Shown here one piece after another: positions 1-64,000 of a stretch of DNA of 64,000 nt; position 1 is the first letter of the stretch, and each line of letters begins with the position of its first letter. The position numbers were made by a program, and so were the translations under genes. The stretch is taken from NCBI GenBank assembly GCA_015067615.1, contig SVMD01000009.1, positions 1-64,000 of the forward strand, read 5' to 3'. Under the pieces are notes generated by a model, which saw nothing but the letters and a program-made list of their open reading frames with translations, had not been told where the DNA came from and did no database searches. The stretch comes from Oscillospiraceae bacterium (lineage in GTDB: Bacteria > Bacillota > Clostridia > Oscillospirales > Oscillospiraceae).

Positions 1-990
1 CAGCTCAGCGTTCACATTCTCGATAACCGCTTCCACAGGATTTTGGTTGCGGGGATAGAACAAGGCGCTGCATTCCACGGTTTCACCGGGGTACAGATCC
101 TCTTCATAGGCGATATCCCCATCGGTAACCATATCGGAATCCATATCCCAGGTGGCATTGACCCAAGGCAGGCTGACACCGTCCTGATACAGTTCTGTTT
201 TGCAGATCAGCGAAGGATACAATGCCTCGTCACCGTTGTTGGTAACGGTCATCTTGACTCTAAGAACATCCTTACCGTCGTAATCCTTGGTCAGTTCGAT
301 GCCGTCGATGGAAATCTCACTGTCCAGGGGGTAATCATACTTGCCAGAGGCAGACATGCCGGAAGTATAGGTGGGATCGGTGATAGCAGGCAGAACAAAG
401 GGTTCCGGTGCGCCCATGAGATTATCGGGATCGATCTCAAATTCAAAGAGCTTAATATCATTTTCGTTGTACATCCAGCCACCGATCATGATGTAGCAGG
501 ATACCTTCACAATGCCGCCGTTGGGATCCCACAAGATGTTGATGGTATTCCGGTTGGTGCAGCCCGGCTGGACATAATTTTCATGGTTCAGATCCTCCGG
601 GAGTGCGGTTTCATCGTCGGCCCGGAAATCGTAAGTTATACATTCTTTGCCATCCTGGGTGATGCTGAGAAAGTTCAGCGCTGTATGAGGACAATGACCG
701 TTGGCAGTATCATCGGTATTAGTGTAGTCGTAGAAGATACGCAGCAGATCCTCGCCCCAGTCATTCTGGGTGGCTTCCGCACCGACGATTTTGATTCGGA
801 CATTTCCGTACTGGGTAAATTGGTAGCTCCAGGGATCCGGTTCCTCCTCCACAGGTGTGGGTTCCACAGCCAGCGGATTATTGCCATCTTCCGGTGCCTC
901 GGTAGCAGCAGGTTCAGCTTCTTTTTTACCGCAGGCTGCCAGGGACAGCAGCATGGCGACAGCAAGCAGAATTGCCAGTAACTTCTTCAT
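1..990 (-). CDS. Lipoprotein, DUF5067/DUF4352-like, 3' end outside window
   Basis: Reverse strand reads MKKLLAILLAVAMLLSLAACGKKEAEPAATEAPEDG... (signal peptide plus lipobox LAAC). GGAGG RBS upstream. Open to the window edge, so absent from the ORF list. Confidence 0.8.
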   Translation of the reverse strand, partial: MKKLLAILLAVAMLLSLAACGKKEAEPAATEAPEDGNNPLAVEPTPVEEEPDPWSYQFTQYGNVRIKIVGAEATQNDWGEDLLRIFYDYTNTDDTANGHCPHTALNFLSITQDGKECITYDFRADDETALPEDLNHENYVQPGCTNRNTINILWDPNGGIVKVSCYIMIGGWMYNENDIKLFEFEIDPDNLMGAPEPFVLPAITDPTYTSGMSASGKYDYPLDSEISIDGIELTKDYDGKDVLRVKMTVTNNGDEALYPSLICKTELYQDGVSLPWVNATWDMDSDMVTDGDIAYEEDLYPGETVECSALFYPRNQNPVEAVIENVNAEL

Positions 991-1011
991 TTTCATTTCC
1001 TCCTAAGTATC

Positions 1012-1845
1012 TTACTTCTTAAACAGCTTGCCCCAGAAGTTCTGTCTGACCTTGCCTTCTTCGATGGCATTGGCTGTCTCGATGCCTTCCTTGATGACCT
1101 CCTCCACACTTTCGCCCTTGACGGCTGCCTTGATGGCAGCGGCGGCGGTGTCACCCAGGTTGCGCACCTGCATCCGGTTCTTCCGGTCCAGGTCAAACAT
1201 GGCCTTGCCCAGCCAGGCCCGGCGGTCGCTGTTGATCCGATCGGCCAGATCGCGGAAGTCGTCGATCTCCTCCTGGCGGGACACGCCGGATTCGATGCGG
1301 ATCTCCCGGATACAGGCATCGTCGTAGGGGATGATCAGCTGGCAGTGATTGACCTTGCCGTCATCGCCCTTGGATTCCTCTACCTTGACATAATCCGCGC
1401 TCCGGTCCATCACCTCATGGCGGCGGGTGAAGAATTCATCGCCCTCGCCCTTGAACTCATAGGGCAGCATGGTATCGAACCAGAGCACGGGAACGTGCTC
1501 GTAGCTGCTCATGTCGTTCAGCTTCAGCTGGAAGGCGCCCAGGGTGGTATTGCAGCGGTAGTGGACACGCTTGCTGCCCAGATCCCAGGTGTTGAAGCTG
1601 CGCTCGGCCTTGGCGAAGCGGCCCTCGGCGGCATCGAAGCTGGCCTCAAAGTCCGCTGCCTCCTGACCCAGATTGTCCATCATGGCCTGGGCGTCATCCC
1701 GGGAGGTGTAGCTCATTCTTGCGAAATAATTGGTTTTGCGCTTGCAGTCGTTGCAGATGAATTCCTTGGTCGCCAGCTTGGAGCGCTTCAGCGCGCCCAC
1801 TTCCGTACCGCAAAAAGTACATGCTTCCTTACTAAACAGACCCAT
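1012..1845 (-). CDS. DUF4428-like zinc-ribbon protein
   Basis: Starts MGLFSKEACTFCGTEVGALKRSKLATKEFICNDCKRKT; paired CxxC motifs; RBS AAAAGGAGAATCACA upstream. The listed ORF start (1956) is too far upstream. Confidence 0.8.
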   Translation of the reverse strand: MGLFSKEACTFCGTEVGALKRSKLATKEFICNDCKRKTNYFARMSYTSRDDAQAMMDNLGQEAADFEASFDAAEGRFAKAERSFNTWDLGSKRVHYRCNTTLGAFQLKLNDMSSYEHVPVLWFDTMLPYEFKGEGDEFFTRRHEVMDRSADYVKVEESKGDDGKVNHCQLIIPYDDACIREIRIESGVSRQEEIDDFRDLADRINSDRRAWLGKAMFDLDRKNRMQVRNLGDTAAAAIKAAVKGESVEEVIKEGIETANAIEEGKVRQNFWGKLFKK

Positions 1846-2212
1846 TGTGATTCTCCTTTTCCCTTTTGATTTTCCGTTTTTCGGCACAGCGCTTACAGCA
1901 GATTCCTCCGCCTTCCAGGCTGCCGTACACCGTGCAATCCTCGCAGACCATTTCACCGCAGGTTTCGCAGCGGTTCAGTTCATGGCGAATCTCGTTGTTG
2001 GCCCGCTCATAGGCCCTGCTGTGGTCGTTTGCGTAGATGATCGCCCGGGCCTCCCGCTCGTCACGGGTGAGCCAGAGCTTCTTTTTAAACCGAAACTGCG
2101 GCTCGATCACAACCGGCGGCAGGGGCTTTTCGCAGCAGTCACAGCAGAACTCAAATTCGAAACGTGTCAGTGTGGAGTTGTCCGCGAAACGTTTGGTAAC
2201 AGCTTTCAGCAC
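1832..2212 (-). CDS. Small Cys-rich (zinc-finger-like) protein
   Basis: GTG start after AAAGGAGG; CCDCC and CETCGEMVCEDC...CCKRC motifs; overlaps the start of the DUF4428 gene by 14 bp. Confidence 0.7.
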   Translation of the reverse strand: MLKAVTKRFADNSTLTRFEFEFCCDCCEKPLPPVVIEPQFRFKKKLWLTRDEREARAIIYANDHSRAYERANNEIRHELNRCETCGEMVCEDCTVYGSLEGGGICCKRCAEKRKIKREKENHNGSV

Positions 2213-2419
2213 GGCTGACCTCCTTTCCAAAGGATGATTACAAGGATAGGATACCGGAAAAACGCCTCCGGGAACAGGCCACTTTTCCCCCGGAGAGGGC
2301 TACTTTCAGGGCTACCACAGGGGCTACCACGCCAATATGCTAACAGTGTTAACTTCTTTGTTGACACATTCTGCAAATTATGCTATATTGTGCTATACAA
2401 ATCAGAAAGAGGCGCCTGT

Positions 2420-2656
2420 ATGAGCAGCAGCAAACTGGATATTCGAAATATGGCCTTTTCAGATCAGGTCAAATATATACGCATGGCCCTGCAGCTGAGT
2501 CAGACAGAGCTTGCAGAGCGGATGGGGGTCTCCTATGCCACCGTCAGCCGCTGGGAGCGGGAGGACCGCAAGCCCCAGCTGGCGCTGCTGGGAAAGTTTT
2601 ATTCCTTCTGCCTGCGTAATGGAATTGAACTCATAACACCGGACAAGGAGTGCTGA
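2420..2656 (+). CDS. Small XRE-family HTH DNA-binding protein
   Basis: MSSSKLDIRNMAFSDQVKYIRMALQLSQTELAERMGVSYATVSRWEREDRKP, a canonical HTH_3. Confidence 0.85.
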   Translation: MSSSKLDIRNMAFSDQVKYIRMALQLSQTELAERMGVSYATVSRWEREDRKPQLALLGKFYSFCLRNGIELITPDKEC

Positions 2657-2657
2657 C

Positions 2658-3662
2658 ATGTCTTTATTTTATGGAATTGCATTTGCGGTTTCCCTGCTGA
2701 TGCTTGCAATATATTTTCGAACAGACCGGCAGCGGGAGCTCTGGCTCATGCTGCTTTTCATCTTCGTGACGATCAGCAATGCCGGCTATCTGGCCTTGTC
2801 ACTGTCGCGCTCCCTGACCGCAGCTCTTCTGGCAAACACCGTTGCGTATCTGGGAAATGTATTCCTGCCCTTCTTCCTGCTGATGATGGTTCTTCAGCTT
2901 TCCTATGTCCGGTATCCCAGATATCTGAGCGTTGTACTGATCGTTCTCAACACGGTCATGTTCCTGATCGCCACCAGCGGAGGATACTGCCCTGTTTACT
3001 ACAAGGAAGTAACCTTTGAAATCGTGGAGGGCGCTGCCCACCTGGTCAAGGTATACGGTCCCCTGCACGGGCTTTACAAGGTTTTCGTTTTAGCGTACTT
3101 TGGGGCAATCATCGGGATCATTTGCTATACCGCAGTCAAACGGACCGCGGTATCCACCAAGCATACCGCTTTTCTTGCCCTTGTTCTGCTGGGCAACATC
3201 GCCCTGTGGCTGGTGGAAAACATCACCGGAAGCAAATTTGAGTTTCTGGCTATCTCTTACCTGATGACCGAGGGGCTCATCCTGCTGCTCTACGGCATTT
3301 TGCAGGATTACGAGAACGCCCATCCCGCCAGCAACCCCGGCGAACTTGTCTACGCGGATGCGGATATGGTCGAAGGAACTGCGCAGAATGCGTTGCTTAC
3401 CCCGGCTGACAATCAGCAGCCCTTTTCAGACGGGCAGATCGCTGACATTTTTGCACACTGGACCCAAACCCAGGACCTGACCCAAAGAGAAGCAGAGGTC
3501 CTGAAATTCATTCTGGAGAAGCGTAAGCGCAAGGATATTGCTCAGGTGCTGTTTGTAACGGAGAGCACCATCAAAAAACACACCGCCAATATCTATAAAA
3601 AGCTGGAGGTTGCCAACCGAACGGAACTTTTTGAAAAGGCAGCTGCATACATCTCAAAATAG
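2658..3662 (+). CDS. Multi-TM sensor with C-terminal LuxR-type HTH
   Basis: About 7 hydrophobic segments N-terminally, then LTQREAEVLKFILEKRKRKDIAQVLFVTESTIKKHTANIYKKLEVANRTEL. ATG one base after the preceding stop. Confidence 0.85.
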   Translation: MSLFYGIAFAVSLLMLAIYFRTDRQRELWLMLLFIFVTISNAGYLALSLSRSLTAALLANTVAYLGNVFLPFFLLMMVLQLSYVRYPRYLSVVLIVLNTVMFLIATSGGYCPVYYKEVTFEIVEGAAHLVKVYGPLHGLYKVFVLAYFGAIIGIICYTAVKRTAVSTKHTAFLALVLLGNIALWLVENITGSKFEFLAISYLMTEGLILLLYGILQDYENAHPASNPGELVYADADMVEGTAQNALLTPADNQQPFSDGQIADIFAHWTQTQDLTQREAEVLKFILEKRKRKDIAQVLFVTESTIKKHTANIYKKLEVANRTELFEKAAAYISK

Positions 3663-3704
3663 AGGTATTCCGCAGCCCAAAAACCTCCCCTGAAGTCACA
3701 GCAC

Positions 3705-3756
3705 CCTTAGGCTCCATTGCGTAAGCGTGCAGGTTCGAGTCCTGTTGACCGCACCA
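3705..3756 (+). pseudogene. Isolated 3' half of a tRNA gene (probably tRNA-Leu type)
   Basis: CTTAGGCTCCATTGCGTAAGCGTGCAGGTTCGAGTCCTGTTGACCGCACCA: variable arm, T-arm GCAGGTTCGAGTCCTGT, acceptor and CCA, with no matching 5' half (expected GCGGTCA) upstream. Confidence 0.7.
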
Positions 3757-3762
3757 CAAACA

Positions 3763-3797
3763 AAACGGCAATCCGGTGGAACGGATTGCCGTTTTTG
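3763..3797 (+). terminator. Rho-independent terminator
   Basis: AAACGGCAATCCG-gtggaa-CGGATTGCCGTTTTT. Confidence 0.85.
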
Positions 3798-3869
3798 TGT
3801 TTCGTGAAGTTGAATCTTTCCGGATTTTGCGGTAATATATCCTTATTCGGAATGTGGGAGAACACCATT

Positions 3870-4433
3870 ATGTATAAACAATGCAACTCAGAAGTCACAG
3901 CAAAGCGTCAGCGGAATCTGGAAAACTGCCTTTTGGAGCTGATGCAGACCATTGCTTATGAAAAAATTGCCGTGGGGGATATCTGCGCAGCTGCCAATGT
4001 GCCCCGGGGAATGTTTTACCGGTATTTTGACAGCAAAAAGGATGCCCTGGATGCACTGATCGATCATACCCTGCTGGAATATATGACCACGATCAGCTTT
4101 GCGGAGAACACCCTGTCGGATGACCCCCTTGGAATCCGGGCGCTGCTTCTGTACTGGAAAGCCCAAAAGCCCCTGCTGGATGCCCTGAAGCGCAATCACA
4201 TGGAAGCCCTGCTGTTTGAGCGAAGCATCCGCTACTGCACCGTGGAAGAGCAGATCCTGTCCCGTCATCTGAAGCTGGCGGGAAATCCCGCGGATCTGGA
4301 GGTGGCGGCCTTCTGCATCAACGGTGTGATCTCGGCGATCTTTGTCTGGTATGAAAGCGGCTTTGCCAAACCCACGGAGGAAATGGCACAGATTCTGCGG
4401 AAGCTGCTGACCGGCCCGGTTGTCATAGCCTGA
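3870..4433 (+). CDS. TetR/AcrR family transcriptional regulator
   Basis: MYKQCNSEVTAKRQRNLENCLLELMQTIAYEKIAVGDICAAANVPRGMFYRYFDSKKDALDALI. Confidence 0.85.
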   Translation: MYKQCNSEVTAKRQRNLENCLLELMQTIAYEKIAVGDICAAANVPRGMFYRYFDSKKDALDALIDHTLLEYMTTISFAENTLSDDPLGIRALLLYWKAQKPLLDALKRNHMEALLFERSIRYCTVEEQILSRHLKLAGNPADLEVAAFCINGVISAIFVWYESGFAKPTEEMAQILRKLLTGPVVIA

Positions 4434-4588
4434 TACAGCGAAAAATTGCCTAAATCGACTTGGAATAATTCAGAAGCAGCCCGTACAAACGGGCCGCTTT
4501 GTACGTTTTCTTATCTGCGTTCCAATGGTATAATAAAAACGCTGCAAGCTCTGAATGCCGTAAAACCGAAACAGAAAGGACCATTTCT

Positions 4589-6781
4589 ATGCGTCAAATT
4601 GTAAATCTGAACACCAAATGGGCATTTTCCAAGGAGGCAACCGCTGTTCCCGCTTCCATGCCCGGCAACTGGCATTGGGTGCATCTGCCCCACACCTGGA
4701 ACGCCATTGACGGCCAGGACGGCGGCGGTGACTACTACCGCGGTAAGTGCTACTATGCCAAGACCATCGACAAGATCGACCTGCCGGAAGCTGAGCGTTA
4801 CTTCCTGGAAGTGAACGGCGCCAACCACACCGCCGCTGTTTACTGGAACGGACAGCAGGTGGGCTGTCACCAGGGCGGCTACTCCACCTGGCGTGTCGAT
4901 GTTACCGACGTGATGGCTTCCTCCAACTTCATCGTTTTTGAGGTGGACAACTCCATTGTCGATAACGTTTATCCCCAGCACGCCGACTTTACCTTCTACG
5001 GCGGATTGTACCGGGATGTGAATCTGATCTGCGTGCCCGAAAGCCACTTCGAGCTGGAATACTACGGCACCCCCGGCATCAAGGTTACCCCCATCGTTGA
5101 CGGTGCCAATGCCAACGTGGAAATCGAAGTCTGGACCAAAAACGCCCAAGGCAAGGCTCTGACCTACACCATCACTGACGCAGAAGGCGCTGTCGTTGCT
5201 GAAACCACCACTGCTGACACCAAGGCCAATTTCGTCATCGAAAACGTCCACAAGTGGCAGGCCCGGAAGGACCCCTACCTGTACACCGCCACCGTCAAGC
5301 TGGAGGACTGCGATACCGTTTCCGCCCGCTTCGGCTGCCGCTCCTATGTGATTGATCCCGACAACGGTTTCATCCTCAACGGCGAAGAATATCCCCTCCG
5401 GGGTGTGGCCCGCCATCAGGACCGTCTGGGTCTGGGCAACGCACTGCTGCCTGAGCATCATGCGGAGGATGTGGACCTGATCATGGAGGTGGGCGCCACC
5501 ACCATAAGACTTGCCCACTATCAGCACAACCAGTATTTCTACGACCTGTGCGATGAGAAGGGCCTGGTCCTCTGGGCCGAGATCCCCTACATCACCACTC
5601 ATCTGCCCAATGGTAAGGAAAACACCATCCAGCAGATGAAGGAACTGATCGTCCAGAACTACAACCATCCCTCCATCGTGGTCTGGGGCCTTTCCAATGA
5701 GATCGATGCCAACGGTGTCAACGAAGCCGATGTCATCGACAACCACAAGAAGCTGAACGACCTGGTCCATGAAATGGACAAGACGAGACTCACCACTATG
5801 GCAGCCGTCTCCCCCTGCCCCACCGACCATCCCTACATCTCCATCCCCGATACCGTATCCTACAACCACTACTTCGGCTGGTACGGCGGCACCATCGAGA
5901 CCTACGGTCCCTGGTTCGACAAGTTCCATGCAGAGCATCCCAACCAGCCCATCGGCATCTCCGAGTACGGCTGCGAGGCTCTGTGGTGGCACAATTCCAA
6001 TCCCGAAGCCGGCGACTACTCCGAGGAATACCAGGCGGTCTACCATGAGTCCCTGATCCGCCAGCTGTTCACCCGGAAGTATATGTGGGCCACCCACTGC
6101 TGGAATATGTTCGACTTTGCCGCCGATGCCCGGAACGAGGGCGGCGAGGCCGGTCAGAACCACAAGGGTCTGGTGACCTTCGACCGCAAATACAAGAAGG
6201 ACGCCTTCTATGCCTACAAGGCATGGCTCTCTGACGAGCCCTTTGTCCACCTGTGCTCCAAGCGGTACATCGACCGAACTGAGGATGTGACCAAGGTCAC
6301 CGTCTACTCCAACCTGCCTGAGGTGGAGCTGTTTGCCAACGGCGTTTCCCTGGGCAAGAAGGAAGCAGCCGACCACTTCTTCTATTTTGAAGTGCCCAAC
6401 GTGGGCGAGACCAAGCTGGTGGCTGTGGCCGGCGAATACAAGGACGAGAGTGTTATCCGCAAGGTGTCCGAGCCCAACCCCGCCTACATTCTCACCGAGA
6501 AGGGCGCTGTGCTGAACTGGTGGGACATTATCCACATCGACGGCCATGCCGACCTGAACACCAAGCTGAGTAAAATCGTGGCCTCCGCAGGCATGGAGGA
6601 GACCTGCCGCCTGCTGGCACCCCTGCTGGGCCCCGCCGCCCGGAAGGAGGGCATCGGCATGCTGGATGCCATGACGGTGCTCCGGGCCATCAACGTGATC
6701 ACCGGCATGATGCGTATGCCGGTCACCAAGGAAATGCTGATGGACCTGAACGCCCAGCTGAACAAGATTCCCGTTGCATAA
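4589..6781 (+). CDS. Glycoside hydrolase family 2 protein
   Basis: WVHLPHTWNAIDGQDGGGDYYRGKCYY jelly-roll domain; VVWGLSNEID acid/base region; IGISEYGCEALWWHN nucleophile region; RBS AGAAAGGACC. Confidence 0.9.
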   Translation: MRQIVNLNTKWAFSKEATAVPASMPGNWHWVHLPHTWNAIDGQDGGGDYYRGKCYYAKTIDKIDLPEAERYFLEVNGANHTAAVYWNGQQVGCHQGGYSTWRVDVTDVMASSNFIVFEVDNSIVDNVYPQHADFTFYGGLYRDVNLICVPESHFELEYYGTPGIKVTPIVDGANANVEIEVWTKNAQGKALTYTITDAEGAVVAETTTADTKANFVIENVHKWQARKDPYLYTATVKLEDCDTVSARFGCRSYVIDPDNGFILNGEEYPLRGVARHQDRLGLGNALLPEHHAEDVDLIMEVGATTIRLAHYQHNQYFYDLCDEKGLVLWAEIPYITTHLPNGKENTIQQMKELIVQNYNHPSIVVWGLSNEIDANGVNEADVIDNHKKLNDLVHEMDKTRLTTMAAVSPCPTDHPYISIPDTVSYNHYFGWYGGTIETYGPWFDKFHAEHPNQPIGISEYGCEALWWHNSNPEAGDYSEEYQAVYHESLIRQLFTRKYMWATHCWNMFDFAADARNEGGEAGQNHKGLVTFDRKYKKDAFYAYKAWLSDEPFVHLCSKRYIDRTEDVTKVTVYSNLPEVELFANGVSLGKKEAADHFFYFEVPNVGETKLVAVAGEYKDESVIRKVSEPNPAYILTEKGAVLNWWDIIHIDGHADLNTKLSKIVASAGMEETCRLLAPLLGPAARKEGIGMLDAMTVLRAINVITGMMRMPVTKEMLMDLNAQLNKIPVA

Positions 6782-6886
6782 AAAGCACAAAGCCGGCACC
6801 CGGAATATCTCAAAGGCCACGGTCCGGATCACGAATGTTCGCGGACTGGGATATCACTTGGATGTGAAGGATTCCTGATAAAGCAC

Positions 6887-7015
6887 AAGCGCCGGGAGTT
6901 TTCCCGGCGCTTATGCTTTATGGATTTTGTAGGGAGCCTGCGGATGATCTTTTCGGACAGGCGCAGTTTTTGCCGCGAAGTCGCAACCGCGATTCCAGAA
7001 GCGGTCCAACCGCTG
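6887..7015 (-). pseudogene. Degenerate 3' remnant of a CD3324-family gene plus its terminator
   Basis: Reverse-strand SRQKLRLSEKIIRRL resembles SRKYHLSEKSIRRIL of the gene at 8357-8620. The downstream terminator is also similar (AAGCGCCGGGA...TCCCGGCGCTT). Confidence 0.6.
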
Positions 7016-7020
7016 GATGA

Positions 7021-7049
7021 TTGAGAAAGCTGACAGCCTGTGATATAAT
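7021..7049 (+). promoter_or_regulatory. Sigma70/SigA-like promoter
   Basis: TTGAGA - 17 nt - TATAAT upstream of the lipoprotein gene at 7105. Confidence 0.7.
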
Positions 7050-7104
7050 AATATATCAATATAAGGTATTTCTGATGGTTATCAGCAGAAAGGAGCGGAG
7101 ATCC

Positions 7105-8310
7105 GTGAAATCAATCAAACTGATCGGCATGATCCTGCTGCTTTCTCTGCTGCTTTCCGGCTGCGCCAATGAAGTTCTTCCCAGTACGGAATCGACCGAC
7201 GAGGTGTCACCGGATTATTTGGACCCTATGCAGCTGCGTATTCTCCAGCGATGCAGGGAGATCACAGGGCTGTACTATGATCTATATGAAAACGCAGTCA
7301 ATACTGCGACATTGGACCAATGGGGTGATCCGGTTTTGTCCCAGGACAGCATTGACGCCATTGAAAGCCTTCTGATAGAAGAAGGGATGGATGTGATGGA
7401 TACCAAGGACAGCTGTCCTTGCCACCTGACTACCGCGGAAAGCTTCTATGCCTTCCGGGATGCGGTCAACCGCCGGGAAACCGCGGAACAGGAGGTCATC
7501 CAGATCCGCGAATCCGGCGATTTATCCTATCGGCTGTTTACCTGCCGGGACGGCATCATCCAGGTTTACAGTGTCCTCTATCCGTCGGACAGCAGTTCCG
7601 GTTATCACTACGAAAAGCATGAGGTTTTGGATTGGGAGCTGACAGACAGGGGGAATTTTTACTACCGGGTCTATCCCGCAGGGGATAAGCATTATGCCGA
7701 TTATGCCCTGATCCGGCTGAACGCACCGGATCAGGACCTGTGCGCCAAGAATAGAACCTACATTGGGGCAGGGGGATATATCGGCGCCAATATTTTTCTG
7801 ACAGACTGGACGGAAGCTGATTTTGGAAAACTGTGCATTAATGATATTTGGGAGTACCTGTTTTACGATCGCAATGGCACCCAGTTTCTGCCGGAGGGAT
7901 ATGCCTACGATCTGGAGCGGCACTGTTACCTGATTCCCGCACAGGAATTTGAATCCGTGATCCTGCCCTACTTCGATATCGATCTGGAAACTTTCCGAAA
8001 TCTGGCCCATTACGACCCGGCGGGCGATTGCTACCCCTGGTGCCAGATCCAGACCAACGACTTTGCCTTTCTGAGTTTCTACATGGTGGAGCCCGAGGTC
8101 ACAGCCTGTCGGGAAAATCCGGACGGCACCCTCACCTTGACCGTGGAAATGCTGTCCACGGATCTGAAAACCGACTGCCTGTTTGCCCATGAACTGACCG
8201 TTCGTCCCCTGGAAAACGGGGAATTTCAGTTTGTCGGCAATCAGGTGATATATCAAACGGAATACGGCCTTCCCTACTGTGAGCCCAGGCTCACCTGGGA
8301 CGACCTGTAA
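7105..8310 (+). CDS. Lipoprotein of unknown function
   Basis: GTG start after AGGAGCGGAG; MKSIKLIGMILLLSLLLSGCANEV lipobox. Confidence 0.8.
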   Translation: MKSIKLIGMILLLSLLLSGCANEVLPSTESTDEVSPDYLDPMQLRILQRCREITGLYYDLYENAVNTATLDQWGDPVLSQDSIDAIESLLIEEGMDVMDTKDSCPCHLTTAESFYAFRDAVNRRETAEQEVIQIRESGDLSYRLFTCRDGIIQVYSVLYPSDSSSGYHYEKHEVLDWELTDRGNFYYRVYPAGDKHYADYALIRLNAPDQDLCAKNRTYIGAGGYIGANIFLTDWTEADFGKLCINDIWEYLFYDRNGTQFLPEGYAYDLERHCYLIPAQEFESVILPYFDIDLETFRNLAHYDPAGDCYPWCQIQTNDFAFLSFYMVEPEVTACRENPDGTLTLTVEMLSTDLKTDCLFAHELTVRPLENGEFQFVGNQVIYQTEYGLPYCEPRLTWDDL

Positions 8311-8356
8311 CAGCGTAAATAATCAAGCGCCGGGAAGATTCCCGGCGCTTGCGCTT

Positions 8357-8620
8357 TTATGGATTTTGCAGGATCCTGCGGATGCTCTTTTCGGACAGGT
8401 GGTATTTCCGGCTCAGGGTCGGTATTCCCGCGCCTGCGGCGTAGTCGCTGCGGATACGGTCATTGCGGAGCTTCAGTTCCGCTTTGTAGTGCGTTTTCTG
8501 GCCCCAGGGGTGCCGGGTGCCCGGCTTCCGGGGGATATAGATGTACACACCGTCGGCGTATTCCTGAATCTGACGGATCAGCGCCTCCGGCAGGATTTCT
8601 TCTGCTTTTATATAGCTCAC
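8357..8620 (-). CDS. CD3324-family protein
   Basis: MSYIKAEEILPEALIRQIQEYADGVYIYIPRKPGTRHPWGQKT...LSRKYHLSEKSIRRILQNP. Confidence 0.85.
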   Translation of the reverse strand: MSYIKAEEILPEALIRQIQEYADGVYIYIPRKPGTRHPWGQKTHYKAELKLRNDRIRSDYAAGAGIPTLSRKYHLSEKSIRRILQNP

Positions 8621-8917
8621 GGCTGCCTCCTTGAAATCATCGCTTTTTCGGAGCGCATCGGCTATACAAAGTCAGTATTCTCTTATTCTTGCACAGCCAA
8701 TGCTTATGCAGCCATTACATAACGAATCAAAACGCAGATCCTCCTTTTTTCGGGATTCCACTCTATAATATAGGCCAAAAGAGGCGCATTTGCAATCGCA
8801 AGATTATTTCTGAAAAATCCGTGTCCCGGAAATGGATCCTTCGGAACAAAATATGGGGATGGCGCCGGGGTGCGTTTTGTGATAGTATATAGGAAACCGA
8901 AAAGGATGGTGTGTTCC

Positions 8918-9370
8918 ATGAAAGATTTGCATTACATTACCTTAAGAGAACAGCCGGAGCTGAAAAACCCGGCAGCAGACTGGTTTCACAGCAAGTGGGG
9001 TGTTCCCACGGAGGCCTATCTGGCCTGCATGGAGGCTTACCTGAGCCGGGACACGGAGCTGGGCTGGTTCCTGTGCCTGGATGGCGACAGAATCGTCGGC
9101 GGCCTGGGCGTGATCGAAAACGATTTCCACGACCGGCCCGATCTGACCCCCAATGTCTGCGCCGTGTACACGGAGGAGAGCCACCGCCGTCTGGGCATTG
9201 CCGGAAAGCTGCTGGATATGGCCGTGGAGGACCTGCGGAGCAAGGGCATCTCCCCTGCCTACCTGGTCACCGACCACATTGGCTTTTATGAGCGCTACGG
9301 CTGGGAATTTCTGTGCATGGTCCAGGGCGATGGCGAACCGGATATGACAAGAATGTACATTCACAGATAA
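8918..9370 (+). CDS. GNAT family N-acetyltransferase
   Basis: VCAVYTEESHRRLGIAGKLLDMAVEDLRSKGISPAYLVTDHIGFYERYGWEF. Confidence 0.85.
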   Translation: MKDLHYITLREQPELKNPAADWFHSKWGVPTEAYLACMEAYLSRDTELGWFLCLDGDRIVGGLGVIENDFHDRPDLTPNVCAVYTEESHRRLGIAGKLLDMAVEDLRSKGISPAYLVTDHIGFYERYGWEFLCMVQGDGEPDMTRMYIHR

Positions 9371-9423
9371 CCGATGACAAAAAAGGCACCCCGAAAGGGG
9401 TGCCTTCAGACTGGTGAAAAACC

Positions 9424-9592
9424 TTCTTTCTTGGCTCCCCCTTTGGGGGAGCTGTCATGCGAACAGCATGACTGAGAGGGGATACCGGATATTTGCAAAG
9501 CAAATATCCGACTTTTCTGGATTTTCTTTGAAAATCCAGAACCCTCTCCGCCCCGCTTGCGCGGGCCACCTCTCCCAAAGGGAGAGGCAAGG
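9424..9592. repeat. Intergenic hairpin repeat, class A-like core without clear terminal ends
   Basis: GGCTCCCCCTTTGGGGGAGCTGTCATGC...CATGACTGAGAGGGG...CCCTCTCCGCCCCGCTTGCGCGGGCCACCTCTCCCAAAGGGAGAGG; sits between two GGCACCCC/GGGGTGCC terminators. Confidence 0.7.
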
Positions 9593-9649
9593 GATTTTTT
9601 CGACACGCTCAAGGCACCCCTTTTGGGGTGCCTTTTCAGCTAAATGATT

Positions 9650-11386
9650 CTATTCCCCCTCCGGCGCTTCGAAGGCAGGGATCAGCCAGGTATATTTGTC
9701 AATGGAGGAACCGGCGTTCCAGGTCATATAGCCGCCGGTACAGCCGGTGGCCCGGAGCGCCCGGATCTGAGCAGCCACCTGATTGGGGCCGTAGACCGTA
9801 TAGGGTTCGTGGATGGCGTTGTAGGCCTGGATCCAGGTACGCACCACCGCCGGGGTGGCCGTTTCGGTCTGACGGACCGCCACATTCTGTCCCCAGCTGT
9901 AGAGCGTGTCATAGGGATGCTCCCAGGGGAGCCAGGAGCCGGAAGCTCCGAAATGGTCCGGATAGGGCATGCCGCTGATCACGTCCACCACATTGCTGAT
10001 GGCGCTCCAGTATTGTCCGTAGGCGGTCACATAGTTATAGGCGCTCTCGCCGTAGACATCGGCGCTGACGTAAGCCCCATGCTCCCGGAGGATATCCGCG
10101 GCATACATTAAAAACCGCTGGACGGCCTGGGCCTTTGTCTCGCCGTAGGTATTGCGGTAATCGATGGTCCCCGCCTTGTCATAGCGGTAGGTATTGTCCG
10201 GGAAACGGACATAGTCGAACTGGATCTCGTTGAAGCCCATCAGTTCCACCGCCTCCACGGCCAGATCCACCTTATACTGCCATACGCTTCTGCTGTAGGG
10301 CGTGGGCCAGTATTCGCCGGAGAGTTTCAGAGGCACCCCCTCCGTGTTGGAAATGGCGTATTCCGGATGATCCTGGACAAAATAGGAATCGTTGAAGGTG
10401 GTGATGCGGCCGATGACGTAATAGCCCGCTTTCCTCAGCTTCCGGATGGCCGCCTGGTAGTCCTCCAGGGTGTTGTTGGCCGCCGCCGCGGCTGTGGGGC
10501 ACCAGGCTTTCATCACATCGGCGGCATAGCCGATGGAGCCGCCGTCCACAATATCCACCACGAAGGCATTGATGCCGCTGTTGTTAGCAATTTCCAGATA
10601 GGCGTCCAGCTCCTCCAGCCGCCAGTTCACCAGATACAGCGTCCGGCACTCTTCGGGCATTTCGTTACCCTCGATGGGCCCCTTTTCCCGGGGATAGTAA
10701 TCCAGGTCAGCAGCTCCGCCGCCGCCATAACGGTTACCCCGGCCTGCATGGATGGCGTAGCTGCCGTCGTCGTAGTTTGCCAGGGCTTCTTCCTGGGTGT
10801 CTGCCAGGTACCAGGGCAGGACATAGCCCTCCGCCTCCGAATCCCCGGGGCGAACCCGGTACATGTGTACCCGGCCATCCTCCAGAAGATAGTCATAGCC
10901 CGTCACGGTCACGCCGGTACCCTTTTGGGCCAGCGGTTCCAAGAGCTTTCCCTCAGCGTCCCGCAAATTGACCGTGTTCCTGATGAACAGGTGGTGGCTG
11001 GGGACCACTTCTGCCGGATCTGTGACGATGGTTGCTTCCGCTCCCAAATATACGATGGCACCATCCAGGAGCAGGGATAGCTGCCCCCGGGGTGTGATCT
11101 CATATTCCACCGGGGTTCCCCGAATCAGGGTGCCCTGGACCCTGCCGCCCTCGTCACAATATTCAGCTTCCAGGTTCATTGTGGAAACATAGCCCGGCTC
11201 CCAGTGATGGGGCGGCTCCGTCACCACGGTGGTGGGCACCTGGGTGGGTTCGGAGGGGGCGGCGGTGGTTTCCGGCACGTTTCCGGTGCTGCGCTGACCG
11301 ATCTGACCCAGCACCAGGGAAAGCACCAGCAGAAACAGCACTGCCGACAGCAGGGAGGATATCATTTTTTTCTTTGACGCTCTCAT
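9650..11386 (-). CDS. Putative glycoside hydrolase, DUF4015-like, membrane anchored
   Basis: N-terminal TM; NNSGINAFVVDIVDGGSIGYA...GFNEIQFDYVRFPD...VSADVYG TIM-barrel motifs. Confidence 0.8.
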   Translation of the reverse strand: MRASKKKMISSLLSAVLFLLVLSLVLGQIGQRSTGNVPETTAAPSEPTQVPTTVVTEPPHHWEPGYVSTMNLEAEYCDEGGRVQGTLIRGTPVEYEITPRGQLSLLLDGAIVYLGAEATIVTDPAEVVPSHHLFIRNTVNLRDAEGKLLEPLAQKGTGVTVTGYDYLLEDGRVHMYRVRPGDSEAEGYVLPWYLADTQEEALANYDDGSYAIHAGRGNRYGGGGAADLDYYPREKGPIEGNEMPEECRTLYLVNWRLEELDAYLEIANNSGINAFVVDIVDGGSIGYAADVMKAWCPTAAAAANNTLEDYQAAIRKLRKAGYYVIGRITTFNDSYFVQDHPEYAISNTEGVPLKLSGEYWPTPYSRSVWQYKVDLAVEAVELMGFNEIQFDYVRFPDNTYRYDKAGTIDYRNTYGETKAQAVQRFLMYAADILREHGAYVSADVYGESAYNYVTAYGQYWSAISNVVDVISGMPYPDHFGASGSWLPWEHPYDTLYSWGQNVAVRQTETATPAVVRTWIQAYNAIHEPYTVYGPNQVAAQIRALRATGCTGGYMTWNAGSSIDKYTWLIPAFEAPEGE

Positions 11387-11488
11387 AGCAACCGCCCCAA
11401 ATTCAGAATGTTACTCTATTTTACCCCAAACAACGGCATAATGCAACGTTTTTTGACATATGGAATGTTCAGATGTACTATGGGAAGA

Positions 11489-11670
11489 AAAATTATCGTT
11501 TACAAGAGCTTCCCCCTGGGGGGAAGCTGGCACCGCGTAAGCGGTGACTGATGAGGGGACCACCCTGCGATGACCGGAAATGCAACAGTTTTCCCGCTGC
11601 TGTCCCCTCATCCGGCCCTTCGGGCCACCTTCCCCCCAGGGGGAAGGTATTAAGCTAAACGATCATTTAT
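11489..11670. repeat. TIR-bounded intergenic element, class A
   Basis: AAAATTATCGTTTA...GCTTCCCCCTGGGGGGAAGC...CCTTCCCCCCAGGGGGAAGG...CTAAACGATCATTTA. Confidence 0.75.
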
Positions 11671-11718
11671 CTGCCCTTCCGGACAAAAAGGCACCCCTGT
11701 TGGGGTGCCTTTTCATTT

Positions 11719-12579
11719 TTACAGGCCGAAGATTCTTTGAGCATTGGTACGGATGATCTTCTCGTAGGTCTCCCGGCTGAGGTCACCGGAGGCAACCTTC
11801 TCATCCAGCCATGCTCCTAGGGGGAACACCATATCCCTGTTCACCATATCCGTGGCGAAGAAGAGCCGGTCGGCGTAGCGCTCCAGGAAGGCCAGGCCGA
11901 ATTTCTCGTCCCGCATAATGGCCCGGCTGCCGCTGTTGGCGCTGAGGTCGCCGTAGAGATTGGGGTATTTTTCGAACAGCTCCGGCACCCGGCCCCCGGG
12001 AATCACGGGGCCGTCACCCCACTGGTTCCGGGCTTCCTTTTCCTTCGGTGCATCGGCGCTCATTTCGATCCAGAAGGTCTGGCTGTGGCCCAGGATCATC
12101 AGATTGGGGTAGGTTTTCAGCACCTGCTCCAGCAGGGGCAGGCCGGGGTCGTCCACCACGCCGTAGCTGTAGCCCACCTCCGGGCTCATGTGGATGGTCA
12201 CGGGCATGTTGAGCTTCTCCGCCGCGGCGAACAGCTCCCGGAAGAAAGGATCATCCAGCCGCCGGTTTACGGTCAGCTCGCCGATGCCGATGGCACCCTG
12301 GCTTTTGAACCGGGCCAGCCGGTCATAGACCGGCTCTTTACCCTTGGGGTCCACCGCACACATCCAAGCGTAACGGTCCGGGAACTGCTGACAGATTTTC
12401 CGGTTGGCCTTGTTGGTGCCGAAGGGCAGCCCGCCCTCGGAGCTTGACATCAGTACGCCCTTCTCAATGCCCAGCTCCTCCAAATGGGGGAGCATATTTT
12501 TTCCGCTGGTCAGGTTCATTTTGCCCAGCTTGGGAAGCTGAAAGGGCGTCAGGTGCAGGTGTAGGTCGATCTTCTTCAT
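11719..12579 (-). CDS. Amidohydrolase family (COG2159-like) protein
   Basis: MKKIDLHLHLTP; NMPVTIHMSPEVGYS; MILGHSQTFW; LFFATDMVN. Confidence 0.8.
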   Translation of the reverse strand: MKKIDLHLHLTPFQLPKLGKMNLTSGKNMLPHLEELGIEKGVLMSSSEGGLPFGTNKANRKICQQFPDRYAWMCAVDPKGKEPVYDRLARFKSQGAIGIGELTVNRRLDDPFFRELFAAAEKLNMPVTIHMSPEVGYSYGVVDDPGLPLLEQVLKTYPNLMILGHSQTFWIEMSADAPKEKEARNQWGDGPVIPGGRVPELFEKYPNLYGDLSANSGSRAIMRDEKFGLAFLERYADRLFFATDMVNRDMVFPLGAWLDEKVASGDLSRETYEKIIRTNAQRIFGL

Positions 12580-12584
12580 AGGCG

Positions 12585-13970
12585 TTACTGCTCGGAGGCG
12601 GCCCGGCGCTCAGCCATCTCGGCATACATCTGGTCGGTCTTCTTCTTGTCCAGGTTGAAGATTAGGCCGATGCCGATGAGGATCAGGGCATAGCAGATGG
12701 TGGGGATGGCGTTGCACAGGTAGTAGATACCCTTCACCGCCTCGGCGGTCTGGACCACATTCTCACCGGACACATAGCCCACCATGCCCAGGCCGGCGGC
12801 GATGCCGGTGGAGGCGATGGTGGAGCCGATCTTGCGGCTGAAGGTGTACATGGAATACATGCTGCCGTCGCTGCGGAAGCCGGTCTTCCACTCGGAGTAG
12901 TCCAGGCAGTCGGAGACCAGTGCCCAGATCAGCATGGTGAAGGCGGTCTGGCCCAGCAGGGTCATGATGTTCAGGACGGTGTAGACCCAAACATTCTCAA
13001 TGTAGAAGAACATTCTCACGGCGCTGAAGGCGAAGCTCAGCAGAGCGGTGTAGAGGATCACGTCCCGCTTGCCGAACTTGTTGACCATCTTGGGGATCAG
13101 GGGGAACACCACGATCATGAAGGGCATGGAGCAGGCCATGGAAACAGTGGCCAGGGAGGCATTGCCGTAGACCTCCTTATACATATAGCTGTAGGTCTGG
13201 CTGGCACCGGTGATGACCAACATGGAACCGATGGTGGCGATCATGACACCGATCAGGGGACGGTTCTTCAGGACCATCTTCAGGACCTTCCAGAACTCGA
13301 ACTTCTCGCCCTCGGACTTCTCCTCACGGACACGCTCCTTGGTCAGGGTACACAGCAGCAGGTAGCTGACGATGGAGCAGATGCCGAAGATCACGGCCAG
13401 CAGGGTGAACCGCTCGGGCAGGATCTGGTTGTTCTTGTAGCAGACCACGGGGACCATGCCCAGAGCCACGGCGCCCACCAGGCCGCCGCCCACGGACCGG
13501 GCCCGGGACAGCTTGCTGCGCTCCACGGGGTCCACGGTGACCACGTTGGCCATGGCGCCGAAGGGCATGGAGGTGCCGGTGTAGCTCATGCCGAAGAGGA
13601 CGTAGGCGAAGGCCACATAGGCATGGAGGGCGATGCCCTCAAAGGGTACCTTGCTGAAGCACAGGAGGCCGGAAAGGGCCAGGGGGATCATAAAGAGCTT
13701 GATCCAGGGGGTGAACTTGTCCTTGCTCTTGCCCAGGTGCCACCGGTCCGGGAAGGAACCGATGATGGGGTCGTTGACGGCGTCCCAGAGCCGGGCCACC
13801 AGGAACAATCCTGCCATCCAGGTGGCGTTGATGCCCAGACAGTAGGTGCAGAAGGTCAGAAAATAGGCGTCAACATACAGGTTTACAAAGCTGCCGGCCA
13901 TATCGCCGAAGATATAGCCCCATTCGTCCTTGCCGCTGAAGGGACGTACGGATTTGTCAATTTTTGCCAC
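12585..13970 (-). CDS. MFS/GPH-type sugar:cation symporter
   Basis: 12-TM pattern; ARLWDAVNDPIIGSFPDRW; YSEWKTGFRSDGSMYSMYTFSRKIGS. Confidence 0.85.
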   Translation of the reverse strand: MAKIDKSVRPFSGKDEWGYIFGDMAGSFVNLYVDAYFLTFCTYCLGINATWMAGLFLVARLWDAVNDPIIGSFPDRWHLGKSKDKFTPWIKLFMIPLALSGLLCFSKVPFEGIALHAYVAFAYVLFGMSYTGTSMPFGAMANVVTVDPVERSKLSRARSVGGGLVGAVALGMVPVVCYKNNQILPERFTLLAVIFGICSIVSYLLLCTLTKERVREEKSEGEKFEFWKVLKMVLKNRPLIGVMIATIGSMLVITGASQTYSYMYKEVYGNASLATVSMACSMPFMIVVFPLIPKMVNKFGKRDVILYTALLSFAFSAVRMFFYIENVWVYTVLNIMTLLGQTAFTMLIWALVSDCLDYSEWKTGFRSDGSMYSMYTFSRKIGSTIASTGIAAGLGMVGYVSGENVVQTAEAVKGIYYLCNAIPTICYALILIGIGLIFNLDKKKTDQMYAEMAERRAASEQ

Positions 13971-14125
13971 GCAGAAACACTCCTTTATTCTCTTTTCGGG
14001 CAGATCCGAGCCGTTCTGCCCACCTTATTTATCAGTATACTATACATTTTCTGGAAATGAAAGGGCCGTTTCCGGTTTTTTGACAAAAAAGAAGCGGCGG
14101 CAGCCCAAAGGGCCGCCGCCATGGC

Positions 14126-15400
14126 TTACGCTTTCTTTTCGTTGAGGGTTCTGGCGCTTCTGCGGCCCTCGGGCTTGATCTCGCCGGCAGCCAGCAGGGA
14201 ACGCTTGGTCAGGGCGGGACCCACCAGCTCGTAGACCAGCACCGCGAACAGCACCACATTCCGGGCCAGCACGCCGTCGGGCAGCGTTGCCGCGGTTAGG
14301 GCCATGCCCAGGGCCACACCGGCCTGGGGCAGCAGGGTGATGCCCAGGTTGTCGGAAATGGGCTTGGACTGTTTGGTCATGTGGCAGCTGATATCCGCAC
14401 CGTAGTACTTACCGGCGGACCGGGCGATGATATACACCACACCCACCAGAATGGTCACGGGGTTGGCCAGCACCTGCAGGTCCAGCTCCGCGCCGGAAAT
14501 CACGAAGAACAGGATGTTCAGGGGCATGGTCCAGCCGTCGATACGGCCCATCAGCTCCTCGGAGGTGTCGCAGATGTTGCAGAACACCGTGCCGGTCATC
14601 ATGCACACCAGCAGCAGGGAGAAGCCGCAGTGGATTCCCGCCACCTGGAATTTCAGCATGGACAGGCCTACGGTCAGCAGCACAAAGGCCACGGAGATGG
14701 TCATACGCTTACTGCGGGAGTGGAAGAACTGCTCCACCCAGTTCAGCAGCCAGCCCATACCGGCGCCCAGGGCCAGGGACAGCAGAATCTCCACAATGGG
14801 CTCCACCACAACGCCCATGACGCTGACCTGGCCGTTGGCCAGGGCCGTGGCGATGCCGAAGGACACGGAGAACAGCAGCAGGCCCACCGCGTCGTCGATG
14901 GCAACCACCAGCATCAGCAGCCGCGTCAGGGGGCCGTCGGCCTTGTACTGACGGACAACCATCAGCGTGGCGGCGGGAGCGGTGGCGGAGGCGATGGCGC
15001 CCAGGGTAATGGCACAGGGAATGGAGATCATCTCCGGGAAGCACAGGTGCAGGCCAATCACAACCAGGTCCACCAGCAAGGTGGTAAACACCGCCTGGAA
15101 AATACCGATGGCGATGGCGCTGCTGCCCATGGCCTTCAGCTGGTGCAGCCGGAATTCGTTGCCGATGGTGAACGCAATGAAGCCCAGGGCCGTCTGGGTG
15201 ACGATGCTCAGGGTCTCCACCTGCTCCAGGGAGTTAAAGCCCAGGCCGGGCACCTTCAGGGCACCCAGGCAGAAGGGTCCCAGCAGCAGTCCCGCCACCA
15301 GATAGGCGGTGACTGCGGGCAGATGCATCAGCTTGGTCACGCGGGAGAGCATCAGACCGCCGATCATGGCAACCGCAAGACAAATCAGATAGGTTTCCAT
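14126..15400 (-). CDS. Cation:proton antiporter (CPA2/Kef-like)
   Basis: Hydrophobic; LPAVTAYLVAGLLLGPF; ASATAPAATLMVVRQYKADGPLTRLLMLVVAIDDAVGLLLFS. Confidence 0.85.
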   Translation of the reverse strand: METYLICLAVAMIGGLMLSRVTKLMHLPAVTAYLVAGLLLGPFCLGALKVPGLGFNSLEQVETLSIVTQTALGFIAFTIGNEFRLHQLKAMGSSAIAIGIFQAVFTTLLVDLVVIGLHLCFPEMISIPCAITLGAIASATAPAATLMVVRQYKADGPLTRLLMLVVAIDDAVGLLLFSVSFGIATALANGQVSVMGVVVEPIVEILLSLALGAGMGWLLNWVEQFFHSRSKRMTISVAFVLLTVGLSMLKFQVAGIHCGFSLLLVCMMTGTVFCNICDTSEELMGRIDGWTMPLNILFFVISGAELDLQVLANPVTILVGVVYIIARSAGKYYGADISCHMTKQSKPISDNLGITLLPQAGVALGMALTAATLPDGVLARNVVLFAVLVYELVGPALTKRSLLAAGEIKPEGRRSARTLNEKKA

Positions 15401-15631
15401 TATTATTTACGCCTTCTTATAAACAAAATTCAGTCGGTTCCCGGGGCAGCCGCCCCGGATCAAAACCGGAGGTATTCTACCACCGGAGCACGGCGCTTTC
15501 AAGAGCAAAACTGACCAAAGAAACAGCGGCGGCGGACGGTTTTTTCTGCAGTTTTTCTGCCGGACCGGGAAATCCGGTTGCGACGTGAAGAAAATTATGA
15601 TACTATGACAGAAAAACCGGGAGGTAATCAT

Positions 15632-16081
15632 ATGGCATCGAAAAAGGTAGGAACCCTCATCAAGGAAGCCCGCACCGAGGCGGGTCTGACCCAGGAGCAG
15701 CTGGCCCGGCGGATCTCCGGCCTGTCCGCCTCCGATATCAGCCAGGCGGAGCGGCACCAGAAGAATCTGACCCAGGACCAGCTGAAGCAGATCGCTAAAA
15801 TCACCGGCGTCACCCAGGCCTCCCTGCTGAACGCCGCCAAGGGCACGTCCTCCAAAAAATCCTCCTCCAAGACCTCCATGCAGCTCACTGCAGCGGAGAA
15901 AAAGCTGGTGGAGCTGTATCGGGCCGCGGATTCCGACACGAAGAAATCTGCCCTGAAGGTCCTCAAGGGCGAAAATTCCCTGGCCGGGGACCTGCTGGAG
16001 AGTCTGCTGGGCGGCGGCAAGGGGGATAACCTCCTGGAATCCGTGCTGGACAGCGTCCAGGATGCTCTGGAGAAAAAATAA
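15632..16081 (+). CDS. XRE-family HTH protein
   Basis: MASKKVGTLIKEARTEAGLTQEQLARRISGLSASDISQAERHQKNLTQDQLKQIAK; RBS GGGAGG. Confidence 0.85.
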   Translation: MASKKVGTLIKEARTEAGLTQEQLARRISGLSASDISQAERHQKNLTQDQLKQIAKITGVTQASLLNAAKGTSSKKSSSKTSMQLTAAEKKLVELYRAADSDTKKSALKVLKGENSLAGDLLESLLGGGKGDNLLESVLDSVQDALEKK

Positions 16082-16126
16082 AATCAGGCCGGTGCCAATA
16101 GGCACCGGCCTTCTGCGTTCTGTGGA

Positions 16127-16640
16127 TCACAGGTTTTCGTGGTCATGGTCATGGACCACGCCTTCCTCATGTTCATAGGGATGGTCGTGAAGGGCTTCGT
16201 CCTCCGTGTGAATGTGGGTGTGGGTGTGGATATGCTCGTGGGCATGGGTGTGGACCAGATCCCCGTGCCGGTGCTCGTGGGTGTGGATGTGGCTGTGCTC
16301 GTGGGTGTGCTGAAGTCCGATGGTGTCCTTGACCATCAGAACAGTGGCGGCGATCATGATGACCAGACCCACATAGAACTGGAGCCCCGGCCGCTCCTGC
16401 AGCAGGATCATACCAAAGGCCACACCCAGGAAGGGGGCAATGGAGTAGTAGGCGCTGGTCTTGGCGGCGCCCAGGTCCTTCTGTGCCTTGATGTAGAAAT
16501 TGATGCTGAGACCGTAGGCCACGAAGCCCAGCAGAAGCACGGCACCGATCCAGAGGATACCGGGAATCTTCTCGCCGATCACCAGGGCGATCACAAGACT
16601 GCCCAGACCGGAGAAGGTGCCCTTGATGGTGTCATGCCCG
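16127..16640 (-). pseudogene. 5'-truncated EamA/DMT-family transporter with His-rich tail
   Basis: DTIKGTFSGLGSLVIALVIGEKIPGILWIGAVLLLGFVAYGLSINFYIKAQKDLGAAKTSAYYSIAPF...HTHEHSHIHTHEHRHGDLVHTHAHEH. Only the second half of an EamA protein is present; homology stops at a hairpin cluster. Confidence 0.75.
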
Positions 16641-16698
16641 GCTCGACGGGCATGAGCAACAGTCCCCCGGACTGTTTCTTACCCCGGCTGCGCCGGGG
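16632..16698. repeat. Three consecutive short hairpins
   Basis: TCATGCCC-ggctcgac-GGGCATGA; ACAGTCC-ccc-GGACTGT; CCCCGGC-tgc-GCCGGGG. Confidence 0.75.
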
Positions 16699-16705
16699 CC
16701 GGGCT

Positions 16706-16788
16706 TTCGAATCCCATTATCCATCCCATAAAAAATACCCGAGGCGTAAGCCTCGGGATTTTTTATGGGGTGGATAATGGGATTCGAA
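16706..16788. repeat. ~40-bp inverted repeat containing the tRNA-His 3' end and terminator
   Basis: TTCGAATCCCATTATCCATCCCATAAAAAATACCCGAGGC-gtaa-GCCTCGGGATTTTTTATGGGGTGGATAATGGGATTCGAA. Confidence 0.9.
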
Positions 16789-16843
16789 CCCACGACCTTC
16801 AGAGCCACAATCTGACGCGCTAACCAACTGTGCTATATCCACC
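16766..16843 (-). tRNA. tRNA-His (GTG)
   Basis: GGTGGATATAGCACAGTTGGTTAGCGCGTCAGATTGTGGCTCTGAAGGTCGTGGGTTCGAATCCCATTATCCACCCCA; extra 5' G as in tRNA-His. Confidence 0.95.
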
Positions 16844-16877
16844 ATATTTACTTTTGCTGAACCGGCCTGAGTAGGAA

Positions 16878-16954
16878 TGGCACGCCAGAAGGGACTCGAA
16901 CCCCTGACCTACTGCTTAGAAGGCAGTTGCTCTATCCAGCTGAGCTACTGGCGC
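16878..16954 (-). tRNA. tRNA-Arg (TCT)
   Basis: GCGCCAGTAGCTCAGCTGGATAGAGCAACTGCCTTCTAAGCAGTAGGTCAGGGGTTCGAGTCCCTTCTGGCGTGCCA. Confidence 0.95.
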
Positions 16955-16961
16955 ATTTCTA

Positions 16962-17035
16962 TGGAGCGGGTGACGGGAATCGGACCCGCGTATCCAGCTT
17001 GGAAGGCTGGTGTTCTACCATTGAACTACACCCGC
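16962..17035 (-). tRNA. tRNA-Gly (TCC)
   Basis: GCGGGTGTAGTTCAATGGTAGAACACCAGCCTTCCAAGCTGGATACGCGGGTCCGATTCCCGTCACCCGCTCCA. Confidence 0.95.
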
Positions 17036-17090
17036 GAATCCACTCTTCGCTGTTTCAGCCAGAGCATTTTACCATAGAAAAGGAAGTCTG

Positions 17091-17945
17091 TCAAGCCTGT
17101 TTTTTCATAATTTCCGGTATTTTTTCATAAATCACATCCGCCACGGCGCCGTCGGCGCATTTGCACACGGTTTCGAACCGATCCTTCAGCGCCGCGTCAC
17201 TGGGCACGAAGGCATAGTCCGCTCCCTCCAGCATGGGGATGTCGTTATGGGCATCACCTACACAGACTAAGATTTTTCTTCCCAGTTGTTGCTGCAGATC
17301 CCGGGCGGAGCGGTTCTTGGAAACACCCTTGGCGTGGACATCGATGATCCGGGTGGCAGCCCGGAACACCTCGCAATGCTGCCCGAAGGTGTCCTTCAGC
17401 TGCTGCTCAGCCTGGTCGATCCGGGCGATCTCCTCGGGACTGCCGGTGAACATATCGGCAAGGACAGGGCTGCGGAATTCGCCGTAGAGGGTAAATTTCA
17501 GAAATGCGCCCAGATCATCCCCGGGCTTCGCGAAGCCGTGGGCGCAATTCTGCCGGACAGAAAAGGCATCCCAGGCGGGATTTGACCTGAAGCGGTAGTG
17601 GGCATCCACCGCCTGGACCTCCACGGTCAGGTCCGGGAACATCTCCATGCACTTATGGACCGTCTCCCACATGTCCAGCTGAATTTCATGGCAGAAATCC
17701 AGGGTGTTTGTGGATAAATCGTAAGCGGCGGAGCCGTTATACAGCAAAAGAGGGGCATTCACGGGCACGATATCCCGGAACACCTTGGTCATGGGCACAC
17801 TGCGGCCGGTGTTCACGGTAAAGGCGCCGCCATTATCGATAAAATACCGGATGGCTTCCAGATTCCGCACAGGGATAGAAGAATCCGGCGCCGTCAGCGT
17901 CCGGTCATAGTCCACGGTCAGCAGGATGTCAGAAAAATCGGGCAT
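17091..17945 (-). CDS. HAD-superfamily (Cof-like) hydrolase
   Basis: DILLTVDYDRTLTAPDSSIPVRNLEAIRYFIDNGG; KILVCVGDAHNDIPMLEGADYAFVPSDA. Confidence 0.85.
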   Translation of the reverse strand: MPDFSDILLTVDYDRTLTAPDSSIPVRNLEAIRYFIDNGGAFTVNTGRSVPMTKVFRDIVPVNAPLLLYNGSAAYDLSTNTLDFCHEIQLDMWETVHKCMEMFPDLTVEVQAVDAHYRFRSNPAWDAFSVRQNCAHGFAKPGDDLGAFLKFTLYGEFRSPVLADMFTGSPEEIARIDQAEQQLKDTFGQHCEVFRAATRIIDVHAKGVSKNRSARDLQQQLGRKILVCVGDAHNDIPMLEGADYAFVPSDAALKDRFETVCKCADGAVADVIYEKIPEIMKKQA

Positions 17946-17968
17946 GGTGAAACCTCCTGTTCGGATGA

Positions 17969-18191
17969 TAAATTATCGTTTAGCGGCGTAAGCCGCTCAC
18001 GCTTCCCCCGGGGGGAAGCTGTCGAGCGTCAGCGAGACTGAAGAGGAATGCGGGCAGAAATCTAACGGTTTCGCATCCTTACCAGGCTTTTTCTGCACTT
18101 CAGATTTCGCCGTTCCTCTTCCGACCCGCCTTACGGCGGCCCACCTTCCCCCCGGGGGAAGGGTTGCGCTTCGCGCATAAACGATAATTTA
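17969..18191. repeat. TIR-bounded intergenic element, class A (full)
   Basis: TAAATTATCGTTTAGCGGCGTAAGCCGC...GCTTCCCCCGGGGGGAAGCTGTCGAGCGTCAGC...CCTTCCCCCCGGGGGAAGGGTTGCGCTTCGCGCATAAACGATAATTTA. Confidence 0.9.
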
Positions 18192-18196
18192 CCCTA

Positions 18197-19102
18197 TCAG
18201 CTCATTTTCTCAAGCTTTTCAATTACCTTCTGGAAATACTCAGGCAATGGTGCAAAGACCATCACGGGCCTTCCGTCCCGGGGGTGGAAGAAGCAGAGGG
18301 TTCCCGCGTGGAGGCACTGGGAATCCTGGCCCAGCTCCGCCTTTTTGTGGCCGTAGACCGTGTCGCCCAGGATTGGGTGGCCGATGTGGGCCATGTGGAC
18401 CCGGATCTGGTGGGTCCGGCCGGTTTCCAGCTTACAGCGGACGTGGGTGTAGCCCCGGTAGCGCTTGACTACTTCCCAGTGGGTCACCGCTTCCTTGGAA
18501 TTGCGGGCGATGACGCACATCTTCTTCCGGTCTGTGGGGTGGCGGCCGATGGGGGCGTCCACGGTGCCGCTGTCCTCTTTTAAATTGCCGCAGACGATCA
18601 GCTCGTAGACCCGGTGCATGGTGTGGTCCTTCAGCTGGGAGGAGAGCATATTGTGGGCAAAGTCGTTTTTGGCCACGGCCAGCAGACCGGAGGTATCCTT
18701 GTCGATGCGGTGGACAATGCCTGGCCGCAGCTCGCCGTTGATACCGGAGAGGTTGTCCCCCATGGCATGCAGTAGGCCGTTTACAAGGGTGTCATCCTGG
18801 TGTCCTGCCGCAGGATGGACCACCAGCCCCTTGGGCTTATTGATGACGATCACGTCCTCGTCCTCATAGGCGATATCCAGCTGCATCTCGGTGGGCCGGA
18901 TGTCCACCTTTTTGGGCTCCGGGATGGTAAATTCGATGGTATCTCCCGGGTTCAGCTTGTCGTTTTTCCTGGCCTTTTTGCCGTTGCGCGTCACCAGGCC
19001 CTCTTCGATGAGCTTCTGGACAGCGGAGCGGCTCATATTTTCGGCGCTGCGGACCAGAAACGCGTCCAGCCGCTCGCCGGGAATGTCGGCATAAAGTGTC
19101 AT
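18197..19102 (-). CDS. RluA-family pseudouridine synthase
   Basis: S4 domain; GLVVHPAAGHQDDTLVNGLL; PGIVHRIDKDTSGLLAVAKN; LETGRTHQIRVHMAHIGHPILGD. Confidence 0.9.
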   Translation of the reverse strand: MTLYADIPGERLDAFLVRSAENMSRSAVQKLIEEGLVTRNGKKARKNDKLNPGDTIEFTIPEPKKVDIRPTEMQLDIAYEDEDVIVINKPKGLVVHPAAGHQDDTLVNGLLHAMGDNLSGINGELRPGIVHRIDKDTSGLLAVAKNDFAHNMLSSQLKDHTMHRVYELIVCGNLKEDSGTVDAPIGRHPTDRKKMCVIARNSKEAVTHWEVVKRYRGYTHVRCKLETGRTHQIRVHMAHIGHPILGDTVYGHKKAELGQDSQCLHAGTLCFFHPRDGRPVMVFAPLPEYFQKVIEKLEKMS

Positions 19103-19128
19103 AAGATATTCCTCTTAGGTATCACAAT

Positions 19129-19204
19129 GTAGGGCGGGGGCTTGCTCCCGCCGTTGGGGTTGTAGGTGATTGAAACAAGCGGCGGGGGCAAGCCCCCGCC
19201 CTAC
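19129..19204. repeat. Class B hairpin-pair element lacking TIRs
   Basis: GTAGGGCGGGGGCTTGCTCCCGCCG...CGGCGGGGGCAAGCCCCCGCCCTAC. Confidence 0.8.
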
Positions 19205-19216
19205 GGCATAGAGGGC

Positions 19217-19696
19217 TTATTTCTTCTTCTCGTCCTTCCAGAATTCCTTGTTGAACAGGATCAGGCTCACCATCAGCAGCACGCAGCCGCAGGTGATGAA
19301 GCAGTCAGCCACATTGAACACAGGGAAACGCATGAACTCCGTTTCGATCATGTCCACCACGAAGCCCAAGCGCACCCGGTCGATCATATTGCCTAAGCCT
19401 CCGCCGTAGATGGCGGCGATGCACCAGCGCTCGAAGGTGGAGAAGGGCATGGACTTCTTGAAGTATTCCCAGAGCATCAGCGCCGTGAACACGCAGAAGA
19501 TCAGGGCAAAGAGCCACTGCTGGCCCTCAAAGGAGGAGAAGGCCGCGCCGGTATTCTGAATATAGGTCAGCCGCAGCAGCCCGGGGATAAAGGGGATGCG
19601 CTGCCCCAGAGCGATATTGGCAACGGTCAGAAATTTAGTAAATTGGTCAGCCGCCACGATTCCCGTGACAAACAGCAAAAAATGAGTAAAATGCAT
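19217..19696 (-). CDS. lspA: Lipoprotein signal peptidase (signal peptidase II)
   Basis: GIVAADQFTKFLTV; RLTYIQNTGAAFSSFEG; GGGLGNMIDRVRLGFVVDMI; FPVFNVADCFI. Confidence 0.93.
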   Translation of the reverse strand: MHFTHFLLFVTGIVAADQFTKFLTVANIALGQRIPFIPGLLRLTYIQNTGAAFSSFEGQQWLFALIFCVFTALMLWEYFKKSMPFSTFERWCIAAIYGGGLGNMIDRVRLGFVVDMIETEFMRFPVFNVADCFITCGCVLLMVSLILFNKEFWKDEKKK

Positions 19697-19884
19697 AGGA
19701 TAATCCTCCTGAATTCTTACTCAACATCATACCACGCAGTAACAATAAAGTCAAACGATGTGCCGTTCCCGGTTGGTTTTATTATGGTTTGACGGAGAGG
19801 GCATCATAACATCTTTGATGCCCTCTCCGTCACCGCCAAAGGAGTGAGCGCCAGCAGGGTATTTACCCTGCTGGCGCTTCATAT

Positions 19885-20631
19885 TTAGGTTCTTGCCATG
19901 CCGTCGACGCTCAGGACCACGCCGGTGATATAGCTGGCTTCATCGGAGGCCAGGAAGGCGAAGGCGTTGGCAATGTCCTCGGGCTGGCCCAGACGGCGCA
20001 GGGGCACCTGGGCGATCATGGGCTCGATGATGGACTTGGGCACTGCCTTCATCATGTCGGTCTCGGTGATGCCGGGGGCCACTGCGTTGACCCGGATGCC
20101 CTTGGGGCCCAGTTCCCGGGCCAGGGACACGGTCATGCCGTTGACGGCAAACTTGGAGGTGGGATAGGCCACGCCGCTGGGCTGGCCGTAGATGGACACC
20201 ATGGAGGAGGTGTTCAGGATAACGCCCTGACCCTTCTCGGCCATGAACTCGGCGGCGATGCGGGTGGCATTGAACAGGCCCTTCACGTTCAGGTCCATGA
20301 CCTTGTCGAAGATCTCCTCGGTGTAGTTCAGCAGGGGGGTCCGCTCGGACAGGCCTGCGTTGTTCACCAAGATATCCAGGGAGCCGAAGGCTTCCTTCAC
20401 GGCGGTGAAGGATTCCCGGACGCTGTCCAGGTCTGCCAGGTTGGGGCAGATGCCCATGACCCGGGCGTTGGGGAAGGCGGCGCGGAGCTTGTCGGCGGCC
20501 TTGTCGGCGTTGGCCTGGCTGGAGGCGGTGATGGCCACCAGAGCGCCCTCCTTCAGGAACTTCTCCGCGGTGGCGTAGCCGATGCCGCGGCTGCCGCCGG
20601 TAATCACGGCGACCTTATTCAGTAATCTCAT
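19885..20631 (-). CDS. SDR-family oxidoreductase (FabG-like)
   Basis: VAVITGGSRGIGYATAEKFLKEG; NNAGLS; YPTSKFAVNGMTVSLARELGPKGIRVNAVAPG. Confidence 0.88.
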   Translation of the reverse strand: MRLLNKVAVITGGSRGIGYATAEKFLKEGALVAITASSQANADKAADKLRAAFPNARVMGICPNLADLDSVRESFTAVKEAFGSLDILVNNAGLSERTPLLNYTEEIFDKVMDLNVKGLFNATRIAAEFMAEKGQGVILNTSSMVSIYGQPSGVAYPTSKFAVNGMTVSLARELGPKGIRVNAVAPGITETDMMKAVPKSIIEPMIAQVPLRRLGQPEDIANAFAFLASDEASYITGVVLSVDGMART

Positions 20632-20662
20632 TGGTATTTCCTCCTATGAAAGGTTTTATATA

Positions 20663-21445
20663 TCAGCCCAGGGCCACATCCAGCATCATCATCAGCGTGA
20701 AACCCACGGCGAAGAAAATGGTGCCGATGTTGGAATGTTCACCCTCGGACATTTCGGGGATCAGCTCCTCCACCACCACATAGAGCATGGCGCCGGCGGA
20801 GAAGGCCAGCAGGTAGGGCAGGACGGGAACCACCAGGCTTGCCAGGGCGATGGTCAGCACCGCGCCCAGAGGCTCCACGATGCCGGAGGCCACGCCGTAG
20901 GCGAAGGACCGGCGGCGGCTCATGCCGTTTGACTTCAGGGGCATGGAGATGATGGCGCCCTCGGGGATGTTCTGGATGGCAATGCCCAGGGACAGGGCCA
21001 GCAGCGAGGCAAAGGACAGCGTCTCCTGTCCTGTGAGCCAGCCTGCCACCACAACGCCCACGGCCATGCCCTCAGGGAAATTGTGCAGGGCCACCGCCAG
21101 CACCATCATGGTGGATTTTCCCAGGCCGCAATCCCGGCCCTCGGGGCAGTCGCTGTTTAAGTGCAGGTGGGGGATCAGATGGTCCAGGGCCAGCAGGAAC
21201 AGAAAGCCCAGCCACACGCCCGCAAAGGCGGGCAGGAAGGAGAGCTTGCCCAGGTGGGCGCTCTGGTCGATGGCGGGGATGATCAGACTCCAGACGGAGG
21301 CCGCCACCATGACGCCGGCGGCGAAGCCGGTGAGGATCCGCTGCAGGGTCCGGTTCATCTTACCCTTGAGAAAAAATACGAAAGCCGAGCCGATGGTGGT
21401 GCCCAGAAAGGGGATCATCACGGCGCTCAGTGCCTGAATATGCAT
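20663..21445 (-). CDS. ZIP-family metal transporter
   Basis: MMVLAVALHNFPEGMAVGV; LGIAIQNIPEGAIISMPL. Confidence 0.9.
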   Translation of the reverse strand: MHIQALSAVMIPFLGTTIGSAFVFFLKGKMNRTLQRILTGFAAGVMVAASVWSLIIPAIDQSAHLGKLSFLPAFAGVWLGFLFLLALDHLIPHLHLNSDCPEGRDCGLGKSTMMVLAVALHNFPEGMAVGVVVAGWLTGQETLSFASLLALSLGIAIQNIPEGAIISMPLKSNGMSRRRSFAYGVASGIVEPLGAVLTIALASLVVPVLPYLLAFSAGAMLYVVVEELIPEMSEGEHSNIGTIFFAVGFTLMMMLDVALG

Positions 21446-21598
21446 ATGTATGCCTCCTTGTTCAGTTTCTTCTTGATTATAGTATACACTGCCAGGAAAA
21501 AATGTTCCGTGATGAAGTCACTCTGATCCGATGCCGCGGAAAACACCCCTGATACCTTGTTGTATCAGGGGTGCTTACACACAAACCGGGGACCCCTT

Positions 21599-22300
21599 TT
21601 ACAGAGGACTTTTTTTGATCTGGGCAAAGCGCCGGGGGTACTTAGGAGGCGTGGGGGAGACTTTCCGCAGGACGATCACCGCGTGGGCAGTGCCGTCGAT
21701 GGGATATTCCTTCACGGTTTCCAGCTTCAGGCCCAGCTTTTTGATGGCATTGCCGCACTCGGCCAGCTCTTCCCGGGCGGCGGCACCCTTCATGGCCAGC
21801 ACCGCGCCGCCTACTTTTACATAGGGAGCGGTCAGCTCTAAGAGGATGTTCAGCCGGGCAACGGCCCGGGAGGTGGCGAAATCGTAGCTTTCCCGGCGGG
21901 AGACAACTGCCTCCTCGGCCCGGGCGGTGACACATTCGGCGCTGACGCCCAGGGTGGGCAACACCTCTTCCAGCCACTTCATCCGCTTACCCAGAGAATC
22001 CAGCAGGGTGATCCGGGCTGTGGGACAGGCGATGGCCAGGGGCACGCCGGGGAAGCCGGCGCCGCAGCCCACATCGATGAGGGACTTGCGGTCAAGGTCA
22101 GCGGTGCTTAAGACCGTCAGGGAGTCCAGCAGGTGCAGTTTGGCCACGGCCTCGTCCTCGGTGATGCCTGTGAGGTTCATCACCTCATTCTGCTTCACCA
22201 TGGCGTGGCCGAAAGCACACAGCTGTTCCTGAATTTCCGGGCTCAGCTCCAGATTCAGCTGGGGCAGACCGGCAGACAGGGCGGATAACATCTTGTCCAT
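21599..22300 (-). CDS. rsmG: 16S rRNA (guanine527-N7)-methyltransferase
   Basis: EVMNLTGITEDEAVAKLHLLDSLTVL; SLIDVGCGAGFPGVPLAIACP; DFATSRAVARLNILLELTAPYVKVGG. Confidence 0.93.
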   Translation of the reverse strand: MDKMLSALSAGLPQLNLELSPEIQEQLCAFGHAMVKQNEVMNLTGITEDEAVAKLHLLDSLTVLSTADLDRKSLIDVGCGAGFPGVPLAIACPTARITLLDSLGKRMKWLEEVLPTLGVSAECVTARAEEAVVSRRESYDFATSRAVARLNILLELTAPYVKVGGAVLAMKGAAAREELAECGNAIKKLGLKLETVKEYPIDGTAHAVIVLRKVSPTPPKYPRRFAQIKKSPL

Positions 22301-23478
22301 TATTCGCCGCCCTCCGTAGGTGCTGTGGGAGTCTTGGCATTGACAATGCCGCTTAAGTCCACCTGGGTGGAATCGTAGGGATCGAAGGGATCCTCCTCCA
22401 CCACAATGGAGGGCAGTACAATCTGCTGAATATGCCAGGAAACCAGCAGGTCCGCCACCTTGCCGTAGGAGACAAAGCCGTTTTCATCGGGGGTCAGGTT
22501 GGTGGCAGCTGCAGCACCGGAGCCGCCGGAGGTAGAGAAGAACTTGTTGTAATGGCTCATATCCTGGTACAGCTCGTCGGTGACCCGGCTGTTGACCCGG
22601 GCGGCCGCGTTGGATGCCTCGGTGGTGTTGGCGTTCACCAGAGCCATATAGCAGTAGCGGTAGGCCATGAAATAGGCACTGTACTGATATTCCACACTCT
22701 CATTCACGGAGCCCGTCAGGAAGGCGGCGAAATTGGCATCCTCCTCGGTGTAGATGCACATCCGGTGGGCCATTTCATGGCTCATGGAGAAGGGCAGCAG
22801 AATATCGGGAATGTCCGGGTTGACACAGGATTCACCGGTGATACCCACGGTGATGCCCGTAATGCCCCGGGAAGAAAACCAGTCGGACCAGGCCAGCTTC
22901 TTCACAGGCATGGTGGTCTCGCCGGCAAAGACCGGGTAGGAATAGTCGTAGGTCATCTTGTGGAAGCCGTCGCCGGTCTGGCTGGCCAGAGTATCAAAAT
23001 CCGCAAAATCCACGTTGCCGCTGGCGTCCCGGTTGACCTGGGTGGACAGCTCGATGGCTCTGTCCCGGTAATACTCGGCCGCCTCGGTCAGCTCCTGCAC
23101 ATTGTAGGCACCGATCTCCAGCCGGATGTCCTCAGCCAGGGGACCTGCGAAATAGTTCAGGCCAAAGACCAGGGTATAGATCATATACACGCAGCTTGCA
23201 GCAGCCAGAACCCAGCCAAACCACTGAATGGGGTTCCATTTCAGCACGATCATCAGCACCGCCGTGGCAAGACCGATGACCACCAGGGCCATCACCAGCA
23301 TCTGCCACACCACGAAATCCACGCTGCCGCTCCACTGAGCCAGCATGTTCTGCATGGTTCGGATGACGTAGGGGTAGACCATGTCAACCAGAGAAGTAAA
23401 CTGCTGGCCGAACTGAATCAGGGCCCAGGTGATGACCGCAAAAATAAAAGCGGTCAAATATCCGCGCCAATATTTCAA
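22300..23478 (-). CDS. DUF3810-like membrane protein with HExxH-like HEMAH motif
   Basis: Multiple TM then FSMSHEMAHRMCIYTEEDANFAAFLTG. Overlaps the rsmG start (TAATG). Confidence 0.75.
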   Translation of the reverse strand: MKYWRGYLTAFIFAVITWALIQFGQQFTSLVDMVYPYVIRTMQNMLAQWSGSVDFVVWQMLVMALVVIGLATAVLMIVLKWNPIQWFGWVLAAASCVYMIYTLVFGLNYFAGPLAEDIRLEIGAYNVQELTEAAEYYRDRAIELSTQVNRDASGNVDFADFDTLASQTGDGFHKMTYDYSYPVFAGETTMPVKKLAWSDWFSSRGITGITVGITGESCVNPDIPDILLPFSMSHEMAHRMCIYTEEDANFAAFLTGSVNESVEYQYSAYFMAYRYCYMALVNANTTEASNAAARVNSRVTDELYQDMSHYNKFFSTSGGSGAAAATNLTPDENGFVSYGKVADLLVSWHIQQIVLPSIVVEEDPFDPYDSTQVDLSGIVNAKTPTAPTEGGE

Positions 23479-23616
23479 AGGAAAGCGCCTCCTTTACATC
23501 TTTGGGTAAAATAGTTAGGGTCTTGTATAGTATAGCACAGTTCGGCGCAATTGTCTGCCCCTAAATTTTTTAAATTTTTATAAAGGAAGCGGAAAATCAT
23601 CCCGTTCTGACACAAA

Positions 23617-23650
23617 ACAGCCCCGGAGGTAACTCCGGGGCTGCTTATCA
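23617..23650 (-). terminator. Rho-independent terminator downstream of glyQS
   Basis: CAGCCCCGGAGgtaaCTCCGGGGCTG. Confidence 0.7.
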
Positions 23651-23657
23651 TTTTGAA

Positions 23658-25088
23658 TTAGTAAGCGATCTTCTCGGCGATATAGGCCTTCAGCTCAGAA
23701 ATGGGGATACGGACCTGCTCCATAGTGTCACGGTCACGGACGGTGACGCAGTTGTCAGCGGGGGTGTTCTCGTCGCCGACGGTCTCGAAGTCCACGGTGA
23801 TGCACAGGGGGGTGCCGATCTCGTCCTCACGGCGGTAACGCTTGCCGATGGAGCCGGCATCGTCAAAGTCCACCATGAAGTCCTTCTGCAGCATGTGGTA
23901 GATCTCCTCAGCCTTGGGGGACAGCTTCTTGCTCAGGGGCAGGACAGCGGCCTTGAAGGGAGCCAGGGCGGGATGGAAGCGCATGACGGTACGGATGTCG
24001 GGGTTGCCCTTCTTGTCGGTGCCAACCACTTCCTCGTCGTAAGCCTCGCACAGGAAGGCCAGGGTCACGCGGTCGCAGCCCAGGGAGGGCTCCACAACGT
24101 AGGGGATATAGTGCTCGTTCCGCTCCTGATCGAAGTAGGTCTGATCCTTGCCGGAGTGGGTCTGGTGAGCGTTCAGGTCGAAGTTGGTACGGGAAGCCAC
24201 GCCCCACAGCTCGCCCCAGCCGAAGGGGAAGACGAACTCGAAGTCGGTGGTGGCGTTGGAGTAGTGGGACAGCTCCTCGGGATCGTGGTCCCGGAGGCGC
24301 AGGTTCTCGTCCTTCATGCCCAGGCCCAGCAGCCACTCGTGGCAGTACTGCTTCCAGTACTTGAACCACTCCAGCTCGGTGCCGGGCTGGCAGAAGAACT
24401 CCAGCTCCATCTGCTCGAACTCGCGGGTACGGAAGGTGAAGTTACCGGGGCTGATCTCGTTACGGAAGGACTTGCCAATCTGGCAGATGCCGAAGGGCAG
24501 CTTCCGGCGGGTGGTGCGCTGAACGTTCTGGAAGTTGACGAAGATACCCTGAGCGGTCTCAGGACGCAGGTAAACGATGTTCTTGGCATCCTCGGTGACA
24601 CCCTGGAAGGTCTTGAACATCAGGTTGAACTGACGGATATCGGTCCAGTTGAACTTGCCGCAGGAGGGGCAGCAGATGTTGTGCTCCTCCACGAAGGCCT
24701 TCATCTCAGCCTGGGAGAAAGCGTCGATGGGCTTCTCCAGCTCCACGCCGTTTTCCTTGCACCAGTCCTCGATGACCTTGTCGGCGCGGAAGCGCTCTTT
24801 GCACTCCTTGCAGTCCATCAGGGGATCGGAGAAACCACCGACGTGACCGGAAGCAACCCAGGTCTGGGGGTTCATCAGAATGGCTGCGTCCATACCCACG
24901 TTGTAGGGGTTCTCCTGGACGAACTTCTTCCACCAAGCCTTCTTCACGTTGTTCTTCAGCTCAACACCCAGAGGGCCGTAGTCCCAGGTGTTGGCCAGAC
25001 CACCGTAGATCTCGGAGCCGGCGAAGATGAAGCCGCGGTTCTTGCAGAGATTTGCGATTTGGTCCATGGTCTTGTCGATGTTTTTCAT
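23658..25088 (-). CDS. glyQS: Glycine--tRNA ligase (single-chain type)
   Basis: [90 protein letters not shown]. Confidence 0.95.
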
Positions 25089-25230
25089 GTTCTTTTCCTC
25101 CATAATATGGAATTATGATTCGTAGGGCCTATTATACCTTTTTTACTGATATAAATCAAGTGTGAGAATAGGCAAAAGTCTCCCCGGTTTAGGGAGACTT
25201 TTATACATTTTGGCTATTTTTGTACAGAAA

Positions 25231-26043
25231 TTAATCGCTGACCAGCTCCGGACCCAGGTCCCGGGCCATGAGCTCGTGGCAGTATTCGGCAATTTCCACG
25301 GTTTTCTTTTCCAGAACGGTCTCCGCCGGGATCACCTCCAGCACACTCAGCTCCACATGGCTGGGCCGCAGGTGCAGGATGTTGGCCACCACCGGCAGGG
25401 TGTTTTTCAGGGTGCAGACCACGATGGGCACCCTGGCCTTCTGGGCGATCTTGAATACGCCGGGCTTGAAATGGTGGAGCTTGCCGTCCTCGGTGAGGAT
25501 GCCGCCCTCCGGGAACACGGCCACGGAGGCCTTGTCCTCCTTCAGAATTTCAATGCACCGCAGGATGGTCTTTAATGCCTCCCGGTCATTTTCCCGGTTG
25601 ATCAGCTGGCACAGCAGCTTGTGCATCATGGGGCCGATGACGAACATGGTGCTGTTCTCCCGCTTGGAAATGAAGGCCAGCTGGTATTTGGCCAGGCTCC
25701 GCAGCAGGATGATGGGGTCGGAGTCGCTGCAATGGTTGCAAACCAGCAGGAACCGGCCCTCTTTCGGCAGTTTTTCCAGGCCCTTCTTTTTGATATGGAT
25801 CCGCAGCACCGGCAGCACCGATTCCAGGATCAGATTGGTCACCTTACGGTAATGGGGGTCGTCATCCTCCTGGGGCACATTCTGGTCCACCCGGCTGCAC
25901 AGGTACAGCAGGTACAAAAACATGCCCAGGCACAGAAGCAGCAACCCGCCCACAAAGGTTCCCAGAGCTGCCCAGAAACCGGCCTGAAAGCCCACAAACA
26001 GCGCCGCCGCCAGGGCGATCAGCGCGAAAAAGCCAAGTAACAT
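25231..26043 (-). CDS. 1-acyl-sn-glycerol-3-phosphate acyltransferase (PlsC-like)
   Basis: RFLLVCNHCSDSDPIILLRSL; VAVFPEGGILTEDGKLHHFKPGVFKIAQKARVPIVV. Confidence 0.88.
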   Translation of the reverse strand: MLLGFFALIALAAALFVGFQAGFWAALGTFVGGLLLLCLGMFLYLLYLCSRVDQNVPQEDDDPHYRKVTNLILESVLPVLRIHIKKKGLEKLPKEGRFLLVCNHCSDSDPIILLRSLAKYQLAFISKRENSTMFVIGPMMHKLLCQLINRENDREALKTILRCIEILKEDKASVAVFPEGGILTEDGKLHHFKPGVFKIAQKARVPIVVCTLKNTLPVVANILHLRPSHVELSVLEVIPAETVLEKKTVEIAEYCHELMARDLGPELVSD

Positions 26044-26210
26044 GCACTCTCCTCCAAATTTCGACTTACTTTCCTTATTATACCTCCCGCCGCCGCCCAA
26101 TACAAGGCTTTTTTCTGATTCTTTATTTTGTCCCGGTACTGGAAATTGACGGTGCATGTGTTATAATAAGATATTATTGTAAACCAAATCCCCCTTTGGA
26201 GGGTCCTGAT

Positions 26211-26948
26211 ATGAAGCTTTCCCAACGAAATCAAAAAAATCTGATTTTTGCCGCCGCAGCGGGCTTTACCGGCTTCGCCCTCCGGGCGCTGCTGTACCGC
26301 ATCGGCTTTGACGAAAAGAATATTCTCTCCGCCTCCCATCCCCTGCACCTGGTCACGCTGGTCCTCACCGCCGCCGTGGCAGGATATCTTGTGTTCCGGG
26401 TCCGAAAGCAGGAGGAGGACACCGCAGCCGGTTCCCCCTGGGTCCGGTTCCTGGTCGGCCTGCTGGGCGGATGCTTTCTCTTTCTCCACGGTATCACCCT
26501 GGCCCGGGAATTATCGGGGCTGCTGACGGTGCTGCGCTGCGCCGGGGCCATGATCGGGGCCGGGGCCATGATGGTTTCCGTGTTTCCGCCCCTGAAAAGC
26601 CGCCGGGTCCAGATGCTCTGCCATGGCCTGATCACGGCCTTTTTTGCCCTGGATATGCTCTGCCGCTATCGGGACTGGAGCGGAAATCCCCAGCTGCCGG
26701 ACTACGTGTTCCATGTGCTGTGCGCCATCTGCCTGAGTCTCTGCTCCTACCACCGGCTGGCCTTTGACGCAGGGTTGGCCAAGCCCCGGCGCCACAGCTT
26801 CTGCTGCCTGATGGCCCTTTATCTGTGCATGACCTGTCTGGTGGGCCCCGAGGGCTGGGAATTCTACCTGGGCGGCGCCTTCTGGGCCGCCGCCTGCCTG
26901 TTCACCCCGGCTACCCCCAAAAAGGAGGCTAAAGATGTACCTGCCTGA
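26211..26948 (+). CDS. Hypothetical multi-pass membrane protein
   Basis: MKLSQRNQKNLIFAAAAGFTGFALRALLYRIGFDEKN; hydrophobic segments; overlaps the next gene start. Confidence 0.7.
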   Translation: MKLSQRNQKNLIFAAAAGFTGFALRALLYRIGFDEKNILSASHPLHLVTLVLTAAVAGYLVFRVRKQEEDTAAGSPWVRFLVGLLGGCFLFLHGITLARELSGLLTVLRCAGAMIGAGAMMVSVFPPLKSRRVQMLCHGLITAFFALDMLCRYRDWSGNPQLPDYVFHVLCAICLSLCSYHRLAFDAGLAKPRRHSFCCLMALYLCMTCLVGPEGWEFYLGGAFWAAACLFTPATPKKEAKDVPA

Positions 26949-28254
26949 TTATGTCCGGGTCTGCGTGGATGCCCTGGAAGAAGCCGGCTTTCAGGCCTGG
27001 GCCGTGGGCGGCTGCGTCCGGGACGCCATTTTAGGACTGACACCCAACGACTATGACCTCTGCACCGACGCCAGGCCTGATCAGACCGAGGAAGTCTTTG
27101 CCGGGTACGGCCTGATCCTGAACGGCAAAAAGCACGGCACCGTGGGCGTGATTGTGGACAAAAACGTGGTGGAGATCACCACCTTCCGCACCGAGGGTGA
27201 CTACAGGGACAACCGCCACCCGGAATGGGTGGAATTCGTCCCAGACATCAAACAGGATCTGGCCCGGCGGGATTACACCGTCAACGCTATGGCCTGGTCC
27301 CCGAAGCGGGGCTTCGCGGACCCCTTCGGAGGCCGGGAGGACCTGAGCAACCACGTTCTTCGGGCCGTCGGCGACCCGGAAAAGCGGTTCCGGGAGGACT
27401 CCCTGCGGATCCTCCGGGGTGCCCGGTTCGCGGTGAAGTACCGTCTGGAGCCCGAAGCCGCCACGGAGAAGGCCATGACCGCTCTGGCTCCTCTCATGGA
27501 CAATCTGGCCCGGGAACGGGTCTGGGACGAGTTATGTAAACTGATCTTGCTGGCAGATGCCTCTGATCTGCTCCGCTTCGCCCCGGTCGTTACCCAGGTG
27601 ATCCCGGAGCTGCGCCCTCTGATGGGCTTTGATCAGAAAAACAAGCACCACATCTACGACATCTACACCCATACCGCCCGGGTGGTTCAGGGAGTGCCCC
27701 GGGAGCTGACGCTCCGCTGGGCGGCGCTGCTTCACGACATCGGCAAGCCCGCCAGCTTCACCCTGGGCGATGACGGGCAGGGCCATTTCTACGGCCACGC
27801 CGCCGTCAGCGCGGAGATGGCCGATGGGGTTCTGCGGCGGCTGAAGGCCCCCACCGCCCTGCGGGAGCGGGTGGTGCTGCTGATTGAGAAGCACATGGTC
27901 TGGCTGGAGGTATCCAAAAGTGCCATCCGCCGCTGGATCAGCCGCCTTGGCCCGGAGGCCATGGACCAGCTGATGACCCTGCAATCAGCGGATACCGGCG
28001 GCAAGGGCACCGAAGATCCGGCGGAAAACCCCTATTTTTCCGGCATCCGGGCCATTATGGACCAGATCGAGGCAGAAAACGCCTGTCTTACCTTAAAGGA
28101 CCTGGCGGTGAACGGCCACGATCTCATGGCCCTGGGCCTGAAGGGCAGGGAAATCGGAAATGCCCTGAACCGGCTGCTGAGTCTGGTTCTGGAGGACGCT
28201 GTCCCCAACGAAAAAGCGGCCCTGCTGGCCGCATTACAGGAGGATACAATATGA
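26935..28254 (+). CDS. cca: CCA tRNA nucleotidyltransferase with HD domain
   Basis: GFQAWAVGGCVRDAILGLTPNDYDLCTDARPDQ; RDYTVNAMAW; RFREDSLRILRGARFAVKYRL; WAALLHDIGKP. Confidence 0.92.
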   Translation: MYLPDYVRVCVDALEEAGFQAWAVGGCVRDAILGLTPNDYDLCTDARPDQTEEVFAGYGLILNGKKHGTVGVIVDKNVVEITTFRTEGDYRDNRHPEWVEFVPDIKQDLARRDYTVNAMAWSPKRGFADPFGGREDLSNHVLRAVGDPEKRFREDSLRILRGARFAVKYRLEPEAATEKAMTALAPLMDNLARERVWDELCKLILLADASDLLRFAPVVTQVIPELRPLMGFDQKNKHHIYDIYTHTARVVQGVPRELTLRWAALLHDIGKPASFTLGDDGQGHFYGHAAVSAEMADGVLRRLKAPTALRERVVLLIEKHMVWLEVSKSAIRRWISRLGPEAMDQLMTLQSADTGGKGTEDPAENPYFSGIRAIMDQIEAENACLTLKDLAVNGHDLMALGLKGREIGNALNRLLSLVLEDAVPNEKAALLAALQEDTI

Positions 28255-29051
28255 AAATTGCCATTGTCACCGGTGCCAGCTCCGGCATGGGCCGGGAATT
28301 CGTGACCCAGCTGGAAAAATACGTCACCGTGGACGAGATCTGGGTCATCGCCCGGCGCAGGGAAGCTCTGGAAGCCCTTTCCGGCCAGGTGAAGGCCACC
28401 CTGCGGCCCATCCCCCTGGACCTGTGCGAAAGCGACAGCTTCGAGACCCTCTCGGCCCTGCTTCATGCGGAAAATCCGGATGTAAAACTGCTGGTCAATG
28501 CCGCGGGCTTCGGCAAATTCGGCTCCTGGCATAAGATCTCCCCTGAGGACGATCTGAAAATGATCGACTTAAACTGCAAGGCTCTGGTGGCCATGACCCG
28601 GCTTGTGATCCCCTACATGCACAGCGGCAGCCACATTTTGCAGCTGGACAGCCTGTCCGCCTTCCAGCCGGTGCCCTACATCACCACCTACGGCGCCACC
28701 AAGGCCTTCGTCCTGAACTATTCCCGCTCCATGAACCGGGAGCTGAAGGGTACCGGCATCCGGATGATGGCTATGAACCCCGGCTGGGTCAAGACCGAGT
28801 TCTTCGACCATGCGTTCCAGACCAACGAGGGCGGCGAAGTGCAGTATTTCAACCACCTGTACGAGGCAAAGGATGTGGTGGCCACGGGCCTCAACGCCCT
28901 GTACCGCACCAAAAAGGACTACTATGTCCACGGCCTGCCCGTCCAGCTCCAGGTCTTCGGCATTAAGCTCATGCCCCACAGCATCGTCATGTCCATCTGG
29001 CAGAACCAGCAGAAAAAGCCCAAAAACAACAAGGATCTCACCACAAAATAA
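28251..29051 (+). CDS. SDR-family oxidoreductase
   Basis: MKIAIVTGASSGMGREFVTQLEK; LLVNAAGFGKFG; YITTYGATKAFVLNYSRSMNREL. Confidence 0.88.
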   Translation: MKIAIVTGASSGMGREFVTQLEKYVTVDEIWVIARRREALEALSGQVKATLRPIPLDLCESDSFETLSALLHAENPDVKLLVNAAGFGKFGSWHKISPEDDLKMIDLNCKALVAMTRLVIPYMHSGSHILQLDSLSAFQPVPYITTYGATKAFVLNYSRSMNRELKGTGIRMMAMNPGWVKTEFFDHAFQTNEGGEVQYFNHLYEAKDVVATGLNALYRTKKDYYVHGLPVQLQVFGIKLMPHSIVMSIWQNQQKKPKNNKDLTTK

Positions 29052-29054
29052 ACG

Positions 29055-29090
29055 CAAAAACGCCTGCCCTGCGGCAGGCGTTTTTCTTTA
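29055..29090. terminator. Bidirectional terminator between convergent genes
   Basis: AAAAACGCCTGCCctgcGGCAGGCGTTTTT. Confidence 0.85.
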
Positions 29091-29996
29091 CAGCATGACC
29101 ACCAGAAGCGTCACAATGATAACGATACTGATGAGGATGGCCATGGAGTTGATGGCGCTGGACAGACCCACATCGCCCTTCAGCTCCGCGGTAAATACCG
29201 GCACAGCGGAGCCGATGGGAGAAAAGGCCAGGATCACCAGGGCCTGCCGGACCTCCAGGGCAAAGGGCAGCAGGAAGTAGAAGCACAGAGCCAGCACCGC
29301 CGCCAGACCATAGCGGACGCTGAGGACCCGGAAGATGGCCCCCGCCTGACTCTTTTCGCCGGAGAGGTTGAAGCCCACGCCGATCATCAGCATGGCGAGA
29401 AATGCATTGCCGTTGCCCACGATCTGGGCGAAGGACACCACCGGGGCAGGCGGTGCCAGATGCAGCAGGTTCAGGACCACCATGATCAGATGGGTCATGA
29501 AGGGCACGGACTTGGCAAGGCCAACGATGATCCGCTTCAGGTCGAAGCCCCTGCCCTCCTTCACCGAGGCGGCGATGCCGTAGGCACCGCCCAGGCAGAT
29601 GAAGGCATTGCCCAGGTCAAAAATACTGGTGGTGATGGTGCCCATGGGTCCCAGGAAGCTCTGGGTGAAGGGCATGGCGAAGGTGCCGATGTTGTAGCCG
29701 GGGGTGTTCAGCACTGCGAAGGCCTTCTCCTCCCGGCTTTTTCCGTGGTGGACCAGGGCGGCGATGAACATGTACAGTACGCCGCCGCCGAAACCCAACA
29801 GCATGATGGTCAGCATGGAAATATCGATGGGCTTTCCGGCGGAGCTGGCGATGATGGCGCAGGGCAGGGTCAGCTTCAGCACGATCTTGGACAGGACCCC
29901 AAAGGCCTCAGGCCCGAAGAAGCCCCGGCGCCGCAGCACATAGCCCAGGACGATGATGCCGATGTAACAGGCGGCTTTGATCAGTATGTCTTGCAT
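29088..29996 (-). CDS. AEC-family (auxin efflux carrier) transporter
   Basis: MQDILIKAACYIGIIVLGYVLRRRGFFGPEAFGVLSKIVLKLTLPCAIIAS; ~10 TM pattern. Confidence 0.85.
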   Translation of the reverse strand: MQDILIKAACYIGIIVLGYVLRRRGFFGPEAFGVLSKIVLKLTLPCAIIASSAGKPIDISMLTIMLLGFGGGVLYMFIAALVHHGKSREEKAFAVLNTPGYNIGTFAMPFTQSFLGPMGTITTSIFDLGNAFICLGGAYGIAASVKEGRGFDLKRIIVGLAKSVPFMTHLIMVVLNLLHLAPPAPVVSFAQIVGNGNAFLAMLMIGVGFNLSGEKSQAGAIFRVLSVRYGLAAVLALCFYFLLPFALEVRQALVILAFSPIGSAVPVFTAELKGDVGLSSAINSMAILISIVIIVTLLVVML

Positions 29997-30073
29997 GGTA
30001 TCGCTCCCTTTTCGCGTTTTCTTCAGTTTAGCAGAAAATGGGGAAAATGAAAAGAGTGTTTTCACTTGCAGCA

Positions 30074-30243
30074 TACATTATCGTTTATCTTACAAATTTC
30101 ATACGTCATCGTAGGGGTCGGCCCCTGGACGACCCGTCAGTATATTTGCCCTCGATGGACAAATTTACTGCGAATAACCTGGTACAGGCCGGGACAGCGG
30201 GGCGTCGAGGGCGCCGCCCCCTACGAAGATAACCGATAATCTA
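30074..30243. repeat. TIR-bounded intergenic element, class B (degenerate ends)
   Basis: ACATTATCGTTTA...GTAGGGGTCGGCCCC...GGCGCCGCCCCCTAC...AACCGATAATCTA. Confidence 0.7.
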
Positions 30244-30322
30244 CCACCCCCGTTCAGGGTGATTGACAAGGGAATCGCCCACTATTATAATGGAATACAC
30301 AGAAAGAAAAGGAGGTATTCTC

Positions 30323-31168
30323 ATGAGAAATCTGACCATCACGCGGGTCAAGAGCTTCGTGGCCTGTCTGGGCAAAATGAAGGTGTACATCGAAGATCCC
30401 GACGCCGGTGAGCTGACGATCAACGGCGTGCCCTGCCGGAAGCTGGGTGACCTGAAAAACGGTGAGACCGCCACCTTCCCCATCAGCGATCAGGCGGCGA
30501 AGGTCTTTGTCATCGCCGACAAGCTCAGCCGCAACTACTCCAACGACTACTATCCCCTCAGCGCAGGAACTGAGGATGTGACCATCTCCGGCAAGAATAA
30601 ATTCCATCCCGGCGCAGGCAATCCCTTCCGCTTCTACGGTGTCACCGATCCGGAGGTGCTGGCCCGCCGGAAGAAGGGCGGCCGCAAGGGCCTTTTACTT
30701 CTGATCGTGGCCTTCATTCTGGGTATTTTCATCGGTCTGGGCCACACCCGCATTGTGGAGGAGAAGGACTTCTCCGTGGAGGGAATGACCATCACCCTGA
30801 ACGAGGAATTCTCCCGGACCAACTACGAGGGCTTTACCCAGTGCTTTGAGTCCAAAGCCGTGGCCGTGTTCACCCTGAAGGAAGCCTTCTCCCTGATGCC
30901 CGGTCTGGAGGACTACACCCTGCGGGACTACGCGGACCTGGTGATCTCCGCCAACGGCATGTCCTCCGCTGAGCTGAAGGAGGAACAGGGCATCCTGTAT
31001 TTTGCCTACGTCACCCAGGGCGGCGACGGCGAGGACTACTACTATGTGGCAACCCTCCACAAGGGCAGTGACGCCTTCTGGCTGATCCAGTTCGCCACCC
31101 CCGCATCCAACCAGGAAAAGCTCCACGACCGGTTCATCGACTGGGCCGCCACGGTGGAATTTGAATAA
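30323..31168 (+). CDS. Conserved hypothetical protein with one central TM segment
   Basis: RBS AAGGAGG; MRNLTITRVKSFVACLGKMKVYIEDPDAGELTINGVPCRKLGDLKNGETATFPI; TM LLLLIVAFILGIFIGLG. Confidence 0.75.
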   Translation: MRNLTITRVKSFVACLGKMKVYIEDPDAGELTINGVPCRKLGDLKNGETATFPISDQAAKVFVIADKLSRNYSNDYYPLSAGTEDVTISGKNKFHPGAGNPFRFYGVTDPEVLARRKKGGRKGLLLLIVAFILGIFIGLGHTRIVEEKDFSVEGMTITLNEEFSRTNYEGFTQCFESKAVAVFTLKEAFSLMPGLEDYTLRDYADLVISANGMSSAELKEEQGILYFAYVTQGGDGEDYYYVATLHKGSDAFWLIQFATPASNQEKLHDRFIDWAATVEFE

Positions 31169-31217
31169 GCGCTATGCCGCCCCCCGAACCACCGGAGGGC
31201 GGTTCTTCTTTTGCCAG

Positions 31218-31388
31218 TAAATTGTCGTTTACGGTTCCATTACGGTAGGGCGGGGGCTTGCCCCCGCCGACAGCAGGCACTGCGAATTCGCCGAAACCCA
31301 ATGTGAATTCGTAACATTTCACCGCACGGCGGGAGCAAGCCCCCGCCCTACAGTGTCGTATGGAATTTGTCAGCTAAACGATAATTAA
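31218..31388. repeat. TIR-bounded intergenic element, class B
   Basis: TAAATTGTCGTTTA...GTAGGGCGGGGGCTTGCCCCCGCC...GGCGGGAGCAAGCCCCCGCCCTAC...CTAAACGATAATTAA. Confidence 0.85.
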
Positions 31389-31441
31389 TTGGTCCAACTT
31401 TCCTGCAGAAGGCCCCTCCCGGGTTTGGGAGGGGCTGGGTG

Positions 31442-31876
31442 CTATTTCAGGGAATTCAGGATATCCGCCGCCGCCCCAAAGAGCCGGGGCGTCACGTTGG
31501 GGTAGGTCAGATTTTCCGGAAGACGATCAAAGAGGGCGGTTTCCGCCATTTCGCTGTGGGGAAGGGTCCCCAGTTCCTCGGCCACCGCCAGATACACGGT
31601 ACCGTTTGCCTGCCGGGGCGGATTGACCCCCAAGTAGTCGCAGACCGGGTAGAATTCGGCCTTTTTCACGCCGCTTTCCTCGTAAAGCTCCCGCTTCGCC
31701 GCATCCAGGGCCGTTTCTTCGGGCTCGATATGGCCTCCCTGGGTCTCCCAGGTGGACCGCTCCCGATGGCGACTCAGGAGGATTTTTCCTTCAAAAAACG
31801 TGCAGACCACCACGTATTTCACCGGGTTTAAAGTCCCGAATGGGTGGATATAGCATTGTAAATCCGATCGGGCCAT
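31442..31876 (-). CDS. NUDIX hydrolase
   Basis: WETQGGHIEPEETALDAAKRELYEESGVKKAEF (Nudix box). Confidence 0.9.
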   Translation of the reverse strand: MARSDLQCYIHPFGTLNPVKYVVVCTFFEGKILLSRHRERSTWETQGGHIEPEETALDAAKRELYEESGVKKAEFYPVCDYLGVNPPRQANGTVYLAVAEELGTLPHSEMAETALFDRLPENLTYPNVTPRLFGAAADILNSLK

Positions 31877-31885
31877 GATTTCCCC

Positions 31886-32206
31886 TCAATGTTTCCTGTA
31901 AGGGATCAGCAAATATTCCCGCCTGCCCTCCATAAACTCCGCAACATATTCGACCGCAGCTTCCATATCGTTGGGGTGCCAGTGGGTTCCGGCGGTTTGC
32001 TCAGCATTCATCACATCCAGTACAAAATCCCCGCCGTCCTCATATAGCTCCAGCACCAACCCACGGGCTTTGCCCACCAGAACCAGGCAGTCTTCTGTGT
32101 ATCCTTCATCCAGCGCATATGCGTTGGTCAAAACCAAATTATAGCGGTCTTTCAGGGCTTCGTAGACCGCTTTTACATCATTTTCAGTGATATCAAACAT
32201 CGACAT
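31886..32206 (-). CDS. Small conserved hypothetical protein
   Basis: MSMFDITENDVKAVYEALKDRYNLVLTNAYALDEGYTEDCLVLVGKARG...; overlaps the 3' end of the next upstream gene. Confidence 0.6.
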   Translation of the reverse strand: MSMFDITENDVKAVYEALKDRYNLVLTNAYALDEGYTEDCLVLVGKARGLVLELYEDGGDFVLDVMNAEQTAGTHWHPNDMEAAVEYVAEFMEGRREYLLIPYRKH

Positions 32207-32558
32207 CCTCCACAACGCCCCAGCGGAATGTTTCCTGAAAATCCTCAAAGCAAGCTTTACAGATCCAGTACCCTGAGCCGTCCACCCCAGTGCAGTAGAA
32301 TTCCCCGGGGGCATCGGTGGTGGCCTTCTCCCAACAAAATTCGCAGTGCTCGTGCCAGAAGCGTCCCACTTTTTCCCCATCCAGATATTCCTGCCCACGA
32401 TGCTTGGTTTCCACGAAGTTTTCCGCATAAGAACGGATCTTCTGATAAAATGGGTCTTTCTTCTCATAAGCGCGGAGCCAGAAATCCGGCAGCGTCACCG
32501 GATACAGCCGGGCATCCATCAGGTAATCCTCCTGCCCCTGCAGCCGCCAGTCATCCAT
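32193..32558 (-). CDS. Hypothetical protein with CxxC pairs
   Basis: HEHCEFCWEKATTDAPGEFYCTGVDGSGYWICKACFEDFQ. Confidence 0.65.
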   Translation of the reverse strand: MDDWRLQGQEDYLMDARLYPVTLPDFWLRAYEKKDPFYQKIRSYAENFVETKHRGQEYLDGEKVGRFWHEHCEFCWEKATTDAPGEFYCTGVDGSGYWICKACFEDFQETFRWGVVEDVDV

Positions 32559-32572
32559 TGTCAGTTACTCCT

Positions 32573-33922
32573 TTACGCCCGAATCATGGTCACGATGCTT
32601 TCCACATGGGAGCATCTGGGGAAAAGGTCCGCGGCCAGGGCATTTTTGAGGGTGTAGCCCCGCGCTTTCAGCAGCGCCACGTCCCGGGCCAGGGTGGCCG
32701 GGTCGCAGGAGACGTAGACAATGCGCCGGGGGGCGAATCTATAGAGGGCTTCGATGGTATCGGCATTCAGGCCCTTTCGGGGCGGGTCCACCACCACCAC
32801 ATCGGCCTTCACGCCCTTTTCTTCCAGGTCAAGGGCCGCCTGGCCTGCGTCGCCGCAGAAAAATTCCGCGTTTTCGATTCCGTTGCGCTTTGCGTTGTCC
32901 CAGGCATCCTCCACCGCCTGGGGGATCACCTCCACGCCGATGACCTTTCCGGCGGCACCGGCCATGGCCAGGGTGATGGTGCCCACGCCGCAGTACAGGT
33001 CCAGGACGGTGTCCTCCTTCGTGATTTCCGCCTGGGAGATGGCGGCTTCATAGAGCCGCTGGGCCTGATGGTGGTTCACCTGGTAGAAAGACCGGGGAGA
33101 AAGCCGGAAATTCAGGCCGCAGAGGGTATCCTCGATAAACCCCGGGCCATGGAGGGTGATGAATTCGTCACCTAACACAGCGTTGCCCTTTTTCGTGTTG
33201 ACGGACAACACCAGGGTGGTGAAGCCGGGGATCTTCTTCAGGCGGCCAATAAGCTCGTGGACCTTGGGGATGGATCTTCCGTTGACCACCAGGCACACCA
33301 GAATCTGCCCGGACACCGCGCCCCGGCGAACATAGATATGCCGCAGAAGGCCCTTGTGCTCCACCTCGTCATAAGCCGTCACCCGAAACTGGTTTACATA
33401 ATCCATAACCGCGTTTTTGACCCGGTCAGTCTCCTCCGGCAGGATCAGACAGCGGTTATTTTCCACCACCTCATGGGTACCGGCCTTGAAGAAGCCTGCG
33501 TAGGCCCGGCCCTTCTTGGCAGCAACAGGATACTGGGCTTTGTTCCGGTAGCCGTAGCAGGTGGGAGCAGACAGAATCTCCACTTTTTCCAGATTTTCGC
33601 CGCCCAGGCGGTTCAGGCAGTTCCGGACCCGCTCCGCTTTCAGCCGGGATTCCTCGGCATAATCCATGTGCCAGAAGTCGCAGCCGCCGCAGAGTTTGGC
33701 CACAGGGCACTCCCTAATTGTCCTGTGGGGGGATTTTTCCAGAATTTCCACGATCTTTCCGGCAGCCCAGGTCTTGGCGGCCTTCTCGATGCGGACCTTC
33801 ACCTTCTCCCCCGCCACGGCGTTGGGGATGAATACGGCGCAGCCCTCGATATGGGCGACACCCTGGCCCTCGCTGGTGTAGTCGGTGATCACCGCTTCGT
33901 AAATTTGGTTTTTGATTAACAT
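32573..33922 (-). CDS. rlmD: 23S rRNA (uracil-C5)-methyltransferase, RlmD/RumA family
   Basis: TRAM domain; CPVAKLCGGCDFWHMDYAEE; SFYQVNHHQAQRLYEAA; VLDLYCGVGTITLAMA; VVVDPPRKGL; YVSCDPATLARDVALL. Confidence 0.92.
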   Translation of the reverse strand: MLIKNQIYEAVITDYTSEGQGVAHIEGCAVFIPNAVAGEKVKVRIEKAAKTWAAGKIVEILEKSPHRTIRECPVAKLCGGCDFWHMDYAEESRLKAERVRNCLNRLGGENLEKVEILSAPTCYGYRNKAQYPVAAKKGRAYAGFFKAGTHEVVENNRCLILPEETDRVKNAVMDYVNQFRVTAYDEVEHKGLLRHIYVRRGAVSGQILVCLVVNGRSIPKVHELIGRLKKIPGFTTLVLSVNTKKGNAVLGDEFITLHGPGFIEDTLCGLNFRLSPRSFYQVNHHQAQRLYEAAISQAEITKEDTVLDLYCGVGTITLAMAGAAGKVIGVEVIPQAVEDAWDNAKRNGIENAEFFCGDAGQAALDLEEKGVKADVVVVDPPRKGLNADTIEALYRFAPRRIVYVSCDPATLARDVALLKARGYTLKNALAADLFPRCSHVESIVTMIRA

Positions 33923-33952
33923 AACATTCTCCTTTGAAGGATGTGTATGGGA

Positions 33953-34138
33953 AATAAATAATCGTTTATCTCAGTAGGGCGGGGTCATGACCCCGCCGTG
34001 GCACCAATTCAATTGCGTAGCTGGCTGTATGCTAAAATCCTGGATTTTGCCCCGGATTTAGCGCTGCAGTTTCGTTACCTGGTCGGCGGGGTCATGACCC
34101 CGCCCTACGAAATGGTGCTACACTAAGTGATAATTTAC
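33953..34138. repeat. TIR-bounded intergenic element, class B
   Basis: AAATAATCGTTTA...GTAGGGCGGGGTCATGACCCCGCC...GGCGGGGTCATGACCCCGCCCTAC...GTGATAATTTA. Confidence 0.85.
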
Positions 34139-34140
34139 CG

Positions 34141-34608
34141 TTACAGCTTCGTTTCCATGCAGATTTTCCGGGGAATCATGCCCATTTTTTCGTAGAATTT
34201 CATAGCCCCGTCGTTGCCGCACCAGACATTTAAGGTTACATAGGCGCAGCCCAGGTCCTTTGCCCAGGCCAGCACATATTCGTAGAGCCGCCTCGCAATG
34301 CCCTGACCCCGGCAGGCTTCCTCCACGCACAAATCGTCGATGTAGACTTCCACCCGGTCCGTCAGCACCGTGGTGCCCCGGCAGTCCTCTATAACGCAGA
34401 AGCAGTAGCCCAGCACTGATTCGCCCTCCACCGCCACGAAAACCGGGCGGTTTTCATCGGCAAGCAAATTTTCCAGGTCTGCTTCCGTATACTTGATGGC
34501 GCCGGAGCGGAAAAGGTCCGGCCGGATGTCGTGGTGAACGCCACCCACCTGGTACAAAAGCCGGATGAGGCCGGGGATGTGGCCGGTATCGGCCCGCTGG
34601 ATGATCAT
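34141..34608 (-). CDS. GNAT family N-acetyltransferase
   Basis: VEVYIDDLCVEEACRGQGIARRLYEYVLAWAKDLGCAYVTLNVW. Confidence 0.88.
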   Translation of the reverse strand: MIIQRADTGHIPGLIRLLYQVGGVHHDIRPDLFRSGAIKYTEADLENLLADENRPVFVAVEGESVLGYCFCVIEDCRGTTVLTDRVEVYIDDLCVEEACRGQGIARRLYEYVLAWAKDLGCAYVTLNVWCGNDGAMKFYEKMGMIPRKICMETKL

Positions 34609-34686
34609 AACGATCCCTCCTGAACATAGTATCCTAAATATATAGTATAGCACATCTTATCAGAGGACGCAAGAAACCGCCGGGCT

Positions 34687-34893
34687 GTACAGGTAAATTA
34701 TCGTTTAGCGGCGTAAGCCGCAATGCCCTCCCCTTTTTTTGGGGGTGCCCCCATAGGGGGCGGGAGAGGTACGAACGCGCCGAAATACGGTATATTTTGG
34801 AATATTGTACCGCCCTCTTCCGTCACAGCTACGCTGTGCCACCTTCCCCAGAGGGGAAGGCTTTGGAAAGCGAAACGATAATTTACCTGTACC
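34687..34893. repeat. TIR-bounded intergenic element with extended 20+ bp perfect inverted ends
   Basis: GTACAGGTAAATTATCGTTT...AAACGATAATTTACCTGTAC; interior of class A type. Confidence 0.85.
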
Positions 34894-34946
34894 AAACCCA
34901 AGAAAAAGAGCCGCCAGTCCTGGCGGCTCTTTTGGGGAATATACAA

Positions 34947-36293
34947 TTACTTACCAGCAACGGACAGGCCATCCACCAGGACGCTGGGCGCGCCGAAGGC
35001 GGTGGAGCCCATAGCTCTGGGCAGACGGCAGTTGTCTGCCAGGGCAACCACGTTCTTAAGCAGCTCGTAGAAGTTGCCCGCCACGGTGAAGGACTTGATA
35101 TAGTCGGTCTTCTTGCCGTTTTCGATCTTGAAGCCGGAGGACTGGAGGGAGAAGTCACCGGAGATGGGGTTGGCACCGGCGTGGAGGCCGCCCAGGGAGG
35201 TGATATAAACACCGTTTCCGGCCTTGGCCAGCAGCTCTTCCTCAGACAGGCTGCCGTTTTCCAGGTACATGGTGAAGGGACGGATGCCCACGGAGGAATC
35301 GTAGCCTGCCTTGGAGGCGTTGCCGGTGGTCTCCTTACCCGCCAGGTTGGCGGTCTTCATGTTGTATAGCAGAGTGTTCAGTCTGCCCTTTTCGATGACG
35401 TTCTTGGTGTAGGTGGGGCAGCCCTCGCCGTCGAAGTTCATGGGAATGGGGTTCTCCGGATGGAAGGGATCGTCCACCAGGGTCACGCAATCGGCTGCAA
35501 TTACCTCGCCCTCCTTACCTGCCAGGGCGGACAGGCCCTTCTGTGCATTTTCGGAGGAGAAGATGGAGGAGAACACGCCCAGAAGAGAACACATGGCCTC
35601 GGTATTGAAAATAACGGGCATGGCGCCGGAAGCCGGGGGCTCACCGCCCAGCTTCCGCTTGGCGTCAGCCACGGCCTTCTTTGTCAGTTCATCGGTATCC
35701 AGAGCATCCAGCTTGCCCAGCTTAATCTCGTAGGAGTCGGACATCTCCTTGCCGTCGGAGACCACAGCGGCCACCACCAGGCCGGAGAGCCGGTTTGAAT
35801 AGGTCAGGTCCAGGCCCTTGGAATTGTAGATGGCGATCTCGCTGGACTCGGCAATCACCTGGGTCTGGCAGCCGTCGATGACCATGGGGTCAGCGGCATA
35901 GAGCTTCTCCTGGGTCTCCAGGGCAGTCTTGATCATTTCCTCGGTGGTGGGCAGGTCGCAGAGCTTTCTGTCCAGGGTCCTGTATTCCTTGCCGCCTTCG
36001 CAGAGGAACACGGCTTCCTCGGTCTCCAGGCAGGCTGCGCTGTCGGCAGCCCGGGCCACCAGGGCCTTGGCCTCGTTTTCGTTCAGAGCCTGGGTGGAGG
36101 CGTAGCCCATCTTGCCATCCACGATGCAGCGGAAGCAGACACCGCCGCCCTCGGAGGAGGAGAACTCGTTGATCTCATGGGCGAAGACGCCGATGGAGGT
36201 ATCGGAGCCGGACTGGTAGTACAGCTCATATTCAGCAATGCCCAGCGCGGCGCACTCGGCAATGATGGCATTCTTAAAAGACTGATAATCCAT
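34947..36293 (-). CDS. pmbA: TldD/PmbA-family protein (PmbA-like)
   Basis: MDYQSFKNAIIAECAALGIAEYELYYQSGSDTSIGVFAHEINEFSSSEGGGVCFR; ...GNFYELLKNVVALADNCR. Confidence 0.85.
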   Translation of the reverse strand: MDYQSFKNAIIAECAALGIAEYELYYQSGSDTSIGVFAHEINEFSSSEGGGVCFRCIVDGKMGYASTQALNENEAKALVARAADSAACLETEEAVFLCEGGKEYRTLDRKLCDLPTTEEMIKTALETQEKLYAADPMVIDGCQTQVIAESSEIAIYNSKGLDLTYSNRLSGLVVAAVVSDGKEMSDSYEIKLGKLDALDTDELTKKAVADAKRKLGGEPPASGAMPVIFNTEAMCSLLGVFSSIFSSENAQKGLSALAGKEGEVIAADCVTLVDDPFHPENPIPMNFDGEGCPTYTKNVIEKGRLNTLLYNMKTANLAGKETTGNASKAGYDSSVGIRPFTMYLENGSLSEEELLAKAGNGVYITSLGGLHAGANPISGDFSLQSSGFKIENGKKTDYIKSFTVAGNFYELLKNVVALADNCRLPRAMGSTAFGAPSVLVDGLSVAGK

Positions 36294-36306
36294 AGTGGTA
36301 ACCTCC

Positions 36307-37686
36307 TTATCTGCCGCCCACGGTGATGCTGGAAACACGGATCAGGGGCTGGCCCACATTGGTGGGGACGGAGCCGCTGGAGCTGCCGCACATACCCTGG
36401 GCCATTTCCATGTCATTGCCCACCATGTCGATGTTCATGATGCAGTCTGAGCCCTTACCAACCAGGGAAGCGCCCCGGACAGGCTCGCAGATTTCACCGT
36501 TGCGGACGATATAGCCCTCGTTGACGGCGAAGTTGAACTCGCCGGTGGTGGGGTTCACGGAGCCGCCGCCCATGGAGGCAGCGTACAGGCCGTACTCGAT
36601 GGATGCAATGATATCCTCGTTCTTGTCATCGCCATTGGCGATGTAGGTGTTGGTCATACGGCTGGTGGGGGCGTAGGCGTAGCTTTCCCGGCGGGAGGAG
36701 CCGGTGGAGGCCATGCCCATTCTTCTGCCGCCCATCTTATCGATCATATAGCTCTTCAGGATGCCATTCTCGATAAGGACCTTCCGCTGGGCGGGGGTGC
36801 CCTCGTCGTCGATGTTGATGGAGCCCCAGGCGCCGGGAATGGTGCCGTCGTCAATGGCGGTGACCTTGGGGTTGGCGATCTGCTGACCCAGCTTGCCGCA
36901 GAACACGCTCTGGCCGTAGGCAACGGATGTGGCTTCCAGACCGTGGCCGCAGGCCTCGTGGAAGATGACGCCGCCGAAGCCGTTGGCGATGGCCACAGGC
37001 ATGACGCCTGCGGGGCAGTAGCCGGCACCGGCCATGGTCACGGCCTGCTTTGCTGCCTTGATGCCCACTTCCCTGGGATCCACGGTGTCAAAGAGCTCCA
37101 TACCCATCCGGGCGCCGGGGTTGCAGGAGCCGGTCTGGGTACCCATACCCTTGTCCGCCACGGCAGAGAGGGAGATGCGGGTACGGATCTGGCGGTCCTG
37201 GGTGTACAGGCCCTCGGAGGTGGCGATGAGGATATTATGGTCCACATCCAGCAGGGTGCCGGTGGCCTGGACCACGGCCTCGTTATAATCTCTGGCGGCG
37301 AAGTAGCCGGCCTTCAGAATGTCGATCTTCTCCTTGTTGCCAACGGAAGAGGGGCAGGTGATGACGGGATGGATATCGCCGAAGAGGCGCTCCCGGAGGA
37401 CGATATCGATCTGGGCAGAGCCCTGGCCCAGGGCATCGGCGGCTTTTTCGGCGCAGCGGATGAGGCCAGCCTCAGAGGTGTCGATGGTGGTGGCCATAAC
37501 GCTTCTCAGGCCCTTGAACACGCGGACCGCAGCACCGGCGATGACGGTGTCCCGGATATTTTCGACCTTATTGGCGATCATGGAGATGCTGTGGTTGACG
37601 GAGTTTTCAGCGAAAATCTCTGCGTAATCGGCGCCGGTGGAGACGGCGACCTTCAGGACCCGCTGACAGATGTCTCTTGCGATCAT
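36307..37686 (-). CDS. tldD: TldD metalloprotease-like protein
   Basis: GGVIFHEACGHGLEATSVA (HExxxH); GTPAQRKVLIENGILKSYMIDKMGGRRMGM. Confidence 0.9.
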   Translation of the reverse strand: MIARDICQRVLKVAVSTGADYAEIFAENSVNHSISMIANKVENIRDTVIAGAAVRVFKGLRSVMATTIDTSEAGLIRCAEKAADALGQGSAQIDIVLRERLFGDIHPVITCPSSVGNKEKIDILKAGYFAARDYNEAVVQATGTLLDVDHNILIATSEGLYTQDRQIRTRISLSAVADKGMGTQTGSCNPGARMGMELFDTVDPREVGIKAAKQAVTMAGAGYCPAGVMPVAIANGFGGVIFHEACGHGLEATSVAYGQSVFCGKLGQQIANPKVTAIDDGTIPGAWGSINIDDEGTPAQRKVLIENGILKSYMIDKMGGRRMGMASTGSSRRESYAYAPTSRMTNTYIANGDDKNEDIIASIEYGLYAASMGGGSVNPTTGEFNFAVNEGYIVRNGEICEPVRGASLVGKGSDCIMNIDMVGNDMEMAQGMCGSSSGSVPTNVGQPLIRVSSITVGGR

Positions 37687-37798
37687 GGGATTTCTCCTTT
37701 TCTCTTGAAATGATAAGGTCATAGTAGCACATTTCAGTTGCGCACGCAATGAATAAATTGTGAAAAATCCCCACCGGAGCTATCCGGTGGGGAAAGGA

Positions 37799-38404
37799 TC
37801 AGTCCTCGGTGAAAAATTCCGCGGGGATGATGTCGATATTGGCCCGGTGGACGTAGACCATGGCCCCGTCGATGTGGACCAGGGTGGTCTTGGGCAGGTC
37901 ACCGGGGATCTCGGTGTAGACATTGTTGCCCTGGAACAGAGCCACAGGGGTGCCGTTCTGGCTGGAGATCAGCACCACCAGCTCCTTGCCGAAATAATTG
38001 GCGTACTCATTGATCCGCCGGTCCACGGCCATGAGGCCGGTGGAGCCCAGGCCCTCGTTTTCCATCTCCTCAGGGATCTGGAAATCGGTGATCATGTCCG
38101 CATTCTCCTGGGCAAAGACCAGGGTGGAGCCCACGTGCTTCCAGCTCTCACCGTCGATGGTGATGTCGATGTAGGAGCTGATTTCGCCGTATTCGTCCAG
38201 CTCACAGTCCATGGTCACCTTGTCACCCCGGATGGTAAAGACCAGGTTGCCGAAGTCGTCATACTGGCGGATGATGTAGTCGTTGCCGAAGAGCTCGCCC
38301 TTCAGCTTGCTCACAAAGGCGCCAATGGCGGAGCAGCCAGCCAGAGCCATGACCAGCGCAAGAGCAATGACGCTGATAAATACCTTCTTCTTGTTCATTC
38401 TCAT
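37799..38404 (-). CDS. Lipoprotein, DUF5052-like
   Basis: MNKKKVFISVIALALVMALAGCSAIGAFVSKLKGELFGNDYIIRQYDDFGN. Confidence 0.7.
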   Translation of the reverse strand: MRMNKKKVFISVIALALVMALAGCSAIGAFVSKLKGELFGNDYIIRQYDDFGNLVFTIRGDKVTMDCELDEYGEISSYIDITIDGESWKHVGSTLVFAQENADMITDFQIPEEMENEGLGSTGLMAVDRRINEYANYFGKELVVLISSQNGTPVALFQGNNVYTEIPGDLPKTTLVHIDGAMVYVHRANIDIIPAEFFTED

Positions 38405-38422
38405 ATTCCTTTCTTGATGAGG

Positions 38423-38603
38423 TAAGTGATCGTTTAGCAAACCAACGCGCCAAAGGCGCCTTGCCTCTCCCTTTGGGAGAGGTGGCAGTCCGAAGGACTG
38501 ACGGAGAGGGTGTCGTAACGTCTTCTGCCCTCTCAGTCACCGCCAAAGGCGGTGCCAGCTCCCCCAGAGGGGGAGCCAAGTTTCTAAGGCAAACGATCAT
38601 TTA
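38423..38603. repeat. TIR-bounded intergenic element, class A
   Basis: TAAGTGATCGTTTAGC...CCTCTCCCTTTGGGAGAGG...AGCTCCCCCAGAGGGGGAGCC...CAAACGATCATTTA. Confidence 0.8.
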
Positions 38604-38728
38604 CAATTCCATACACTTTCCGACCTCATTATATCCAAAATATGCAAGAATACAAGGTTCGACACAAAAATGTTACATTTTCCGCAAAAAAGCGGCTCCC
38701 CGGTGGGGAGCCGCCTTCCAAGGAATGC

Positions 38729-40504
38729 TTAGCCGGTCAAGGTATTGGTAACCGTGAGGATGCAGGCGATGATGCCCATGATGATACCGCCGATGTAGGG
38801 GTTGTTGGTCTTTTTGTAGATCTTATGGCAGATAAAGGCGGAGAGCGGCAGGATCAGCACGATGGGGAACAGCCAGATGCCCATGATGCCGGTGATGGGA
38901 TCCAGGAACATCTTGCCGGTGATGAAGAACTTGCTGTACTGGGCCATGATCATGATCTGGGGGCCCAGGAACACGAAGAACATCTGCTTTAAGATGCCCA
39001 GCTTACCCTCGGTATAGCCGTAGCAGTTGCCGGAGACGCTCATGGCGATGTAGTACACCAGCCAGAAGGGCACGAATTTCACAACCGCCGGGATCAGGTC
39101 GGCAGAGAAGGCCCGGATGGTGGCGAAGCACCAGAGCCGGTAGTCCGTCAGGAACAGGTAGTCGGAGAGGAACACCAGGGCAAATGCGGCGCATACCACG
39201 GTGAGCGCCAGCACGATGGACTTGAAGAGCTTGTTCTTCGGCAGGCGGCTGCCCCGCTCAGCCTTGTCGACGGGGTTCTTCTTGTTGCAGATGTGGGTCA
39301 TCCACAGGGTAAACAGACCGCACAGGGTGCTCCAAAGGCCGATGATCCGGCTGGGACCCTGGTTCCAGAAATCGGAGGTCCAGATCATCATACCCACGAT
39401 GAAGGCCAGGAAATAGAACACGATGCTCATGAGGGCGGAGGCCACATTGGTCACAATGTAGCGCTTCTTTGCCTTGCCCTCCAGCTTGGGCAGGGGCTTG
39501 CCCTCGCCCTTAAGCTCTGCAAAGTAGGCCGTATCCAGCAGGGCGATGGCGGCATTCAGCACGAACATGAAGAAGCCTACGATGCCCAGGGCATTGAAGG
39601 CGGCCTTCCACTGCCAGATCTGGTCGGTGTGAGCCAGCTGGTTGGGGGCGGAGAGGGCCTTGTCGAAGAATTCCGCGCCGAAGGCTACGCAGTCGGCGGA
39701 GAAGTGGGCCCAGGGATGGGTGATGGCAGGATTATAGATGGCACGGATGGCTTTCTCCCCGCCCACTTCCTGCTCATAGAAGGTTTCGGCGGCCCGGACT
39801 TCGCCCTGGGCAGGGTCAATGCCGAAGTTCAGGAAGGACTGGGCAGTGACCTGATTTATGTACTCTCTGGGGGCCTTGCCGTCCACCCGGTGGAAGAATT
39901 CGTCGTACTGGCAGGCGATGATGGCGGCATCCCGGGAACCGAACTGGTTGTAGAATTCGCCGTTTTCGTCATGGTACACCGCGTCGTTGGAAACCAGCAG
40001 GGCGGCGGCGATGAGGCCTTCCTCGTCCTGGAGCACTGCCTCCCGGCAGGCCAGAGCGCCGTTGGAATGGCCGGTGACACCGATACGGCTTGCATCCACG
40101 AAGGGCAGCCGGGAAACGTGCTTGACGGCGTCATACAGGCCGTTGGCATTGTTGCTGTCGTCCCAGTAGTCGCCGTCGGGCAGCACCTCGGAATCGCCGT
40201 GGCCGTACATGGAGATGGCCATGACCACGAAGCCCCGGCGGGCGTATTCCACGTAGTTCAGATCTTGCATCTCCCGGTTGTTGTACCAGCCGTGGCTGAC
40301 CACAATGGCGGGAGCGGGATTTTCCGCGGTGGCGTTTTGGGGAATGAGCAGCAGAGCGTCCAGCTCGTGGCCGGAGTCGGTGACGAAGGTCATGTCGTGA
40401 TAGTCGATCTTACCGAAATCCGTCTGGAACAGGCTTGCGCCCACGGAGCTGACCAGGCAGAGAATCAGGGCGATGACCACCCATTTTTTCGCATTCAGTT
40501 TCAT
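38729..40504 (-). CDS. Alpha/beta hydrolase with C-terminal membrane domain
   Basis: PAPAIVVSHGWYNNREMQDLNYVEYARRGFVVMAISMYGHGDS; ASRIGVTGHSNGALACREA; multiple C-terminal TMs. Confidence 0.8.
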   Translation of the reverse strand: MKLNAKKWVVIALILCLVSSVGASLFQTDFGKIDYHDMTFVTDSGHELDALLLIPQNATAENPAPAIVVSHGWYNNREMQDLNYVEYARRGFVVMAISMYGHGDSEVLPDGDYWDDSNNANGLYDAVKHVSRLPFVDASRIGVTGHSNGALACREAVLQDEEGLIAAALLVSNDAVYHDENGEFYNQFGSRDAAIIACQYDEFFHRVDGKAPREYINQVTAQSFLNFGIDPAQGEVRAAETFYEQEVGGEKAIRAIYNPAITHPWAHFSADCVAFGAEFFDKALSAPNQLAHTDQIWQWKAAFNALGIVGFFMFVLNAAIALLDTAYFAELKGEGKPLPKLEGKAKKRYIVTNVASALMSIVFYFLAFIVGMMIWTSDFWNQGPSRIIGLWSTLCGLFTLWMTHICNKKNPVDKAERGSRLPKNKLFKSIVLALTVVCAAFALVFLSDYLFLTDYRLWCFATIRAFSADLIPAVVKFVPFWLVYYIAMSVSGNCYGYTEGKLGILKQMFFVFLGPQIMIMAQYSKFFITGKMFLDPITGIMGIWLFPIVLILPLSAFICHKIYKKTNNPYIGGIIMGIIACILTVTNTLTG

Positions 40505-40629
40505 AGGGATAACCCCTCCTTTCTGGTTTTCATTATACAGTCCCGTGGTGGAAAGTCAACAATTTCTGGCAATATCTGACAGCTACAATTGGTCGATATT
40601 TACAAACACAAAATCCAGTTTCCCAGATA

Positions 40630-40850
40630 AATTATCGTTTATGCGCGAAGCGCAACCCTTCCCCCGGGGGGAAGGTGGCCCGGCGTAAGCCGGGTCGGAA
40701 GAGGAACGGCGAAATCTGAAGTGCGGAAAAAGCCTGGTAAAGATGCGAAATCGTTAGATTCCCGCCCGCATTCCTCTTCAGTCTCGCTGACGCTCGACAG
40801 CTTCCCCCCGAGGGAAGCGCAAGCAGTTTACGCCGCTAAACAATAATTTA
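40630..40850. repeat. TIR-bounded intergenic element, class A, inverted copy of 17969-18191
   Basis: Reverse complement matches the 17969 element closely over its whole length. Confidence 0.9.
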
Positions 40851-40891
40851 CCGCCGCAAAAGCCCGGCTCCTTTGGGAGCCGGGCTGGGGA

Positions 40892-43714
40892 TCAAAAGAT
40901 GCGGAAGGAAAATTCGATATCCTGGTCAGCATGGACATGGTAGGCGCTCTCCACGTCGCTGCCCCAGGTGTCGATGCCGCCCACGCCCCGCATGGCGCCG
41001 CAGACCGTCACCACGGTGCGGTTGGGCTTGGGCAGTTCCTCCGCGTGGAAGGCCTGCTCCAGCTGGTGGGGGGTATAGGGGATGGCGGAGAAATGGAAGG
41101 GCTTATCCAGTTTATACAGCCCCAGCTTGGCGCCCTGCATCTGGAAGGTGGCCCAGAGGGTTCCCATATGATTGCCGCACTCCTGGGGCACCAGATAGTT
41201 GGGGATATGGGGCACCTCGGTGAACCGTCCGGCCCTGGCGCCCTTATACCGGTCGGGGTAGGTCTCCCCGGAGAGGCCGCCCCAGGTGGTCTGCTCCACC
41301 GGCGCGGTGGTGGCAAACCGCAGGCCCAGCAGTGGCAGCTGGGGACGATTCTGGCCGCCCTGGTAGCGGACCGTCACATCCATCCGGCCCAGGCGGTCAA
41401 CGGAATAGGTCACATCGGTCTGAAGTTCCGGCATCACGTCAGCGGAGAAGGAATAGCGGATGGTGAAGCGGTCGCCGCTTTCCTCCAGCACTTCCCTGCC
41501 CACGGATTTCTGGTGGGTCTCCACGGCGGACCAGATGGCGCTCTTTCCCGGGAAGCCGCAGCCGGTATCATTTTCCGTAGGGGCACGCCAGTAGGCAGGC
41601 CGGGGGCCCCGCCACATCCATTCCACGCCGCCCTTACGGATGGAAGCCGGGCCGGCCTGGGGATGGGAGAAGAGGATCTCGAAATCACGGCCCTTTACGC
41701 CCAAGTTTCCGTCGCCGTGGACGATCTTCAGGGGCGGTGCCATGCGGCACATCATATCCAGCACGACCTGGTCCTTGTCCATATTTTCCGCCATCTGGCG
41801 CAGGATGATGGCATTGTTCTCATCGTGAAGCTTCCGGTTTTCCGGGGTGTCGTGCCAGTAGCGGACCTCCTGCATGCAGGGCTTGGGGTTGCCAAGCGCA
41901 TCCACGATGCCGTTGCCGCTGAAATTGTAGTCTGCCTGCCGGTCGCCGAAGTCGCCGCCGTAGCCCAGAACTTCCTCACCGTTGCAGTTTACATAACGCA
42001 TAGCCTGGTCCATGAAATCCCAGATAAAACCGCCCTGATACATGGGAAATTCCTTTCCAAGGTTTACATAAGATTCCATACCTCCAAGGGAATTGCCCAT
42101 ATTGTGCATATACTCGCAGGAGATGTAGGGCTTGCTCGGGTCGCTTTCCAGATATTCCCGGATATCCCAGGGGGTGGCGTACATCCGAGACTCCATGTCA
42201 GAGGAGCGCTCCCACTCCGGCTTCCAGTGGGGGGACGTGGGCTGGCCGTTGGCCACGCCCCGGGTAAAATACACGCCCTCATAGTGGACCAGACGGCTAT
42301 GATCCACGGAGCGGAAGTATTCCGCCATGGCCACCACATTGGTGCCGCAGAAGGCCTCGTTGCCGCAGGACCAGAAGAGGATGGACACATGGTTCTTGTC
42401 CCGCTCAAACATGGATTTTGCCCGGTCCAGCACGATCTCCCGCCACTCAGGGTAACTTCCGGGCACATTCCAGCTGGGCTCGATGGAATCAGGGAGCGCG
42501 TCCTTCTGCCAGGAGCCGTGGGCCTCCAGATTGGTTTCATCCATCAGGTAGATGCCCTTCCGGTCGCACAGGTGGTACCACTCGGTTCGGTTGGGATAGT
42601 GGCAGGTGCGCACGGCATTGATATTATTGGCAAGGATGGTCTCCATGGCCGCTTCCATATCGGCAACATCGATGGCCCGGCCCCTGGTGGCGCTCCACTC
42701 ATGGCGGTTGACGCCGTTGATCATGAGGCGCTTGCCGTTCAGGTACATGATCTTATCGGGCCCCATCACGAAGCGGCGGAAGCCGATATCGTAGGGGATG
42801 TATTCGGTGATTTCGTCACCGATAAGGGTGAGCATCACCTGATATAATTCAGGGGAACCATAATCCCAGAGTCTGACATTCGGGCAGGCAATGGTCTGGG
42901 AGAAGTGATAATCGCCTTCCGCGGTCAGTTCCAGATCCCCGTCAAAGAGGACGCCGTCCTGCACATGGCTGATCCTGGCATGAACCTTTGCGTGTTCTGT
43001 CAGCTTCAGCCGGAAGCGGATCTGGCCGGAAGTCAAATCCTCATGGAGGGTGGGCTGGATCCACAGGTCCTCGGCGATGGGCTTTGCGTACAGGTAGACG
43101 GGCCGGAATATACCGGAGAACCGGAAAAAGTCCTGGTCCTCGATCCAGGCACCGGCGCAGCGCTTATAGACCTCCACGCAGAGCCGGTTGCCCCTGGCCT
43201 TGATATAGGGGGTCAGGTCAAAGTCCGAGGGGGTGAAGGTATCCTCCGCATAGCCCACAAAATGGCCGTTGAGCCAGACGAAGCAGGCCTGCTCCACGCC
43301 CTGGAAGGAGATCCGCACCTCTTTTCCCAGCAGTCCGGCGTCCAGGTCAAATTCCCGGACGTAGGAGCCCACCGGGTTAAAGTCCCAGTCGATCTGAGGC
43401 GGGCGCAGCTCCGCGTGGCCGTCCCAGGGGTAGAGCTTGTTGGTGTAGTGGATCCGGTCATAGCCCTGGGTCTCCATGTGGCCCGGCACCTGGATGGTGC
43501 CGAAACCGGAAAGGTCAAAATCCTCTTTCCAGAAGTCCGCGGGCCGGGCGGCAGGATTCCTGCTCCATTTAAAAAGCCACTGGCCGTTTAAGTTCTGGCG
43601 CAGGGAGGAGGTTTCCTCTTCGGGGGAGGCGTAGGTGATATGGTCGGAGTGGGCATCCAGGCGGTTTACCCGAAAAATTGTGGGGTCTTCAAGCCATTTG
43701 ATATCCGGCAGCAT
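40892..43714 (-). CDS. Beta-galactosidase, GH2 (LacZ type)
   Basis: WEDPTIFRVNRLDAHSD; GVNRHEWSATRGRAI; HVSILFWSCGNEAF; PYISCEYMHNMGNSLGG; C-terminal beta-gal small-chain domain. Confidence 0.92.
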   Translation of the reverse strand: MLPDIKWLEDPTIFRVNRLDAHSDHITYASPEEETSSLRQNLNGQWLFKWSRNPAARPADFWKEDFDLSGFGTIQVPGHMETQGYDRIHYTNKLYPWDGHAELRPPQIDWDFNPVGSYVREFDLDAGLLGKEVRISFQGVEQACFVWLNGHFVGYAEDTFTPSDFDLTPYIKARGNRLCVEVYKRCAGAWIEDQDFFRFSGIFRPVYLYAKPIAEDLWIQPTLHEDLTSGQIRFRLKLTEHAKVHARISHVQDGVLFDGDLELTAEGDYHFSQTIACPNVRLWDYGSPELYQVMLTLIGDEITEYIPYDIGFRRFVMGPDKIMYLNGKRLMINGVNRHEWSATRGRAIDVADMEAAMETILANNINAVRTCHYPNRTEWYHLCDRKGIYLMDETNLEAHGSWQKDALPDSIEPSWNVPGSYPEWREIVLDRAKSMFERDKNHVSILFWSCGNEAFCGTNVVAMAEYFRSVDHSRLVHYEGVYFTRGVANGQPTSPHWKPEWERSSDMESRMYATPWDIREYLESDPSKPYISCEYMHNMGNSLGGMESYVNLGKEFPMYQGGFIWDFMDQAMRYVNCNGEEVLGYGGDFGDRQADYNFSGNGIVDALGNPKPCMQEVRYWHDTPENRKLHDENNAIILRQMAENMDKDQVVLDMMCRMAPPLKIVHGDGNLGVKGRDFEILFSHPQAGPASIRKGGVEWMWRGPRPAYWRAPTENDTGCGFPGKSAIWSAVETHQKSVGREVLEESGDRFTIRYSFSADVMPELQTDVTYSVDRLGRMDVTVRYQGGQNRPQLPLLGLRFATTAPVEQTTWGGLSGETYPDRYKGARAGRFTEVPHIPNYLVPQECGNHMGTLWATFQMQGAKLGLYKLDKPFHFSAIPYTPHQLEQAFHAEELPKPNRTVVTVCGAMRGVGGIDTWGSDVESAYHVHADQDIEFSFRIF

Positions 43715-43904
43715 AGCAGGTCTCTCCTTATCTGTTTTTTCTATCATAAGTATACCAAAGCAAAAAAATTCCGTCAACCAAGAGCGCTTTCTCATAGATG
43801 CCAAAGAAAGGAGGAAAACTTTGTGACCTTTCCCGAATTTTCCGCGGATACGCTCCCAATTTATTGGACATTTTTTGTTGTATCATCCAAATAGAAACAA
43901 ATCG

Positions 43905-43920
43905 TTACAAGATATTGTGT
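43905..43920 (+). promoter_or_regulatory. NrdR-box-like site 1
   Basis: TTACAAGATATTGTGT vs consensus ACACWATATATWGTGT. Confidence 0.6.
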
Positions 43921-43937
43921 TTACATAACAGTTGCAA

Positions 43938-43953
43938 CCACGATATATTGTGT
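43938..43953 (+). promoter_or_regulatory. NrdR-box-like site 2
   Basis: CCACGATATATTGTGT. Confidence 0.7.
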
Positions 43954-43962
43954 TTTTGGTTC

Positions 43963-43991
43963 TTGACAATCGCAGTCTGACACTATATACT
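43963..43991 (+). promoter_or_regulatory. SigA-like promoter of nrdGD
   Basis: TTGACA - 17 nt - TATACT; the -10 lies inside NrdR-box 3. Confidence 0.75.
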
Positions 43992-43995
43992 GTGT
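43980..43995 (+). promoter_or_regulatory. NrdR-box-like site 3
   Basis: ACACTATATACTGTGT, near-perfect palindrome and consensus match. Confidence 0.75.
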
Positions 43996-44024
43996 AGCGA
44001 ACGCCGTTTGGGGAGGGGGATGCT

Positions 44025-44711
44025 ATGGACGTAAACGGACTGCAGAAGCTGACGCTTCTGGACTATCCCGGCAAATGTGCCTGCACGGTTTTCCTGGCCG
44101 GTTGCAACCTGCGCTGTCCCTTCTGCCACAACGCAGCCCTGGTCATAGGTCAGGCGCCCACCGCCATGACCGAAGAGGAATTCCTGGCCTTTCTTAAAAA
44201 GCGCCGGGGCCTCCTGGACGGGGTCTGCATCACCGGCGGCGAGCCCACCCTGCGAAAAGACCTGCCGGAATTCATCGGCAAAATCCGGGAGCTGGGGTAT
44301 CTGGTTAAGCTGGATACCAACGGCAGCAACCCAAAGATGCTGCGGCAGCTGATTGATGACAAGCTCATTGACTACGCAGCCATGGATATCAAAAACTGCC
44401 CGGACCGCTATAGCACCACCTGCGGTGGCATCAGCATTCTCCCCGCAGTGGAGGAAAGCCTCTCCATTCTGCGGGAAAACAAAGTGGAATACGAGCTGCG
44501 CACTACCCTTTGCAAGCCCTTCCACGACAAGGTCGCTATGGAAGCCATGGGCAAATGGCTCTCCGGCACCGAAAATTACTATCTGCAAAACTTCGTTGAC
44601 TCCGGCGACCTGGTGGGTACCGGCGTCAGCGGATTTACAAAGGAAGAAATGGAGGCCCTGCGTGATGCGGTGCTTCCCCACATACCCAGCACCCGCATCC
44701 GGGGCATTTAG
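44025..44711 (+). CDS. nrdG: Anaerobic ribonucleoside-triphosphate reductase activating protein (radical SAM)
   Basis: LTLLDYPGKCACTVFLAGCNLRCPFCHNAALV (CxxxCxxC variant); VCITGGEPTL. Confidence 0.9.
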   Translation: MDVNGLQKLTLLDYPGKCACTVFLAGCNLRCPFCHNAALVIGQAPTAMTEEEFLAFLKKRRGLLDGVCITGGEPTLRKDLPEFIGKIRELGYLVKLDTNGSNPKMLRQLIDDKLIDYAAMDIKNCPDRYSTTCGGISILPAVEESLSILRENKVEYELRTTLCKPFHDKVAMEAMGKWLSGTENYYLQNFVDSGDLVGTGVSGFTKEEMEALRDAVLPHIPSTRIRGI

Positions 44712-44723
44712 GAGGAAGAAACG

Positions 44724-47096
44724 ATGTACAAAGTAACCAAGCGCGACGGACGTACCGTGGATTTCAACATCACCCGTATTGCCAACGCCATCACCAAGGC
44801 CTTCGACGCCACCCAGATTCCCTACAATCCCGATATCATTAATATGCTCTCCCTGCAGGTCACCTCTGACTACGCCTGCAAGGTCATGGACAACGCCATC
44901 GAGGTGGAGTCCATCCAGGACTCCGTGGAGGCCGTTCTGCAGCGTGCCGGCTACGCCGACGTTGCCAAGGCCTACATCCTGTACCGGAAGAACCGGGAGA
45001 AGCTGCGCTCCATGTCCTCCACCATCCTGGACTACAAGGGTCTGGTGGACGGCTACCTGAAGGTTGCCGACTGGCGCGTGAAGGAAAACTCCACCGTCAC
45101 CTACTCTGTGGGCGGTCTGATCCTTTCCAATTCCGGCGCCATCACCGCCAACTACTGGCTGTCCGAAATCTATGACGAGGAGATCGCCAACGCACACCGG
45201 AACGCCGACATCCACATCCACGACCTGTCCATGCTCACCGGCTACTGCGCCGGCTGGTCCCTGCGGCAGCTGATCGAGGAAGGCCTCGGCGGCGTGGTGG
45301 GCAAGATCACCTCCGCCCCCGCCAAGCATCTGGCCACCCTGTGCAACCAGATGGTCAACTTCCTGGGCATCATGCAGAACGAGTGGGCCGGTGCTCAGGC
45401 CTTCTCCTCCTTTGATACCTACCTGGCTCCCTTCGTCAAGACCGACAACCTGAGCTATGAGGAAGTGAAGCACTGCATCGAGTCCTTCATCTACGGCGTC
45501 AACACCCCCAGCCGCTGGGGTACCCAGGCTCCCTTCAGCAACATCACCCTGGACTGGACCTGCCCCGCTGACCTGGCTGACCGTCCCGCTATCGTGGGCG
45601 GCAAGGAGATGGACTTCACCTACGGCGACTGCAAGAAGGAAATGGACATGGTCAACCGTGCCTTCATCGAGGTCATGATTGAGGGCGACGCCAACGGCCG
45701 CGGCTTCCAGTACCCCATCCCCACCTACTCCATCACCCGGGACTTCGACTGGAGCGAGACCGAGAACAACAAGCTGCTGTTCGAAATGACCGCCAAGTAC
45801 GGCACCCCCTACTTCTCCAATTACATCAACTCCGATATGGAGCCTTCCGATGTCCGCTCCATGTGCTGCCGCCTGCGCTTAGACCTCCGGGAGCTGCGGA
45901 AGAAGTCCGGCGGCTTCTTCGGCTCCGGCGAGTCCACCGGCTCCATCGGCGTCGTTACCATCAACATCCCCAGAATTGCTTATCTTGCCAAGGACGAGGC
46001 TGATTTCTTCCGTCGTCTGGACAAGCTGATGGACATCTCCGCCCGCTCCCTGAAGATCAAGCGGGACCAGGTGACCAAGCTGATGGAAGAGGGCCTGTAC
46101 CCCTACACCAAGCGTTACCTGGGCACCTTCTCCAACCACTTCTCCACCATCGGCCTCATCGGCATGAACGAGGCTGGCCTCAATGCCCGCTGGATCCGCA
46201 AGGACCTGACCCACGAGGAGACCCAGGACTTCGCTGTCCGGGTGCTGAACCACATGCGCGAGCGCCTGTCTGACTACCAGGAGCTCTACGGCGACCTGTA
46301 CAACCTGGAAGCCACTCCCGCCGAGTCCACCACCTACCGCCTGGCCAAGCACGACAAGGCCCGCTACCCCGAGATCATCACCGCCCACGAGGGCGCCACC
46401 CCCTACTACACCAACTCCTCCCACCTGCCCGTGGGCTACACCGAGGACGTGTTCGAGGCCCTGGCTATCCAGGACAAGCTCCAGACCCTGTACACCTCCG
46501 GCACCGTGTTCCACACCTTCCTGGGCGAGAAGCTGCCCGACTGGAAGGCCGCTGCCACCCTGGTCCGGAAGATCGCTGAGAACCATCAGCTGCCCTACTA
46601 CACCATGAGCCCCACCTACTCCGTCTGCGCCGACCACGGCTACATCGCCGGTGAGGAGTACGTTTGCCCCATCTGCGGCAAGAAGACCGAGGTCTACAGC
46701 CGGATCACCGGCTACTACCGCCCCGTCCAGAACTGGAACGACGGCAAGAGCCAGGAGTACAAGGACCGCAAGACCTACCAGGTAGCCGCAGCCGCCGCTC
46801 CCGTGGAGAAGATCACCGCCAAGGTGGAGGAGCCCGCTGTGCAGGCCGCTCCCGCCGTGTCCGGCGAAGCAAAGGCCATTCTGATCTCCCGGGTCACCTG
46901 TCCCAACTGCCGTGTGGCCGAGAATCTGCTGGGCAAGGCCGGTGTCAGCTATGAAAAGCTCATCGCCGAGGAAAACCTGGACCTGTGCCGGGAGTACGAC
47001 GTAAAGGGCGCTCCCACCCTGATCCTGACCGACGGCGAGAAGTTCCAAAAGTTCTACTCCGTCCCCGAGATCAAGAAGTACATCGCTTCCCTGTAA
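44724..47096 (+). CDS. nrdD: Anaerobic ribonucleoside-triphosphate reductase with C-terminal glutaredoxin-like domain
   Basis: N-terminal ATP-cone; DIHIHDLSMLTGYCAGWSLRQLIEEG; C-terminal CPICGKK...SRITGYYRPVQNWNDGKSQEYKDRKTY; then ILISRVTCPNCRVAENLLGKAGVSYEKLIAEENLDLCREYDVKGAPTLIL. Confidence 0.95.
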   Translation: MYKVTKRDGRTVDFNITRIANAITKAFDATQIPYNPDIINMLSLQVTSDYACKVMDNAIEVESIQDSVEAVLQRAGYADVAKAYILYRKNREKLRSMSSTILDYKGLVDGYLKVADWRVKENSTVTYSVGGLILSNSGAITANYWLSEIYDEEIANAHRNADIHIHDLSMLTGYCAGWSLRQLIEEGLGGVVGKITSAPAKHLATLCNQMVNFLGIMQNEWAGAQAFSSFDTYLAPFVKTDNLSYEEVKHCIESFIYGVNTPSRWGTQAPFSNITLDWTCPADLADRPAIVGGKEMDFTYGDCKKEMDMVNRAFIEVMIEGDANGRGFQYPIPTYSITRDFDWSETENNKLLFEMTAKYGTPYFSNYINSDMEPSDVRSMCCRLRLDLRELRKKSGGFFGSGESTGSIGVVTINIPRIAYLAKDEADFFRRLDKLMDISARSLKIKRDQVTKLMEEGLYPYTKRYLGTFSNHFSTIGLIGMNEAGLNARWIRKDLTHEETQDFAVRVLNHMRERLSDYQELYGDLYNLEATPAESTTYRLAKHDKARYPEIITAHEGATPYYTNSSHLPVGYTEDVFEALAIQDKLQTLYTSGTVFHTFLGEKLPDWKAAATLVRKIAENHQLPYYTMSPTYSVCADHGYIAGEEYVCPICGKKTEVYSRITGYYRPVQNWNDGKSQEYKDRKTYQVAAAAAPVEKITAKVEEPAVQAAPAVSGEAKAILISRVTCPNCRVAENLLGKAGVSYEKLIAEENLDLCREYDVKGAPTLILTDGEKFQKFYSVPEIKKYIASL

Positions 47097-47147
47097 GCAT
47101 ATAGAGCCGGGCCCCGCCCGGCTCTTTCTTCGGGAAATGTCCTTTAG

Positions 47148-47310
47148 CGCAGGAATTTCATACGCCTTTGTAGGGCGGGCTCATGAGCCCGCCGACCAGG
47201 CGAGGGAACTGCACGGCTAAAAATGATGCTGAGTCCAAAGCTATTGCCACCATCCAACCACTCAGTTTCGATGGTGCTTCGGCGGGGTCATGACCCCGCC
47301 CTACACACGT
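47148..47310. repeat. Class B element with degenerate left and lost right TIR
   Basis: CCTTTAGC...CATACGCCTTTGTAGGGCGGGCTCATGAGCCCGCCGACC...GGCGGGGTCATGACCCCGCCCTAC; parallels the element at 58718-58919. Confidence 0.8.
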
Positions 47311-47328
47311 TGTAAGGAGAATTTAGTT

Positions 47329-48237
47329 ATGCATGACATTATCATCGTCGGCGGCGGTCCCGGTGGCCTGACCGCCGCCATCTACGCCCTCCGGGCGGGC
47401 AAGACCGTGCTGGTCATCGAGAAGAACAGCTTCGGCGGCCAGATCGCCTTCTCCCCCAAGGTGGAGAATATCCCCGGCACCATGGAGATCTCCGGTGCGG
47501 TATTCGCCGAGCAGCTCACCGAGCAGGCCATGAACCTGGGCGCCGACGTGGAGCTGGAAAACGTGGTCCGGGTGGAGAAAAACGACGGTATTTTTCAGGT
47601 TTACACCGAGGAGGGCAGCACCTTTGAGGGCCGCAGCGTGATCCTGGCCCTGGGCGTGAAGCACCGGACCCTGGGCCTTAACGGCGAGGAGGACCTCATC
47701 GGCAAGGGCATCTCCTTCTGCGCGGTCTGCGACGGCGCTTTCTACACAAATCAGGAGGTGGCCATGGTGGGCGGCGGCAATTCCGCCCTGCAGGAGGCCC
47801 TGCTGCTCAGCGAAGTCTGCAAAAAGGTCACCGTGGTGCAGAATCTTCCCGACTTCACCGGTGAAAAGAAGCTGTCCGAAGCCCTGCTGGCCCGGGACAA
47901 TGTGGAGGTCCACTTCTCCACCGTGGTTTCCGCCTACCGGACCGAAAACGGCAAATTCTCCGGCCTGGACCTGAAGAAGGACAGCGGTGAGACCCTCTCC
48001 ATCTCCTGCGACGGCGCCTTCCTGGCCGTGGGTCTGGAACCCCAGAACGGCCCCTTCGCCGATCTGGCAGCCTTAAATGCCTGGGGTTACTTCGATTCCG
48101 CCGAGGATTGCCTGACCAAAACCCCCGGCCTCTTCGTGGCCGGCGACTGCCGCAGCAAGCGGATCCGTCAGGTGGTCACCGCCTCCGCCGACGGCGCCAT
48201 CGCCGCCATGGCCGCCTGCAATTACCTGGATATGTAA
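47329..48237 (+). CDS. Thioredoxin-reductase-like FAD-dependent oxidoreductase
   Basis: MHDIIIVGGGPGGLTAAIYALRAGKTVLVIEK; SFCAVCDGAFYTNQEVAMVGGGNSALQEALLLS; GLFVAGDCRSKRIRQVVTASADGAIAA. Confidence 0.92.
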   Translation: MHDIIIVGGGPGGLTAAIYALRAGKTVLVIEKNSFGGQIAFSPKVENIPGTMEISGAVFAEQLTEQAMNLGADVELENVVRVEKNDGIFQVYTEEGSTFEGRSVILALGVKHRTLGLNGEEDLIGKGISFCAVCDGAFYTNQEVAMVGGGNSALQEALLLSEVCKKVTVVQNLPDFTGEKKLSEALLARDNVEVHFSTVVSAYRTENGKFSGLDLKKDSGETLSISCDGAFLAVGLEPQNGPFADLAALNAWGYFDSAEDCLTKTPGLFVAGDCRSKRIRQVVTASADGAIAAMAACNYLDM

Positions 48238-48280
48238 GCAAAAGACCGGCCAACAGGCCGGTCTTTTCCTGTTGTGCTGG

Positions 48281-48559
48281 TAAATTATCGTTTAGCTAAG
48301 TCATTGGCACTGGCGTGGGAGCGCCACATAAACCTTCTCCCGGGGAGAAGGTGGCCCGGCGTTAGCCGGGTCGGAAGTGGAATGCGGGCAGAAATGTTAG
48401 GTTCGGTACGCAGAAACAGACATAATACAACGCAGGTTTTCAGCAGGCTTTTGCATATACCGCAAATCAGGTTATCTCCCGCATTCCACTCCCGCCCCCT
48501 TCGGGGGCACCCTCTCCCCGGGAGAGGGTGTGGCGGATGCGCCGCTAAACGATAATTTA
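48281..48559. repeat. TIR-bounded intergenic element, class A (long variant)
   Basis: TAAATTATCGTTTAGC...CCTTCTCCCGGGGAGAAGGTGGCCCGGCGTTAGCCGGGTCGG...CCCTCTCCCCGGGAGAGGG...GCTAAACGATAATTTA. Confidence 0.9.
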
Positions 48560-48616
48560 CCCACCTTTCCGCAGCAAAAAAGACCGGCCGGAGCCGGTCT
48601 TTTTTTGTTTTGCAAA

Positions 48617-50146
48617 TTACACAACCAGGAAGGTGCAGGTCATGGGGGCCAGCTGATGCTTGCCGGCAGCGACGGGGGCGCCGGACAGGTCGGGCAGGTT
48701 CCACTCCTCGTCCAGGACCAGGTCCTTGCCGTTCAGGGTCATGACGGTGGCGCGCTTGAAGCCGTCCTTGCCGTTCAGAACCCAGATCAGGCCGTCGTTG
48801 GGGACGTCCACGGTGGTGGTCTCGGTCTCAGAGTTGTTGATGATCAGGTAGCACTTCTTGGAGGCGTCCTTCTTGTAGGACTGGACGTAGACGTGGGCGC
48901 CCTCGCGGACGGGCTCGCCGGAGGCGTAGACGTCGGTGCCCATCAGCTCGTACCACAGCTTCACAGCGAAGAAGTTGGGCCGGGGATCATGGACAAAGCG
49001 GGCCAGATAGGCATAGTCGGAAGCGGTCAGGGTGTTGTGGAAGATAACGCCCTTGGTCAGAGCGGAGAAGCCACCCAGCTCGTTCAGGGTACGCAGAACA
49101 TCCAGGTAGGTGGAAGCCCAGGTGTCGCCGCCGCCGCCGGCATCGCCGGACTCGGTGACCCACATCTCGGTGCCGGGAGCGTACTTGTCACGGTAGGGGA
49201 TGTAGGTGCGGCAGAACTTGGGAGCGGTGTCCAGGTAATCCTCGCCGTTGGCCTCGCTGGGATCCCAGTGGCCGGCGGGCATGACGGAGGCCAGTCTGTC
49301 GGACAGGCCGTTGTAGTAGTGATAGGAGAACACGTCCACGGGAACGGTCAGGCCTTCGAACAGCTCGTCACAGGTGGCGCTTTCACGGGCCAGCTGCTCC
49401 ACGCCGCCGGACTCCTTGCCCATCTTGCCAAAGGACACGGGAGCGCCGCCGGTGTCGGAGGTACCGACGTACAGACACTCAGGATAGTTCTCCTTCAGCC
49501 ACTTGGCGAACAGGTCGGCATCACGATGGTAGTGCTTGGCGGTGTAGCCCTTGGGGAAGCCGGTGTCTTCCAGCATGTTGGGCTCGTTGGCGAACTCGGC
49601 AGCCAGGATGGGCACGCCGTAGGCCTTGGAGAAGGAGAAGAGCTTCTCAGCCTCGGTGGAGGGCCAGGGCTCCTCGGCGCTGTGCAGGCCGGGGCAGTTG
49701 GCCACGGAGACCTTCAGCTTAAGATTGCAGTCCTTGACGAAGTCCAGAACACCGATCCACTGCTCCTTGGTCAGCTTGTTGAGGTAACCTTCGGGAACCT
49801 CATTGCCGGGGTACTGGCCGTCGAAGTCATAGTAGGTCTTGGTGGCCCAGGTACCGGAGACACGGCACCAGGTGGTACCCAGTTCCTTGGTCAGCTTGCG
49901 CAGCTTGGGGTTGTACAGGTCGATGGGGGGATACATCTGCATCAGGTCCCGGTACATGGCGGCGATGCCGTCAGCGGAGGGACGGACGATGAAGGGCTCG
50001 GTGCCGGCAATCTGCTCGGGGGTGTATGCCTTCCAGAAGGTGCCGCCGGTAACTTCGGCGAACTCCACGTTGTAGGCAACCAGGTCGGGGTTCTGCTCGT
50101 GCAGGAACTTAACTTCGCTGGGATTCAGTTTGACAAATTCAGCCAT
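48617..50146 (-). CDS. Glycoside hydrolase, GH79/heparanase-like
   Basis: VPILAAEFANEPNM (acid/base) and EMWVTESGDAGGGGDTWASTYLD (nucleophile). Confidence 0.7.
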   Translation of the reverse strand: MAEFVKLNPSEVKFLHEQNPDLVAYNVEFAEVTGGTFWKAYTPEQIAGTEPFIVRPSADGIAAMYRDLMQMYPPIDLYNPKLRKLTKELGTTWCRVSGTWATKTYYDFDGQYPGNEVPEGYLNKLTKEQWIGVLDFVKDCNLKLKVSVANCPGLHSAEEPWPSTEAEKLFSFSKAYGVPILAAEFANEPNMLEDTGFPKGYTAKHYHRDADLFAKWLKENYPECLYVGTSDTGGAPVSFGKMGKESGGVEQLARESATCDELFEGLTVPVDVFSYHYYNGLSDRLASVMPAGHWDPSEANGEDYLDTAPKFCRTYIPYRDKYAPGTEMWVTESGDAGGGGDTWASTYLDVLRTLNELGGFSALTKGVIFHNTLTASDYAYLARFVHDPRPNFFAVKLWYELMGTDVYASGEPVREGAHVYVQSYKKDASKKCYLIINNSETETTTVDVPNDGLIWVLNGKDGFKRATVMTLNGKDLVLDEEWNLPDLSGAPVAAGKHQLAPMTCTFLVV

Positions 50147-50345
50147 TGTGCATTCTCCTTTGCATTTGTATGGGTATACATATCCAGTATACTCTCACGC
50201 CGTGGCCCTTTCAAGGAAAAACCGTGTCATCCCATTCCAAAATTCAGATACCGTTTTTAGATAATCTGACAAAGAAGACCGCTGTATTGACTTTTTTACC
50301 GCAAGCTTTTACAATAAAAGAAAAATATCACAGGAGGAATGCGCA

Positions 50346-51092
50346 ATGAATAAAATTCTGGTTCGTGCGGACGACTTAGGCTACAGCGAGGCCTTCAACT
50401 ACGGCCTGGCAAGGGCCGTCAAGAGCGGCATCGTCCGCAGTGTGGGCGTCATGACCAACATGGAATGGGGGGAGCATGGCGTCCGGCTGCTGGACGGCAC
50501 CGACGTGACCTTCACGGTCCACGCCAACATCTGCCAGGGAAAGCCCCTGACTGACCCCGCCCTGATCCCCAGCCTTGTGGATGAGAACGGCGAATTCAAG
50601 GACAAGGAGCTGTACCGGGCGGCGAAGGAGGATTTCGTCGTGCTGGAGGAAGCGGTTCTGGAAGTGGAGGCCCAGTACCTCCGGCTGGCGGAGCTCACCG
50701 GCAGGAAGCCCTACATGGTGGAAGCCCACGCGGTGCCCAGCAACAATTTCATGAAGGCCATCGTGCTGGTGGCCCAGAAATACGGCGTGGAGCACATGAA
50801 ATTCGGCCCCAAGGGCCCCATGATCGGCTCCACCACCATGAAGTTCTCCATGGATTCCGGCAATCCGGACTACAACCCCTTCGAAAGCTTCAAGAAGGCC
50901 GCTTCCCAGCCCATGGCTGAGGACGAGGCGGCGCTGATGGTGCTGCATCCCGGCTTCGTGGATGAATACGTGCTGACCACCTCCTACATCACCACCCAGC
51001 GGGCTCTGGAAGTGGCCTTCGCCGTCAATCCTGAGGTTCCCCAGTGGTGCGAGGAAAATGACGTAAAGCTGCTGACCTACGCAGATCTGTAA
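50346..51092 (+). CDS. ChbG/HpnK-family (YdjC-like) deacetylase
   Basis: MNKILVRADDLGYSEAFNYGLARAVKSGIVRSVGVMTNM; VTFTVHANICQGKPL; LMVLHPGFVDEYVL. Confidence 0.85.
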   Translation: MNKILVRADDLGYSEAFNYGLARAVKSGIVRSVGVMTNMEWGEHGVRLLDGTDVTFTVHANICQGKPLTDPALIPSLVDENGEFKDKELYRAAKEDFVVLEEAVLEVEAQYLRLAELTGRKPYMVEAHAVPSNNFMKAIVLVAQKYGVEHMKFGPKGPMIGSTTMKFSMDSGNPDYNPFESFKKAASQPMAEDEAALMVLHPGFVDEYVLTTSYITTQRALEVAFAVNPEVPQWCEENDVKLLTYADL

Positions 51093-51093
51093 T

Positions 51094-51126
51094 GGCAAAA
51101 AGCACCCCTTTCGGGGTGCTTTTTTC
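51094..51126 (+). terminator. Rho-independent terminator
   Basis: AAAAAGCACCCCtttcGGGGTGCTTTTTT. Confidence 0.85.
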
Positions 51127-51154
51127 TGACTTAAGGGACAAATCGGCGTTATGG

Positions 51155-51185
51155 TTATCGTTTACAGGCGCGTCCCGATCATTTA
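51155..51185. repeat. Minimal or deleted derivative of the TIR family
   Basis: TTATCGTTTA-caggcgcgtccc-GATCATTTA; right end overlaps the mtaB stop codon. Confidence 0.5.
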
Positions 51186-52472
51186 TTCCATAATCTGTCC
51201 GAGCATGCCGTCCTTGTAAACCTCGGTCAGCCGGACCCGGCGAATCTCATTGTGCAGGTTTTCACCCTCCATATACACCTTGACATAGTTGGGGGCGTGG
51301 CCGGTGAAGTATTCCCCGTCGGCTTCCTCAAAGAGGACATCATGGTCCGTGCCGGTCAGGGATTCCCGATAGGCACGGCTCATCTCCTCCGCCACAGCGA
51401 TGGCGGCGTGGCTCCGGGCCTCCTTGGTGGCATTGTTATGCTGGCCGGGCATTTTGTCCGCCGGGGTGCCGGGGCGCCGGGAGTAGGGGAAGATGTGCAT
51501 GTCGGCGAAGCCGCATTTGCGGATGAAGGCCAGGCTGGCTTCAAATTCTTCCTCCGTTTCCCCGGGGAAGGCCACGATCATATCCGTGGTCACGGCGCAG
51601 CCGGGGAAATATTCCTTCAGAAGCGCGACACTTTCGTAATACCGCTGCGTATCGTACTTCCGCTTCATTCTTTCCAGCACCGTATCGCAGCCGGACTGCA
51701 TGGAAAGGTGGAACTGAGGGCACAGGTTGGAATATTCTGCCATGGTTTCGCAGAAATCCTTGGTGATCACTCTCGGTTCCAGGCTGCCCAGGCGGATCCG
51801 GACATCCGGCACCGCTTCGCAGATGGCTTTGACCATCCGGGTCATGGGGGGCTTTCCCGGCAGGTCCACGCCCCAGGAGGCGATTTCGATGCCGGTAACC
51901 ACGATTTCCCTGTAGCCCTTTGCTTCCAGCTCCTTTGCCTGGGGAAGGATCACCTCCAGGGGTGCGGAGCGCACCGGACCCCGGGTGTAGGGGATGATGC
52001 AGTAGGAGCAGAAATTGGCGCAGCCGTCCTGGACCTTGAGCATGGCTCTGGTCCGCTCCTCCAGACCGCCGGCGGGCAGCACCTCGAATTCCCGGCGGCG
52101 CCGGGGATCGTCCACCGCTTCCTTACGGCTCTTTTCTGCCAGGGTGGAGAGGATGTTTTCCACAAATTCCTGCCGGTTGGCGCTGCCGCCCAGCACGTCA
52201 ACTCCCAGCTCCCGGACCGCATCGGCGGCATGCTGGGTGTAGCAGCCGCAGACCGCGAGAATGGCCTCCGGGTGGGCCTTCCGGCAGCGGCGGATCACAG
52301 CCCGGTTTTTCTTGTCCGCCACGGCGGTGACGGAGCAGGTATTCACGATATAGGCATCGCAAGGATCCTCAAAGGTGCCGATGGCATGGCCCTTTTCCAC
52401 CAGAAGCCGCTCCATGGCCTGAGTCTCATACTGGTTGGTCTTGCAGCCCAAGGTATAAAAAGCAAATTTCAT
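51183..52472 (-). CDS. mtaB: tRNA t6A37 methylthiotransferase MtaB
   Basis: MKFAFYTLGCKTNQYETQAMERLLVEKGH; KVQDGCANFCSYCIIPYTRGPVRS; AFPGETEEEFEASLAF. Confidence 0.93.
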   Translation of the reverse strand: MKFAFYTLGCKTNQYETQAMERLLVEKGHAIGTFEDPCDAYIVNTCSVTAVADKKNRAVIRRCRKAHPEAILAVCGCYTQHAADAVRELGVDVLGGSANRQEFVENILSTLAEKSRKEAVDDPRRRREFEVLPAGGLEERTRAMLKVQDGCANFCSYCIIPYTRGPVRSAPLEVILPQAKELEAKGYREIVVTGIEIASWGVDLPGKPPMTRMVKAICEAVPDVRIRLGSLEPRVITKDFCETMAEYSNLCPQFHLSMQSGCDTVLERMKRKYDTQRYYESVALLKEYFPGCAVTTDMIVAFPGETEEEFEASLAFIRKCGFADMHIFPYSRRPGTPADKMPGQHNNATKEARSHAAIAVAEEMSRAYRESLTGTDHDVLFEEADGEYFTGHAPNYVKVYMEGENLHNEIRRVRLTEVYKDGMLGQIME

Positions 52473-52640
52473 TTTGTCAATTCCACCAATTTAGGGTATT
52501 CTAACTTGTATCATTCGTCCAAACCGTCAATTGAAAAATGGAAAAATACTGCTATAATAGGTAGCATCGAGTCGGGTTTGGATTCGTTCCCCCATTATAC
52601 ACGATAAAAAATCTTTTGTACAGCGCCGGGGGGATGAAAA

Positions 52641-52877
52641 ATGCATGAATTCTATGTACAATTCCGGTCATTGCGGGATGTTCAGGATTTTGTGGCATTG
52701 GCTTCCAAACTGAAGCACCGGCTCACAGTGGGCAATGACCGGTTTCAGGTCCACGCCACCTCTTTCATGGGGCTCTTTGCCCTGAACTGCCGGAAACCCC
52801 AGAAGGTCAGCGTTGAATGCATGGAAGAAGAATTCCAGGAAATACTGACTGTCTTCGACCGGTTTTTGGCAAAATAA
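52641..52877 (+). CDS. HPr-like domain protein lacking the active-site histidine
   Basis: MHEFYVQFRSLRDVQDFVALASKLKHRLTVGNDRFQVHATSFMGLFALNCRKPQKVSVEC; SFMGLFAL aligns with the Ser46 region of HPr. Confidence 0.75.
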   Translation: MHEFYVQFRSLRDVQDFVALASKLKHRLTVGNDRFQVHATSFMGLFALNCRKPQKVSVECMEEEFQEILTVFDRFLAK

Positions 52878-52949
52878 CTTGGGCTCTTGCAGCACTGCTT
52901 TGGGAATACCTGAGGCGGGTTTTTACAGCCGGACTTAATATCCGGCTCT

Positions 52950-52989
52950 GCTCGGTATCGCCGCACGCGCGGCGACGCCGAGCTTTTTT
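52950..52989 (+). terminator. Rho-independent terminator
   Basis: GCTCGGtatCGCCGCacgcGCGGCGacgCCGAGCTTTTTT. Confidence 0.8.
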
Positions 52990-53047
52990 CAACCGCTTTC
53001 TCTCCCCATACAAACGCACCCCCGGATATATCCGGGGGTGTTGGTGT

Positions 53048-54205
53048 TTAGTCGAAGAAATCCTTCAGATTGTCGAAAAACTTTTTGATCTTGGGGGTCT
53101 CGTTCTTTTCCAGGGTGGCATCCAGCTGACGCAGCAGGTCCTTCTGCTCCTTGGTCAGCCTGGTGGGGGTCTCCACCACCACGGTGAACCGGTGGTCGCC
53201 CCGGCGCCGGGGATTATTCACCTCGGGGATGCCCTTATCCCGGAGGACGAATTCCTTGCCGGTCTGGGTTCCCTCGGGGATGGTGAAGGGGACCTTGCCG
53301 TCCAGGGTGGGCACCTGGATCTCCGCGCCCAGAGCCGCCTGGGTGAAGGTGATGGGCACCTCGCACAGAACGTCCATATACTCACGCTCAAAGATGGGGT
53401 GGCGCTTGATCAGGATTTCCACCAGCAGGTCGCCGTTGGGACCGCCGTTGGCGCCCACGCTGCCCTCGCCCCGGACCCGTACGCTCTGGCCCTCGTCGAT
53501 GCCCGCGGGGATCTTGACCTTGACCTTGTTGGTCTTGCGGACCTTGCCCTTGCCCTTACAGGTGTTGCAGGGGGTCTTGATGATCTTACCCCGGCCGGAA
53601 CACTGGGGACAGGTGGTCTGGGTCTGCATCCGCATGCCCATCATATTCTGCATGACGGTGACCCGGCCGCTGCCCCGGCAGTTGGAGCAGGTCTCGATGA
53701 CGCCGTCGGCGGAGCCGGAGCCGGAACAGTTGGGACAGTTCTCAATTCTGGGGGTGGAGACCTCCTTCTCGCAGCCGAAGGCCGCCTCTTCGAAGGTCAG
53801 CTCCAGCCGGGACATGACGTTCTCGCCCCGGCGGGGTGCGTTCTGCTGGGCAGAGCTTCTTCCGCCGCCGCCGAATGCGCCGCCGAAGAGGTCGGAGAAA
53901 ATGTCGCCGAAATCACCGAAGCCGCCGCCAAAACCGCCGCCGAAGGGATTGCCGCCCTGGCCGGCGCCGTAGTTGGGGTCCACACCGGCGAAGCCGAACT
54001 GGTCGTACCGGGCCTTCTTGTCGGCATCGGAGAGGACCTCATAGGCCTCGCCCACTTCCTTGAACTTTTCTTCCGCTTCCTTGTTGCCGGGGTTCCGGTC
54101 GGGATGGAATTCCATGGCCTTCTTCCGGTAGGCCTTCTTTATCTGTTCGGGGGTTGCATTTTTGTCAACGCCCAGAACTTCGTAAAAATCGCGTTTATCT
54201 GCCAT
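53048..54205 (-). CDS. dnaJ: Chaperone protein DnaJ
   Basis: [58 protein letters not shown]; four CxxCxGxG-like zinc motifs. Confidence 0.96.
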
Positions 54206-54210
54206 TTTGC

Positions 54211-54705
54211 TTACCTCAAATTCTCGGGGATGGGCCGGTGCTTGGCGGTGTATTCCGATACATCCACCCGGATCACAGCCACCATACTCACCAGCCGCTC
54301 GTTAAAGGAGAAATCTCTCCCGGTCTGGGTCTTCATCAGGGCTGTCATGGCCGCCATTTTTTCCTCCACGTCCTCCACAATATGGGCTTCGCCCCGGGCC
54401 ATGATGGAGGAGTAGCTCAGGCCGTACTGGCAGGGCTTCTCGCCCTCAAAGGGGGTCAGATCGCAGTCCAGCTCAATGAACGCCCTGGGATTCATCCGGA
54501 TCATGTCCAGCTTCTTTCCCTTAAGGCCGCTGTGCAGGTACAGTGTCAGCTTTCCGTCCTCCATAATATAGCCATAGTTCATGGGTACGATGTAGGGCTC
54601 ATTGTCCACAGCCAGGCCAAGGCGCAGCACCTTGGCGGTATCCAGGATCGCCAGAATCTGCTGCTGATCGGTGATCTGTAATTCTCTTTTTGTCATTCCC
54701 TGCAT
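54211..54705 (-). CDS. Pyridoxamine 5'-phosphate oxidase family (Nim-like) flavin protein
   Basis: [69 protein letters not shown]. Confidence 0.85.
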
Positions 54706-54734
54706 GGAGATTCTCCTCTTATATGGAAAATGAT

Positions 54735-54905
54735 TGTATATACGTACAATGCAACGGCATGAATGTAGGGGCGATCATCGATCGCCCGGCCGAGAAACGT
54801 TGCGTATTCGCATTAACTTCCGGCGAATACGTGACACTGTACCGCGCGGGCGATCAATGATCGCCCCTACAATACCATCGGAAAATGGTACCGCAAACGA
54901 TAATT
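54735..54905. repeat. Class B element (left TIR degenerate, right TIR partial)
   Basis: GTAGGGGCGATCATCGATCGCCCGGCC...GCGCGGGCGATCAATGATCGCCCCTAC...GCAAACGATAATTC. Confidence 0.75.
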
Positions 54906-54966
54906 CTCATTGATTCCAGACAGTCCGAAAAGGGGCGGCGGTGCGCCGCCCCTTAAGGCTTATCTA

Positions 54967-56787
<1,821 letters not shown>

Positions 56788-56829
56788 AATAAATTTCCTC
56801 CTGTATATTAACTAAAGTTTTTACGAAAT

Positions 56830-56905
56830 TAAAAATTACAAATTCAAAATTACAAATTGATGTATCCCTGCGGGATAATTTATAATTTGTAATTTGTAAT
56901 TATGA
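56830..56905. repeat. AT-rich interrupted inverted repeat
   Basis: AAAATTACAAATTCAAAATTACAAATTGATGTATCCCTGCGGGATAATTTATAATTTGTAATTTGTAATT. Confidence 0.75.
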
Positions 56906-56906
56906 A

Positions 56907-57416
56907 TTAGTTGGCCACCTGGACCATGGCAAACCGCACAACCTTCTCGCCAATCTTGAAGCCCTTCTGGAAGACCTGTGCAATCACATTTTCGCCCAGG
57001 TTTTCGTCGTCGATGTGCATCACGGCGTTGTGCAGGTTGGGGTCGAATTCGTCGCCCACATTGCCGAAGACCTCCACGCCCAGGATGCCGAAAATCTTCA
57101 GCAGCTCGTTCATGGTCAGCTCCACGCCCTTCTTGTAGGCGGCGTCGGCGGTTTCCTGGTTCAGGGCCCGCTCTAAGTTGTCGTAGATGGGAAGCATCTT
57201 GGCTACCGCATCGGCCTTGCCGTTGCCATAGCTGGCTTCCTTTTCCTTGATGGTGCGCTTGCGGAAGTTGTCGAACTCGGCGGCCACTCTCAGGTGGGCG
57301 TCCCGCTCTAAATTGTATTTTTCCTCCCAGGGGTTTACCTCGGGGGTCTCGGTGACCTCTTCGGCGACCTCCTCAACGGGGGTTTCTTCGTTCAGTTCTT
57401 TTTCGATTTCTGCCAC
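56907..57416 (-). CDS. grpE: Nucleotide exchange factor GrpE
   Basis: GTG start; AEFDNFRKRTIKEKEASYGNGKADAVAKMLPIYDNLERAL; VGDEFDPNLHNAVMHI; VIAQVFQKGFKIGEKVVRFAMVQVAN. Confidence 0.94.
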   Translation of the reverse strand: MAEIEKELNEETPVEEVAEEVTETPEVNPWEEKYNLERDAHLRVAAEFDNFRKRTIKEKEASYGNGKADAVAKMLPIYDNLERALNQETADAAYKKGVELTMNELLKIFGILGVEVFGNVGDEFDPNLHNAVMHIDDENLGENVIAQVFQKGFKIGEKVVRFAMVQVAN

Positions 57417-57443
57417 TTGATCTTCCTCCTGGCATATTTTACT

Positions 57444-57516
57444 GTAGGGCGGGGGCTTGCCCCCGCCGTTTCCGGCGTTTCTGGTTATCGGCGGCGGGGG
57501 CAAGCCCCCGCCCTAC
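57444..57516. repeat. Class B hairpin-pair element lacking TIRs
   Basis: GTAGGGCGGGGGCTTGCCCCCGCCG...CGGCGGGGGCAAGCCCCCGCCCTAC. Confidence 0.85.
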
Positions 57517-57520
57517 ATTT

Positions 57521-58579
57521 TTATTTTTCTTCGGGAGCAGGCAATTGGGGCTGCTCGGGCTTGGCGAACATCTTGCTCAGGCTCTCAGCAAAATAGCTTA
57601 AGCGGGCGGTGACTTTGGCGTAGTCCATCCGGGTGGGACCCACCACGCCGATCATACCCTGCAGGCCGTCGCCGATGTCAAACTTGGTCATGACGACGGA
57701 GGTATCCTTCAGCTCGGAAGCCACATTTTCAGGGCCAACCAGGACCTTGGTGCCGTTCTCATTCTGCATCACCGCAGGCAGACCGCTTAAGCCCTCGGGA
57801 TCCAGGGTGGTCATGACCTTCTGGGCTTTGCCCACATCCTGATATTCGGGAAGTCCCAGGAGCCGGGAGTGTCCCGCCACAGCCATGTTGGTGCTGCTGC
57901 TCCGGCGGAGGGTGTCGGCGGTGAAGTCCACGATCACCGGCACCAGTGCCGCTGCGCTGCCTGCGGCAGCCATGACCTTTTCCAGCAGCTCCGGGGTGAA
58001 CTCCTCGGCGGAAAGGCCGGTCATGGTGGCGTTCAGCACGGCAGACAGGACCTTCAGCTCCGTTTCGTCCACATGGACCGGCAGCTTGATGAGTTTGTTG
58101 ACCACTTCGTCGTTGGTTAACATAATCACAAGGATAATGCTTCCGCTTCCCGCGAAGATCAGGTCGAACCGCTTCACGGCGGCGCCGCTGGCTCTGGAGG
58201 TGACGGAGATGGCGGGCAGGTCCGTAGCCTGGGAAACAAGCCGGGCAACCTTTTCCATCATCTTGTCCATCCGCTGCATCTTTTCCTCGATGGCAGTATT
58301 GATGGATTTTGTCTCATCCATGCTCAGCCGGTAGTCGGCCATCAGCTCATCCACATACAGCCGGTAGCCCGCGGCGGAGGGAATCCGTCCGGCGGAGGTG
58401 TGGGGCTGCTCCAGGTAGCCCATGGCAGTTAAGTCAGCCATTTCGTTGCGGATGGTGGCGGAGGAGTATTTCATGTCCGGCAGCTCGGTGATGGCCTTGG
58501 AGCCCACCGGTTCGGCAGTGCGGATATACAGGTCCACGACGGAGCGCAGCACCTTCTTTTTCCGTTCGGTCAGTTCCAC
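57521..58579 (-). CDS. hrcA: Heat-inducible transcription repressor HrcA
   Basis: LTERKKKVLRSVVDLYIRTAEPVGSKAITELPDMKYSSATIRNEMADLTAMGYLEQPHTSAGRIPSAAGYRLYV. Confidence 0.95.
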   Translation of the reverse strand: MELTERKKKVLRSVVDLYIRTAEPVGSKAITELPDMKYSSATIRNEMADLTAMGYLEQPHTSAGRIPSAAGYRLYVDELMADYRLSMDETKSINTAIEEKMQRMDKMMEKVARLVSQATDLPAISVTSRASGAAVKRFDLIFAGSGSIILVIMLTNDEVVNKLIKLPVHVDETELKVLSAVLNATMTGLSAEEFTPELLEKVMAAAGSAAALVPVIVDFTADTLRRSSSTNMAVAGHSRLLGLPEYQDVGKAQKVMTTLDPEGLSGLPAVMQNENGTKVLVGPENVASELKDTSVVMTKFDIGDGLQGMIGVVGPTRMDYAKVTARLSYFAESLSKMFAKPEQPQLPAPEEK

Positions 58580-58595
58580 TTGACTCCTCCTTTCA

Positions 58596-58622
58596 TTAGC
58601 ACTCAATCTCTCTGAGTGCTAA
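58596..58622 (-). promoter_or_regulatory. CIRCE operator
   Basis: TTAGCACTC-N9-GAGTGCTAA, perfect. Confidence 0.95.
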
Positions 58623-58627
58623 GCAAA

Positions 58628-58655
58628 CTATACCAGAGAGTGCTAAAAAAGTCAA
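58628..58655 (-). promoter_or_regulatory. SigA-like promoter of hrcA-grpE-dnaK
   Basis: Reverse strand TTGACT - 17 nt - TATAGT just upstream of CIRCE. Confidence 0.75.
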
Positions 58656-58717
58656 TGGGTACTTTTTGAATTATTCTTTAACATTTTGTCGGGATTATGG
58701 GGAGACAGTTGGTGCGG

Positions 58718-58919
58718 TAAATTATCGTTTAGCTTACGAATTCCATACGCCCTTGTAGGGCGGGCTCATGAGCCCGCCGACCAGCTTACGGGACTGCCCT
58801 GCTGAAGTCGGTGCTTAAACTGAGATTACTACATATATTTGACCGCTCAAGCAAATTGGTGCTTCGGCGGGGTCATGACCCCGCCCTACGAAATGGTGCT
58901 GCTATAAAAGATAATTTAT
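58718..58919. repeat. TIR-bounded intergenic element, class B (full)
   Basis: TAAATTATCGTTTAGC...GTAGGGCGGGCTCATGAGCCCGCC...GGCGGGGTCATGACCCCGCCCTAC...AAGATAATTTA. Confidence 0.9.
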
Positions 58920-58967
58920 CACAGCACAGAAAAAACCCGCCCTGTTCGGGCGGGTTTCATTCTGTTT

Positions 58968-60002
58968 TTACTCCGTATCCAACAGGTCCAGGGTCCGCAG
59001 AACACCGTATTTGTCATAGCGGGTGTCGTTGCTGTCCGCAACGAACACCAGCCGGATCTCGGGTTCGGTGAAGGTGACCTTGGCTGCGGTCATCTCCGCA
59101 TCCCGGGCGGGGATATTGCTCAGGTACATCCGGCAGCGGCCCTCGGGCAGGGGGAAGGCGGCGTCGCTGACATTGAAGGACAGGGTAAAGGAATTGGCCG
59201 TGACGCTGCTTAAGAGCTTCGTGGCAGCCTCCGCCAGGTCCGCGGCGGCATCGCCGGTATAGTTGACCTTATTGGCGGTGGGGACCCAGAATTCATCCAG
59301 CACCACCTCGTCAAAGCCCAGACCCCGCAGCTCCAGAATAATGGAGGTGAGCCAGCCTAAGGTGGCAGAATCCTTGGGCTTCAGCCAGTAGCAGCCCTCG
59401 CTGTCCATCCACAGGGCGCCACCGCCACCGGTGAAGGGGATACCGCTGCTCACATGGTTCAGGCCAAAGCAGTAGTCCTGGAAGGCCGGGATCCGGGCGA
59501 TGAGATAGAGGTTTTTCTGGTTCATCAGCTCGATGAGCTCGTCAATGGCGGTTACATTGACGCTCTGGGAGATCACCGCCTCACCCAGCTGGGAGGAATA
59601 GTAGAAGGAGCCGTAGCCGCCCTTCACATCGATCATCACCGGGGTGTTGGTGGGCAGGCCCGCCACCTTTTCCTTGACATTGTCAAAGTCGTTTTTCAGC
59701 AGGTCATAGGTGATGTAGTAGCCGGACATCTGCAGCAGGTCCGTGCTGGTATTCACGGCGTTGTCGCCTTCATTATAGTGGATCTCCGGACCCTCGCCGG
59801 CCACCGGGGGCAGGGCCACCTCGCCCACAGGAAGCTGGGCGGACAGTTCAAAATCGATGGTAGCGCCGTCTTCCGTATAGATAATGTAGCGCTCCACCCA
59901 GATCACCCAGCACAGCCAGGCGAAAGCGCCGAAGATCAGCAGCGCCAGGGCCAGGGTGCCCAGCCGCTGGAGGCGGCGCCGGGTGCGATAAGGAATAGCC
60001 AT
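58968..60002 (-). CDS. DUF4015-like putative glycoside hydrolase, membrane anchored
   Basis: N-terminal TM; VMIDVKGGYGSFYYSS; NLYLIARIPAFQDYCFGLNH; GFDEVVLDEFWVP. Confidence 0.7.
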   Translation of the reverse strand: MAIPYRTRRRLQRLGTLALALLIFGAFAWLCWVIWVERYIIYTEDGATIDFELSAQLPVGEVALPPVAGEGPEIHYNEGDNAVNTSTDLLQMSGYYITYDLLKNDFDNVKEKVAGLPTNTPVMIDVKGGYGSFYYSSQLGEAVISQSVNVTAIDELIELMNQKNLYLIARIPAFQDYCFGLNHVSSGIPFTGGGGALWMDSEGCYWLKPKDSATLGWLTSIILELRGLGFDEVVLDEFWVPTANKVNYTGDAAADLAEAATKLLSSVTANSFTLSFNVSDAAFPLPEGRCRMYLSNIPARDAEMTAAKVTFTEPEIRLVFVADSNDTRYDKYGVLRTLDLLDTE

Positions 60003-60019
60003 ATTGTTCTCCTTCTAAA

Positions 60020-60952
60020 TTACTTTTTGGCGGTGACGCAGCGCCAGTCTTCCTTTTCCCGGACGGAAGTGACAGTAAGACCGGCGGTGCGAAGAGCTGT
60101 CAGTACATCCTCCAGACGGGTGTCCAGGATACCGGAGCAGATCAGGCTGCTCTTTTCGGTGAGGAACTCCGGCAGGATGGGGCTCAGACCGATGATCACG
60201 TCCGCCACGATGTTCACCAGCACCAGGTCGTATTCACCGGCGGCCAGCTCTTCCATCAGCGCCTTGTCCTCGGTGACGTTGCCGGTGAGGGCGGTGAATT
60301 CCGGTGCAGCGAAGCCATTGTAGGCGGCATTTTCCCGGGCAATTCCCTCGGCCTTGGGGTCGATGTCCACGCCGATGGCGCTGCCTGCACCCAGACGCAG
60401 GGCAACCAGAGATAGGATGCCGCTGCCGCTGCCCAAATCCAGGCACTTAGCCCCGGGCTGTACCATTTCCTCCATGGCCTCCATAACCATCTGGGTGGAG
60501 GGATGGGCGCCGGTGCCGAAGGTCAGGCCGGGGTCCAGCACCACCGGAGTCCGGCTGCCTTCATAGCTGTCCGTGAGCCAGTAGGGCAGGACCACAAGGC
60601 TTTTTCCCACCTCCTGGGGCGGGTAGTTATCCTTCCAGCTCTCCTCCCAGTCCACCTCCGGCATGGGTTCTGCCTTCATGGTAAGATTCAGGTACTTTAC
60701 CCGGTTTTCCAGCCGGGAAAGGGCAGCCTCGTCGGTGTCCTCCAGATAAATTTTGATCCGGGAGAGGCCCTGAAGCTTCTCCTGAAATTCTTCGTCGATG
60801 TAATCCCAGTATTCCCGGTTCTGTTCCAGGAAAGTCTCAAATTCCTCCTGATCCTCGATGACCAGGTCCGCAAAGCCCGCGGCGGTGAGATTGGTCACCA
60901 CGGAATCGATCTTTTCGGAAACGGTATCAATGGTGATTTCCAGCCAAGCCAT
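60020..60952 (-). CDS. prmA: Ribosomal protein L11 methyltransferase
   Basis: MAWLEITIDTVSEKIDSVVTNL; VVLDPGLTFGTGAHPSTQMVMEAME; KCLDLGSGSGILSLVALRLGAGSAIGVDIDPKA. Confidence 0.93.
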   Translation of the reverse strand: MAWLEITIDTVSEKIDSVVTNLTAAGFADLVIEDQEEFETFLEQNREYWDYIDEEFQEKLQGLSRIKIYLEDTDEAALSRLENRVKYLNLTMKAEPMPEVDWEESWKDNYPPQEVGKSLVVLPYWLTDSYEGSRTPVVLDPGLTFGTGAHPSTQMVMEAMEEMVQPGAKCLDLGSGSGILSLVALRLGAGSAIGVDIDPKAEGIARENAAYNGFAAPEFTALTGNVTEDKALMEELAAGEYDLVLVNIVADVIIGLSPILPEFLTEKSSLICSGILDTRLEDVLTALRTAGLTVTSVREKEDWRCVTAKK

Positions 60953-61102
60953 GGAAAATCCTCCTTGTGCAGTGCCGATATTTACTCCATTGTACCGCAA
61001 AGAAGGGAAAATGACAACCGAAAAAGTCTTAAATTTTTGTGTACCACTTCCTATTTTGCCGCGGATGGTATATAATAGCGGATACATGATGTTTTGGACA
61101 GA

Positions 61103-61313
61103 TAAATTATCGTTTAGCGGCCAGTGGCCGCTGACAATTCGAGTCTGAGCCCTGGCAGTAATCGTTACGCCATTGGGCTCACCCGGTTCGATACAACTCA
61201 ATAATTGAGCTATTTTTGAACATGTAGCGTTACCGAGCGGGTCAGGGAAATAAAGATTACTGACGCACCAGGCACGCATTATCCGCGGGCATTGCCCGCT
61301 AAACGATAATTTA
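61103..61313. repeat. TIR-bounded intergenic element with unique structured interior
   Basis: TAAATTATCGTTTAGCGGCCAGTGGCCGC...GCGGGCATTGCCCGCTAAACGATAATTTA. Confidence 0.9.
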
Positions 61314-61335
61314 TCTTCCCCCAAGGAGAGAACCT

Positions 61336-62601
61336 ATGATTGAAACCACTGAAATCCTCCCCGGCGTGAAGCTGCGCTGCTTCCGGGACACCCGGTTCAA
61401 GCAGGGCAGGCTGATTTTCCAGTTTGTCCGGGCCATGGAAGAAAAAGAGGCCGCCTTCAACGCCCTGCTGCCGGATGTGATGCTCCGGGCAACGGAGGAC
61501 CACCCGGATATGCGCGCCATCAGCCAGCACTTAGACTCCCTCTACGGCGTGGCCACCGGTGCCCTGGTCCGCCGGGTGGGCGATTACCAGACCGCAGGCT
61601 TCGGCTTTTCCTTCCTGGACGACCGGTTCGCCCTGGCAGGGGAATCGGTGCTGGCCGGGGTCCTGTCCTTCCTGGAGGAGCTGCTGACCCGGCCCCTGAT
61701 CCTGGACGGGGGCTTCCACCCGGAGGTGGTGGAGGGCGAGAAGCGCAACCTCATCGCCACCATTGAATCGGAGCTGAACAACAAGGCCGCCTACTCCATG
61801 GGCCGTCTCCTGCGGTCCATGTGCCGGGGGGATACCTTCGGCCTGCCCCGGCTGGGCGAGAAGGCGGATGTAGCCGCCATTACCCCCCAGGCCCTGTATG
61901 ACCATTACCAGCGGATCCGCCGGGAGAGCCCCATTGAAATTTTCTATGTGGGCAGCGCGTCCATGGAGGCCATTGCGGACCTGATCCGGCCCATTGTGGG
62001 CTCCTGGCAGCGAAATCCCGTTATTCTGCCCCCTCAGACCGGTTTCACACCTGTTGAGGGCGCCGACCTGACGGAGACCATGGACATTGCCCAGGGCAAG
62101 CTCTCCATGGGCTTCACCACCCCCATCACCAACCGGGACCCGGAATTTCCCGCCATGCAGGTACTGAACACCCTCTTCGGCGCGGGCATGACATCCAAGC
62201 TCTTCCTGAACGTCCGGGAGAAGCTTTCCCTGTGCTACAGCGTAGGTTCCTCCTACTACGGCACCAAGGGCATCATGACCGTGTCCGCCGGCATTGATTT
62301 TGACCGGGAGGAACAGACCCGGCAGGAGATCCTGCGTCAGCTGCAGCTGTGCCGGGAGGGCCAGATCAGCCACGAGGAGCTGTCTGCCGCCAAGGCCGCC
62401 CTCTGTTCCAGCCTCCGGTCCACCCATGACACCCCTGCCGCCATTGAAGGCTACTATTCCACCGCCGCCCTGTCCGGCATGGGCCTGACCCCGGCGCGGT
62501 ACATGGAGGAAGTCAGGAGTCTGACCCTTGACCAGGTGGTGGCCGCCGCCAACACCGTTACCTACCATTCCAGCCATTTTCTGAAGGGGGACAACCAATG
62601 A
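61336..62601 (+). CDS. M16-family peptidase-like protein (YfmF-like)
   Basis: TRFKQGRLIFQFVRAMEEKEAAFNALLPDVMLRATEDHPDMRAISQHLDSLYG; no HxxEH zinc motif. Confidence 0.85.
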   Translation: MIETTEILPGVKLRCFRDTRFKQGRLIFQFVRAMEEKEAAFNALLPDVMLRATEDHPDMRAISQHLDSLYGVATGALVRRVGDYQTAGFGFSFLDDRFALAGESVLAGVLSFLEELLTRPLILDGGFHPEVVEGEKRNLIATIESELNNKAAYSMGRLLRSMCRGDTFGLPRLGEKADVAAITPQALYDHYQRIRRESPIEIFYVGSASMEAIADLIRPIVGSWQRNPVILPPQTGFTPVEGADLTETMDIAQGKLSMGFTTPITNRDPEFPAMQVLNTLFGAGMTSKLFLNVREKLSLCYSVGSSYYGTKGIMTVSAGIDFDREEQTRQEILRQLQLCREGQISHEELSAAKAALCSSLRSTHDTPAAIEGYYSTAALSGMGLTPARYMEEVRSLTLDQVVAAANTVTYHSSHFLKGDNQ

Positions 62602-63887
62602 TCAAAACCCAATACCCCAAGCTGGATGAAGTTCTCTTCCGTAAAACCCTTTCCAACGGCCTGGATGTGATCGTGCTGCCGAGATCGGGCTTTTCCCGGA
62701 AGATCGCCTATTTCGTCACGGATTTCGGCTCCATTCACACGGATTTTACCTTTGCGGGCAAGCTCTGGCAGACCCCGGCAGGCATTGCCCATTTCCTGGA
62801 ACACAAGATGTTCGACATGCCCGGGGACCGGGATGTGTCCGCGGAATTTGCCGCCTGGGGCGCAAACACCAACGCCTTCACCAGCTACGACATGACCGCC
62901 TACTACTTCTCCTGCACGGAGCATTTTGACGACTGCCTGCGGCTTCTGCTGGAATTCGTCTCCACCCCTTATTTTACGGAGGAAAGCGTTCAGAAGGAGC
63001 TGGGCATCATCGACCAGGAGATCGGCATGAACGAGGACGCTCCGGACAGCAGGCTCTACGACAATCTGATGGCCGGAGCCTACACCGCCCATCCCATTCG
63101 GGTGCCCATCTTAGGCAGCCGGGAGTCCATCCGGCAGATCACCCCGGAAATTCTCCATACCTGCCACCGGGCCTTCTACACCCCCGGAAACATGCTGCTG
63201 TGCGTGGTGGGCGACGTGGATCCGGAGTCCGTGGAAGCCATCGCCCTGGAGGTGCTGGGCAATGAAACCAGGGAGGTAGGCCAAAAAATCCGGAGCTGGG
63301 ACGAGCCCCTGGCATCCCCCACAGAAAATGTGGAAACCCGGATGGAAGTGGCCATGCCCATGTTCAGCCTCATGTTCAAGTGCGACCCGGTGGACCGGGG
63401 CGAGAAGGGCATCCGCCGGGAGATCATTGCGGAAATGGCCTGCGAGGCCCTTTTCGGCGAGTCCAGCCAGCTGTACCAGCAGCTCTATGAGGATGGCATC
63501 ATCGATACCTCCTTCGGCGGCGGCTTTGAGGTCATCGACGGCTGCGCCATGCTGATGCTCTCCGGTGACAGCAATTTCCCGGAGACCATCCGGGAGGCGG
63601 TGCTGGCCCAGGCGGAAACAATCGCCCGGGAGGGCGTCAGCGACACGGACTTTGCCCGGATGCTCCGGTGTGCCCTGGGCAGCCGGATCAAGGGTTTGGA
63701 CAGCTTCGACTCCACCTGCTTCCGGCTCTGCGCCTACCACCTGTCGGATTTCGACTATTTTGACTTCCCCCGGATCTACGAAAGCATCCGCCCGGAGGAA
63801 TTGCAGGCCTTCCTGGCAGAGACCATCCGCCGGGAGAACAGCTGCCTGTCCGTTATCTACCCCACCTGTCAGGAGGAACAGCCATGA
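62598..63887 (+). CDS. M16-family zinc peptidase (YfmH-like)
   Basis: GIAHFLEHKMFDMPGDRDVSAEFAAWGANTNAFTSYDMTAYYFSC (HxxEH). Confidence 0.88.
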   Translation: MIKTQYPKLDEVLFRKTLSNGLDVIVLPRSGFSRKIAYFVTDFGSIHTDFTFAGKLWQTPAGIAHFLEHKMFDMPGDRDVSAEFAAWGANTNAFTSYDMTAYYFSCTEHFDDCLRLLLEFVSTPYFTEESVQKELGIIDQEIGMNEDAPDSRLYDNLMAGAYTAHPIRVPILGSRESIRQITPEILHTCHRAFYTPGNMLLCVVGDVDPESVEAIALEVLGNETREVGQKIRSWDEPLASPTENVETRMEVAMPMFSLMFKCDPVDRGEKGIRREIIAEMACEALFGESSQLYQQLYEDGIIDTSFGGGFEVIDGCAMLMLSGDSNFPETIREAVLAQAETIAREGVSDTDFARMLRCALGSRIKGLDSFDSTCFRLCAYHLSDFDYFDFPRIYESIRPEELQAFLAETIRRENSCLSVIYPTCQEEQP

Positions 63888-64000
63888 ATCCCAAAAATTT
63901 CAGTATCATCTCCTTCCCTTTCCTGGGTTTGGAGGTAAATCCGCCCCGGACCATCACCCTGGGGCCCCTGACCATCCATTTTTACGGCCTGATCATCGCC
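63884..64000 (+). CDS. lgt: Prolipoprotein diacylglyceryl transferase, N-terminal part (runs off window)
   Basis: MNPKNFSIISFPFLGLEVNPPRTITLGPLTIHFYGLIIA; RBS AGGAGG. Confidence 0.8.
   Translation, partial: MNPKNFSIISFPFLGLEVNPPRTITLGPLTIHFYGLIIA

Follow-up and report, generated by a model that had tools for sequence, protein, structure and literature searches.

Matched stem changes and a kept loop suggest a shape-read hairpin in a MITE-like repeat of the Oscillospirales

We describe a mobile repeat in which the stem of a short hairpin changes on both sides at once while its loop is kept. The element lies at positions 17,969-18,191 of the window (the whole stretch of 64,000 nucleotides analyzed here, taken from a contig of an Oscillospiraceae bacterium). 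It is a MITE-like mobile repeat, one of about 100 units in this genome that are bounded by terminal inverted repeats (TIRs). The matched stem swaps together with the kept loop suggest that cells or mobility enzymes read the folded shape (probably that of DNA) and not the sequence. Taken as a whole, a structure-recognized DNA hairpin in a REPIN-like mobile repeat is our best explanation, to which we give slightly more than an even chance.

The element consists of two inverted halves facing each other across a variable center (18,047-18,114), a part in which orthologous copies from elsewhere in the genus differ more than they do in the modules. From outside to inside each half contains hairpin 1, hairpin 2 (CTTCCCC..GGGGAAG), hairpin 3 (hp3) and a tag GAWGAGG. 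On the plus strand the left half opens with the TIR TAAATTATCGTTTA (17,969-17,982), which is backed by the TIR site counts and by the 98 extracted elements described below. Next come hairpin 1 (GCGGC GTAA GCCGC, 17,983-17,996), which is seen in sequence and fold and is partly broken in the second copy, and hairpin 2 (GCTTCCCCCGGGGGGAAGC, 18,001-18,019), which is nearly invariant across copies. The left hp3 (GTC GA GC GTCA GC GA GAC, 18,021-18,038) has tandem G.A in its stem and a GTCA loop, and the half ends on the inner side with the conserved tag GAAGAGG (18,040-18,046; GATGAGG in most copies). The right half, on the minus strand, was delimited from the sequence and runs from the inverted tag CCTCTTC (18,115-18,121) through hp3 (18,125-18,140, with a GTAA loop on the minus strand), hairpin 2 (CCTTCCCCCCGGGGGAAGG, 18,144-18,162) and hairpin 1 (TGCGC TTC GCGCA, 18,165-18,177, with a GAA loop on the minus strand) to the right TIR TAAACGATAATTTA (18,178-18,191).

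There is very little variation in hairpin 2 and the tag, whereas hp3 is swapped for very different hairpins between copies and species; copies L006-L008, for example, have unrelated hairpins in place of the left hp3. The tandem G.A mismatches of 18,021-18,038, in a CGAG context, are also seen in GTCGAGC..GCGAGAC-type hp3 stems elsewhere and are kept across species; this motif is known to form sheared pairs. The element lies 5 bp after a stop codon and 23 bp before a start codon; within 17,945-18,197 it exactly fills the space between the stop codon of the upstream gene and the ribosome site and start codon of the next one. In several relatives this space measures only about 20-40 bp.

The first-pass annotation had reported a swapped pair in the stem CCGCC-TTAC-GGCGG, and our comparison confirms it. 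The second copy lies inverted at 40,628-40,850 (minus strand), with arms 94% complementary to 17,969-18,191 (plus strand). At 18,126-18,139 the stem reads CCGCC TTAC GGCGG and the same strand of the second copy reads CCGGC TTAC GCCGG (40,680-40,693 on the plus strand): the pair C18129-G18136 is replaced by G-C and the loop is the same. In its own half-orientation the hp3 of the second copy is CCCGGC GTAA GCCGGG (40,679-40,694, plus strand), and the outer neighboring pair C18125/C18140, mismatched in the 17,969 copy, is paired here. In total the copies show 14 differences, four of which form two compensated pairs, namely 161/168 in element numbering (the pair noted before) and 88/126 (A-T to G-C). 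The accompanying statement that the other stems are kept in both copies holds for the remaining named stems, but the GGCGTAAGCC-type end stem has become GCGGCGTAAACTGC in the second copy, with one A.C mismatch and one G.T. Hairpin 2 of that copy carries one C-to-T change. The whole 223-bp element folds much better than shuffled sequences (z of -7.8 as RNA and -8.8 as DNA). When 14 random substitutions were simulated on the fold, at least one compensated pair arose in 17% of cases and at least two in 1.1%. Given this chance rate of 17% for a single pair, two copies say little by themselves and more copies are needed.

In the genome (a draft of 2.26 Mb in 31 contigs, 93% complete), class A is represented by seven good copies, next to others that are partial or diverged. 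The terminal repeat TAAATTATCGTTTA(GC) has 231 sites at up to two mismatches in 2.26 Mb, against 0-1 for the reversed-pattern control. A total of 98 TIR-bounded elements could be extracted, measuring 163-305 bp with TIRs of 14-16 bp, and behind the common TIRs several unrelated kinds of interior are found. Size, TIRs and copy number are those of a MITE (about 70-300 bp, non-coding, with TIRs and in many copies). Within the window, TIR extraction also yielded a related element that shares the half-modules and has a longer center (48,281-48,559) and one with hp3 TGGCACCGCGTAAGCGGTGAC and the tag GATGAGG (11,489-11,669). A further TIR element at 61,103-61,313 has the same ends and an interior without the hairpin 2 and hairpin 3 modules.

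Four copies show no more than three internal differences and have different bases directly outside TAAATT, so the flanks derive from the target. Over the 98 elements there is a target bias before the repeat (TTGNNNNGR/TA), symmetrical at both ends, and no direct repeat beyond a possible TA. A joined-flank search found no clean empty site; syntenic intergenic regions were too diverged for this purpose, and the corresponding sites of genomes G009 and G029 hold other repeats or a different interior. Related species retain the interior, but their end repeat has diverged or is missing. Two copies (L002 and L004, at G000 C25:109951 and C30:12725) differ solely by a mirrored change (T-to-G and A-to-C) that affects the same position in each TIR, as though one end had been copied onto the other.

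The first-pass annotation had also taken the paired change to mean that the folded form is maintained, with covariation expected over a full set of copies. This stands for the large copy set and not for the two copies by themselves. The eight class A copies of this genome show almost no signal (covariation term -0.53). The wider hp3 set comprises 211 half-modules from 16 genomes, giving 100 distinct strings, a count of strings rather than of independent lineages that overstates the sample size. In two sets of equal length the covariation is 0.352 (0.094±0.024 when shuffled) and 0.458 (0.109±0.026), a level reached by 0 of 500 shuffles in each case, and slid controls remain at or below 0.10. 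Because shuffles do not preserve relatedness, a nearest-neighbor comparison was added. Of the 11 pairs of hp3 neighbors within the genus with exactly two stem differences, 10 are compensated; order-wide this is 8 of 10 for near neighbors with two stem differences. The wider copy set supports selection. Part of the hairpin change is nonetheless wholesale hairpin replacement rather than stepwise paired substitution.

Conservation after insertion could be followed at two orthologous loci of G009 and G029 (85-88% identical). Here the modules have 3 substitutions in 220 positions (1.4%), against 16 in 175 (9%; p=5e-4) for the element center and 718 in 4994 (14%; p=4e-11) for the flanks. This low divergence in comparison to center and flanks indicates that the modules stay conserved once inserted. 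There are two further common sites where the interior is wholly different between the two species, which shows that replacement of whole interiors also occurs, and at two other sites G009 bears different repeats. Pairs L187/L270 and L188/L285 share an insertion site in two related species with entirely different interiors; this suggests either in-place replacement of the interior or one target that is used repeatedly.

The loops of hp3 are strongly oriented. Reading from hairpin 2 to the tag, a cGNAg or cGNNAg loop is present in 61 of the 100 distinct hp3 of the genus and the reverse form in one; such loops occur in 2 of 92 terminator-like hairpins and 17 of 602 other hairpins of the same genome. 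A single stem is found with the loops GAA, GCA, GTA, GACA, GATA, GCAA and GTAA (CTTAA being the only exception): the edges G and A are fixed, the middle and the length are free. One hairpin is also seen with its loop inverted, with GTAA and TTAC on the same stem. G.T pairs are rare in hp3 stems (6 of about 600 stem cells). GNRA, which accounts for 17 of the 27 GNNA loops in the genus, is a loop rule of RNA. Order-wide, the 95 hairpins among the matches listed include 32 cGNA, 7 cGNYA, 6 cGNAB and only 4 cGNRA loops. For DNA, d(GNA) triloops are stable, with a GNA motif that is described as transferable from RNA to DNA and back (PMC5815330). The stability of triloops depends mainly on their first and third base (PMC5090098), and for the stable DNA loops d(cGNNAg) and d(cGNABg) PMC5090098 cites Nakano 2002. 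Whether RNA or extruded DNA is the folded molecule had been left open at first; the kinds of loop and the scarcity of G.T pairs lean toward DNA, short of proof. Provided that the shape is selected, we consider the DNA reading likely. As the halves are inverted, the favorable strand is the top one for one half and the bottom one for the other. Such an arrangement is consistent with a DNA site that serves on either strand, as in REPINs, and equally with transcripts from both sides, and is not decisive.

It might be argued that the hairpins work within transcripts and influence mRNA decay, termination or translation, a role that has been suggested for MITEs and REPs. An mRNA arriving from either side would then meet a sense half first and fold hairpins with GNRA-like loops, and the inverted halves do present such a sense half whichever side the transcript comes from. 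The elements are also intergenic, often between co-directional genes (the 17,969 element being an example), their RNA fold is very stable and GNRA loops are common in the genus set. Nevertheless, we regard this as unlikely: among the matches listed order-wide, GNA, GNYA and GNAB loops stand against GNRA as 45 to 4, G.U pairs are very few, loops of a different kind cap the terminator-like hairpins of this genome, and there is no match to an Rfam family.

Stem compensation could also stem from DNA template switching without any selection for shape. Template switching or arm-to-arm conversion in palindromes would keep stems perfect, and several observations agree with this: the mirrored TIR change of L004 against L002 has a chance of about 0.002, mirrored variants are somewhat enriched in TIR pairs, a loop is inverted on one stem (GTAA/TTAC) and G.T intermediates are rare. 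What it leaves unexplained are the conserved G and A at the loop edges around a free middle and the low divergence of the modules, tags included, and for these reasons we hold it to be quite improbable. A further possibility, compatible with the others, is that the C-G/G-C difference between the 17,969 and 40,628 copies arose by recombination with a family member that already had CCGGC-GTAA-GCCGG, instead of by paired substitution. The hairpin GCCCGGC..GCCGGGTC is indeed present in other copies and species, L006-L008 bear unrelated hp3 stems and the common sites of G009 and G029 show wholesale replacement of the interior. On the other hand, the local differences are confined to the two paired letters and the outer mismatch, with identical adjoining sequence, and compensated neighbors are numerous in separate genera, so that such a swap seems possible to us but not the likelier origin.

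Across the order, 76 of 295 genomes and 52 of 148 sampled genera contain the half-module (CTTCCCC/GGGGAAG hairpin, hp3, GAWGAGG). The pattern used was GGGGAAGSTGN{6,36}GAWGAGG, for which controls gave counts of 0-2 and a few single matches are plainly due to chance. Some genomes contain dozens of copies. Many copies are located at contig ends (L212, L215-L217, L220, L224, L229, L247 and L248); since assemblies break at repeats, copy counts are low estimates. Plasmid and phage collections gave no match, and in viral contigs the exact TIR was seen in 31 stretches, once in each and never as an exact pair. The named relatives of a neighboring gene are Oscillospiraceae and Clostridiales MAGs. Our literature searches returned no description of this repeat family in this order.

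Several candidates for a mobilizing enzyme were considered. DDE_3 (IS630-type, as expected for a MITE derived from IS630/Tc1-mariner with a TA target) and DDE_Tnp_1 are both absent from this genome (draft, 93% complete). Y1 genes are present in 9 of 10 genomes, none of them flanked by modules or by the TIR of the element, and no TIR pair encloses a longer gene in the roughly one fifth of the genome that was searched. Over 40 genomes of the order, any Y1 match is found in 13 of 20 module-rich against 7 of 20 module-poor genomes (p=0.11). For strong IS200-type Y1 this is 10 of 20 against 2 of 20 (p=0.014 with kinship ignored), an excess that is a lead only; seven of the rich genomes have no Y1 match at all. 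A Y1 transposase gene between inverted GTAGGGCGGG hairpins, in the arrangement of REP/RAYT, was observed around 1402-1984 of L263 and around 1334-1891 of L269, and GTAG hairpins as at these genes form the interior of the TIR elements at 33,955-34,137 and 58,718-58,918 of the window. Species G096 has a transposase element with a perfect inverted repeat CAGCACGTCGTTTCAGTCTG (L254, 750-2293); its IS1182-like transposase, which came up in the DDE_Tnp_1 comparison, was rejected as mobilizer since the TIR does not match. On the RNA side, an Rfam scan of the window gave only three tRNAs at the gathering score, and the best sub-threshold hits under permissive settings look like chance. The idea of a hammerhead, raised by CTGATGAG, was dropped: the other linker type reads CGGATGAG and has no Rfam match.

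Returning to the DNA hairpin as our preferred explanation, the element would be a non-autonomous mobile repeat composed of two inverted copies of one oriented module around a variable center. A protein may recognize hp3 by its shape, that is, a short and nearly free stem, closed by C-G and capped by a loop of the G-N(-N)-A type. The fold would most likely be that of DNA, on the strand reading from hairpin 2 to the tag 5'-3', and would form during mobilization or replication. With such recognition, stem letters could drift as long as both sides change, and the loop signature and tag would be held. Against this we count that no mobilizer could be tied to the repeat, that no clean empty site was found and that GNRA also suits RNA. 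A broader version, in which the order carries mobile repeats with a shape-defined DNA mini-hairpin site (cGNAg / cGNNAg / cGNABg, sheared-G.A type) that some enzyme would read, is offered tentatively, at somewhat less than an even chance. Should the hairpins be recognized in the form of DNA, the repeats would amount to a natural library of many sequence-free, shape-defined sites, with covariation and loop rules readable straight from genomes. Two questions could then be put to the test: by which enzyme repeats of this type are moved in the order, and whether the DNA loop rules established in vitro (GNA, GNNA, GNAB) apply in living cells. There is also a warning: covariation alone is no evidence for RNA.

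The closest known systems are REPINs and BIMEs, which are likewise intergenic, of high copy number and made up of a spacer between two oriented hairpin units in inverted arrangement. In REPIN stems, compensatory changes are reported to be frequent (PMC3116915), and among GTAG/CGTC repeats there are subfamilies whose stems carry alternative complementary residues (PMC3733652); bacterial mobile palindromes with paired changes are therefore already known. REPINs and BIMEs are mobilized by RAYT / TnpA_REP, whereas no RAYT flanked by the unit of our element was found, and the GTAG/GTGG (or CGTC) tag at the hairpin foot is missing: its units start with CTTCCCC and end with GAWGAGG on the inner side. 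Of the REPIN/REP features, it thus has the inverted hairpin doublet around a spacer and lacks the foot and the cognate flanked RAYT. It differs further by two to three hairpins per half and, in this genus, an outer TIR of 14-16 bp. The MITEs RUP, NEMIS, ERIC, Nezha and EFAR resemble it in size (163-305 bp here), TIRs, the lack of evident coding capacity, many copies and foldability, but here unrelated interiors stand behind common TIRs, hp3 is hypervariable in sequence and fixed in shape, and no autonomous partner was found. IS200/IS605 have subterminal DNA hairpins that are read by shape at the element ends (PMC6006769), as we propose here; those of IS200/IS605 lie on the same strand at both ends and go with guide tetranucleotides, whereas here they are inverted on opposite strands and TIRs are present. 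TIRtrons and the TIR repeats of TIRYT transposases also form TIR repeat families, some of them self-complementary (PMC3733652), but no Y1 gene flanked by the present TIR was found. The present repeat is set apart by its module (a double hairpin with GAWGAGG and without GTAG), by a stem that is almost completely free in sequence, by its loop rule and by the order of its hosts.
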